A stretch of 64,000 nt of DNA from Morchella semilibera (Eukaryota > Ascomycota > Pezizomycetes > Pezizales > Morchellaceae), in NCBI GenBank assembly GCA_009192285.1, contig CM018606.1, positions 1,168,081-1,232,080 on the forward strand, given 5' to 3'. The translations under genes and the position numbers were made by a program. The notes beneath the pieces are model-generated. The model was not told the DNA's origin, ran no database searches, and was given only the letters and a program-made list of their open reading frames with translations. Positions 1 to 64,000 of the stretch are shown piece after piece (the first letter of the stretch is position 1; each line of letters begins with the position of its first letter).

Positions 1-141
1 CTTGTTCTTCTAGGATCACATACAAGACTGTTTTTCGCCAGCTACCAGTGCCCTATCCAGGCAAAGGGATGCGTATTGGGACAGTAAGTAAGCCCACTCA
101 CCAGTAGGAAGATTAGCCAATCGGACTAATAGAAGAACAAG
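1..141. repeat. Possible small inverted-repeat (MITE-like) element
   Basis: The first 12 bases (cttgttcttcta) are the exact reverse complement of bases 130-141 (tagaagaacaag). The 117 bases between them contain no ORF. Terminal repeats around a short non-coding core fit a miniature inverted-repeat element, or simply a long-range hairpin. The left end lies at the window edge, so the repeat may extend further and any target-site duplication cannot be checked. Confidence 0.3.
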
Positions 142-1248
142 GACCCTACATATACCCCTACTACATACATCGTATAATTCCTGCGGCTAGTCAATAAACA
201 ATCTTCAATCTTGAAGGGCGTTGCGTTTCCCTCCTTATACCTCTGAAATACTGGAGAGATGAATTGTAGAAACGGTCTCTATCAGATTTTATAGAGCAGG
301 GACGACCCTCGCTTATCATGCACAAACCGAGGTTTATGCTTGGAAGTTGAAGGTTGAACCCCAGCCGAGGGTTAAGTGCGACACCGGATACCACTCCACG
401 TGGTGTGCCTCTTACCAATGTCTACCATATGAAACGCAGAATACTCGTTTTTATATACCTGGTCCTTCAAAGACAGGTCGCCATTGATCGTACATTGTAC
501 GATACTCAGTATTTTGGTACAAACTGGTCTCTAACGCACTGCAGATGAGATCGGACACGGCTTCATGCAGTTATCAAGTGTTCCTTATATTTGCACGTCA
601 TCCAGAACCAAGGGATTTGGTTGTACTACTACACTCCGCCATATGGAGTATCCTACGACTTTGTATCTGCATCTGTCTGTCAGCTGTCAAAAAGCACCAG
701 CACCAGCTTCAGTCAGTCACTCCACTCAGTCAGTTACTCGGAATTCAAATCTCCAGTGATACTTTCAAGGCATTGTCGACCAATCTGTACGCACAACACC
801 CAACTCCCACATACATAAATCGACGATAGTCCCACTGATCTTGATTTTCGTTCCTGGAGCACGACATCAGCAATGCCCACTTCCAACATCTGATCTTGGC
901 ACTCCCCCTCCCCCGCTCTGCGTGTATGTCTGCCCGTCTGTCCCTGCTGTATCGGTGATGCGCCTTCCTCATCTTCAGCTCAGTTGTGTCAACCCCCAAG
1001 TCCCCAACCACCACGTGTGTAACCGTCGCGTGCAATGATTGGCTTCACAACATCTCACTCGCCTTCGTGATGTGTCAATAGCCGCTCTGTATCTCTAGCA
1101 TTCACTTTTGATTATTTTCCCCACTTGTAGAGCAATTATATCATTATTTACATTCCTCCATACTCGCACTCCCCCCCCACGCCCCCCTCATGCTGTGTAC
1201 GTGTAAGTACGTGTACCAGTTAAACCGGAACCCTCCCCAACCATTATT
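142..1248. other. Intergenic, upstream of annexin gene
   Basis: No gene is recognised. Overlapping short frames lack any family signature. The last 150 bases are rich in C and T, with a C run near 1170, as is common in fungal promoters and leaders, and presumably hold the annexin promoter. Confidence 0.4.
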
Positions 1249-4028
1249 ATGAGCAACGAGGAGTCACCTTTCAGAGGAGCCGGTTTCACTGTCACACAGC
1301 GGAGCCTCACTTTATCCCTGCTATCTTCGGACTTGGCGGTGCGCGACTTCAACTTGTCGTCGATTGTGCTATCACTCCGATATTCTTTCGATAGAGCTAC
1401 CTACTCACTATTTCCTTATCTACATCGCGACGTCCCCCCTCCATACTCCCCATCAGTCTCCTCAACTGATTCCTTTGATTTCGTATATGATATCCCCGAA
1501 ATGCCGAAGCCAGAAAGAGGAACACCGGAATATGCAGCCTACAAGAAGGAGCGCAAGGAGCGCAAGGAGCTGAAGCCTTCGAGCGCAGGCGGATTGACGG
1601 TCGAGCGTCCGGTATCCCGAGCTGGATCTGAATTTTCTTTTGTTAGCAGCAGGGGAGAGTCGGACGACGAGGATACTACAAGTCGTGGCATAGACAAGAA
1701 GGGAGAGGGAAGGGGCATCTCGTCGTTCGTTCAAGGATTAGGGGCTCATATCGGAGGTGGTGCTTCCGCCGGCTATCACACGTCCTATTCCGAAAACTCG
1801 GGACAATCAACCACAGCCCACTACAGCCCTGTCTCGGATTTTTCTTCGGAGAGTGGTGTTGGTGGGAAACCCTATATGGTACCGCAATATAGTAAGTTTT
1901 CCAAAGTTATTTTCGTTTATGCAATGTAGCCTTTGCGCAAGCACAGCCAGCTGCAGTCTTCAGTAACCTGATTGGCGCCGATCAATGGAGCTACCGAAGA
2001 TTGAATCTGGCTCTGTTCGCGCAACAGCTTTATCGTAGCTCTAGATTCATATCTCTTTACGAACTTCTCATAACTGTCTGCACGGAAACAGATTATCCTC
2101 CAGGAGCACCAGGGCAGTCTACAGTGATACCACCACCTCCACCAGGCCAATACCCGCCTCCAGCTGCGCCTCAAACCCAACCAGGCCAGCAATATGGCGC
2201 ACAATTGGCCCCATTTGGGGCAGGATACGGATACCCACCCCCCTCTCAAAGCCCTGGCTACGTTGCGGGCCCTCTACCCTCACATTCTCCAGTCCCATAT
2301 ACTCAGACACCATCAGCTGCTGTTATACAGCCACCTCCTCCACTAGACCCAAGATATGGGCCCGCAGTTCCAGGATTTGGGGCTGGTGTCGGGCAGTATC
2401 CCCCAGGAGAAACTCCGATACAGTATAATAATCCCGATTATTACGGAGACATAACTGCTGCAGCTGCGGCCGCAGCCGCGGCTGCAAGTTCCAATCAGTC
2501 GTCCTACTCTCCAATGCCGCCCACAGGAAAGGTCGATTCGTCAGGAAGTGTTTATCAAATACCACCACCACCACCCTCGCAATACCAGCCCGGGCATAGC
2601 AGCTCTGGGTCAATATCTGCTATCCCACCACCTCCCCATCTCTCTGTAGTAGGTGGAACAAGTAGTTCTGGTGGGGACTCATACACATCCACATCAATGA
2701 GCAGTTTGGCAATTCCATCAATGGCAACCCTTTCAATTAGTGGTAGCCCCTTGGGGCCTGGAGGTCTCCCTCCACCATCACCATCACTTCAGCCTTATTA
2801 TGGAACATACCAATCTATCTCACCACTTCCATCACCAGTTCTCTCCCCCTCTGGTGGCTCCTCATTCTACTCATCCACCTCTACTGTAACCACAACAACT
2901 TCCACCACTGGCGGCTACGGTTCCGATAGCAGCTTCTCAATTGGCCCATCTGCACACCCATCCCATGCCCCCCTTCAGATAACGCCTGTAGTTCCTTCAA
3001 GACCGCCTTCACCACCATATGACCCGTCTGCCGACGCTAAAGCACTTCTCGCCTCCCTAAAACAACTGCGTCCCTCTCAGGCGCCCCTAATCCAGATCCT
3101 ACCTACACTCTCTCCTTCCCAAATTATTTTGCTCCGCCGCGAGTACAAGCGTATTTTCCGGCAGGTCAACATCGCCAAACACATCAAGACCGTCTTTGCC
3201 AACACCTCCTTCGGCAAGCTCGCCTTCGCTGTCGCCCTTGGCCCCTACGAGTCCGAAGCCTGGTTCGCAAACTGCTGGTACCAGAAGCGCGAGACACGCA
3301 ACGAGCTCCTCATCGAGGCGCTCATGGGCAAGACGAACGAAGAGATCCGCAAGATCAAGGACGGCTTCAAGGATACAAAATATGAGAATTCGCTCGTGCA
3401 GGCGGTGCGCAACGAGCTTGTGGCAAATAAGTTCAGGCTGGCGGTGCTGATCCAGTTGGAGGGGGTGCGCATGGAAGAAAGTGCGAAGATCAGCCTTGAT
3501 ACCGTGAGAGATGATGTGAGACGGCTTGGGGAGGTGCTGGAGCGGAAGGATGGGAGGGGCGGCGGAGAGACAATGATGATAGAGATCATTGTGAACCGCA
3601 GCGACGCATGGATTCGGGAGGTGGCCGCGTTGTACCGAGCTACTCATGGGAGAGACCTACCAAAGGCAATAATGAGACACTCCAAGAATCTCGTGGTGCG
3701 TAAAACTAGCTAATCTCCCCTCTCTCAAGCCTGTAGAAGCTAACTAGATGAACAGGGCGAAACACTTCTCCACGTCATCAACGGCGCAATTGACAAACCT
3801 CTACGAGACGCAAAACTACTCGAGCAGGCAATCTCAGCGTTGATAGAGAGTGGTCGAGAAGATCTCCTCATCAGCAGATGCGTCCGTGTCCATTGGGACC
3901 CCTACCACCTCGAGCGGGTCAAGCAGGCCTACAAAAAGAAGTTCAAAGTGGACCTCGGCAAGCGCATGCGCGACGCTGTCGAAGACGGGGGTTTCGAGGA
4001 CTTTCTAGTCAGGATGATTAGGGACTGA
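1249..4028 (+). CDS. Annexin with long Pro/Gly/Tyr-rich N-terminal tail
   Basis: Annexins bind acidic phospholipid membranes in a calcium-dependent way; the fungal long-tail type is linked to membrane traffic. Proposed exons: 1249-1891, 2092-3695, 3756-4028, giving 839 residues. The splice junctions (gtaagt/acag and gtgcgt/acag) keep the frame exactly. Residues 1 to about 520 are low complexity: a charged KERKERKE patch, PPPPPGQYPPP-type blocks, an alanine run near 2455-2485, then Ser/Thr-rich sequence. Residues about 523-839 form the annexin core, beginning at PPYDPSADAKALLASLKQL and reading as four repeat-like blocks, including GKLAFAVALGPYESEAWF and AVRNELVANKFRLAVLIQ. A later start at 1501 (MPKPERGTPEYAAY) is possible, because the first 84 residues look unconstrained. 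The gene converges on PRM1 downstream. The family is secure; the N-terminus is less so. Confidence 0.87.
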
Positions 4029-5002
4029 TCCTATTATCTCAAAAAAAAAAAAAAGGAAAGAAAAAAAGAAAAAAAGGGAGGGGTGTGAGAAGACGGCTTA
4101 TGTTCTGTCTGCCCGGGAACGCTCTACTGTTTCTGTTTTATTCTTGGTTACTACTTTTCTTTTCTTTTTCTTTATTTTCGTTATACATATCTTGGACTTG
4201 TTGGGGTTGGGGTTGGGGTTATTTGTGTCTGTTGGAGGGATCGAACGAACTAACGACTCGGAATGAAAATAAAAACAAAAAAAAACACTTACGAACGTCA
4301 CGCCCACTTCTATCTAGCCACACATAGCTCTTTTGTTTTTTCTTAAAAAAAACATGATGGGAGGAGGAGGAGAGAGCGGGCTTCAGAAATGTAAAATAAA
4401 ACTATCGGCTACATCATCTAGTTTGGCACACATTATTTTTTACTCACAGGCTATCACTCGATATCTACATGTAGTTCGATGCGGGTTAGGGTTGTGCCTA
4501 CATAACTTGCATGAGCCAACGACACTCCAGCCAGCCAGCCAGCCAGCACTTGATCGTTCAACAACACCGCACTGTCCATAGTGAGCAGAGCAGTTCATGC
4601 TATCAACGGGGCGCCTCTAGGACGTTATGGACTGGCTCATACTATACTGATGTACCCTACGTCGGGTCCCTAGATATAGACCGTAATACCTACTTTACAT
4701 GCACTAAATTTGGGAGCTTTATATATTGTATTTCCAGGCTGTACCTGGATGAGATAACTCAACCTCATCCACAACCACCAGCCAACAGTCCAAAGATTGT
4801 AAGATAAAAAATTACAACGAATTTATTTAATTACCCAAACCCGCCCCCAATGCTTTACCCACGCTATGATATAGTTTTATAAAAACAAGAAGAAGAAAAA
4901 ACAGTACAAAAAAAAGGCTCATAATGCCGTACTAGTCCGAGTCCGAGTATAACTACATGTAACAAACCACATAAAAAATAAAAATAAAAATGTCCCACTC
5001 AC
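4029..5002. other. Convergent intergenic region, annexin/PRM1
   Basis: Both flanking genes end here, so the region should hold two 3' untranslated regions and polyadenylation sites. It has A-rich runs at 4041-4076 and 4860-4990, a T-rich stretch at 4130-4185, a short gttggg repeat at 4200-4220 and a CCAG repeat at 4528-4547. No coding sequence is supported. Confidence 0.4.
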
Positions 5003-7304
5003 TCAAGCCTTCTCCCTTGTCACCGACTCCATACTCAAGCTCGGATGCACACTAAGTCTATTATTCCTCCCATATCCCGCAACTCTACTATTCACCGTCC
5101 CAACATTAATGCCTCCATTCGGGTCCGCCTTCTCGTCGCCGGCGTCAGCCCCATACTGTCCCTCCATATCGTTGAACCCCCTGTCCATCTCCTCTTCCCT
5201 ACCTCTACCCCCCGCCGAACTCCCACTCGCCGTCCTCCCAAATGAGGGAAACCTTACCCCCCCGGCTGCCCCCCCCGTTCCAGCCATCGGCCGCTGATCA
5301 CCAATCTCACCGCGCACTTTCTCCGCTCCGAACCAGAGTACGGCAGTACGCACCGCAGCGATCAGGCAGACCAGCAGCCACACGCCAACGATGCACCCAG
5401 AGAGGATGGCCTCCTCTTGAAGCATGCTCGCCCACTTGGCAATGAGCTTCATCAGTACATCCGTGATCTTGTCGGCAGCGACGCTCGACGTGTCCGCCAG
5501 GAAGCTCTGTGCGCCGCTTGCGTCGGCGCCGATGGACTCCGCGGCACCGAGAGAGAACGTGTCGTTTGGCAGCATGGGGAACGTAATGTGCGCGTTTTCG
5601 TGGACCCAGGTAAGCCCGTTCTGGATGCCTTTGACTTTGATACCGACGAGGCAGTTGAGGACGTCCTTAATTGGGTCTGCGAAGGGCGTGTTGCCAAAGA
5701 GTGTATCAACACCTTCGTACATCTTGTCGACGAACACCGTCAGCGTGTCGTTGACGGCGTCGGTCCCGTTCACGACCCAGCCAAAGAGCTCGCGGTTGAG
5801 TTCTGCGTTGGTGGCGTTGATGGCCTCGTTGGTCTTGACCGCCCAGTTAACACTTGCGGCCGTGAGTGCGTCTACGACGACGTCTGCAAACTCGCCGACT
5901 TCGGCGGCGAGCTCGGGGGCGGCTTTCTCCACCTGCTTGAGTACGATGTACTGTGCTGCCACGCCGGCGAGGCCGGCGACGCCGAGGGAGAGGACAAACA
6001 GCGCGGGCGTGGAGGTGACGTATGCGACTGCCCAACGGATGAGGGTTTGTCTTCTGAGGGAGGTGAATGCGGCAGAAGCCTTGAGGCCGACAGTGGACGA
6101 GAAGGGGCGCGAGGATATGACGATGATGTCAATGGGGTCCCAGGAGCGTGTAGGGTCAGCGATCATGTAGGCGCGGGAGCGGGTGGTGCGCCAGTTCCAG
6201 ACCTCGCGGTATGCCATGGGGATAATGGCTAGGAGGGCGAGGATGATGATGGTGATAATGAGGATCTTCTTAACGGTGGCGACAGTATCCGCGAGACCGC
6301 TGAAGAAGTCGTTGATGGAGGAGTTGTCGGAGCAGAAGGTGAGCTTCTCTTTGGCTGGGACGGGGAAAACGCTGCGGTCGAATTCGTAGACGCCGATGGA
6401 TTGATTTACGAGTTTCTGGAATGCCAGTTAGCTTCTAAGCTCTGAATACAGAATATAGATATATAAAAGTTAGAGGTCATACAGTGATCTCCTGGAATGG
6501 CAGCCTAATAGCATCATCCGCCGCACTCTTGACCTCATCAAACGTCGGAATATTATCCCTGATCGAATTCAACGTACTGTCAAACTCATCCGGGATCTTT
6601 ATATTCTTCAGCCCATCAAGCGACGGAATATCCAGCGTCGGGATATTGATCCCGTCGCCCAGGAACGCCGGCAATGAATTTATTGCATCAATGAGAGTAT
6701 TAAATGCACCCTCAAACTTTTGTACATCGCCATTGATGCCATCCACAATCTTTGTCAGCGTGCCGTTAATAAAGTCCGCAATCTTCTCCGTGGCATCCAG
6801 CACGGCCCCGAGTGAGCCCTGCACCGCAAGTGTGATAAGACACACATATGTCGACGTCAGCAGGTTGATTATGAACACCACGATCTCCTGCACGGCCGTG
6901 ATAGACAGCAGCAGCGATTTCTCGAGCGCACGCACGCCAGTCTCGATGCTTTTTGCGGCGAGCTCGTTGACACCCGCAGCCATATAAGAGGGCATGGAGG
7001 CCATTGTGGAGCCCATGGTCTCAACGCTTGTGCATGCGGATAGGGCCTCGGCCTGGGCAGAGACTAGGTCGCTGTCGAGCGAGCGAGTAGCAAGGATGAG
7101 ACGAACGAGTACTAGGAAGAGGAGGAGAGTCCAGCGGTTGAACCAGACTTGGGAGAGGCGGGCTTGGAGACCAAGGTAGGGTGTGAGGTCAGGATTTGTG
7201 GAAGGGAGCCGACGTTTGGAATTTACGGCGGCCTCATAGCTAGGAGCTTCGGTGGGATAGTTATTGGTGACGTTCATGAAGTCGTTATAGTGAGGTCCGG
7301 CCAT
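5003..7304 (-). CDS. PRM1: Plasma membrane fusion protein PRM1
   Basis: PRM1 is a multipass membrane glycoprotein that promotes plasma-membrane fusion during mating and hyphal cell fusion. Two exons, 7304-6483 and 6415-5003, give 744 residues, the usual family size; the 67-base intron (gtatga...ccag) is in phase 0. Hydrophobic segments lie at about residues 57-72, 138-162, 325-342, 411-433 and 612-638, separated by two large loops that carry several N-x-S/T sites (for example NDT, NGT), as expected for the extracellular loops. The tail is hydrophilic and Gly/Ser-rich. The start MAGPHYNDFM is the first methionine of the frame. It sits tail to tail with the annexin gene. No frame damage is seen. 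Confidence 0.92.
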
Positions 7305-10300
7305 ATGGAAATTAAAGAAAAAAAAAATGAAGAGGACGAGAATTAAGAGATCAATAAAAATACACTCAGAGAATGAGTGTAGCAGTAGTAGTAGTAAGGG
7401 AAGGCTTATAGTCTAGGGCCAGCAAGAGGAGATATCGTCGTAATAGAAGAGCTGCTGGGTGTTGTTTATGTTGCACGGGGATGCAATGGTAAATACTATT
7501 GAAAGACTCCAACTTCTATGATTATGGCACCCGTTTGCTTCTTTTATCCGGCTGTAAATTCGTAAGAGGGTGAAAATAAAACAGCCGTTAGAGAACGTAT
7601 CTGGCCAGCAGTCAAGAAAACAAATGAAAAAAAGGGAAAAAAGAGAAAGAAAAAAAAAGAGAAAAGAAAACGGTACCAACTTCTCGCACTGCCTGAACTT
7701 GTTCCCCGTGGGAGAGGTGGACGTAGCTTGACTTATCAAGTAAATTCAGTGCCGGGTTGTTGTTTGTGGGGGACGTTCGAACACTTGAAACCAAAACAAC
7801 CCTGGTCTGTATTTAACCACATCTGAATCAATACTATTAACCTCCATCTAACCAACCAGAGCCGCCCATCCAGCAGAACTTCTATCCCTACTCTGAATAC
7901 CTGACTGCCTGGTTCCGTCCGTCATAGTGCAGGCCCTATCGCTGCTACCAGCCAATCATCACTGGATCCCCACTGCAGTACTTTTCCTGGCCTCTAGCTC
8001 GAAAGCAGAGTAGTGCTCTTCTGCGCGGCTACATCCAAAGGTCGTTGCGGTATGGTGAGTGGCCAGTGCCAGTGTTCTACTATTTCGGATCCTAGTCAGT
8101 TAGTAGAGGTGGTAGTCAAGTTTTCCCTGTTCCTGTTCCTGGTAGAGCATCACTCTCGATCTAACAACGCAGATCCTGTGTCATAGGGTGGCGCTCGACA
8201 GGGTTTATTGTTCACCTTCTTAAGTTCTGGCAAATGAGTGTGCTATAAATATATCTCAAACAGGGCATTCCCTTTCCCGTTCCGTGTCTTTTAATCTCCC
8301 CAATCTCCCCTAATAGACCCAAAAGGCATGTCCCTACCCTGCCCGTCTTAAGACATCCAATTTATTCTTCAGCAGGAGACGGCATCTTGGTTGGTTGGGC
8401 CCGAGGGGATCGAGATATATTTGGCTATTTAAACGATGGTGATACCTGGGTAGAGAGTAGAGTGCTGACGTGACTGGCCTATAGGCGCTCATATCCTTGG
8501 GTTCTCTCAGTACGCGCTGCCCCTAATAAACACAATTTAATCAGCCGTTTCTATAGACAGCTAACTAAGTCTCTAACTATGTACATGTAGTCTTCGGCCG
8601 GTGAGTCGGATAGGCACTCCTAACTTCCTAATACTCGCTCTATTACACCCCGCGTCACGACATTTTGGTATCGCATGCACAGCCTGTAGGCATTCATGTA
8701 TCTCCTTTGGCCTGCAACATTGCAAATATCCACACTAATGGCACTGCAACCTATCATTGTCTAGTCCTCAGCTGGTCCCAGCCCCCCATAGGAATGCAGA
8801 CGATGGGGAAATGAAATACACTACATCTTTAGCGAAACAAATATGGCGCGAGAATCTAAGTCCCCTATGGTTGTCAACCCTCCGCACACCATCATTTCCA
8901 CGCGAAAGCCACAGCATGCCACAGCAGCACAGGCCCCAAAAGCGACGCTAAGATGGTTTGAGGATCTTTTCTTGTAGTCTGATAGGCTAGAATAAAAAAG
9001 TGTGCCTGGAGGTTGACCAGACCACAGGCCATCACTCGCTAGCGATGTGACGACCTAACTTCCCTACATGTAGGAACGTTCTGTGCCCCAAACCTACTCT
9101 GAGGCTGAAAAAAAAAAAAATTCACTGCCACAAGGCTGCACCGCAGCCACCCAATAGCACGCATGGCAAGCGACTCATGAAACAGCAGACAGCAGAGATC
9201 TCTGCAAGTTGAACTAACCCATGTCGCAGATCCTGCGAACGCGTGGCTTGCAGTTCGTTTCTCAAAACACCATGCAGGGTCGTAGAAGGCTTCGACCTTC
9301 GACTTGATGGCTAGACGGATGGCTTATCGACAGCCGGGATAGTGACACTCGATGTTACAGATACACCCCGCCTGCTACTGCTGCTCCTCCTGCATGGAGC
9401 GAGTACGTGTACTCTACCTATATGTATGTACTCTATTCTACTTGGCTGCACTATGCTATATACATGCATACGTTAGATCTCGCAATGCCTCTACGGACTG
9501 GCTGACCGACTAGAGGCGTAGATAAAATCAGCAGATAGGGTGTGCGTTGTGAGTTTCACCATCGCCATATCTTCAAACGCCCGTTGAAGGAAGAACAATG
9601 TGTATCTCTCACGTTGTTCCTGCATACTGCAACCCGGCCGGCAGCAGTGCCGAGTGATAGCTCATGAACACACATACTAGCCTCAGACGATTGAAACGCG
9701 CCGGGCTGTTTGATATTACTGTTTCGACAACGTGCTTACTAACTATCTATCAGGAATCTATTTGTCGCCTCAAAACAGTACCTCGGGTGGCAGCCGCCCG
9801 TTCGCTCGCTCGCTCGCTCGTCGGCGGGACGGTACCTTGTTTTTAATATTTCGTATCGCTGTTTGGCCTAAGCTTGCAGATTTACCGCGATGCGATGGGA
9901 TATGGTACTCATCTACTCATCAGCCGAGGAGTTCTGGGAATGGGCTCCCTGCTGGGCTTATCATACGGCTCCGGCTCATTTTCTGCTGCTAGCTAGGCCA
10001 AGTAGAGGAAAAGAGAGGTGGGTAGATGCCCTTCATTCGCCCTCTGGGGGTGCATTTATAGCAGCCGATTTCAGATGCGCATGTAAGTACCAGTAGTGTT
10101 TCGGGCATAACGCTAGATGAGTAGTGATACTGTTACTAGGGCTCGCATTGGTGGGTGGGTGGTATAAAGGCGGCCACTCAGGACACCTGCGATCGGTGAA
10201 CGGTGATGGCTATGTTCCCAGGTCAGAGTTTTAAATAAGCATTTATAGGCGGTAGTTCTCGACAGATGCTAAAGGCCTAGAAGGGGGTACAAGTACTCTA

Positions 10301-11657
10301 CCCTTCAAAAAATGACAAAAGAAAAGAGTTCCCACTAGAGTAGTACGTACCATATCCATACCAATAATCTAGAAGACGAGGGGAAGAATAAAAAGTAAAA
10401 TATAGCTCACGAAGTAGAAGAAATATATATACATAACCAAACCTCACACTTGGTTCAATCTTAGTATATAGTATACATGCCCCACAGAGTAACTTCTATG
10501 CTACACTCCTCGATATACCATATATCACGCTGGTATATAGTCACAGCAGTCACTCTTAGCCAATCCACCATGCGTAATCAAACTCCCAAGAAATGCCATC
10601 TACACCTATCCCCCCCCAAAGCCGCGAGTGCGGGGTAATTTCAGTAGCATGGTGCCTTCATCTCCATCAACCACCCTTCTGTAGACCCAGAGACAGTACA
10701 TGTAGTTATACCTGTAGTCAACCAGGCCCCCCTCCCTCCCCAATGACTCAGCCAACAAGAAAGAAAGAGGCTAAACATAGATAGGGTTAGGGTTTCCGAA
10801 CATACATATCTCCCAAATGCGATGCGTGAATCACAGGCAGTCACTCGCACTATTATCTACCGATTTTTGGCTCGATCCTTTAGAGACTACATCCATACGC
10901 AAAAAAAACTGGTTGGGTGTGCTGCCAAGGCCATATTTGTACCGAGTGAGGGCCCGTGAACCTGGGCTTTTTTTTTTTTTTTTTTTCATTAATTGTGGTG
11001 AATCTGGACTGGACTGCGGTACCAAGGCGAGTGGGGCCACTTTTTTTCTTCCCTGTCTCGTGTGTATCGCTGTCTTTCTCTCCTATCGATTGCTAAACCT
11101 AGTATTAACTAGGTCTTTAAATGTTTCTCACTAGTAGTCACAATCGGTAGATAGCCTTCAGCCTTTGGGAAATCACTTGTTGGGGGGGGGGGCTCAGTAG
11201 GATTGACTGTACATTTTCGGTGTCCATTGCGTTTCTCTAGTTTCTATCTATCTGGGTTAAAACGAATATAACATGATAGGGCTTGGGGGGAAGTGTCAGA
11301 GTAGCGCATTGGGTGAGTTGCGCAAGCACCATGACCAGAATTAAATGTAAATTACGATACAATAAGAACTCAGATCGCGCAGCAAATACAAATCATACTT
11401 AATGGTAAATCATATGCTTAATTAGAGACTTGTATCTATGCCTTTGTGAGGTTACTACAGGTATATACATGTAGCAGTGACTCATACACATGTATAACGA
11501 AAGTGTTCAAAAGAGACCGCACAAAATTAGATAACAAGTTATTTGATGAAGGGATAAAGGGGGGGGGGGATTTAATAAGATCGATTGCTTCAGTTTATGG
11601 CCCCCATTTGCGTCGCTACAGCCCATTTTCTCGCCAAAAAAATCCCAAATAGAAGCC
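7305..11657. other. Long intergenic region without recognised genes
   Basis: In 4.3 kb only short frames below about 105 codons occur, none with a recognisable domain. The region contains T and A runs (9109-9120, 10971-10987), G runs near 11181 and 11562, a gctcgctcgctcg microsatellite near 9808-9820 and several copies of the palindrome TACATGTA. It includes the PRM1 promoter (7305-7400). A non-coding RNA could be here, but nothing in the sequence shows one. Confidence 0.4.
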
Positions 11658-14600
11658 CTACTTAGGTTGTTGATTGTTGCATTCCCCGAAATTCGGTGAC
11701 ACCCGACCAAGAAGAGTACGCATTCCATCCTCCAAGTTGACATCCTCTGGAATCCCGTTTGTAAAGTCAAACACATCCGCAATAGCTACCCTCTTTCCCC
11801 TGCCTTTCACTTTTCCACCGCCTCTAACTCCTCCTCCATCGCTCCTTCTTGTACTCTGAGCCTGGCCTCTGAGATCACCATCCTTCTTTGTAGCATCGGC
11901 TCTCAGAACTGCTGGAGGGTTGCCCATCGTTCCATAAACGGCAGTGATCGATTTTTTCGAGATAACTCTGCCCCGAAGAGCAGCATTCGCTTCAAACTCC
12001 TTGCACTTTGCATTCCATAAGGCGAGGTCCCTCGACATCTTTTCGGTGTCCATTTTTAGGATAGTTGAATCAATTGCATCAGACTTTTCCTTCCTTGCCA
12101 AAGCTTGTTCATACTCGATGCTTTCGCTTGTTTGCATAAGCTTTTTGAGTTGCTTGATATTAGTATTTGCCATGATAACTATTGATACCGGCATCTTTAC
12201 AATCGCTGCATTTGATTCGGGTCTTGGGAGGAATGACTTGAAGCAATCCTTGAGGTTACGAACGATCTTGTAACAACTTTTCAGAAGCTCGTTATCAGCC
12301 TCTTCTTTTGCCTTTAGAAAAGAATTCTGCTGGGCAATCTCTCTGATAATTCTTTGCATCTCTGTCTTTTCGCTCACTAGGGCCGCAATGCTGAAGACAT
12401 GTTGTTTAAGGGATTGTTTCATGACCTCGAGCTGCAGGGAAGTATCAACTTCTCTTTCAGCTGCCTTTTCTGCCTTCCTTTCTTCCTCGTCAATAAATGC
12501 TTGCATTTCCTTGATAGACCCCTTTAGCCCTTCGAGTTCCTTGGTAATCTTTGACTCCTTCTCAATAGCCGCTTTTTCTAAGGCCTTATTCATCTTCTTG
12601 ACTCTGGTGATTTCGGACTTGGCTTTCTTTTTCTCCTCGTCTGCACTTGCACGTACTTCCTTAAGAGACTCCTTCATGGCTTCAAGCTGTTTAGCCATAT
12701 CAGCCTCTTTCTCAGCTGCATTTTTTGTCTTTGTCCTTTCCTTTTCCGCGTTGGCTTGCATTTCCTTCAAAATATCCATAGTGGCCTCAAGCTTTTTAGC
12801 AGTATCTGATTCTTTCTTCGTCGCCTTTTCTATCTTTTTCTTGTCTCTATCGGAATGAGCACGCATTTCCTTGAGAGATTCCGTCATAATTATGAGTTGC
12901 TTGGCGGTATCGGATTCTTTCTTGATCGCCTGCTCTGCCCTCTTTTTATCTTCGATAGCCTGTGCTTGAATGGTCTTGAACGATTCCGTAACGAGTTTAA
13001 GTTGTTTGGCGGTTTCCGATTCCTTTTTTACAAGCCTCTTCGCTTTAGCCTCCTCTTTTTCCATGCGCGCTTTAATGGACTTGAAGGACTCGGTCATGAT
13101 TTTTAGTTGTTTGGCAGTTTCATGTTCTTTTCTTGTTGCTGCCCTCGCATTTGCCTCCTCCTGTTCCACACGAGCTTGCAAGCAATCGTAGCTACTTGTA
13201 ACCAAATCCAACTCATTGGCAGTATCATATTGTTTTCTAGCTGTATCCCCGACCTTTCTCCTTTCCACGTCCAAGAGTATTTGCGTATTCTGGAGGGCTT
13301 CTTGGGTCATCGCGAGTGCCTTAGCGGTTTCGTATTCATTCTTAATGACCTGACTGGCCCTATTTTTCTCCTGATCCAGGCTCTTATTTAATCCCGATAC
13401 TTCAGCGGTAAGCCGCTCAGTGATATTCATGTAGTTCTCGAGGCAGTCCTAGTAAAAGAGAAAAGAAAAGGTTATAAACATTAGCTCCGATGGTCTTGCA
13501 ATTTTTTAGACCCGAATAAATACTTACTTGTTTTTTCTGAGAAATAAGCTTTTGATCTAGAAGCGCAGCCTCCCTTTCTTGAAGCTCAGCTTCACAGTCC
13601 TTAATTCTCTCTTTATACTCTTGAATGATTCGGGCCCTCAACTTCTCTAACATTTTCTCGGACGCAAATATTGTAGTTTCGTCATTTTCCGAAAGGTCTT
13701 GTTCTACGTCAGGTTCGGCCTAGATGCAAGTTAGAAACTGCACTTCTACTAAGAGACAACCAAATCAAGGATATATAGGAGCAAACATTTTGGTATGATT
13801 TATCGAATGCCTCATTTCTCGCTCCAGCTGAATAAAATTGTACTGGATTGATGGATTCAATCCTTTTGTCCTCATCGGTGACTTCAACTTCGGCCTTAAA
13901 CTCAGCCGGCTTAGTGGTTCCACAGTCACTGTGGCTATCTATCTTGCCTAGTCCCTTTGGAGCCTTGCACGCAGTGGGCTCAGTAACTTCAGAGACACAA
14001 TGCTCAGCTTGTGTGGTGACATCCACTACTGACCCGTAGCTGGCTGCTCCATTGGCTTCAGACAGATCATAATCGGCTAGACGAGTAACTTCTGCATTCT
14101 TGAGGCCACTTTGCTTGATAGGCTCAGGTAAAGTACTCTCAACTGGCTCAATGATTCCAATGAGAACCCACCCAGCTGAATGAGTGATTTCGTTCAATCC
14201 AGCAATTGCTTTGGCGGCTTCCTCTGTAACATTGCACTCTTTTAACCCGCCGGCTTTAGGCGAGTTGCTTCCCATTGTTTCAATTACTTTGGGGATGGTA
14301 TTCTCATTTGGCCCAAGACTTCTTGAGTCTTGCACTCGACAAGCTCGATGTCTTCGACTGTAGTGCATCCTCTAGGCTTCATCTCCTCTTCCTCAACTGG
14401 TGTAACAACTTGTTCCTTTTTATGGTAATCTTCTATTTTGATTTTGGATAGAAGGTGCTGTATCTTGGAAAGCTCCATTGTGGTAGCAATGCCGCTGTCA
14501 ATCGGGTCAATAACTTTAGTCAAATCAGAATCAGCCTCAGAATCTGTAAGAGGATAAGATGTGGTATCAGAAATAGGGGAAGTCAGCTCCTGTGGGTTAG

Positions 14601-15463
14601 GGAAATATGTTTGGGTATATCTAGTGGGATTATAGAGGTTTTCGTCATGGTATCCGTCGTAGCCACCTCCATTTGTGTGGCCATCAGCAGCGTTTCCCAT
14701 GATAGTATCTTCAGAATCAGAAATTCTGGACCTGGGGATCATTCCAGCAGCTTCAGAAAGGACTCTATTTTCATTTTGATTAAGAGTATGAAATCCCCTC
14801 TGAGATAGATTCCAATGGTCGCTAACTAACGATCTTCGCACAGGAATGTTGTGGTAATTGACCTAGAAGTTTAGAATTAATACCAGTTATACAGACAATG
14901 GAGGGATCGGCAATAAAACTAACCTGCTGCTGGCCACCCCACGGAGGAGCAGTAGGATTTAATTCGAAAGGCTTGTTGTTGGGTTTGGGTAGCCCGTAAA
15001 TAGAGTAAACATCTTGAACGATTTGTCTCCCGGTGGCTGAGTAGGAACCAGTGCCAGATATGATGGGAGGGGCATTGCGGAAAAATGGTAAGGACTGAGA
15101 GGAGTAACCGCCGTTCGATCCCCTTTTCTCTCTTTTGCGTGCCTCATGGTTGGCTCTAGCTTGAGCACCTCTCCTTTTCTTTTTGGTCTTGGTCTTTTTG
15201 GTGCTTTCCTCGCCTTCTTCAATATTCCCCTCACCTCCTTCGATATTTTCCTTACATACCCCGACAGTTTTGTCGGAGCTAGGTGAAGGAGGAGGGGAGG
15301 AGGAGGGAGAGGAAAACGAGGATCCGGAGGAGAAGGAAGAGGAGGACTTCAATGATCCCATTGAGATAGGTTGCTTGCAAGTACCAAAGCTAGCATTAAT
15401 CCCAGGCATTTTGAGTGATGAGAATTTGGAAATGGTAGAAGAGGAAGTGAACGCTATTATCAC
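11658..15463 (-). CDS. Coiled-coil protein with 35-residue tandem repeats
   Basis: No family is recognised. Proposed exons: 15463-14924, 14862-13787, 13719-13528, 13448-11658; junctions have gttagt, gtttgc and gtaagt donors and ctag acceptors. The protein would be about 1,200 residues. The N-terminal part is Ser/Pro-rich with a KKTKTKKKRRG basic patch (possible nuclear signal). The middle is acidic and disordered. The C-terminal third is a long Lys/Glu/Ala coiled coil of 35-residue units, ending in a Gly/Arg-rich stretch (GGGVRGGGKVKGRGKR). Within the second exon the frame changes at the G run 14291-14294: the upstream frame stops at 14284 and the downstream frame carries on with similar composition. 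One missing base in that run would explain it; a small unrecognised intron would too. A later start at 15409 is possible. A scaffold or filament role is only a guess. Confidence 0.68.
12444..13328 (-). repeat. Eight tandem 35-residue coiled-coil units
   Basis: Inside the coiled-coil gene, eight units each open with a [T/M/I]-[A/T]-[K/N]-x-L motif (mostly TAK-L) and end in an acidic or basic cap such as KKESE or KKESD. Seven are exactly 35 residues (105 bases, five heptads); the seventh is 50. The adjacent central units are most alike (TAKQLKIMTES, TAKQLKLVTES, TAKQLIIMTES), consistent with expansion by duplication. A partial ninth unit (TSLQLEVMKQSLKQ) follows. Confidence 0.85.
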
Positions 15464-17951
15464 AGCAATGATGATAATAGAAAGATGGGTGGAGTAGCTA
15501 ATTGGGATTAGCCAAGAGCTCAGCGAGAGGATTGGAGAGAGAGAGAAGAATTTTGGAGGGGAGTGTTAACCGGTACGTTTTTTTATTATGGGGTGGGGGG
15601 GGAGTTGAGTGTTGATGAAGGTTTGATGGAAGGTTAATCTTCAATCAAAAGAAAGTTTGTGATGAAGAGTAGAAGGAGCTGGAGTTCTGAGGGGGTTGGT
15701 GGGGTGTGGAAGTGTGGAAGTGTGAAGGTTATGTGGACATGATGCAGGTACCAGGGAAACAGACACAGCGTGAGTAAAACTAGGGTAACGTCACTCAGAA
15801 AACTTAATACTACAGCTGTGCAGCTGCACTTCGCCAACCCCAGTGCATTACCCTGATCCTCAATAAAAGTAGGATATATCATCTTATAACCATCCCCTTT
15901 CAAGGGTTCAAAGTACGCCGAGAAAATTGCACTGTAATTTTATGTATAGAAATCAAAGATAATGCCATAAAACTATATGATTCAAGAAAAATTCACCTAG
16001 GAATAAGGGCAAGACATGTTGAACGATACGTACGCAAGACATTTGTAAAGCAATCAGAAGATACATGTATATATGTAAGTACATGTGTGTATATATCCCT
16101 TAGTCTGTCAATGCTGACCCCCCTACAATAGAGGAATTAAATTTATATGGAAGATCTATTGTTTGATAAAGAAGGTAGTACTGGGATCTGTAAGTATAGC
16201 CACGCAAAATTTGCTTCTTCTGGGGAGTCAGCATTTTACTAGTAGACTAATAGATATACAGGTAGATCTACAGCTATTATTCTAAACAATTATAATAAAG
16301 CTCTCTCGTCGCTCAGACCATTTCGTTGGCGTCAATGGCCCCCAATTGAAGTTTAAGGGTACTCGATTATATATAATTATGGATAGATGCGATCCAATTT
16401 GGCCGAGTAATGCTGATAAGAGGGGCCGGCATATGCGTACATCGATGAAGGCCGCTATAGAAACTCTGAAATACATGCACATGTGGATGATCATATGGAT
16501 GTTTACTTACTACTCACTCGGCTACATTTAAATTACATTCAACTGAGATGTAGACCATGGATTATCTAAAACGTTGAGTACATACATGTATATATATTTA
16601 CATCTCCATACTTCGACAGCTAGGTCGCAGAAGTCATGCCTCTGCACATAGATCACCTAGCTAGAACAGTTAGCACTCACATATTTGAAGGGAAATAAGA
16701 GGCATATCATCAACCTAATAATGAGTACATGTTAAGTAGTCATTACAGTACATACATGTATAGACAAGTGTATCTACATGTACTAATATAGACCTGGGGT
16801 CTATATACTAGATGTAGGCACATGTATTTACGTATACAAACGTCAAACAGTAACGGTCGATCATATACAAAAATCTACTACCAGAGATGATTCTTCAGAG
16901 TTGCAGCATACGAGCCTTAATCTAAACGTATAACATATTGACTATATGTAGACGTATCTTTCTAGGAGTGGACACCCCCAACGATGCACTTGGCTAAAAC
17001 ATGCAGGTATTATCATTTCGTCCACAATGCCTACACCCATGTACTTAACCCTCCCCAGTACGTACCTGAACTAATGTATTTAAACGTTAAGTGGAGTCTT
17101 GAGAATATTTTTGCCGCCCAAAACAGAATTTTGTAGCTAGGGGATTCGACTTCAAGGAATGTAGGGCCCTAATAAGTAAATGATAGTTTCAATTGAAGTA
17201 AAACACTCAGTGCTATTACACTCAAACACCCAACCTAGTACTGTGTAGTGTAGTAATGTTCTGTGGCACAATTGAGCCAAGATTGTGGCTCATGATATCA
17301 CGTAATTCAATATGCCACAATATGATGGACGTCGGCAATCTCCTTCGGTGTTCAATTTGATGATTGCTGGCTGGCATGAGGTCTGACTGACTGGTTGGGA
17401 ATGTTTGTATCGTTATTTCCAATTCCTGCCTATATATACACCTCATAAATAGACGTATCTCGCCCTGGAGTTGTGAGAGGTTCCCACTTTTGTGGTTGTT
17501 TCTGTGCGCTTATATTTCATTTTCTACACATTTTTCTTTTAACGTTGCTAGCCTGCTGCGCGAGTGAAGGACAGAGACTTCCCTGCCCAGCTCGCTCACT
17601 CGCTCTTCTCTTCCCTTGATCTCACACCCTCTTCTTCTTCTTCCTTCTTCCTCTTCTTCTTCTTCTTCTCCTCCTCCCCGTTGACTGACCTCTGACCTCA
17701 CTTCCCCCACCCCTCAGAATAAGGGCGGTGCAACACCAAGGAACGTCACATCCATATCCTACAGAGAGGTCTGGAGGACTTGTCCACCCCCCCCCCCCCA
17801 CACACGAATTAATACGTTCAACTGGCGCTTCGTTCAACCTTTGTTCCCAGCCATCACAACCTCCCCTCTCTCTACCTCGCGTCTGTTACTACAATACCTC
17901 ACTCAATAAAGGAAATATCATAATCTACCGCGCTTAATTCAGCCTCCAAAT
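15464..17951. other. Divergent intergenic region, coiled-coil/KH genes
   Basis: The flanking genes diverge, so promoters of both should lie here. A CT-rich tract (17626-17680), a C run at 17789-17799 and further CT-rich sequence precede the KH gene. TACATGTA-like palindromes cluster at 16060-16100 and 16575-16830. No coding sequence is supported. Confidence 0.4.
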
Positions 17952-20256
17952 ATGGCTGCCGATCAAAATGTCGCTGCATTGCTTGCAGCTCTAAGTAAGT
18001 TCTCTCCCATCTTCCCATTCCCATCTTTCGAGGGGTTTGTCGCTAAATAAAATTTCTTCAAAGCTGCGCGACCGCCTGGAAGCCAACCTGTACCAGGCTA
18101 TAGCGGCATGCCTCAAGGACTTGGACAGCCAGGTCAAAACATAACCTCTCCTCCTCAGGGCTACAACTTGCCGCAACCTTCTGCATCAGGTTCTCTTGAT
18201 CTTTCGAACATAAAGCCAACAACTTCCGGGAAAGTTTCCCTTGATGACGCTGTCGCGCGGGCGAAAGCTCGCGCCGCAGAAATGGGGATTCAGCAGGGCT
18301 ATAGAGAGCAAGCACGTGAGTCAATTTGACCCCTCTTGATATAAAATGATTCAATCTGATTTTTTTTGGCTCATCTTCTCTCTTCAGCCACACGATATGA
18401 AGATTCGCGATCCCGCTATGGCGCCCCCCCTCGCCGCTCACGCTCACGCTCGCGATCCCCCCCTGCTCGCCGCGGTCCTGAATTTAGGGATGCATACAAC
18501 CCTTTCCGCGACGAGCGCCGTGGTCGCGCTACAAACGACTATAGCACTCGTGACCGGGAACGCTCATATAGCCCACCCGCGCAACGCCGCGGTGGAGCTC
18601 CCGGAGGAGGAGGTGGTGGTGGCGGATACCAAAATCCTCCTCAAGCGCGCGCCGAAGGAGCTAGATTTGGCGGCCATAGGACTCGTTCTCCACCTCCAGA
18701 TGCCGAACAAATGAACATTGAGTCTACACTTGTAGGTCTTATTATTGGCCGCGGCGGTGAGACTTTACGGCGCGTAGAGCAAGAAACTGGCGCAAGGGTA
18801 CAGTTCTTGACTAATGGTCAGGACCGAGACAGTGGTGGGGAAAGAATATGTAATATTCAGGGAAGCCGCCCTCAGATCGCTGCTGCGAGAAGAGCGATTG
18901 AAGCTATTATCGCCGAGAATGGTCCTTCTGGTGGTGGTGGTATGGGTGGTGGACCAACAGGAGGTGGCAGAGGCAAGTTTGGCGCCGGTGGGGGCGCCGG
19001 TGGTGGGGGCGGCGGCCAGCCTAACCTAAGAGACGGAGGTTGGTCCAATTTCCATGGTAGCATGAGTAACAGCAGTGGTGAATTAGCGCGATTATTTCCT
19101 TTTCCGTTTTTAACATCCTTTCTTCACCTAATGAATTTTGATGGAAACCCAAAGAACGCAATTCTGACTTGGTATTTGTCGTGCAGAGGACTCAATACAG
19201 ATACTTGTCCCAGACCGCACGGTCGGTCTGATTATTGGTCGCGGCGGCGAAACGATTAGAGATATTCAAGACAAGTCTGGATGTCACGTCAATATCGTTG
19301 GCGAAGCAAAATCGCAGAATGGCCAAAGGCCTGTGAACCTCATCGGTTCAGTAGCAGCTGCCGAACATGCCAAACGATTAATTATGGAGATCGTTGAGAG
19401 CGATAATGCCGGTACTGGACCACCACCTAGTATAGGAGGTGGCCGCCCCGATCGAGGAACCCCAGCAAGCAGCGGGGGTGGGGGTGGTGGTGGTGGTGGG
19501 TACTACGGCGGCCATGGTGACGGCGGACGCGGTGCGGGCGGTGGTGGTGCTGATGGAAGGATAACGGAGACCATCAAGGTGCCCATTGACGCTGTGGGAA
19601 TGATAATCGGGAAAGGTAGTTAATTCTGGCACTCCAAACACGCAATTTTTCCGCTATGCTAACCAATTTTACAAACAGGCGGAGAAACTATTAAAGAAAT
19701 GCAATCCTCTACTGGATGCAGAATTAATGTCTCCTCGCAATGCAACCCTAACGATCCTGAACGGGAAATCGCCCTTGCTGGAACCCGCGACGCGATTAAC
19801 CGCGCCCGTCAAGCTATTGAAGAAAAAGTGGAGGCATCGGTATATAATCTCCCCCCCCCCTACCCCCCCCCCTCCTCTGTAGCATTGCATATACTAACCT
19901 CGCTCACCCAGTACTCAAAGTCACGTAATGGGCCACCAAACCGTCCACAGCCCTCCCACTCAACTGGAGGGGGAGGACACGCACACCTCAGCGGCGGAGG
20001 CGGGCACCACAACGATTCCTACAACCAATCTTCACAGCCTCAGCACCAACAGCCATCATGGGCAACCTATTCACAGCCTCAGCAGCCTGCGGCTGGTGCA
20101 CCGCCTGGCGTTGCTGGCGCGACTCCGGGTACGACCGCAGACCCTAATGACCCCTATGCGCCATATGGAGGGTACCAGGCCTATTGTGCTATGTACTATG
20201 CTGCTATGATGCAACAGCAAGCAGGAAATACAGGCAGCGCCGCACCGGGAACCTAA
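17952..20256 (+). CDS. Three-KH-domain RNA/ssDNA-binding protein (FUBP/KSRP-like)
   Basis: KH domains bind single-stranded RNA or DNA; proteins of this type act in mRNA stability, splicing or transcription. Six exons are proposed: 17952-17994, 18064-18315, 18388-19077, 19187-19615, 19679-19839, 19912-20256, giving 639 residues. An Arg/Ser stretch (RRSRSRSRSPPARR) precedes KH1. KH1 starts at about residue 208 (VGLIIGRGGETLRRVE), KH2 at about 331 (VGLIIGRGGETIRDIQ) and KH3 at about 453 (VGMIIGKGGETIKEMQ); all three keep the GxxG loop. Glycine-rich linkers lie between them, and the tail is Gln/Pro/Tyr-rich. The intron at 19616-19678 splits the KH3 GKGG loop codon. The intron at 19840-19911 is 72 bases with no in-frame stop, so retention would add 24 residues. 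The donor of intron 3 could also be 19066. Confidence 0.88.
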
Positions 20257-23200
20257 TATATCGGAATCCTCCCGTCGCCAATTTCTTCTTGTTCTTTGAT
20301 TACAACTGGGGAGCTATTGGGCTACAGCTTATTCCCCTGGAATAATTTTGTGGTTTGCGTTCTGTTGATCTGTTTTCTTTTTCTTCTTTGTTCCGATGTT
20401 GTCTCCTTTGTCATTAATCGTTCCTCGTCTCTTATCATGTCGTAGGTGGTTTGGTGGATGCGGGTATTCGAAGTTAGGGAATCAGGGGTAGGAGCGCACA
20501 CATATCGGCGGAAATCCGGGATGGAGAGAGGGTGGGAGAACATACGGCCATGGGAGTGGGCAAAGGTTTCTCCTCCGCTCCTCTCTCTTGTTCCGGAGAC
20601 GTAGGATTACGTGAGTCGTGACACCGTGATTTTCGCTTCTGCCGGTGAAATCTCGTAGTGTGAGATGTGTGCGTGTGGTGATTGATGATGTGATTGGTTT
20701 TTGATTGATTTGGTGTCTGCGAAAGAGAGAAGATTATGTGAAAGAAACAAAACCAAAACGTACTGAGAAAAACCTACATAACATGAAATGATTACGATAG
20801 AGGAAGAAAAAAGGCGCACCACCGAGGAGGTGATGAGAGGTAGGTTCGTAATGTAAATACGTGACTTTTTTTTTTTTTGTAAGCACTAGGGTTATATGGA
20901 GGATTATATTGAGTTTCCTCCTTTTGTATTTTCCTTTGGTTTTGTAGGTTTCTTTCACGACCATGTCGAGTGAGATCTTATGAGAAATACTTGGCAGCCA
21001 CTAAATAACACTGAACAGCATATAGCACATTGCATGCATCCTCCCGCTATACAATACAGGATGCCTTATTTAGCTGCTTTATTAATCCACAGGTATCTGA
21101 TAACTCATAGGAAGTATCTGAATAGAAGCCTCATGGGCCGGGGTCGGGGTTATGTAGCGATCTGTGGTCCTTATATGTACATACATGTATATATTATATG
21201 TTTATGTGTTTATGCGAATGACAGAGTCTGTGTCGAAACGCAAGAAGCAAAACGGCTACTCTATATAAAACTACATGTAGTCTTGTTTAGCCTTGGGTCC
21301 GCATTTATTTATTTGCCGTCTTTAGAGGAAGACTGAATACATTACAAGCATTAAAATCGTTATTTTGTACATACTGGGATCATGCACTAGCATATACCTA
21401 CCTACATGTACCTACATGTATACATGTAGTTGCCGTAGAAGAAGCATTTAATTCTTGACGTAGAGGCACATACATGTATATGTATATATCATCCCCTGAT
21501 TGATACACAATCAGCCCTTGCCATGGTATCGAGTGAGCAGTGGTTGAGCCAAAACGATCTGCCACATACCCGGTCAGAGCACCATTCCTCCTTCCTTTCA
21601 GGGTACAAAATTGGCCAGCGTTGAGCGAGTAGGATCTAATGCAAGGAACAGGAAAAAAAAAAAAAGTGTTCCCCGCAATTTCTATTATACCCATGACGAA
21701 ATTTCACATAACGCACAAATGCAAATTGACAAGGCTACAGAGGCTCCACACAAAGTAAGTTGGTGCAGTTGAAAACGGGCCGAGACATGCATTCACCTTT
21801 GATTCATGAAGAGATGGGTTCTGTTGATGATATAGAACAGGCAGAGATGGATAGATGGCGATGGCGCGATGAAGAAATATCACAGGAAGCATCTTCGCTA
21901 TTCATTACACAAAAGTACACTTAGTATGTCTAGGAAAGTATTTGCTTTGAATCTATTTTATTAATATTATTAATACAATAATCAATGTCAAGCATGAAAG
22001 CAATTGACTTGATTATCTGCGTGGGTGAAAATCGATGGACATAAAAACCTGTAGCGTAAACTCTGAGATGTTAGCATGACTGGTCACGATTTGAATGGTG
22101 ATGGTCGATGATATAATTAGGGGTGTGAGCGTTAAAATCAGACTTCCAAGAAAGGTCTTGCAGCGGTCACTGGCAATACAAAATGGGTTCTTGCGTATGC
22201 TACCGAGGAAACTGCGAATGTAGGATATGCTTTCATCATATGAACGCAGGGGAAAGATAAGGGGAAGAGGCGGGGCTGTGCACATGAAGAGTTTCTTAGA
22301 AAAATAGACTGACCTTTACCGTGAGCCTGTTGACATTGTGGATTAGTGGGGTTGATCAATCGACGGAACCTGTTGAAGTCTTTGCGTACCCACGAAATGT
22401 TAGTGAATAGTCACCAGAGAGCGAATAGAGGGGGACAGAACGAAATGACTTCTGAAAAGTCAGACAACAAAGTACTGGCAAGTAGACAGGCCAACCCAGC
22501 CCGAAGACTGGAATTGAACCCGAACAGCACTGCGTCCTCGATCATGATCGAATAAGATTGGGAAAGAAGGTGTGCGTAGGTTTTCATCACTCAGAAGTTG
22601 ATAGAGGGTGGGGAATGGGAGGTGATTAATTTCATATTGAAGAGGGGGTACATACCAGTAAATTGTGATGGAAAAATCCAGCAGCATTATTCCATATTGT
22701 TTGTCTCGGGACATTGGGGGCTCTGTGGACCAGGAGGAGAATTTATAGAGCTGTGCCATGAAAAAAAATTGACCGCCATATGAGGTCTTACCCGGCCGGT
22801 CATTGAAAAGGTCACTGGGTTTAGGGCATCATGCAATATTTTTGCTGGCAAATCACCTCTTCTGGTAAGTTTAAAAGCCGTAAATTAACGGACGCAACAA
22901 GGTGGATGAAAAGAAAAGACGACCACCACTGTCGCCCCCCCCCCCCCAGAGAAGGGCTTTTGCTCTTGGAAGAAAAAAAAAAAAAAAAAAAAAAAAAGAG
23001 GTGCACACAATATTTCTCCCCTCCTCTCCCATAAGTCTGGTGTCGCTCTGAGGTTCCATTCAAAGGTATAAGTGTTTGCTCCTTCCCACAGTAACTACAG
23101 TCCATGTTTTCTTGTTCTGCCCCCAGCAGCAAAGTGCAGCCTCTCGAATCTTGAATATTGCCCGCTCCTCCTCCTCCCCCTGATACCGGTATTCGCTACC

Positions 23201-24342
23201 CTTTCGCGCTACCCACTTACTTAGATACCCTACTGAACTGGAGGTACGTAGAGGTAAATTCAGGAAAGAAAGAAATAAAAAGAGGGTAAAAGGAATATCA
23301 GTTTACCTACTTACGTCCTAGAAGTCATGAGATCTGATAAACTTCTATAATAATATTCCTATTGTAGCTCCTGTTCACGGTCGCGGCAGTAGCTCTGCCC
23401 GTTTTGTTCAGTTCTACTACATACTGGCTACAGCTACATATTGTTATTACTGCAGCAGCTCCTTCTATCTCATACTTACTACTAGCCCTTTTCCTACCTA
23501 CATTTACCTACTACCTACATTACTTACTTACCTACCCACCACCCAATACTTCCGACGCTCTCCCGTGCCTCCTTCCTTCCTCCTCACCTCCCCTTCACCT
23601 TTTTTTTTTTCCCTCATCCCCATCCCTCTCTCTCTCTCACCCTCCCACTCACTCTCTCACGCTCCCTTCTTATACTCTGGAGGAGCCTTCCTTTACGTGT
23701 GGTCGCTCTCTCTCCCTGTTGTTGTTGTTGCCGCATTCAACTATTATTTCTGGCTATTACTACTGTCACTTCGCTGCTACTGCCGTTCCACTCCTGACCT
23801 GTCCAGCGGGCCGGAAAAGCTTCTTGGGCGTTACTCGGTGCATCTCACGCGAACCGATCCCTTTCGAGAAAGCAAGCAACCAGCCAACCCCATTCCCTTT
23901 CCATCCCGCGAGCCTCACAAAAAAACAACCCTAAACCCCTCTTTCACATCGATCCTCACCCGCTACTGAGTTTACTTGCTTGACCTACCCACCCAACCCA
24001 ACCCAGCCAGCCCACAACCTCCCAAGATAATCCCCTAGGTATCCACCCCCCCCCCCCCCCAGTCCGTTTGTCGCCCCATCGACACGATCGTCTGAATAAC
24101 TACTCGCTTCGCCCCGTCCGTTTATCATTAAATATCATCCACTCTATTATTATTATTATTATTACCCACTGTCCTCAATCCTATAACTACGGACCTAATA
24201 GATCCCACTCTAGCCAGAACCACATAAACTCCTTAACCATACCATCGCCATATTTAACGTAAGATCTACACGAATATAAACACAACTAGACATCATCCTC
24301 CCCTTTCCTAACGGCCACTGAGCCGTAAACAAGCACGGAACT
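20257..24342. other. Intergenic region and CT-rich leader of the PtaB-like gene
   Basis: No gene is recognised in 4.1 kb. 20257-20600 is the 3' flank of the KH gene. TACATGTA palindromes recur at 21180-21430. A C run (22937-22947) is followed by an A run (22973-22997). From about 23500 to 24340 the sequence is pyrimidine-rich with a C run at 24046-24060, resembling the long leaders of fungal regulatory genes. The frames in it are low-complexity Ser/Pro/Leu and are not taken as genes. Confidence 0.4.
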
Positions 24343-26205
24343 ATGATGGCCTCGTATCCTCCACACCAGAACCAGCTGCAACAGCATCCAGGTATGCAGC
24401 AGGGTCCACAACAACATGTTCAAGGCCACCCAGGACAAGCAGCGCCTCATGGAATGCAGCAATTACACCCTCAAGCCCAAGCGTATGCTGCTCAGCAGGC
24501 CGCTCAGGCTGCTCAACAGCAACATCAGATGGCGCGTTAGTAGTCCCCAACATCTTATCCCACGTTATCTCAATTGGCGCGCGAGAACCGCGCTAGTGGA
24601 GCTCGCGACCAACCTTAAAGGTGGATTTGGGCTCAATTGAGGTGGCATAAAGGGCCCTCATTGTTAATGAATGACACTGACATGACGTATACAGTAGTAG
24701 CTGGATTACATCCAGGACAAGCACAGATGGCTCAGATACAGCAACAACAGCAGTTGTTGGTACAAGCACAACAACGGCAGCGACAACAACAAGCCCAACA
24801 GCAGCATGCGATGATGAACGGAATGGGTGTGGGTATGGGAAACCCGGGTATGATCTTTCATGGCCAGAACAACGGGTCTCCCCAAGTCCGCGGCGGTCTT
24901 CCTAACGGTTTATACACAGGCGGTCCGCCGGGAGGAGGCGTACCCGGTGCTAATATGGGGGGGTATGGTGGTGGAAATCCTCAAATGAGAGCAAATGTGA
25001 GTCTACCACCACATATCCAGCAACAACTGGCGCAGGCGCAAGCAGCCCAGCAACAGCAACAGCAGCAGCAGCAGCAGCAGCAGCAAATGGTTGCGCAACA
25101 GATAGCCATGAGCCAAGCAAATGCTGCCGCTCATTCTCAAGCTTCCCCGATGAACATGGCCCCACAGCCACAGATGGGTATGCAGGCCAATCTGGCACAA
25201 CAGCAACAGGCGGCACTAGCCCAAGCACGAGCTCAGCAGGCCCAGCAACAACCGTAAATCTCGCCCATTAGTTCTACTCAATTTATCAGATGCTGACTTT
25301 GTGGGCAGTCAATCTTTACGAGGTGCCTCTGTATTAAAACTACACCAATTCTGCAGCCACCTAGCTGCGTTTGATACCCCCCGTATTCCAAACGACATCA
25401 ACTATTGGCGAACATTCGTTCAAAACTTCTACTCGCCCGGCGGTGTAATGCGACAGGCACTCTGGAATAGCTCAACGCGGGAAACAAAGCAATTTGAGAT
25501 CACAACCCAAGTCCTAGCACGATACTACTTCACATTGTTCGAAAGTGGTGTAAGGAATGTACAGATTATGCTTGAAGGTACTCGGGAAACGCCGCTTCCA
25601 AACCAAGGCCATGTTGTGGAGTCCCCGAAAGCAAGTTTTATATATTGGTTCCAAAACGATTGCCACGTGAGTTACCCAAAATCCCGGACTCTTCGTTGCG
25701 CACTAACCATAGTTCCGGTGTTTTCAGTTGATTGCTACTGGAGTGTTGAAAGCGACTTTTAACCTTCACTCTCAGATGGAGGCATTGGATTTTCAGACCA
25801 ACGAACATACCGACTATGTGCCCCGATCAGTCGTGAGTGCGTTGGTATCCGCCAACGAGGATGCCCAAATAAAGTCATCACCTGGCAGCAAATCGTTAGG
25901 AAAGAGGCCATTGCAACGTCATGTGGATGTGCCTGAAACGCTGGTGGGCTCGTATGGGGTTCCTGACACTGTCTTTAGATGTTTGGAGGTACCGTAACTA
26001 TTTGAAACAATGTCTACGTAACTTGTACATTTAGCTTACGAGAGTAGCTCGCAGAAACAATATCTCAAATGCGCGACCTCTTCACCTATTCACAAGCGAA
26101 TGCGCATCTAACACCTAGTCAAGCTCTCCAAAATATTGTGAATCAACAGCACCAACAACAACAACATATAGCTCATCAGCAAGCGATACAGCAACAGGCA
26201 GCAAT

Positions 26206-26238
<33 letters not shown>

Positions 26239-26287
26239 GCAACAGCAGCAGCAGCAACAGCAGCAGCAGCAACAGCAGCAACAACAA

Positions 26288-26319
<32 letters not shown>

Positions 26320-26827
26320 AGCAGTGCACGCCTCAGCCCTCGCCCAGGGGCTTCAGCCACAGCAAGGGCACCCCGGCGGTCCTGGTGGCCCGGCCGGCAT
26401 TCCGCGTGGCCCTAACCAACAACAGCAGCACCAAATGATGGGCGGCCTCCCAATTAATATTACACGATCACCATCAGCGAATGAGATGCGAATGGCTGTG
26501 CCACCTTCACCGCATTTGGGTGTTGGAGGAGTGGGAGGAGGACCAGGCACAACTCCAAGTCCACATATTCAGGCCCCAGGGTTAGTAACCCAACATTCGC
26601 AGCAGGGTCATCCCACCAGCAACCCGAGCTCACAAACGAGCACGACAGTAGGAAGCGCGAACACATCCCCGAACCAACCGAGTAAGCGGCGGCGAGCCAG
26701 TACCACTAGCGAAGTAAAGCAAAACGAGGACGCAGTTGATCTCGGTGTCAATGGTACGGTCAATAATAAAGTTAAGCAGAGTCCACGGGTGGGCGGAAAT
26801 AAACGTGTCAAGACGAACGGATCATAA
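24343..26827 (+). CDS. ptaB: LIM-domain-binding (LDB/SEUSS-type) transcriptional cofactor, PtaB-like
   Basis: Proteins of this family are nuclear adaptors. In Aspergillus, PtaB partners the LUFS protein SomA to control adhesion, biofilm and development. Proposed exons: 24343-24535, 24695-25253, 25309-25666, 25728-25988, 26048-26827, about 716 residues. The LDB dimerisation region spans residues about 251-457: LRGASVLKLHQFCSHL, the aromatic block NYWRTFVQNFYSPGG, then the CLE / LAETISQMRDL junction across the last intron. Gln-rich tracts flank it, one of 38 unbroken Gln codons (26207-26320). Basic patches near the end (PSKRRRAS, NKRVK) could be nuclear signals. The second exon has three tandem acceptors (AG at 24694, 24697, 24700), all in frame. 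The last acceptor (26047) was chosen because the nearer cag at 26054 breaks the frame. Confidence 0.85.
26207..26320 (+). repeat. CAG/CAA polyglutamine tract
   Basis: These 114 bases encode 38 consecutive glutamines by mixed CAG and CAA codons inside the PtaB-like gene. The mixed codons suggest the tract is old or selected at the protein level and less slippage-prone than pure CAG. A shorter Gln tract lies near 25048-25085. Confidence 0.95.
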
Positions 26828-28699
26828 AAAGTATTTGAGTGGAGAACATTATGGGGTTCTGATTTATTGGGTGGGAACATTTATCGGTTTATACACTTCC
26901 CTTCTTGTTTCGTTTATCACTTTGACCTTTATTTGTGGCCCAGTGTGGGAGCATTGCGGAAAAAAAAAAGAAAAATAACGAATCGAACGGAATATTTCGG
27001 GTGAATGGGATTCAGCGATTTGGTGGCAGGACTTCAATTTTGGGATATTGGCCAGTCGTTTAACGGCGGCGAACACTCTTGGGCACTCGTAATCGGGGCA
27101 CTTCTAATTATTCCTTTTTCTTTATTTGCTCTTTTTTGGCACAGGTTTTGTCACGGTCATACGGACTTATTTCAATCAGGTTTTTTTTCTCCACTATATT
27201 TCTTGGACATTGTTTTTTTTTTCTATTATAAACCCCTTTCTTCGTTTCTTTTCTTTTTGTTTCTTTAGGGCTCTTGGATATCAAGTGGGGCGTTTTCAGT
27301 TGCCTATCTATTTCTATTTCCTCAGCTGTTCATTGAGTAAGGTTCCTGGTCCATAGTTCATGCTTACGTCTTGTTATTTGATGTGTTATGCATTGCCTTA
27401 ACTCATTACCTCCTTATACCTCAATTCAATTATCTACCCCTCTTCCACCTCTTCCACCTCTTCCGCCTCTTCCGCCTCTTCCACCTCTTCCATCTCTTCC
27501 ACCTCTTCCACCTCTTCCACATCCTCATTTTATTACCCAATCTTAGTTCTCAAATGATAGTTCGAGTAAGCCTTTCCATTTTTGCTGGATGACTTGTTTT
27601 GGGGGAGGGGTCATCAGTTATATTTTTTTTCCTCTGTTTTTTCCCCTTTCTTTCTCATTTTCTTTGTCTCGGTACATGGGCCTGATATTGTTATTTTATA
27701 AGGAAGCGATGATGGGGTGGTACGCGCGGTGTGAATGAATATAATATTCCGCCGTCCTACAGTTAGCTCCTAAACGTCAGATGAGATAACATTTTTTTAC
27801 AGGGCCATCAGGCAAAAATCCGAGAAGTGCTTCTTGACAGAGATTGAGGGGGGTACTTGCATACTGGAGTCTAAGGGTTTTCAGGTAATATGTTGTTTCT
27901 GCTGAGTGTTATACGGCCTAGGTAGAGCCCAAATCTCCTAATCTCACTCGAACTCCCCACTTAGATCAGTCCCACCCCTAAGCCCTCAGCCCTTAAGGCG
28001 GTGAATCCATGCTTGGCAACGGTACCAACCTCGAAATTTCTGACGAGAAAAACCCACGAACTGAGACCAACCATCAACCACCCGATATGCGCAATTAATG
28101 TAAGATACATCCCTGTCTCCTTTTTGTTGTTTACATAGCCATGCCTCACAGTTCCGAATGATGATCAATCACTTATATACTATTTTTCTGGTACCTCTTT
28201 ATCGAGGCCTGCGCATTCTTCTTCGGAAGAGTGTGTAGGTCGATGATAGTCCTGGACTTCTGACCAAACACCCTAATTCCCGCTTTTTTCATTTTCATCA
28301 ACACTTTCGATGGACTTTTTCGCTAATACTTTCAAAGCTTTGATCTAGGAAAACAAGCCACACCGTACAGACAGTGAGAAATTATACTAACTGAACTGGC
28401 ATCGACTCTCACCTAATCCGTAAATTTGGACGACCAATAGTTAAACTCAATAAATCCCATTTTCAAAAACTAAATCTCTCTTTAGTATATCCCCACGTGG
28501 CCAACATCTCAGTGACTAAATTCTCCGTACATGGTCTCAATTGAGAAATTCCTTTTCATTCTAAACGACTATATATCTCTTCTCGGCGCCATGATTTTTC
28601 TTATCGATATATAGTTGATTTGATGGGTATTCGTTACGTATCTGAAGATACGGCACCTTATGCAAGCTCATGAACAAGTCTTCTCGTATGCTCTAGAGC
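26828..28699. other. Convergent intergenic region with a 9-base tandem repeat
   Basis: This holds the 3' flank of the PtaB-like gene and of the small gene at 28700. It is T-rich, with T runs at 27180-27290. Roughly nine copies of a CTCTTCCAC-type 9-mer lie at about 27440-27520, with C/T and A/G variants. No coding sequence is supported. Confidence 0.4.
27440..27520. repeat. 9-base minisatellite (ctcttccac)n
   Basis: About nine near-perfect tandem copies of a 9-base unit with third-position-like variants (ttccacctc, ttccgcctc, ttccatctc). The period is a multiple of three, but neither strand carries a convincing gene. It lies in the 3' flank of the PtaB-like gene. Confidence 0.85.
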
Positions 28700-29167
28700 C
28701 TAGAACTTTCTCACGGGCTCACCACCTAAAGTACCCGCTACCTCTTCCCCAAGCTCCTCGCATTCTTCACAGCCATCACATTCACTCAAATGCTCCTCCA
28801 CATCCTTGTCAAACTTCAACCTAATCAACTCCTCAATCACCTCTACCCTCAACTCGTGCAGATTCTCCATCTGCTCCACGAAGGTCTTAAATAACAATAC
28901 TTTCTCCCATGGGGTCCTCTCAACATGCATACTTATAATCAATATCCTGGCCTCTTCTGCTTCCGAGGCGGAAATATAATGCCGAATGTTATATGCAGCA
29001 ATTTTATGCATTATTTGAACAAGCTCGGCGTATGGATTCTGGGGAGAGGTGTCACATACTAGGTTGGTAAGGGCATTATATTGTTTTCTCATGAAGGTGT
29101 CCTTGTAGGTGAGGCGCCGAATTTTCTGCGCGAGATGCATAATTATATGTGCGTTTTGATGGACCAT
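28700..29167 (-). CDS. Hypothetical 155-residue protein
   Basis: A single intronless frame of 155 codons from MVHQNAHIIMHLAQ to a stop at 28700. It is mostly helical in appearance, with Leu/Ile/Glu-rich segments (ENLHELRVEVIEELIRL) and a cysteine cluster near the C-terminus (CDGCEECEEL) that could bind metal or form disulfides. No signal peptide or membrane segment is seen. I do not recognise the family. It is divergent from the acetyltransferase gene that starts 828 bases away. Balanced composition and length make a real gene likelier than chance, but there is no homology support. Confidence 0.5.
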   Translation of the reverse strand: MVHQNAHIIMHLAQKIRRLTYKDTFMRKQYNALTNLVCDTSPQNPYAELVQIMHKIAAYNIRHYISASEAEEARILIISMHVERTPWEKVLLFKTFVEQMENLHELRVEVIEELIRLKFDKDVEEHLSECDGCEECEELGEEVAGTLGGEPVRKF

Positions 29168-29994
29168 GTTGAAGGTATTTTATGCCTGGTGATGTTTATA
29201 AGCTCGGTGTTTACTTTAGCAGTATCTACCATATCTCCTCCATATATATAGGGTGGCGTGTCTCTAAGAAACCATCATCAGAAAATCTTGAAAGATAAGT
29301 TTTTATCAAGATGGGTAGTTGGGGTTTATGAATCGTTTTTACTTCTTCTTGAACAACTATGTACTTTACATGAAATATCGCATGGTTTCTACTATTGGGA
29401 TCCATCTATAATAGACGAATCCTTCCTCCCTCAGGTTCTACACAGGTAATCAGCCAGTACATTTATATGTAATCGTCGTACCCTGCAGGCTTATATGGTC
29501 GCCTTTATAATCAAAACATAAAAATAAGGTAAGCGGTAATATAACCCTTGTACTTTCGGTCATATCAATGTCTGAGTCATGTCAATCAGGGGATTATTGT
29601 AATAAGTAGAGGAATCGCCTTGTGTGAAGGCGAGTTTGGACCCACGATAACTATGGCTATAGATAGGTGTTCGGGGGAATGAATAATCTATATTCTTTAA
29701 CTTCTGCTTATTCAAATAATCTGCCAAGAAAATAATTAGCTCGAGAGGTGATTATTTTTCTCTCCCTTCTTCTCTTCAACTACAGCGAGCTTCTCAACTG
29801 TGAAATCGCCACATTGCGACGATGTACTGATATGAGATTATCCTCAAGTTCTGCTTATTTGAATTATTTCACCCACCCATTGATAATCGACACTTTGGAA
29901 TAATCCATCAATATAATCCGTACCGGTCCGAACGGGCCCCAAGTTCCAAAATAGCATCAAGATAAATTTACAAAACAGAGAATACCCCAGAGCC
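29168..29994. other. Divergent intergenic region
   Basis: AT-rich spacer between the small hypothetical gene and the acetyltransferase gene. It should hold both promoters. A TATA-like stretch (atatatatag, 29241-29250) lies about 75 bases upstream of the hypothetical gene. No further gene is seen. Confidence 0.35.
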
Positions 29995-30627
29995 ATGGCC
30001 GAACCCCTCCAATCACCCCCGGTTATAAGGACCTTACGTCTCGATTTCCGCCTCATTGAAGAGTCGTGCCTCGATGATTTCCATGCCATCTGGAGCAACC
30101 CATCTGTAGCTAAGTGGTCGTGGGTACTCTCCGTGATTAATCCTTTCCGAGCTTCAAATTACTAAGAGTAACCTAGAACACGTGGAACCTCTCGTTCTCT
30201 TGAGCAGAGTAGAGCCCTCATGAGCGGGGTATTCTTCGACGCAGAAAAGCCCAAGCATCTCAATTACGGAGTTGTAGTCCGAGATTCCGGCCCCAAAACA
30301 ACAGCTAATGGCACCATGATTGGTATTATTGGAGTCACTTCCCTTCTCTCTCTAGACACGGTTGAGATAGGCTATATCTTCAATCAGTCTTTCTGGGGTC
30401 AGGGATACGCAAGCGAAGCGCTTTATGCATACATAGAAGCATATTGGGGTTATGCTCAGGCTATCAATTTTATTGTAGCAAAGGTAGACTCATTGAATAT
30501 GAGTAGTATTAGGGTCCTTGAGAAGTGTGGGTTTAGGGTTGTGGAGCGCTTGGTAGGAGAGGTAGTGTTGCCAGATCTGGGGAGGAGGGATACAGTTGTG
30601 ATGAAGCTAGATAGACCGCGATTATGA
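29995..30627 (+). CDS. GNAT-family N-acetyltransferase (RimJ/RimL-like)
   Basis: GNAT enzymes transfer acetyl from acetyl-CoA to an amine; this subtype resembles ribosomal-protein alanine acetyltransferases and related small-substrate enzymes. Exons 29995-30119 and 30177-30627 give 191 residues, normal for the family. The N-terminal strand and helix (VIRTLRLDFRLIEESCLDDF), the SNPSVAKWS motif and the central strand (IGIIGVTSLLSLDTVEIGY) lead to the acetyl-CoA loop region SFWGQGYASEAL, then a helix and strand (SMNMSS-like SLNMSSIRVLEKCGF) typical of RimJ-type proteins. The intron uses a GTGGGT donor, weaker than usual, but this choice alone restores the WST/RSLEQSR continuity; other junctions give stops or lose conserved sequence. 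Confidence 0.85.
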
Positions 30628-31178
30628 GTAGCCTGAGGGTGGTCCGGTTAATCTAAATCAAACCTATTAGAAAAAGTAGGAGCTGATTGGCTAGGGCTAT
30701 CTATGAGCGCTGTTGGAAGGATGTACCAAGGCTGCAATGACGACATGGTACACTAGGTGTTATGGGTATTAAGGTACCATTATTGTAACCAACTTAAGCA
30801 ATCAAGTCTCGCACCCTTCACTGTCGGGTCACTGACATCCTCGTAGGTCTAGGTCCCAACACGGGACTTAGATGTTTGGTTAACGAGTGATCTCCGGTGA
30901 TGGGCATTAAATCATTCAAGATTTTTTTATCCTCTAGCAATTCAAAACACCCCTGTGAAAGTAATAGAAGGCGTGTCGTGTCTGCTTCGGTGAGACCCTT
31001 CTTCAAAATTCACCCCCTCAACCGCGTATTTCCAGATAGACCAAATTATTGGTGAAATTATCATTGGTTATGTTATTAATCTATGTATTCCCAAACGAAG
31101 AGAAGAACACCACCCCGAAATTATATGTTGTTATCCGAACGGCCCCAGAAGAAATGAAAATTTCAAACCCAGTCTCGT
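30628..31178. other. Convergent intergenic region
   Basis: Spacer between the 3' ends of the acetyltransferase and kinase genes. No gene or clear repeat is visible. Confidence 0.35.
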
Positions 31179-35777
<4,599 letters not shown>

Positions 35778-37079
35778 TGTGGTTTAGTTAAGGGACAGCA
35801 GGATGGGGTGCGGCAGCTGAGAGAAGAAATGTGACCGTAACTGAACTTAAATCGACTTTTTTGCTATCGCGACCGGTAATAGTGTATCGAGAGAGCGGGT
35901 TCGTACTGCCCAGGTGGCTCTTGTTGTAGGTCGCCTGAGTCTTGTGCCGTAGATACGATGACAGTCTAGTGAGGAAACCGAAAAAAGATGCTTTCTTGGC
36001 TTGAGCCTCTTCGCCAAGAGTGTGTCGGCCAAAAAAAAAAAACAGCATAAATTGGCTGTTTCCCTCACACTCCTCTTCTTTCGCCATCATCAGTAGAGGT
36101 TATGAAAATAACCATGAGAGCTCCGCCATAGTGCGGCTTGCTGAGTGTTGCCCTTTTCTCTGTGGGCTTCGTTCCGTTCCCGGCCCTCTCGATTGAGCTC
36201 CGTCTCTTTCTCAATCAGCTCCTTCGATCCATGAGGGCTCTGATGAGAGAGAGACGGTACATGCGTAAAATTTTTTTTATTTTGTGATGATCTGGAACCA
36301 GGGCAACCGTCCTGTGTAAATATTTTTATATAAAAATAAAAAATTTTAAATACTTAAAACTCTTCTTGTGCGTTTACTTGACTTTACTTGACTTCGTGAT
36401 GTGATTCTCTGACGGGAAAAAAAAACCACGGCTTGGCGGTAAAACATGAAGAAAAGTATCACCATAAATCACTCGAGCTTTGTCCGAATCCGGAAAGTGT
36501 GTGAAGTCGGGAAGACAGAGAGTACAAGGCAAACCGATAAAACTAATACATGAATAGAATTCTCATAATAAGTATCTCTGTTTTCCCTTGAATTCGTATC
36601 CGACGTTTTTAGTCCTGTGAGAACCATGCCCGGCCCCGTGAAGAGGTCAACATAGGAAGTCGTCTCGAACCAATCCCAATTAGGCCTAGTGCCGTTGTTG
36701 AGAGAAAATTAAGATCGAAGTAAACTCTTCAAGCCTGTGTTAAGCGTATGCACATCACATCATGCACATGGTTAGAATATATGTATAATCATGTAATTTC
36801 TAATAATATATATACGTATAATCATAACTCTTTTAAATTCACTGCTATTGAAAACGAAATCTCTGAAATCGCATTGCCGCTCGTCTACGTCCTTTAGTGT
36901 ACACCGAACCAAGAGATAAGTATTTAGTTAATTATGAAAAACACTTGAGCACTATGAGAAAGAGGGTTAAAAAAGGAAAGAAAAAAAGAAAAAAAGAAAA
37001 GACTGTAGCATGCGAGTAGTCATTAGAAACAACAAGCACCCTAAACATACCATATGCCCATGGAATTAAATAAAGCCGC
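35778..37079. other. Intergenic region, PRP43 promoter and CWC2 3' flank
   Basis: No gene is recognised. Short frames at 35788-36090 lack domain features. 36290-36360 and 36760-36850 are AT-rich; an A-rich purine run at 36960-37000 is probably in the CWC2 3' flank. Confidence 0.35.
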
Positions 37080-38353
37080 TCAATCACTATCACTTCCATA
37101 GTCCACCAAAGACAACCCAGTTGCAGTGTTCTCTGGCCTTGTTGTGACTCTAGCTCCGCTTTGCTGGAACCCTTTGAGTGCCGCCACAATATCATTCGAT
37201 ATGATCCCCCCTTCCGCTTTCTTCTCCGAAGCCATTCCATGCGTGCCCTGCTCGATCATTAAAGTATTTTCACCCCCCTCCACCGTACGGCCTGCGGGAT
37301 TTACCGCATCAGGGCCGCGAGCATACCAAATCTCCTCTGGAACCTCATATCCTCTAAGGCCAAACGATCCTTCAATCCTTCTCTTTTTCGCAGCACCCTT
37401 ATCCTTACCTTCAAGCTCGGCAACAAATTCGGCAGGAAGGGCGTGCCGGATGGCTGCAGCGGCTTGTTCCTCAATACGGCGTTTATCGCGGGCTTGTGCC
37501 ATAGGATTCGGATCGTTGGTCGCCCAGCGGACATTGAGGATTTCGTTATGATCTAGAGACTGATGAGCCATGGCCTCTTTCGCAAATTGGGCGTTTGCTT
37601 CGTTGGTATAGGTTACAAAGCCAACACCTCGAGAGTTCAATACTCGGACTAAATCAGGAGCCGTTAGTATTGAACTATAGGAATAAACATGAACATAAAC
37701 ATAGAAGGAGGGGGCAGCGGCTCACTTCTCTCGATTTGGCCCCACTCAGCAAAATGTCGGGCAACAACCTCTTCAATGTCGTCGCTGACATGAATTCTGC
37801 CCACATAAAGCGTATGATTTTGCCTCATGAAACTCCCGACACCACCCATATCATCTCTATAGTCGCTATGTTTATCCCTTCCAAAACAATCCACGTTTGG
37901 ATTGAAGAGATCCGTGACTGCAGGAAGCCTGTGTAAGTATTCACATTCTTGACCTCTTGGACAAAGTCCCCTGGCAAAGAATAGACAGAAGTAGCTCCCA
38001 GGTACTTTATCGGCCTTTGTGTATCCAGAATCTCTAGCAACATTGCAGCGACCCTCAGCATGTGATTTCGAGATGTACTTGTCCTCGCGGTCGCCCCCTG
38101 ACCATTTGTTGTACCAGATGTTGAAGACGGTTCCTGTTTGGTCTGGAATCGCACCGCCTTTGAAGGTAGCAGGGTCGACCTGGGCTCGAGCTGGTCGGCG
38201 CTTCTTCTTTGTAGACTTTTTCGGTTTCGCAAGGGCTGAAGAGTCTGTATTTTCGACCAGAGCGCTGTTCTCTGCATGTACCAAAGGAAGTTCGCTGGAT
38301 CCAGGCTGAATCGAGGGCGCGCCCTCGGCGGCGGGTGAGTTTGGTAAGGACAT
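37080..38353 (-). CDS. CWC2: Pre-mRNA-splicing factor CWC2
   Basis: CWC2 is a subunit of the NineTeen complex that contacts U6 snRNA and helps form the catalytic spliceosome. Exons 38353-37726 and 37648-37080 give 398 residues; the 77-base intron splits the RRM between AEWGQIER and IRVLNSRG. In order: a Lys/Arg-rich tail (KPKKSTKKKRRPARAQ), the Torus segment (FNIWYNKWSGGDRED), a CCCH zinc finger (CLFFARGLCPRGQECEYLH), a linker, then the RRM (HTLYVGRIHVSDDIEE and GVGFVTYTNEANAQFA) and the conserved LNVRWATNDPNP segment. The acidic end DYGSDSD is typical. The stop and frame are clean. Confidence 0.95.
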
Positions 38354-39743
38354 ATGTATTTAGGTGTGATTCTTAATGGGGGATTATTTGCTGTCTTGTC
38401 TATGCTTATGCTTCTCCAGTGCGATCCTTTTGTTAAATTGGTTGTGGGAGGGAAGTCGGGAAATACATGTAGATGTCTATCTAGCCCGGCAACCACCCTA
38501 TTTTTTAGGTGCGATTGCTGCGCACGCGTATTAATATTCTTGGTGGTCACTTGAGTACACCTACTGCTCACGGCCACTAACCGCCATCTGCCGCCATCTG
38601 CCGCCCTACCACTAACATATCCTCAGCGATATGGGACGAGTTCACCGCAAATAGGATAACTATTTCAAGGATAACTTAATATGAGACAACTTATCTTTTC
38701 CAATTGTACCGTAGGGTTTAGTAACAGGACAAGCGTCAAAACAAAGCACTTTTGAACCACCTGTTAAAATAGGAGAAAATATTAATGATTATAACGGCTC
38801 CAAACACCATATTAGATCTTTTCTAAACTGAACAAACTCAACTCGATGGAGCAGTAAACTACAGTACCAAGAAGGGAGATGTAGTAGATACCATAGCAAT
38901 ACGGCACCGCGAAAAACTTCGAAATTTTAGCCATTATACTATAGCAATGCTGTAGCAATACCGCAGTGTCAAGATAAGGTACCGCAGTGAAATCACAACT
39001 GTAATTTTTCTCATATAACCACGGGTTTATTGTGGTTACTTCCGGTAGTCACGTGACAAACCGGCTCACAATTACAACCCACGTGATCTACAAGATGGAA
39101 GCCAAGTCTTGTCTTTGATATGGCGCCCGTCCCTAGGAGCACACCTCGAGTGAAATAATCTTGGCGGCGATAAATCCATAAACTAGCCTACTCCTCAACA
39201 GTAACACATATTTTTCAAGAAACAAAACTATATTCGCCTAGGCCTATATTATCTTTATGAGATTTTTAATTCTTTGGGTCGTGGTGAAAAGCCTTGGGGA
39301 TTTGAAACGAGGTGTGGGTTTTAGACTCTGGGCGCCATACTTTCGCATTTGTGTTTCTCATCTCCAGATGGCTCAGGCTTGTTTTTGGAGAGTCACGTTC
39401 AATATAAGCCCAACCAGAGCCTAGTTCGAGACAACGAAGTCCTTATGTTCAATACCACTTTGTAGTTATCGTTTACCAGATGTATAATTAAATGTGTTTA
39501 GACAAAATGGGTTTCGCTGGTAGCTGACATCCTAATCACAGTGGAAGTGATAGTGCACGCACCCAATCCCACCCAAGTCCAGTAATAGCCGGATGCAGCA
39601 CCATAATTGGAGTGACATGATATGACCTGAGGAATTTAACACATCAACACAATCAGGATTAGTATTGGATTTCGCTCTAATAGGTATCACAGAAACTTTT
39701 TCTATCACTAAAAGGAAAGAAAAGGCCAAACAGTTTGTCCGAT
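38354..39743. other. Intergenic region with short repeats
   Basis: No gene is recognised. A ccgccatctg unit is repeated at 38581-38606, and an agcaata(c/t)(c/g)-type motif recurs at 38895-38990. AT-rich with scattered stops. It holds the CWC2 promoter and the HOM2 3' flank. Confidence 0.35.
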
Positions 39744-40963
39744 TTAAATCAAACCCTTCACCACTGCTACCTCAGCGTTCAGTATTGAGGATCCCGCGGC
39801 ACCAATAACCGTGTTGTGGCTTAGTGCAACAAACTTGATATCCAGCACATTATCGGGCCTGATCCTACCCACCGAGACTGAATAACCACCCTCAGTATTA
39901 CGGTCTAACCTTGGCTGTGGCCGATCCTGCTCCTCCATTACCACGATGGCCTGCTTGGGCGCACTTGGACACCCAAGTGTCTGTGCCTCACAGGTGTACT
40001 CCCGGAGCGCTGCCTTGATTTCCTCGACCGTTGGAGGCGGTTGCTGGGCAAAACGTACAGATACACACGCAGTGTGTCCGTCCATAACAGCGACACGGTT
40101 ACACTGCGCCGAAACGGCAACGGAACTGAGGAGGTCGAAGCCATTTGCTTCAGCATTGACAGCACCGAGGATCTTCCCGGTCTCCCACTCAATTTTCTCC
40201 TCCTCGCCGCCAATGTATGGGACAACGTTGTCAAGGATGTCCATTGACGGGACACCGGGGTATCCGCCGCCGGAAATGGCCTGGAGGGTGGTGACAGTGA
40301 CGGCAGTGATACCGCCGAACTTATCGTGGAGGGCCTTGAGGGGGACAACGAGACCAGTGGTGGAGCAGTTGGCATTGGTAACCATGAAGCCTTTGTCGAG
40401 CTTGTGATGGGCACGCTGGGCCGGGACCACCGAGAAGTGGTCGGTGTTTACGAGGGGAACCATGAGGGGAGTCATGGGCTCACGGCGGTAGTTTTTGGCA
40501 TTGGAGAAGACAACAAGGTTGTTCGCGAGGAATTCGGCCTCTATTGAGCATCTTTATATGAGTCACCTTATTCGTGTTTTTCCTGACATGAGTCTGGGGG
40601 GTGTACCAATTTCACCAGCAAAGTCTGCGTCCAGGCCTGAGAAGACTACATCGCAGTCTGCAAACTCTGATGCTTTGCACTCCTTGATAATCATATCCTT
40701 GACGCCGGTGGGCATGAGTTGTGCCTGCTTCCACTTTGTGGCATCATTGTACCTCTTCCCAGCCGAACGATGCGAGGCGCCAACAGCGTGGAGAACAAAG
40801 TACGGATGCTCAGAGAGCAGAAGAATGAAACGCTGACCGACGGAACCGGTGCATCCAAGAACACCTATCTCCAGCTGTGAGTCAATTGCGAATTACAATG
40901 AGTATTCAGAAGGGATGGTTGTATCGTACCGCACTTCTTCTTTGTCTGGGGAACAGTAGACAT
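39744..40963 (-). CDS. HOM2: Aspartate-semialdehyde dehydrogenase
   Basis: This enzyme reduces beta-aspartyl phosphate to aspartate semialdehyde with NADPH, the branch point toward threonine, methionine and isoleucine in fungi. Exons 40963-40930, 40864-40607 and 40540-39744 give 362 residues, matching the family. The nucleotide-binding loop is [13 protein letters not shown], its first glycine codon split by intron 1. The catalytic cysteine lies in [13 protein letters not shown]; downstream are [15 protein letters not shown] and the substrate/His region [18 protein letters not shown]. In intron 1 the acceptor at 40865 is used rather than the earlier cag at 40874, which would break the conserved glycine loop. 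No damage seen. Confidence 0.95.
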
Positions 40964-42060
40964 AGTGAGGTTAGGCAGGGACTGAATGACTGGTATTTTT
41001 TCTTTCTTTGGAAAGACCAATTGACAGATGATAGGGGCCGACGAGCAGGTGGCGGGTGCCCGTATATATAGCTATGGTGGGGCAGACCAGGATCGCAGCT
41101 CGATAAATGGTGGGGGATGAGTGTCTTGGCTTGCAAGGATTTTTTTTTCCCTGAGTATTTCTTTTTCTTTATGATGAGGCGATTGATTGTTTAGCCCCCG
41201 CAAGAAAGTCCTCGGTGATGGTAGGAAATGATGAGACACCCGAAAAGTAGATACTGGTGATAGCGCCCTAGCAACAACTAGAATCGAGGTCTTGTAACTG
41301 TAACCTACGTACCCTACAAACCCCGCTGATAGTTTTCTGTGTCAACAATTGCAAACTTTAGTTGTATAGAGTTGTTTTCGGCCCAGGGTGGACGAATTGA
41401 CCGAAGGGGTCTTGATCTCTGAAGGCATAGGCCCTATCACAATTCAATCGATTATCTTCATCTAAGAAGCTTAAGCTCCCCCCCGGAGAAGTATGGATGT
41501 AAAAAACAGGACAACTACGGCGTCGATTTCATAATCAACTAGAGTCACCACGGCCACTATCAGCTACATATTATGTATGTGGCTGCGTGCATTATTGCGA
41601 ACCGGGGAAAATATATCCTTATTGCAAGGTCTAGACCACTCTTGTATTATGTCATTACTGCCTTTTGCCAAGGCTATTATTGCTATAGAAGGGCCACTAA
41701 ATTCCCTCCTGTATCACAATAAGACAAGTCAAGGGTTTCTTCCACTGCCAGAATCAATATCACGAACACGTAGTGAAGCAAATAATCGAGTGATAATACA
41801 TGACGCTAGTAGGCTAAGCCTTTTTGTTGATTATTTATATAGATTAAACCGGCCATATATTAACATTGTCACTGGTGGATTTTTACCAATGATTAGACAT
41901 TTACTTATGTCACGATAGTACATATATATACAAGTCGTCTCCGGCCTTCGGCCGGTCAGGAAAATGAAATCGCGCCCAAAAGTGATAGGTCATCTTGCTG
42001 AGTCATCCTAGTGAGTCATCCTTCTGCTTAGTCATCTCATCATCATGAGGATCTCCGCCT
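40964..42060. other. Intergenic region upstream of HOM2
   Basis: No gene is recognised. A frame at 41577-41918 (113 codons) has no identifiable domain. The HOM2 promoter lies at 40964-41250. This is the last ordinary sequence before the repeat array. Confidence 0.35.
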
Positions 42061-42065
42061 CCACC

Positions 42066-42171
42066 TTAATATCCACCCCCACCCCCACCTCCACCTCCAC
42101 CTCCACCTCCACCTCCACCTCCACCTCCACCTCCACCTCCACCTCCACCTCCACCTCCACCTCCACCTCCT
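42066..42171. repeat. CCACCT hexanucleotide microsatellite
   Basis: About 16 perfect tandem copies of ccacct, preceded by two or three cccaccc variants. The array is strictly strand-asymmetric (C/T with A on one strand, no G), so it may form unusual DNA structure. It opens a stretch of successive tandem arrays. Confidence 0.95.
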
Positions 42172-42204
42172 ATTCTGACACCTATGCTAACGTTTATTTA
42201 GACT

Positions 42205-42577
42205 CCTAGGACACGCCCAAATCGACGCCCAAATCGACGCCAAAACCTCGCCTAGGACACGCCCAAATCGACGCCTAGGACACGCCCAAATCGACGCCTA
42301 GGACACGCCCAAATCGACGCCTAGGACACGCCCAAATCGACGCCTAGGACACGCCCAAATCGACACCTAGGACACGCCCAAATCGACACCTAGGACACGC
42401 CCAAATCGACGCCTAGGACACGCCCAAATCGACACCTAGGACACGCCCAAATCGACGCCTAGGACACGCCCAAATCGACGCCTAGGACACGCCCAAATCG
42501 ACGCCTAGGACACGCCCAAATCGACACCTAGGACACGCCCAAATCGACGCCTAGGACACGCCCAAATCGACGCCTAG
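42205..42577. repeat. 23-base minisatellite with CCTAGG core
   Basis: From 42251 about 14 head-to-tail copies of a 23-base unit (cctaggacacgcccaaatcg + acg), preceded by two partial copies. Copies differ mainly at one G/A position (gacgcc versus gacacc), a CpG to CpA-type transition. The unit holds the palindrome CCTAGG. The period is not a multiple of three, so no repeated protein is encoded. Confidence 0.95.
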
Positions 42578-42589
42578 TCCTATACCGAC

Positions 42590-43195
42590 ACGGCACCGAA
42601 TCATCCTCCCAGGACCGAACCAAGCACCCAGGACCGAACCGAGCTCCTAGGACGACACCGAATCGACCTCCCAGCACCGAATCATCCTCCCAGGACCGAA
42701 CCAAGCACCCAGGACCGAACCGAGCTCCTAGGACGATACCGAATCGACCTCCCAGGACCGAACCAAGCACCCAGGACGACACTGAATCAACCTCCCAGCA
42801 CCGAATCAACCTCCCAGCACCGAATCAACCTCCCAGCACCGAATCGACCTTCCAGCACCGAATCGACCTCCCAGCGGACCGAACCAAGCACCCAGGACCA
42901 AACCAAGCTCCTAGGACCGAACCGAGCTCCTAGGACGATACCGAATCGACCTCCCAGGACCGAACCAAGCACCCAGGACGACACCGAATCAACCTCCCAG
43001 CACCGAATCAACCTCCCAGCACCGAATCATCCTCCCAGGACCGAACCAAGCACCCAGGACCGAACCGAGCTCCTAGGACGATACCGAATCGACCTCCCAG
43101 CACTGAATCATCCTCTCAGGATTGAACCAAGCATTCAGGACTGAATCGAGCTCTTAGGATGGCATTGAATAGACTTCTCAGAATTGAACCGAGTT
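42590..43195. repeat. 19-base minisatellite with higher-order structure
   Basis: About 30 copies of a 19-base family (gaccgaaccaagcacccag, gaccgaaccgagctcctag, caccgaatcatcctcccag) plus 24-base variants that add a gacga(c/t) lead. Variants occur in a recurring order, giving a higher-order repeat. The last five or so copies (43110-43195) carry many C-to-T changes (ctctcag, attgaacc, cattcag). The minus-strand reading as Gly/Arg/Val-rich repeats is a by-product. Confidence 0.92.
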
Positions 43196-43257
43196 ATTTC
43201 TTGCCTTGTTATTGATATAGAAAGATCAACTTATGGTTCCGGTGAAATTTATGTTAC

Positions 43258-43345
43258 GGGCGAGCGTGAGTGACTGTTCCGGTGAGCGACTGTTCCGGTG
43301 AGCGTCTGTTCCGGTGAGCGACTGTTCCGGTGAAATTCTTTATCG
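43258..43345. repeat. 16-base minisatellite (ggtgagcgactgttcc)
   Basis: Four near-identical tandem 16-base units, flanked by related gtgagcgtgagcgac sequence up to about 43375. It sits between the 19-base array and the upstream region of the oxygenase-like gene. Confidence 0.8.
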
Positions 43346-43437
43346 TATGAGTGAGTGTGAGCGTGAGCGACTATTCCGAGAGACAGTAATGATGTGAACT
43401 TGTGCAATCTTTTATGCTATAGGTTAGTGATGGTATT

Positions 43438-43672
43438 TAAAGAAATAGTTCAACGACAGAAGGAATGTTTAGGTGCTAGGCCCTCGATATTATTTCTAAA
43501 GTCAAGCAACTTGATCTGGATGATACCGATGCTATATCTTAAGCTATTGATTAGCAATTTCCCTCGTGATTTGATGGTTCCTAAAGAAATAGTTCAATGA
43601 CAGGACGAATGTTGAGGTGCTAGGCCCTTGATATTACTTCTAAAGTCAAGTAACTTGATCTGGATGGTTCTG
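43438..43672. repeat. Direct repeat of about 93 bases
   Basis: 43439-43532 and 43577-43670 are near copies: both run aaagaaatagttcaa(c/t)gaca, then ggtgctaggccc and aagtcaa(g/a)... to cttgatctggatg. Differences are mostly C/T. Downstream (43675-43805) a tgactcccgat word recurs about four times. These repeats may belong to a mobile-element end or to the promoter of the next gene. Confidence 0.8.
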
Positions 43673-43817
43673 ATGTGACTCCCGATGTGACCAACTGATA
43701 TGAGTAATGTATGTGACTCCCGATTTGTTGAGAAATATATATGACTCCCGATATGAGTCATTGATGTAAGCAATATATGTGAATAATATATGTAACTCCC
43801 GATGCCAGTATGAGCGA

Positions 43818-43827
43818 TTTATATAAG
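43818..43827 (+). promoter_or_regulatory. TATA-like box
   Basis: tttatataag lies 67-76 bases upstream of the ATG at 43894, a plausible core promoter for the oxygenase-like gene. It is position and motif only; no transcription start is known. Confidence 0.4.
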
Positions 43828-43893
43828 AAGGGCCACCTCACCCCTTTGTTCTTATATTTACCATCCCCGATATCAACTGATTAAACCTTCATA

Positions 43894-45384
43894 ATGCCTC
43901 CAATCCGATCAACTAAAATCCCTATTAATGAACTTGCTAGTTACATAGCAGGCCGACCTTCCTTACTTCAAAAGATTAGAGATAATAATATTGATTCTCT
44001 TATGATTTCTATCAAGACAAAGTTCCCAGATGTCACCGATGAGTTCTTCAATGACCTTGCTTCCTTCCTTAACGATTCAAAACAACTAGAAACTCCAAGC
44101 AAATATGGTGAGCTCAAGGCTGCTTTGGAGGAAAGGAAATCTGAGAAAAATAGAATTAAGAGAGTTAAAGCTCTCTTTGTCAGAGATTGCAACTTGAAGG
44201 AGGACGATGCAAGGAGGGAGAAATACCTGGAAAAATTTGCGATTGTGGAAGTCAACCGATATGAATCACCATACCCTCCCCCAAGCCACTGGGTATATGA
44301 ATCCGACCAAATTCATGACATTTGGCATGACCATTTGCAGCTTGGAAAGCCGAAGGACAAAAGACTTAAGATACCACCGATGTTACTTTTGGAACCACAA
44401 CATCTCCAATTGGATGTTACCGAGAAGCAAAGTATTATCTTTGTCGATGCCAAAACCAAAGAGATTGTTGGCTTGGTTGCAAGGGATTGGATGGCCGAGG
44501 ACAGGAAAGAAACTCTAGAATGGGTCAATGATGTTATTATCAAGGAATGTCAGATTAGGAAATCTGTCCGAGTAAGTACTATTTCCCCAATTTTACTCTT
44601 CCGAGTGCTAATTATTTCTTAGCTTGAAGATTCTGGCAAACTTTGTCAGATGGGTTTCTCAGCTGGTTCCAGAAGCAAATCCAGTTTCGATTGGGTCAGA
44701 AACATCACTTCTAAGAAAAACCGACAGGAACAGTTTGAACATATGGGCAGCTATATCTTTGCTCTTCTATGGAACATGAGTAAGGGGAGGTTGCCGAAGC
44801 CTATTATTGATGATATTACTGGTTTTTGCAATTCTACTCTCATTCCGAGAATGAATTATGCTGCTAAGCATAAAGCTACTTCTCAAACTTTGGGGAACTA
44901 TATGGTCCGAGTAGGGAATGATGATATTGAGTTTGACTGTGTTCCGATGGCACCACCTTCTGGGTTCATGGCATATAATTATGCAAGGTAATATTCTTTC
45001 CGAGTACATATATTTTATTCTTACTAATTAATTATATATAGGGGTACTCATAATGAAAAATGCCCTCATAAGTATGCTTTGTTCTGGACTACAGCTAGGA
45101 CATATGGTACCGATGAGGGGGGACATTTCTTCATTGCCGACTATGGTATTAGAATCCGACAGACAGCAAACTCAGTTGTGGTTTGGAAGCCGACAGACTT
45201 TCATGGAACTATTCTATCAGTTAAAGGCCCTACCAATGAGGATTCTGATTCTCATCAAATTGGTATGAGTATTGTTACTCCTGTCCGATTGTTAAAGTTA
45301 TGGGAGAAATATCAACAGGAACAGGTTACTGCCGAGAATGTTGAGACTATGTTGATTGAGTCCGATGAGTCCGAGGAGGAATAA
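43894..45384 (+). CDS. Candidate TET/JBP-like 2OG-Fe(II) dioxygenase-fold protein beside a Helitron
   Basis: Exons 43894-44571, 44623-44987 and 45042-45384 give 461 residues; donors are gtaagt, gtaata and acceptors ttag, atag, with a ttactaat branch site. Residues 1-220 are helical and charged, with no recognised family. The C-terminal third reads like the double-stranded beta-helix of fungal TET/JBP proteins: a first metal motif HNE (where H-x-D is usual), then GGHFFIADYGIRI (compare the GGDL-PELGI pattern of fungal TETs) and VVVWKPTDFHGT, with a plausible distal histidine, then TPVRLL. TET/JBP enzymes oxidise methylated bases. If correct, the E-for-D change and the missing canonical Arg spacing leave activity open. 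It could also be another cupin-like fold. The gene converges on the Helitron gene 261 bases away and has no frame damage. Confidence 0.5.
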
Positions 45385-45645
45385 ATTGTTATTTTCTATA
45401 TTAGAGTTTTTTCTTTATTGTCATTACTTAAAATCTCAGCTCCTGTATTGAGTACTCATAGTTATTACAGCTGCCGATAAGCAGTAATAACTATTTGTTT
45501 TTGTATCCGATTGCTACTGATTCCGATGAATATTATTTCCGATTACCGATAGTTGTTGCAACTTAAGTGAGCAGTAGTAACTATTATTTATTGTGCACCG
45601 ATAGTTTTGAAAAATAATGTAAAAAATAAAAAAAAAAAAATTATT
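45385..45645. other. AT-rich spacer between oxygenase-like and Helitron genes
   Basis: The two genes end here tail to tail. An A-rich run (45617-45643) lies just past the Helitron stop. Short ccgat and gcagtaataacta words recur. No coding sequence is seen. Confidence 0.4.
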
Positions 45646-48600
45646 TTATAATAAAAGATCTCTATATACAATATTTTTGATTTTGTTTGTGTCCCCGATA
45701 TCAATATTTGATGTACTATTACCTACTAAACACCTAATGTTATTTCTGTGCCTGACTCGGGAAATACTTGTATATAGTTGGCCATGTGCAAATACAGGAG
45801 TTCTGAGATCAATAACAGCCCTATCGAGTGTTAAACCTTGACAACTATTAAAAGTTGTTGAATATGCTAATCGTAAAGGAAATTGCCTTCTCTGCACTGT
45901 CCAAGAACAATATTTTGGCTGAAATTCAAATACGATTCTAGGGAGACAGAAGACAGTTGTATCTCGTCTTATATTTTCTGCAGTAGATATTAATTCAACC
46001 TTAATAAACCTCTCATGAAGCTCTTTGATTACTACTCGGGAATTCTTGACCAAACCATTTTCTAGAGATAGATTTCGCATTATCGAGCAAACACACCCAA
46101 CCTTCAAAATCAAATTATGTGGTGGCACACCAGGCTCCTTTAACATAGACAGGAAATCAAGAATCTCCCCCGAGGGTAGAATATTGCTTGTAGAAGATGT
46201 GAAGTTGGGATCTTCCTTGATACAATCGTGACTATAGTAGGTTCTTTCTATCAGATATAGATATATTAGTTTATAATCGTTCATGACTGTTAGGGGAAAA
46301 GTATATATACCCTCAATTGTCGGGAGTCTTTCAAGAATTGCCAGGTTGAATTGGTCTACATTGATATTAAGAGGGCTGAGAAAAGCATGATGAGAAACTG
46401 TCGCTGGATCTTGCAATACTTCTGGAGGGAATAGATAATCCATTGCTTCTTCGATGGTGTCTAAATGCTCAATTAAATCTAGAGTGACAAAGGATTCATT
46501 TGATTCTTGACAGCCATCCCCGATTTGATCCACCCACTTGGCATATTCTAAATCGGAGATATTCCTTATAGGTGTATCCAATTGTAGGATTTTAAATTGT
46601 TGCCAAAGATAGGACGATCGTATAGAGGCTTCTAGTGTAGCTGTTGGTCCTGCTGACTTTACCACTGGTGCTACCTGTCGAAAGTCTCCTAAACCAAGAA
46701 ATACTTTGCCACCAAATGGCTTGTCGTTGGCAAGCACAAGTTGCAAGAACTCATTTGCACATTCGATCGCTGCTTTGTTGGCCATAGGCATCTCCTCCCA
46801 TATGATTAAGCTTGACTGCGATAGTAATCTGGCCCGATCTGACCTGATGCTTAAGGTAGATTGTAGTTCCATATTATTCTAATATCATTATGTTAGCCAT
46901 CGTATTAACCAAAACTCTTAAATAAATTAACTTTACCTCAACGACAGGAATTCCAAATGCAGAGTGTGCTGTGCGACCCCTCTCATATAGGGTAACACTT
47001 AAGGCAGTTGAACCAGTAATAACGACAATATCCCCTTGTCCCCTTAAATAATTTACAATCGTATTAACAACATATGTTTTCCCCCGACCAGCCTTCCCAT
47101 CTAGAAAAAAACATGTATGGTCAGGAACATTCCCGATGAATATATTATCAATAGTATTGATTATAGTATTAAAGGCCTCCAACTGTTGAGGTAATAACTG
47201 TTCCCGAGATGATGTTGCCCTTTCAGTAAGCTCTATTCTACGATGGTCAAAGGCAAGTGTCTCCAGAAATATTTCATCAGAGATATCTTGAGGTTGAGGT
47301 AAACCAAAGTCTGATAGGCTACTCCCTTGAGAGGCAAGATGCCTTGCGATTTCTTCCAAACATTTGTTGATAACCATCGTCGGAGAGTCGTATTGGTCAA
47401 GATAATCTGCTGATAGAGCCTCCTGATATTCCTCGAACAGCTCAATTGCTATAACTGGAATATTCACTAGAAGATGTGCAAAGAGAAATCGTAGCTGATT
47501 GGGGCTGCAAAAACTTTGAACTGCCTCTAACATAATCTCTCTACCCTCCGATTGATTCTCAAAAAGACCTAATGCTGCTGCTGCTTCCTGAAATGTTGCA
47601 TATGTAATATCATTAACAATCTTGAGGTCCTTGAAACTATATGCTGCTCTATGTAACAGGAGAGCTCGGAGGTAGAATAATTCTCCAGTCCTGGGGGAGA
47701 CAGTGTCAATTCGGGCTATTGCTTCATTCCTCTTCCTAGCTCTAACAATGAACTGTGGATAACTGTTGCATATTTCTTCTAGGAAATCGGTATCTTTGAG
47801 GGTAGTTGAGGACCTTGAGTAGAGAACCCATTTTTCGTAATATTGAATATATGTCAAATCCTGAAATAATACATCTCGGGGCCTGGAAAAATATCTAAGC
47901 AGGGTCGATGCTGTAGACTCTCCACCATTCTTTCGGTACATCTGATGCATATTTCTTCCAGGGAGGTGAACTGTAAGAGATTTGACTGCAGGCGATCGAT
48001 CTGTAAGGTGATACTGTAGGATCCTCCATGCTGCCTCCGAGGCAGACAGATATCTTGCATTAATATAATCAGTAATTTCGTCAACCTCCTCTTGTCCCTC
48101 AGAACTGAAAGAAAACAGTGTTCGATCTGGTCCTTTAAATAGATATTTATACAGATACATAAAAATGTTAACTGTAAAGCATACATCAACATTAACATGA
48201 CATTCCAGCAATTTGGTAAGGAATGGCATATATGATGCAATCCATCGATCCTCTTCCTTCCTCCTTCTATATTGTACCCGACCATATTGATTAAGCTCTG
48301 TGGTTTCCCGAATAGCTTGTGGGTATCCCCAAACACACGATCCATTTTTGTTGCACCGACTGTTGACATAATTCAAATGGGTTTGAGGGTGTTGGTTGAA
48401 TCGTAGAACCAATTCTCGCAGACCTGAATCTTCCTCTTCTGTAGGTACTTCGGCAGATACTATTGAATCAATAGCAGAGAAAGGTAGTTCAGGATGCACC
48501 TATTATATATTAATATCAACTTTAATTAAGAACAGATTAAATCGTACCTTAATAACAATATGAGCATGTGGTAACCCTCTCTTTTGGAACTCAATAACTC

Positions 48601-49138
48601 GAACAATGTAGACTATTGTCCCTAGATGGCTCCGAAGCTTGGCAATAGCATTCTCCAACCTAGCTTTGAATACCCGACAGACGATTACTGGTATATCTGA
48701 AGCAGTCTGTCCAGGATGCAATTGTGATTTAATCTCTGGCCAGTTGGGATTTGTTGTAATCGTAATAAAGAAGGAGGGTTTGCCTCTTGATCTACAGATA
48801 GCAAGAGAGTCGGCTACTTCATTTGATGCCCCATGCTCGGGAGCCTAAAAAGGAATTGGGTAGTGTCGTGCCTTTCTCAAATGGTAAACCCCCTACTGCC
48901 TCTGCCTCTGCAGATTGTTGAATATACTGTTCTCTCTCGTCCCTTTTCGTATATAGTACCTAATCTCTCATCCTCTACCCCTCGAGTACATGTCCACCAA
49001 GTACTCCCCACATAATCTACCAAACCTAAGAAATCTATCCTCTGTTGTGAGCCTGGCCCTATACCATCGTATTTGACTAAAATCAGATTTTTGCAGTCCC
49101 ACCGGTCGATCTTGACCATGAGGGAAAATAAACAGATC
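45646..49138 (-). pseudogene. Helitron Rep-helicase gene, N-terminal half degenerate
   Basis: Helitrons move by rolling-circle replication with a fused HUH nuclease and PIF1-type helicase. Intact exons read 48499-46937 and 46878-45646 (58-base intron), joined upstream to an exon ending at 48548 (48-base intron). The HUH site EFQKRGLPHAHIVI is present at 48548-48610, the Rep tyrosine region YLYKYLFKG at about 48150, Walker A DGKAGRGKT near 47095 and Walker B-like IIWEEMPM near 46800 (EE where DE is usual), ending in TSISRVRHRNNIRCLV. Upstream of 48830 the family sequence continues in pieces: GKPSFFITITTNPNWPEI in frame, then PNSFLGSRAWG in another frame with a stop after it, and GEYLVDMYSR and LFIFPHGQDRPVG (to 49138) in further frames. 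So at least two or three frame breaks and stops hit the Rep N-terminus, while about 1,000 residues after it remain open. Confidence 0.85.
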
Positions 49139-52100
49139 TATTGCAAATGGCCATTAAAGGACTGTTCGGCCTAGATATCCAGCGATTGGCTTTAGCGCTG
49201 ATCAAGAGATATACATTTCTTACGTAAAAACCCCATACGAAGCCTGCCTTAGGTAGCGACTTCTTGTGATATTTGTTGCCATGGTATAACTCGCAAAGCT
49301 TGTATACCCTCCCCCCCTCCCTCAGTCATCTTTTGCAGGTGAGTGAGTAATTCAAGTGCAAGTGGAGTATCTGCGGCAAGTAGAGTGAATGCATTGCTCG
49401 GGACGGATGAGGCGCCAGAACCAAACAGGATTAAGGACTTCTTCTAGTAGCGTTTCTGTAAGCTGGGTACCATAAAGGATGGACAACCCCACGAAGCCTC
49501 AAGACCAGACGTCTCCTTTTGAATCTTCATCGTGGAATAGAAACCATCGTATTTCGAAATGTTTTATGTCCTTGTATGAAGTGTGAGGCATCCCAGCCAT
49601 ATTGTGGTTGATATGAAGCCTCTCCTGTGAATAGTCTCACCATGGAGGGTGTGGAATTGGTTAAACCTTGTCAATACGCCTCTTTGTAGACTCCCCCAAA
49701 TATGGAAAATAAAGCAATAGTGTAATTATGAGCTTGTTCCCTCCCGACACTGATCCCCACCCTTAGTGTGTAACCCAATATGTTGCCTCAAAATTCAAAT
49801 CCCTAAAATATCCCTGCCGGTGACAGAGAATAGGCATAGGAAGGAAAGTAGTATTGGTATTTCCAACCGGCATTAGTTACAACCACAACCATTAGTCTCA
49901 TATTCTGAAAGCAGCTTCATACAGTTAGTACCGTGTTGCCAATTTATAATATGTATCTCTTGGTCGAGTGATTTGTATTATCAAGTGTCCCACCCCAAAT
50001 GCTCCCGGTGAGGGGGTAAATGCGGTGCAAAATTTCTATGGTTGTTAATATGCTCTCATTAGGCGTTTTGGGTGGTTTGTCGGCGATTTCTAATCTGATG
50101 TCCATCAGCCTTGAAATATAACGTGGTCTGTATTTGATTAAATTGAGACTGTTTGGTAGGCTTGGGAATTTGCTGTTTCCCTGCCCTCATTTGGTATGAG
50201 CGAGCGCCATGTCTATAGTCCAAATCCAGATCTGGATTGTCTGGAATTTGTTCTTGTCATGGCCAATTACGATTATGTTGAAAAAGAAATATTATATGAT
50301 GTAACGAAAAGATACTCCGATACACCGTTCCCCGAAAAGAGTATACCCCCCAAAGCCTCTATCTTATAATTCTGACTAATACGTAAACAATTTTTTTCCT
50401 CCCAAACAAAAATGCGAAAAACCCTCAAGTAATATAAATAAATCCCCAGAAAAACCCCTGAACCTATTATCAGACCATACAATCCATTATCTTAAATCCG
50501 GAGCCCACTATCCTTCAAATCTCCAGTGCCTCTGCCACTTTTCCACGAACAGTCGCGTCCACCAAACTCTAGAGAGCCAATCCAAATTTAGATTACACTT
50601 GAAGCCCTTCCCTTTTGACTCGTCCCCGTCGCTGTGTTGCGAAACAGGAATGAGCCAACAGCAACCTTTTTAGGGGAGGGGAATTGAATACAAACTGACC
50701 ATCATCCATTGAATCTTTTCTGGAAGCCCCGAGAGGCAACCCCCAAGAATCTTCCAAACTTCTTATGAACATTCTAACCTCTCATCCGAAAGTGATTGCA
50801 AAGACCCTCTCACTAGATCCACCTGCCCAAGACGCGCTGTATCGCGACTTAACATAATATATATTTCAATGACTCTGATACCAAACAACCAATGGAAAAA
50901 GTAGAATGTGATGAATGTGAATATCGACGGACTAGACTCCTGCAATCTAAACAACATCCATGATATTGAATTAGAACCACTATCAACTTTGAGGGATAAG
51001 CTATTCCTGTTGACTTCTTGATGATCTTCCCCATTCTCATCTGTTACCTAAGGTAGGATATACCACCTAATAACAAAAGTACTGTTCAGGAGAAGCTGAC
51101 TTTAGGAGGCAGCTTCCAAGTCGTTAGTAGGATATCGTAAATCAAAAAACATCTCCAACCCCAGTAGGAAGAGAACTGATAGATAAATGGCCGGTCTCCC
51201 AACAACCCTTTCGATCTCTGGGAGCTGAGTATATAAGTTGGCACATGAGGGCGGTGCATGCTATGTCGTCCCAATCGGGATGTGTAGTATCACCAGCAAA
51301 CCTAAGTTAAAAAAATATTGAGCTATGATATCCAAGGACAACTAGAAATTAATCAACCTTACTCCTTCTTATTTAGTAAAGCGATTAACACCCAACAAAA
51401 CCTAGTGCCATTGTTCCTCCATATTACCCCATTAGTCGCGAAAAGCCTGCCTCTGAACCACCTATAGCAAACAGGAGTTTCGGATAGGTTCTGAGAGAGA
51501 GATCATTGATTAAAAGTCAAACATGATTTACCCTTATCCCTTATAGGCATAATCTTCTCGTCATCCGTTGTAGCGAAAGAGTGTAAGACCTCACTTCAGC
51601 ATAAAAGATGCATTTGAATCTTATAAAATTAAAATACTCTCTCTATATCTATATCTCTATTTATACAGTCTATCTCATGCTCTATTGATGAATTTTCCAC
51701 GTAAGAATTTCTATCTCTCTATTTAAATGTTTGACGTCTATTTTTGGTATTTAGTATTGGGGTAGGTAAGGAGTCAGAATTTGAGGGTGTGTAAGTGTAA
51801 AGAAATGCCGCGAGTCTATCAAAAGTATCTCTAAACACAATTCTTAACTAATTATAATAACAATAAACATATTACTATTAATGTGGCGCTAGAGATCGTC
51901 AATTACATCAAAGTATAGAAAAAAGAAACTTTTCGGATATCCTTAAATCAATATAAGCAAAAAGCAAAGTCCTGATTATTAATATACATAGAGCATATAC
52001 CTCTAATCGCTACTGGCACTAATACCAATATAAGCAAAAAGTAAAGCCCCGATTACCAATACACATAGAGCATGCACCTCTAATCGCCACCAATACCAAT

Positions 52101-55100
52101 ATAACGCCAAAAACGCAAAAGGCCGCGATACCAATTAACACGATAGCGAGCATTCCACCCTCTAATCCCACCAATTTACCAATATAAGCAAAAAGCCATA
52201 CCCCCTGTATTAACCCATGAGCAACAAGCAGCGTTAAGACGCATTGCCACCTTGCCATAATCGCCATCCAATTACCTAATTATCAAGCCAAAAAGCATAA
52301 CTCAATACTTTAAATACCTTGTCTCCCAATTCAACAGACGCTTATTAAAACAAATAACTACACATCTGCATTCTGTATTCTATGTGTCCTTTGTTGTTGA
52401 TACTTAAAGAATAACCACTTTTAGCTAATATTATTGAAATTCTCCAGCTGTTATACCACCAGACATATGTATGACAGACCGAATCGAAATGCAACTAAAT
52501 GTCATAGCGCGGCGCAAGACTTTTCCAATTCCCGTAGGATTGCACTTTGTATAACACCCGGCTTTGGCAATAATATTCACAAATTTTTTCTCCTACTGCG
52601 CCGATAAAGCCCCCAATATTAACCTATTTCTTTAAGGAAACCCCTTTATGCAGACATAAAGATCAGAGCACCAGTGCACCCACCCAAGACCCGAGGCCAG
52701 AAAAAGCCTGTACCACAGCCTATCATATTTAATAGCGCTCCCAGCCTTCCCTGTATCGCTTTATACATGCCCCTTGGTAAACGACAACAGCACAACCAAC
52801 ACTTGCTCTACTGTTCCGCGCCACTTCTATCTACGAGGCGGACGTATTTTTAAAGGCTGTGATCAGGTAGTGGAGCCAGAAAGTCGTTCAAAAAGAGTTT
52901 TTATTACGAATACGAAGTATACGTTAAGTTTCGACATATATAAGTCCATAAAGGATACAGAACGTTAACAAACGTGGTCAGAACAAAGTCTAAACACTTG
53001 CCCAAAAGACATAATTCAATTGCCATACAAACTCCTTTTTCAATATAATTCCCAATTAACAAAACGATAAACACCGCTCGGGAAAAATTCACTTTTTTCA
53101 TATTTTCATGAGCTTATCTGGGTCTATTATCTAAATGTAGGTCTGGTACTGTGGCTCCGTTCTTCCTGTTTTCTTATCTTTCTCTCAATCTATACTCTTA
53201 ACTAGCTCCTACTCACTCCTTCTTCGAGACTACGAGTTCCTTATAATCGGATACCATAAGAAAGAAGGGATCTCACGTTATAAAGAACGCGGCTCCTAAC
53301 ATCAGGATTCCTGAGTTTAGTGCGTCTTTCGTTTGTATTATTGAGGTTGAAAACAACTGTTGCATCATGTAGTTGGAGGTCTCAGTGATGTAGATCTGAT
53401 AATAGCCGGAGTGCGCTCACCTGGTGCGCGGGAACTGGTGTACCGCACCTCTTTGCAGATCCGGGCCTGAGGCTACACAAAGAAATATTCCATCATGAGG
53501 TATTCTTAAGGAAAACAGGTCATGTTCCCGAGTACCTGTTGTTGACCGACTTCTGGCTTCTATATAATTGCGCATCCCCAGGGACTCACATCCTGGGTGC
53601 CGTTCCTCGCGTCTTCTTTTCGGCCCCTCCTTCTTTTTGTCCCGTTTTTTCTTTTTTTATCGCACTGGCGTTCCTTGGCGTTACTTAGCGTTAACTTCAC
53701 ATAAGTTTCCTTTCTGTCGCCAACTCTAGCCCCCGACCCGAGATAAACTATCATTTCCGGATGGAAAAAGAAGTGGCCGGATTGGTGTATGGTGATATTT
53801 CCGTTATGTTTTTCTTTACTCGTGTTCCGTAGAACACTCAATATCGCTAGTCTCCCCATGTAATCGTACGGTTACGTAGAGGCATGAGTCGAAAATTCGT
53901 AATCGATTTCAGTGGTTATTTGACTGATCAGTTTCTAGTCCCTGAAATCGGCTTGTTTCCATCCCATCAGTATTCTCATGACGTGTGTGTGTTTTTCTTG
54001 GCTTTGTTAGTCATTTGGTGAGGAGATGTACCAGAAATGTGTGAGATATGTGAACCCGTTGCCGCTCACTTGCTCAGTAAGCTCCGACCGTTGATCTTAT
54101 GGTAGGTAAATCTTACCTATGTATTCTACACGACAGAGAGCAGTGTTATAGTAGAGAGATCTGAAGTCTCTTGAGGTCTAGGTCTCTCAAGTCCTTCTGT
54201 GTTAAAAGAGATTAGTAAATATCTATCTTTGGAGAAAACAGATCTGCAGGCCACATAGGTCATGTATTTCATTAAGTTTGGTGGAGGTTTGTCTGTTCAC
54301 TGGTTTAGGGAGACAAACTCTTTATTCTGAAAGGTGCATGAAAAGAATAAATCAGTTTGATCAATTCTTATCGTCTTTAGAATCGCGTGAGTTTACCTGA
54401 TCTCTTATGAGAAAGCTCGTCAGAAATCAAGAGCCGTCGGCGAATACCTTCCGCGTCTCAATCAATTTTCTTGCCTGAAGCTTGGTCTAGATGCGTGCCC
54501 TTATCCTCGCTTGAGGCATTAGTTCGCGTTAACGACTCTGGAAGACCGCAAGCAAGCTCATTTAGTTTTAGTGCGTCTGATGCGTAAATGCTCCTCTGCC
54601 TCCTGAAAACCGCCTCTTTGCGATCTCTTACAGTATACCTTGGTCATAAGCGCTTCGCTGGATCTCCGGAAAAGAGTATGATTCCTTTTATCATAGTTCT
54701 TAAAGTGTGAATTCTTAATCTTTGGCTCTGGTTCCTCGTTTCTCTTTTGTGCCCCATGTGGCTTTGGTTTTCTCTTATAGCCGATGCCTCTTTTCGATGA
54801 TGCCAGTTGCGCTGAGGAAGACGATGGTGGGTAATATTTACGTTTTGTGCTCACAGGAGCGTTGTGGATACTATTATTGTTCTGCTTTCTGTTCTGATTT
54901 TCTGTGATTATTGGTACCTGTTGCTACTGATGTACCGGTCGTGGGCCCGAAGCCGTTGCCCCGCTTTGGCTGGACGCGTACTGTGTAAGTTTTCTTCTTT
55001 GTAACCCTCCAAAATGGTTGGTGTTGGTGAGTCTACTGTAGATGAGTAGATCTTCTGCTTTTTTGGTGGTAGCTTCTCTTTCTCTCACATCCCGACTCGT

Positions 55101-57366
55101 GTTATTCTGTTCGCGGACGTTATTTCGACGTAGTAAACCTGGTCGAGCAAGGGACCGATTTACCAAGAACCTCTGCCATATAGATCTTAGAACTCCACGT
55201 CTGGAAAGCGGGACTGGGGGAGGGTCTGTGGATGTGTTAGCCTTTGGTGCGCTAGTGTTTAGGATTAGGCGTACGTGGCCCAGTCACTGACAGTGAGAGT
55301 CTAGATTATCAATAACTTCGTCGAAGTCATGAAACAAGCTACCTTATATGCAGGTGCGGCTCTTCGAGAGAAATGTGATAGAGAGCTGCTGACTCACACG
55401 GATTTGCGTCTGTGGAAAACATGTCCCGATTCGGTTGTGTGTGTGGGGGGTGGGCATTCGGTGCTGGGTGTTAGTCCCAAATTGTTTTTGTACCGTTTCT
55501 AGGGTGGGGTTTTGGATGGAATCGGAGAAACCAGGGCGTTTTTGGGCTTAGAATCTGTCTCCGCTTTGTACACTTATGACGTGTGTAGTGGAACCAATTG
55601 TTTGGTGAGTGGTGATGGTGATTAGTGTTATGTTTAGGGTTGGGGTATAAGAAGAGATGAAATCAAAACGATAGAGCGCAACTTAGTTTTGCTAGACATG
55701 CAACGTTAACTTCTCCATTATAGGTGTGCTTTGTCGGGGCGAGCCCAGGGTGTACGTATTTAGAGCGCCATTTTGCCAAGTCTTGAAGAAATTCGTAGAT
55801 TGTCATTTACGGAGGTAAGTGTGGTTAGAAGCCCTGGTAGTGAGGTAGTAGCGAAGGTGGTTACATAGATGTTAGTACGTATCTATAGGGGGCGTGTGTG
55901 GTTGAGGTCAAGCACCGGCACGGGAAGTGTGTAATATGTATGCAGGATAGTGGCATCAGATGTATAACAATAAACAATGAGTAGCTAGGGGAGCAATTAT
56001 CTTGTTTTAGGTATTTAGTAAATATTATCATTATAACGTATTATAAATAACTTATTGTTATTGTAATTGTAAATGCAGTATAGCACATCAGATTTAGTAT
56101 GAGCCTGGTTTGTAGGCATCCAGAACTATACAATCATAACAGAACTCCGGTATTGAAACGGGTTAGTAGTCCCTGCAGTACGAGAAATGTACACAGGAGC
56201 CTTATCTTTTTCTCAGTTCTATTTCATTAGACTACACTGAGTACTTCGGTGCCTGGTGTGTTTCTCCTTCCACAGTTTTCTAGGATTTTAAAACGGAGTA
56301 TGTTACGTCCTGTGTGAGACCGAGACATGGAGACGCCAGACCCGTAAGACTACAGGTATATCCGCATCGCATGGCCTTTGCTATAGTGACGATGATAACT
56401 GCGCATCCCTAAAGCGTTGAGCGATGAAGTTCCACACATGTCACATGCTACTATTTGCCATGCCAAAAGTGTGTCTCCTCTAAGACTTCGAGTGTCGTAA
56501 CCTACAAGCGAGGAATAGTCTAAATACGTACACATATACATGTATCTATCTGGCACTTCCAATGGGAGGCAACTGAATATGATCATCTCCGAAACAGTGA
56601 CCTTTAGCAATGTCTCAGCCAATGTATACGTCTCGAGAAGATCACAATAGCCGAGTTTGCATCTTATTGGGCAGAGATCCGGTGTATGTCGTTCACCTAC
56701 TACTAATTATAAAGCTACAATGTTTATGTGTCGGGCAAGGGGGGTGTGTGTGGGAAGATCTTGTAATTGAAGCTGCCAAGGGCCAAGAAGTAACAGAACC
56801 CTCTTCATTCTTGTGTATGCCTCTTATACCTTCGAGACGCCCCTTCGCCCATGGGCTGTGGATTAGGGAAGCTTAGGGTCCGGTGTAGGATAAAGTCCAT
56901 GTGCCCAAAAGCTAGGGGATTCAAAATTCAAGGCCTACATCATCTTGTTGCTTGTTTGTAGATCCATAAAAGAACTCTGCTTGCACATTGCAGCAATTGT
57001 ATGTAAGTGGTATACGTGATCAATTGCAAGATATCGAACCCTGTAGTGGGGATATATGCAAGATGCAAGATGCAAAGGTTCCAACCAGTCATAGGCTCTC
57101 TATAGGGACTGTTACACGGAATGTAGTGATACATACATCTTTTATGTGCTTCCAGGTACACCTCTTAGCTAAGGCGTTAAACCACCTGGTCTCACTGGAC
57201 CTAGCCCTTTTATCGTTATCGGATGTCTCGCCCCTCTGCAGCCGCGCGTACTTAGAATCCTAATGAGTAAACCAGATCAAGTACCCGTCCTAAATAAGTC
57301 TATGGGGTACTCCCCAGTTTTTAACAATGCCCCGCATGCAACTTATTATCTACCATCACTCTCAAA
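49139..57366. other. 8.2 kb AT-rich region without recognised genes
   Basis: Dense stops in all frames, low GC and many short frames up to about 99 codons, none with a recognisable domain. Stretches such as 51600-52400 and 55950-56100 are strongly AT-rich. It looks like old, decayed transposon or gene-desert sequence. Imperfect tandem repeats occur at 51946-52210. Small frames at 53560-53859, 54558-54854 and 54924-55166 (minus) have Lys/Arg-rich compositions but no family support. Confidence 0.4.
51946..52210. repeat. Imperfect tandem repeat, 71-83 base period
   Basis: The words caatata(a)gcaaaaag and acctctaatcgcyac recur at offsets of 77, 71 and 83 bases, making about four diverged copies. 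Differences are largely C/T and G/A. On the minus strand 52267-52019 reads as a hydrophobic 82-residue frame (FAYIGKLVGLEGG, MLAIVLIGIAAFCVFGVILV); it may be a decayed membrane-protein fragment or only a product of repeat composition. Confidence 0.6.
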
Positions 57367-59238
57367 ATGATCTTGGGGCAGAAGATATTGGGGCTTTCAT
57401 TACTACCAGCTGCTGAAATATAATCAGCTATATTCTCAGCGTATTGGGGATAGCCTTTATAGAGTCTTCTTTCGCCCTCTTTCAAGGTATCCAGGTCCCA
57501 AGTTGGCAGCTGGTATCAAACTTACTACGACGTCTGGATGGGCGGCGAGCTTGCTCATCAAGTAGAGAAGCTACACAAGAAATATGGTACGTTTTCTCAA
57601 ACCTCCTTGCTGGTAACCAAGATAATAAGTGATGAAGGCCCAATTATAAGAGTGGGACCAAACGAGGTAACAATTCGATGGACCTACAAACAACAAATTC
57701 CTATATCCTGTAAATGTCTGACAATGTATTTCTAGCTTCACTTCAGCGAACCGGAAGTTTACCATGAAATATGCGGCAGCAATTCGAAAATGATAAAGGA
57801 CGAATTCATGTACCGGTGCTTTGGAGAGGGCGATTCTTCGTTCGGGTTTATAGACCCCAATCCCTCGCGCCGTCGGCGAGAAGTACTGAATCCACTATTC
57901 TCTCGCCGCAACATCATATCACTACAAGGGCTAGTTATCGAGAAGGTACAAAAACCCCTAGAGTCAGTCGGTCGATATGGTGTTTCTGGACCAAACATAG
58001 GTGAAAAACTATGCGAGAAGCCCACAGAATACAATGGCACCAGCGACGCAGTTGACATTTCCTCTGCATTCCGATGCACAACAATGGACATAATTACGTC
58101 CTTCTGCTTTAGACCACAAGGGATTTCGTCACCCTGTGCTTGGCATCAAAGTTGCTCTGCCAATGTACTGGATGTTCAAACATTTTCAGTTGGTTCAAGG
58201 ATTATCATGAACACCCCGACGTGGCTCTCATTACTGATGAGTCCCGAGACAGCCGGTGTTATGGGTGTTCAGAACGCAAAGGCCTCTTTTATTCTCATAC
58301 TTGCAAGGCTGATGGTAGTATACACGAGTGTTGACATACACCACAGACCATCTCAGGCCATCTCGATAGATTCCTTGCCAACCCCAAAAGCTCGTCCATT
58401 CCTGATCATGTAATTTACCACCGACTTCTTAACCCCAAGAACAAGAAGGCCGGCGGATCACTACCAACTCGCCAAGGTCTCTTTGATGAAGCTATGGCTT
58501 TTTTGATCGCCGGAAGTGACACCGTGGGAAACACACTTGCAGTAGGCGGCTTCCACATTCTCAATAATCCCACTGTCTACGAAAAGCTCTTTACCGAGCT
58601 CAAGGAACACTGGCCAAAGCTCAACAAACCACCCGGATACGAAGAGCTAGAAAAACTGCCGTACCTAGTATACTCCACCGCCCCATATTCCCGACCCACT
58701 ACTGGAATCCCAGAACGCAGTTATCAAAGAGAGCCTCCGGTCTCCCATGGCGTCGTATCAGCACTCCCCCGCGTAGTACCACCCCATGGCACCACCCTCG
58801 GAGGAGCGCACATCCCCGGCGGCGTAAGCCCCCCCCCCCCACCTAAATCCCAAACCCAAACACTAACGAATTCACTCCTAGACGGCTGTGGGGATGGGAT
58901 CTCCGTAAGTGCACATGAATGAAGCAATCTTTCCAGACGCTCGCTGCTTCCGCCCCGAAAGGTGGTTGCAGCCAAATTCTAGGCATCTCGATCATTGGCT
59001 TGTACCCTTCTCCCGAGGTCCAAGAATGTGTCTTGGCGTTAAGTGTGTTTTTATTTACTATTCCCCCTTTGGGCGTGTGTTTGGGCTGACCTCTTTGGAG
59101 CCTTGCGTGGTGCGAGTTAACGATTGGGTTTGCCCATATTCCGCAAGTTTGAGCTCACGCTGCATGAGACTATAACCCCCTGGAGATGTTGCTGTTGTAG
59201 TTGATGTATTGGGGGAACGTTTAGGGAGAAGGATATAA
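57367..59238 (+). pseudogene. Cytochrome P450 pseudogene
   Basis: Fungal P450 monooxygenases are ER-bound haem enzymes. Family landmarks appear in order but in shifting frames: YRVFFRPLSRYPGPKLAA (about 57460), WYQTYYDVWMGGELAHQVEK (about 57515), GPIIRVGPNE then HFSEPEVYHEI across an intron, FGFIDPNPSRRRREVLNPLF, TMDIITSFCF, the I-helix AFLIAGSDTVGN (58495-58530), KESLR (ExxR), SHGVVSALPRV, FRPERW and the haem loop FSRGPRMCLG (about 59010). Breaks: a frame jump after PGPKLAA; shifts in 57960-58300; one missing base near 58738 between ESLR and SHGVV; TAA at 58906-58908 where a Tyr codon is expected before VHMNEAIF; another shift near 59180. Introns still have GT-AG ends (58668-58713 for example), so this decayed in place rather than being a retrocopy. 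Confidence 0.87.
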
Positions 59239-59849
59239 GGTGGAAGGAATACTTTGTGCCCTACTTTACGGGGAGGCGTGTCCAGAGTTTCGTTAGGCTT
59301 AGGCCAAACTGAATTGCGTAGGTTGGGGTTGTACTAAGTACATGTACCTACATGGATGATGTGAGCCACAGAAATATATCTGTGCGGCACAGTATTTACC
59401 TACATGTAGCCTTGTCTTGTTCGAATCGCCCCTGAGAACATTGGGGCCCTGGATAGCCAATGTTTGTTATGCCTATTCAGGGTGTCAACTGTTATGTAAA
59501 TAGAGCTACCGATAATAAATTTGGGGTTTTTGATAACGCAGCACACACATGTAGCTATTACAGGGGAGTAAATACATTATCCCCTACTCACAAAGTCCGT
59601 GTAGTCCAACAAAATAAAAAAAAGGGGGGGACCATAAACCCCCACAAAACAATATCTACAATTCCCCTCCCTCTCTCTCTATGTACAATACCCCTCTCTC
59701 TATCTATATACAAGCCCCTCCCCCAGCAACAACAACAAACCAAACCCCACTAAACCACATCCCACCTCGCCAGCCTCCCCAAACTCTCCCCAACACTCCT
59801 CACAACCACCACCCTCCCCACCGTCCCCACCTTCCCCGAAAACACCCTC
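59239..59849. other. Intergenic spacer, P450 pseudogene to POP1
   Basis: Contains tacctacatgta words near 59340-59410 and CT-rich sequence at 59640-59720, then C/A-rich sequence into the POP1 3' flank. No gene is recognised. Confidence 0.35.
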
Positions 59850-62389
59850 TCAAAACTCAGCGCGCCAACCCCGACGCCCCAGTCCCTCCCTGAGGTTGTA
59901 GTTCCCCGTCGTCACAAACCCGATACACTCCTCCTCGCCGGGCACATGCGGATACCCAGCCTGCCCCGCGACCGGCGACGACACCTCCGCCCTCTTCTGC
60001 TTCACTCTGCTCTCCCGCTGGGCCGCCCTGTTCTTGGGTAGGAGCGCGCACCACTGCGAGGCGAGGGCGGGGTCCGACGCGGTGGGCAACGCGTAGATGC
60101 GGGAGCGTGAGAGCGGGGTGCCGCGTTGGAGGAAGGTGAGTTTTACGGTGAAGAGGCCGGCGGCGAGCGTTGTAGGGGACAGAGCGGCGAGCGTGGGGGG
60201 GAGGGCGGCGGCGGAGGTGAGAAGTGGGTGGATGAGGTGGGCGGGGACCTGCCAGGGTTTGGGGGAGGAGGCGGGTGGTGGTGATGGTGATGGTTCAGGT
60301 GCGGGGGCGGGTTCGGCGGGGAGGGGGTCGGCGGGAGGGGGTGGTTCGGGTGCTTGGGCTGGCGGGGGGGCAGGTGGGTCTATGTCCATGTTGTCTGCCG
60401 TCTCTGTGGTCTCCGCAGTCTCCGTGGTTTCCATGGCCACTGCAGGCCGCTCAGGCTGCTGCTCCTTCGTAGGGGCCTTCGCCTTTCGATCTCCAACCAG
60501 CCACTCCCAATCACACAAAAACCCATCTCCCAGTTCCCCCCTTTTCCCGCCCAGCAAGACCCTCTCCCACACCACCTTCTTCCCCCTCGGCCTCTTCTCC
60601 CACACATTCCTCCGCTCCGCCCCCTTCCACTTCTCCTCCGCCGCGCCGGCATCGGTGCCCGGAAAGTCGTTGGGGAAAAAGCCGTCGCCGCGCTCGAAAA
60701 AGACCTGCCGCACCTCGTCGGTGCCGCCAAAGCGGACGGCGCTCGAAATGTTCATGAGGCTGTACCAGACGGGCATGACCCACTTCCACGGGAGCATGAG
60801 AGTCCACGAGCCCATTGCGTGCGACACGCCACGCGCAGGTGTCTGCCGGTGCGAGACGAAGAGGAGGAGCGGGATGTGCGGATCTGTTGGGAGCGGGGTG
60901 GGGTACTCGCCGGGGGGGGCGGCGGACTTTCGGCGCCCGATCTTGCGCTGCGAGGACTGGAGGCGGACGGAGGTTGCGCGGGCCTCGCGGAGAAAGAGGG
61001 GGGAGGGGGGGAGGGTGTGGTCGGGGGTCCATGTGAGGGTGAGGTCGTGAAGGTCCTTTTCGGGGGTTGTGGAGGAAGGGATGGGGAGGGGGCGCGGAGG
61101 GAAGTGCAGGCGTGGGTCGCTGACGGCGAAGGTGAGGAGGGCACCGAGGGGGAGGTAGGAGGGGTTGGTGAGTGCGTGGAGTTGCGGCCATATACCTTCT
61201 GGAGAGTCGGGAGTGCTGGTGGTGGTATTGGGGTGGAGGACGGAGAGGAGTGCGGCTGTAGCGGAAGGCCCGGTGAGCTCGATACTGCCGATTTCGAAGC
61301 GTAGGTCCTCGATGGTTGTCTTGTGAGCCTTGCAGATTGGAAGGAGGGTGTCCCATAGCTCGAGAAAGGCCGAGGGGTGGACCCTGATAAATAGCTTCCT
61401 GTGCTCGTTGGTGTCATTGACGTTTTTGGGCACACACCAGATCATGGTGACTGGTGCAATTGACCCCGTAGGATACTCTCCCGGCCTGTAAACCCATGCC
61501 TCACATGTCCTCTTTCCACCCACAACAAGCTTGCTCAACGGGCTCACTTGCTTCCCGCACACCTTCCCAATGACCTCTCTGCAGTTCTCCTCGCTCCCTC
61601 TTAGCATGACTGTCGAGAAGTAGCTCTGATCCCATGCCACGGCGCCCTTGGACTGACTCGCCCTATGCGTAGGGCGATAGCTCTTCTCCGTCGGGCGTCT
61701 CGGGAATAGCGAATTTCCAGCGCACCCCCATCTTTGCCCTCTTTGCATGCCACAGATGCGTCGGCAACCACGTCTTATCCCTCTGCCTCTTCCTGTACTT
61801 TGTTGGTGGCCTGGGCGGCCTCCGCAGCTCATTGATGGTGCTCCTGGCCAGGGGCGTGCTCGAGAGGATCTCCGCGTTGAGCTCGCGCTTCTTGGACATG
61901 ACCTTGAGCTTCTTTGCCGTCTCAAGGCGTAGGCGCATGCGTCCCGCCGACTTTCGGCGGCGCGAGGTCACGGTGGGGGTGTTGTCTGCGTGCATCTCGC
62001 GGGCGGCGCGGTTGCGCAATCGCTTTGGGACCCGCTTGACGTTGTGGCTGGCCGTTCGACGACGCATGTCGCGGGGGACCTGCTGGAAGGCACGCTTGTT
62101 GCTGGCGCGCTTCGAGTTTTTCATGGCGGCTTGCAGGGCGGTGATCTCGAACTCGCGCGACTCTATGAAGGCGTTGATGTCGAGCTCGCCGGTGTGCAGG
62201 GCGGGGTCGGGGCTCTGGACGGCGATGGTGCGTGCATCCTGGAATTTTGCGCGTTTGCGGTCGGTGCCGGAGAGGGCGGGGGCGCCACGTTTGCGGGGGT
62301 TTGCGGGTGGTGGTGGTGGTTTTGGTGGTGGTGGTGGGGAGGGGTTTTTGAGGGTTTTCTTGGTTTCCGGGGGGCGGGGGGGTGGCCAT
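59850..62389 (-). CDS. POP1: RNase P/MRP subunit POP1, with two apparent frame breaks
   Basis: POP1 is the largest protein of RNase P and RNase MRP and works in tRNA 5' processing and pre-rRNA cleavage. No introns are seen; about 845 residues. The N-terminal POP1 domain reads in one frame from NPRKRGAPALSGTDRKRAKF through FEITALQAAM, RTASHNVKRVPKRLRNRA and TWLPTHLWHAKRAKMGVRW (about 62310-61690). At 61688-61689 an extra G shifts the frame: upstream frame ends at 61663, while KSYRPTHRASQSKGAVAWDQ continues in the frame that runs to 59850. That frame holds the POPLD region (GVSHAMGSWTLMLPWKWVMP) and a Pro-rich insert. The start ATG (62389, or 62413 in the same frame) is out of frame with the domain; one surplus C in the run near 62370 would explain this. 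An essential, otherwise well-conserved gene makes sequence error likelier than loss. Confidence 0.88.
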
Positions 62390-63335
62390 TGTTGAAGATT
62401 GGGGGGTAGCCATTGGAGATGACGCCAGACGGTGTGTGGGGGGTTTTTTTTCGTTTGGAGGGGAGAGGAATTGGTTGTTTGTTACCCTGGCCCGAACTTG
62501 GGGGTGGGGAAATTGGTGGGGAACAATATCAATGCGGTGCAGTAATATAATGCAAGGGAGAAGAAAAATGTGCCTGCAATTGAAGATGATTATTGGTTAC
62601 CGTTCACTTGACAAAAGTGTACTTTGTGGGCATGCATGTTGTATGTATGTGTGTGGGTAGGTTCATGTATAATAGCAGAGCAGGATATATATATATAAAG
62701 ATTGCATACCGCGAGTGGTAATGCAGGTACAACTTGATTCGGTTTACTCAATTCTAGCACAATTGTCAGTTTACGGGCTGCAGATGGACTTGAATCTATC
62801 TATCATCATCATCTCACTCACTGGTGTAGGTACCAATCAAGCTCTGTATGATGGCGGGAGAGACATGTATGCAGCAGTCACAGCAGAGGATAACATGTAG
62901 TAGTAGTAGTCGTAGTAGTATCTGGTGTGCTGCTGATGAGGGGATGCAAACATGGAGATGATGGATGGATGAGAGAGTTTGAGTAGATGAGAGGAGAGGA
63001 GAGGAGAGCACCCACAAGCAGAGGGAGAGAGAGGAGAGAGAGAGGAAGAGAGGAAGAGAAAGAAAGAAAAAAGAAAAACATCACCGGCACACGAGAAGAG
63101 GACAAGAGTTGTGACTGCATCTACTCTACGCACTACTAAACTCGATACCTAATCCCTGCCCGCCGATAAGAAAGACGAAAGACTGCATGCGGCTCTTTTT
63201 CTTTCTTTCTTTCTCTTCACGTGATCTCGAAAAATTAATTCTCTCGACAACGACGAAGCTTTCAATCTCAACTCCGCAACTCCACTCAACTCCATACAAA
63301 TCAAACCATCACTCACCCCCCAATTAATTCACCAA
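62390..63335. other. Divergent promoter region, POP1/RSA4
   Basis: About 950 bases between two start codons. A purine-rich gagag tract at 62985-63075 and a ctttctttctttc run near 63198-63213 lie closer to RSA4. No further gene is seen. Both genes act in ribosome production, so a shared regulatory region is plausible. Confidence 0.45.
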
Positions 63336-64000
63336 ATGGCCACCGTCCTCCCCCAAAGAGCAAGCGCCAGAAGCTTGCAGAGTCGAAAATATCACAGGCA
63401 CAGCAGAAGATCGACCTCGTCCCCGAGCATGTACCAAACGTCGTCGTGCATCTCCAGGCCTCGGACACTGGCGCCCAGCTCGGTGGTGAGCTTCATATCC
63501 CCGGGAATACTACGGCGCAGCAGCTTGACCTCCTGGTGAATAAGTTGCTTGGGACAGTATGTTTTTTTTTTTCTTCCTTTCGTTTTTCATGGTGCCGTGA
63601 TCATTGGCCCTCGTAGCTCCCACATTTTTATATATACTAAGTATACAAATTCATCAACACCTAATAGGAAGACGACCGAGTCCCATATACCTTCTCTCTC
63701 CTAACCTCTCACACGGACGCCGACTCCCCACTCATCGATATCACCACCGATCTCTGGACCTCCGTGCTGCGCCCCGGCCACAAGACCACCGAGGACGTGC
63801 TCACCCTCGTCTACACGCCGCAAGCCGTCTTCCGCGTCCGCGCCGTATCCCGCTGCTCCGCCGCAATCAGCGGCCACGGCGACGCCATCCTCGCCACGCA
63901 GTTCTCGCCCACCTCCTCCGCACGCATGGTGACGGGCAGCGGCGACGGCACCGCCCGCATCTGGGACTGCGACACCGAGACCCCCATGCACACGCTCAAG
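63336..64000 (+). CDS. RSA4: Ribosome assembly protein 4 / Notchless homologue, 5' part
   Basis: RSA4 (NLE) is a WD40 protein of pre-60S particles; its N-terminal ubiquitin-like domain is pulled by the AAA protein Rea1 (midasin) during nuclear maturation. Exon 1 runs to 63556 and exon 2 starts at 63668; the gene continues past the window. Seen: SKRQKLAESKISQ, then the ubiquitin-like domain (LDLLVNKLLGT / EDDRVPYTFSLL, with DSPLIDITTDL) and VLTLVYTPQAVFRVRAVSRC, followed by the first WD repeat (GHGDAILATQFSPTS ... TGSGDGTARIWDCDT). The ATG at 63336 (MATVLP) is one base out of frame with the rest of exon 1; one more C in the run 63350-63354 would join them. No other in-frame ATG is near. Confidence 0.9.

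Follow-up and report, generated by a model that had tools for sequence, protein, structure and literature searches.

The locus at 43894–49138 of the window (the whole 64,000-nucleotide stretch of Morchella semilibera DNA that was analyzed) raises the question of whether a candidate DNA-modifying oxygenase gene, TET-1, belongs to the Helitron that it faces and, if so, what it would do for the element.

Anatomy and condition of the locus

TET-1 (43894–45384) is an open, three-exon gene encoding 461 amino acids, with both introns bounded by GT and AG. The TET-1 stop (45382–45384) and the helicase stop (45646–45648) are separated by exactly 261 bases, in agreement with the tail-to-tail arrangement with a Helitron Rep-helicase given in the preliminary description of this DNA. 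The features of the locus are as follows.

41930..52204, minus strand (Rep strand): Helitron carrying TET-1, delimited by homology borders in other copies; 3′ end common to six places
41930..41955, minus strand: Helitron 3′ terminus, with hairpin CCGGCC-GAA-GGCCGG at 41941–41955 followed by the final 11 bases (...ACTTGT)
42053..43145, no strand: minisatellite arrays with repeat units of 6, 23, and 19/81/202 bases, separating the 3′ terminus from TET-1; conserved in other copies
43894..44571, plus strand: TET-1 exon 1, spliced gene model
44623..44987, plus strand: TET-1 exon 2, spliced gene model
45042..45384, plus strand: TET-1 exon 3, bearing H-N-E, GGHFF, D-F-H-G-T, and the stop
45385..45645, no strand: 261-base gap from TET stop to helicase stop
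45646..46878, minus strand: helicase C-terminal open frame (PIF1, Pif1 2B), by profile match
46874..48499, minus strand: middle open frame of the Rep-helicase, with YLYKY, GRGKT, and the beginning of PIF1
48503..48844, minus strand: Rep nuclease part with H-A-H (Helitron_like_N), by motif and profile
48845..49137, minus strand: Rep N-terminal part, reading frames split in the window copy, by frame comparison
50588..52204, minus strand: repeat-containing 5′ region, with homology to C1_4388, C1_4766, and C19

Profile matches on the minus strand to PIF1 helicase (E 3.2e-24 and 6.4e-15), the Pif1 2B domain (E 3.3e-7), and Helitron_like_N (E 7.6e-30, profile 97–191 of 191), together with the HUH nuclease H-A-H, the paired tyrosines of YLYKY, and the helicase GRGKT, identify the facing element as a Helitron (PF14214, PF05970, and PF21530). 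The element extends beyond the span at issue, from the 3′ end at 41930 to homology ending at 52204, and its hairpin sits 11 bases from the 3′ end, as expected of the Helitron superfamily. A 5′-terminal sequence common to three other copies is absent from the window copy, and 52204 is therefore merely the last position homologous to other copies. The Rep stretch at ∼48845–49137 is frameshifted in the window and forms a single frame with two stops in copy C1_4388. With Rep broken and the 5′ end missing, the window copy, as assembled, cannot drive its own transposition. The TET gene, first described as intact, is indeed open, but its Helitron is not intact, with Rep split over frames and the 5′ terminus absent. 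Every other TET-1 copy compared, all outside the window, contains stops.

The 3′ end reads ACTTGT, with flanks starting in A or C, and the 5′ end, in copies that retain it, TAT[CT]TTATAAG; no target duplication was seen by eye in the flanks of the three copies having both ends. The 3′ CTRR and the insertion between A and T of a canonical Helitron1 were not found, and the element is filed as a Helitron, without a choice between Helitron1 and Helitron2. Hairpins and non-CTRR ends are reminiscent of the non-canonical Helitrons of Fusarium oxysporum, likewise a member of Pezizomycotina (PMC5148889), although the terminal sequences differ and the part of that paper drawn on here mentions no TET gene.

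Linkage of TET-1 to the Helitron across the genome

A survey of copies bore out the proposed link between gene and Helitron. The Helitron 3′ hairpin terminus adjoins a TET-1 gene at 6/6 places where the terminus was seen, and at five of those six a helicase of the same family is convergent on the far side of TET-1. This count leaves out two fragments (C11:1547807 and C1:2877729) and the short fragments C1:3615, C1:4951, and C2:4068. The first two were considered as another mobile unit and dropped; a scaffold join is likely, because both start at the end of the element splitting the C3 copy and share their last base, which is adjacent to a single N.

Helitrons capture host genes. That background, and the open frame of the window TET-1 despite its broken Helitron, would fit an ordinary host gene lying beside the element by chance, a reading that we regard as scarcely credible: the same gene order with the same 3′ end recurs at C3, two C1 loci, and C19, and the gene with the 3′ end at C21, so that a chance neighborhood is already contradicted by the repeated linkage. 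From this linkage and the shared 3′ terminus, we therefore conclude that TET-1 is Helitron cargo.

Family assignment of TET-1

All three motifs first noted by eye, the H-x-E (as H-N-E), GGHFFIADYGI, and WKPTDFHGT, are present in the spliced window protein, where H351-N-E353 and H402 form a 2-His-1-carboxylate motif (HxD/E...H) of the Fe-binding type. H-x-E was found in 5/5 TET-1 sequences covering the site (HNE in the window, C1_4388, C1_4757, and C19; HRE in C21) and D-[FY]-H in 3/3 sequences covering that site. The profile search proposed earlier did return the Tet-like 2OG-Fe(II) oxygenase family (PF20515) over its full length, but with scores below the curated cut-off of 27 bits: E 0.23 (11.9 bits, profile 4–209) for the window protein and E 1.8e-4 (22.0 bits, profile 6–209) for the C19 copy, which is 69% identical to it. 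Three further TET-1 sequences gave no match to PF20515. The family filing of TET-1 therefore relies on motif and precedent. That precedent is Kojima (Biology 2025, December 2025; PMC12730594), who, in the sections drawn on here, describes TET/JBP-bearing Helitrons in Pezizales including Morchellaceae and gives H-x-E in place of H-x-D as the hallmark of a “PE type,” a hallmark that TET-1 displays. The sub-cut-off full-length match, the H-x-E...H motif, and the published PE type together support the original reading of the C terminus, namely that TET-1 is probably a TET/JBP-like 2OG-Fe(II) oxygenase, as judged from sequence.

A double-stranded beta-helix fold is a putative feature of TET-1 that AlphaFold did not confirm. 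The models were poor for both TET-1 (mean pLDDT 35.9, from the unspliced read-through with a shallow alignment) and TET-2, a second Tet-like gene described below (mean pLDDT 32.9), because diverse relatives are too few. Searches of the PDB by sequence and by profile, and of viral contigs, returned no relative, and PHROGs gave weak matches only, all to unnamed families. The low-confidence models, the empty PDB searches, and the sub-cut-off scores are what would be expected if the protein were neither TET/JBP nor 2OG-Fe(II), its motifs a chance resemblance, and the gene some other Helitron cargo. We consider this very unlikely, given that the C19 match covers nearly the whole of PF20515, that shuffled and reversed controls gave no match, and that the motif agrees with the published PE hallmark.

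The pairing of a TET gene with a Helitron in an ascomycete, initially taken to be new, had already been reported for Pezizales; the TET-bearing Pezizales Helitron is a known kind (PMC12730594), and the TET-1 element is a further instance. Order and family, the TET-like gene inside a Helitron, H-x-E, and a proposed anti-silencing role are shared with the published PE-type elements, as far as the sections used here describe them, whereas the element studied here ends in ACTTGT rather than CTRR. The AG-type TET/JBP genes on Kyakuja/KDZ elements, including CcTET of Coprinopsis, are described in the same sections as belonging to the TET/JBP superfamily, transposon-borne, and presumed to oxidize 5mC, but as having H-x-D and a DDE transposase carrier in contrast to H-x-E on a Helitron. 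The KDZ family has only two matches in this genome, side by side on C2.

Probable role, copy decay, and possible turnover of the TET module

We assign a probability of about 70% to the reading in which TET-1 is Helitron cargo, a PE-type TET/JBP-like Fe(II)/2-oxoglutarate oxygenase encoded between the 3′ hairpin and the Rep-helicase, that most likely oxidizes 5-methylcytosine on element DNA (possibly another modified base). Host methylation would then silence the element, and C-to-T mutation erode it, less efficiently. C-to-T changes exceeded T-to-C in all five copies counted, and in each of them the C-to-T rate peaked at CpG, significantly above other C only in C3, C1_4761, and C1_4388 (three of the four non-window copies). 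At CpA, C-to-T was clearly higher than at CpC/CpT in C19 (p 0.0003) and marginally higher in C1_4388 (p 0.03), with no such excess in the other copies; tryptophan-to-stop changes had first been read as classic RIP, but a plain CpA process was not borne out by these counts. The biased decay suggests that the element is methylated, and DNA methyltransferase-like genes are present in the genome.

Copy integrity showed no sign of protection by TET-1, the matched helicase stretch being stop-free in 2/5 TET-1 Helitrons versus 4/8 loci of a TET-less Helitron family. This result, the H-x-E in place of H-x-D, and the lack of a tested PE-type member in the account of PMC12730594 used here would also fit a Tet-like oxygenase acting on another base, RNA, or protein and helping the element by another route. 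Such a substrate appears unlikely, though well short of negligible, as the C-to-T bias suggests element methylation and the tested fungal relative CcTET is reported there to oxidize 5mC and 6mA. Under the preferred reading of 5mC oxidation, a transposon with its own DNA-modifying enzyme would make it possible to test directly whether a host's silencing marks are removed by its mobile elements. Two apparently TET-bearing Helitron lineages are available in this genome, with the TET-less family as an internal control, such that methylation, oxidized cytosine, and mutation are comparable element by element within one nucleus.

The second, distant Helitron lineage appears to carry TET-2, which has H-x-D, matches PF20515 at E about 1e-36, and lies within 13 kb of, and convergent with, its lineage’s Rep-helicase at 7/10 loci. 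Both TET genes are convergent with a Rep-helicase and have repeat arrays upstream. No significant homology links TET-1 directly to TET-2, a result that counts against the main reading: BLASTP gave E 0.84 and hhalign probabilities of 0.5% and 0.3%, and an hmmsearch of TET-1 against TET-2 listed ten shuffled sequences without TET-2 among them. Between the window copy and three diverged copies, TET-1 dN/dS was low (0.144–0.159), in favor of the main reading. The dS was 1.2–1.4 for the TET genes versus 0.16–0.29 for the adjoining helicase, a disparity that suggests turnover of the TET module. We propose tentatively, at somewhat below even odds, that two distant lineages in one genome carry different Tet-like oxygenases (H-x-E and H-x-D) and that, in the first, the TET module has been replaced within conserved ends at a much higher rate than the helicase. 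TET would then be an exchangeable anti-silencing cassette of ascomycete Helitrons, acquired repeatedly rather than in a single ancient capture. Neither the H-x-D lineage nor TET dS far above helicase dS was found in the literature searched, including the sections of PMC12730594 used here. PF12851 loci are also present in the genome.

A predicted Tet-like oxygenase gene inside a Helitron

TET-1, the H-x-E Tet-like oxygenase gene of the window, runs tail-to-tail with the minus-strand Rep-helicase gene of a Helitron. As the preliminary description had it, the gene is intact in the window, where three open exons join to encode a product of 461 residues.

TET-1 coding exons (window positions)
43894-44571, plus strand, exon 1
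44623-44987, plus strand, exon 2
45042-45384, plus strand, exon 3

The sole Pfam match of this protein was PF20515 (Tet-like 2OG-Fe(II) oxygenase superfamily), with residues 204-405 placed on positions 4-209 of the 211-position profile; the match had an E of 0.23 and scored under the cut-off. The scan was extended to rows from four further copies or lineages, with X in place of stops, and to two controls, a shuffled and a reversed sequence. The row from contig C19 matched across positions 6-209 (E 1.8e-4), the rows from C21 and from two C1 copies (C1_4388 and C1_4757) gave no match, and neither control matched PF20515. The H-N-E motif (H-R-E in C21) was found in all five TET-1 rows spanning that site, and D-[FY]-H in 3/3 rows spanning its site. 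No PDB sequence was related to TET-1. Classification of TET-1 as a predicted Tet-like protein rests on the motif, the sub-cut-off profile match and published precedent for the PE type, the H-x-E class of TET/JBP dioxygenases, and the TET/JBP-like reading made earlier is supported on these grounds.

The strand opposite TET-1 encodes PIF1, Pif1 2B and Helitron_like_N domains, with the Rep-helicase motifs H-A-H, YLYKY and GRGKT. Homology with other copies ends at 41925-41929; read on the Rep strand, this terminus consists of the hairpin CCGGCC-GAA-GGCCGG followed by AGACGACTTGT, beyond which flanks are unrelated. The element therefore contains TET-1: its shared 3' end lies upstream of the gene, with minisatellites common to other copies in the interval, and the convergent helicase lies beyond the gene. 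The window Helitron is not autonomous as assembled, since Rep is broken across frames at ~48845-49137 (a single frame with two stops in C1_4388) and the 5'-terminal sequence common to three other copies is absent; the TET gene is nonetheless open.

Linkage was counted in the host genome (56,756,124 bases, 23 contigs, longest seen 7,341,407). Pattern search allowing ≤3 mismatches located the 3' end at five places; a sixth, carrying a deletion, lies at C21. The preliminary description had left open how often gene and Helitron adjoin, and in what orientation: TET-1 or a relative lies downstream of the 3' end in 6/6 places, and a same-family helicase is convergent beyond it in 5/6 (window, C3, C1:4386679, C1:4761084 and C19), with inserted DNA separating the two at C3 and C19. 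At C21, the genome helicase search detected no same-family helicase beyond the TET-1 relative, which breaks off near residue 396, at the start of DNA from a second Helitron lineage.

Several other features were also observed. A 10-kb insert (C3:2050198-2060442; ends TCAGCAA/TTGCTGA, with a near-perfect 7-base duplication) splits the C3 TET-1. The same insert end, joined to 0.86 kb of TET-1, is seen again on C11 and on C1 and stops at a single N. A ~640-base repeat (positions 1552-2186 of stretch L066) occurs in many of the loci examined, including TET-1 exon 2 of the C1_4757 copy and the 5' portion of that copy's element. Contig pairs C12/C13, C21/C22 and C9/C10 gave equal-score matches at nearly identical coordinates, as if assembly parts were duplicated.

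The available text of PMC12730594 describes TET/JBP genes on Helitrons of five species (Ascobolaceae, Tuberaceae, Morchellaceae and Pyronemataceae), places these elements in Helitron1, takes H-x-E as the defining mark of the PE type, names that type alone for Pezizomycetes, and puts forward evasion of methylation-based silencing as the role. The locus in the window matches this kind. The TET-1/Helitron locus is real, well observed and rightly interpreted, but the partnership, put forward as new for an ascomycete, is of a kind already published in 2025. TET turnover and the second Helitron lineage merit specialist attention.

Divergence and decay of TET-1 copies

Pairwise Nei-Gojobori type counts on tblastn pieces, stops excluded, gave dN/dS values for window TET-1 of 0.145 against C1_4388 (dS 1.35), 0.159 against C1_4757 (dS 1.20), 0.144 against C19 (dS 1.44) and 0.17 against C21, where dS was saturated. 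Helicase dS in the same copies was only 0.16-0.29, an approximately five-fold difference in synonymous divergence within one element. Aligned bases of the 3' end are 92-94% identical to the window, those at 47.0-49.1 kb 91-95% and those of TET 67-83%; 125 bases of TET exon 3 in C1_4388 reach 87%. Because the C1_4757 and C19 TET genes are 92-93% identical to each other, the copies comprise at least four TET lineages (window/C3, C1_4388, C1_4757/C19 and C21). The simplest reading of the five-fold gap is that recombination has exchanged TET modules or homogenised the helicase. Two observations speak against a clean TET swap: the rise in identity from 82-84% at 45.6-46.0 kb to 91-95% is gradual, and identity reaches only 82-87% on the element's 5' side.

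TET-1 is interrupted by stops in each of the five other copies in the comparison (C3, C1_4388, C1_4757, C19 and C21); of the 17 stops in total, 11 fall at window tryptophan TGG codons. Private C-to-T changes exceeded T-to-C in the window (14 vs 1), C3 (26 vs 5), C1_4761 (121 vs 44), C1_4388 (109 vs 75) and C19 (44 vs 20). CpG was hit above other C in C3 (4.2-fold, p 0.002), C1_4761 (2.4-fold, p 0.0001) and C1_4388 (1.7-fold, p 0.03), but in C19 and the window the excess fell short of significance (p 0.11 and p 0.36, respectively). This pattern is consistent with methylated DNA but does not amount to strong RIP. Six DNA methyltransferase-like stretches are present in the genome, at four loci.

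Protection was not evident when copy integrity was compared with a TET-less Helitron family: the matched helicase stretch lacked stops in 2/5 TET-1 Helitrons (window and C3) versus 4/8 loci of the TET-less family matched in one piece. Within 10 kb of these eight loci there were no TET-1 or TET-2 matches. On C20 this family has a Rep-helicase reading frame that stays open over 1128 codons (positions 364-3747 of stretch L042), with similar loci elsewhere.

TET-2 and a second Helitron lineage

A whole-genome PF20515 search returned 12 stretches at 10 loci, all above cut-off (best E 5.4e-37), with no TET-1 exon among them. These define TET-2, a second, H-x-D Tet-like family, represented on C11 by an open gene.

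C11:309670-310722 (positions 670-1722 of stretch L074), TET-2, open frame of 351 codons; H-R-D, GHFF and D-D-H-G-T; PF20515 E 3.6e-36

The nearby Rep-helicase belongs to another lineage, 24-26% identical to that of the window, and served as query for the linkage count. Second-lineage Rep lay within 13 kb of 7/10 TET-2 loci, convergent in 7/7; for the remainder the nearest was 29 kb away at C4 and 1.9 Mb away at C21, and the C19 contig had none. If placement were random, a simple binomial would put the chance of 7/10 within 15 kb at ~5e-14. TET-2, like TET-1, has repeat arrays upstream. TET-2 probably lies within a second-lineage Helitron, as candidate cargo. Searches of open-access literature turned up no ascomycete Helitron described as carrying an H-x-D Tet-like gene. 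Similarity between TET-1 and TET-2 was not significant; hhalign nonetheless places H-N-E on H-R-D and HGT on HGT.

Tet_JBP (PF12851) matched 19 genome stretches, four of them above cut-off.

PF12851 loci: C7:461686; C6:1734168; C21:913394; C11:1610864; plus weaker stretches

The C7 gene is a 363-codon open frame with HMD.
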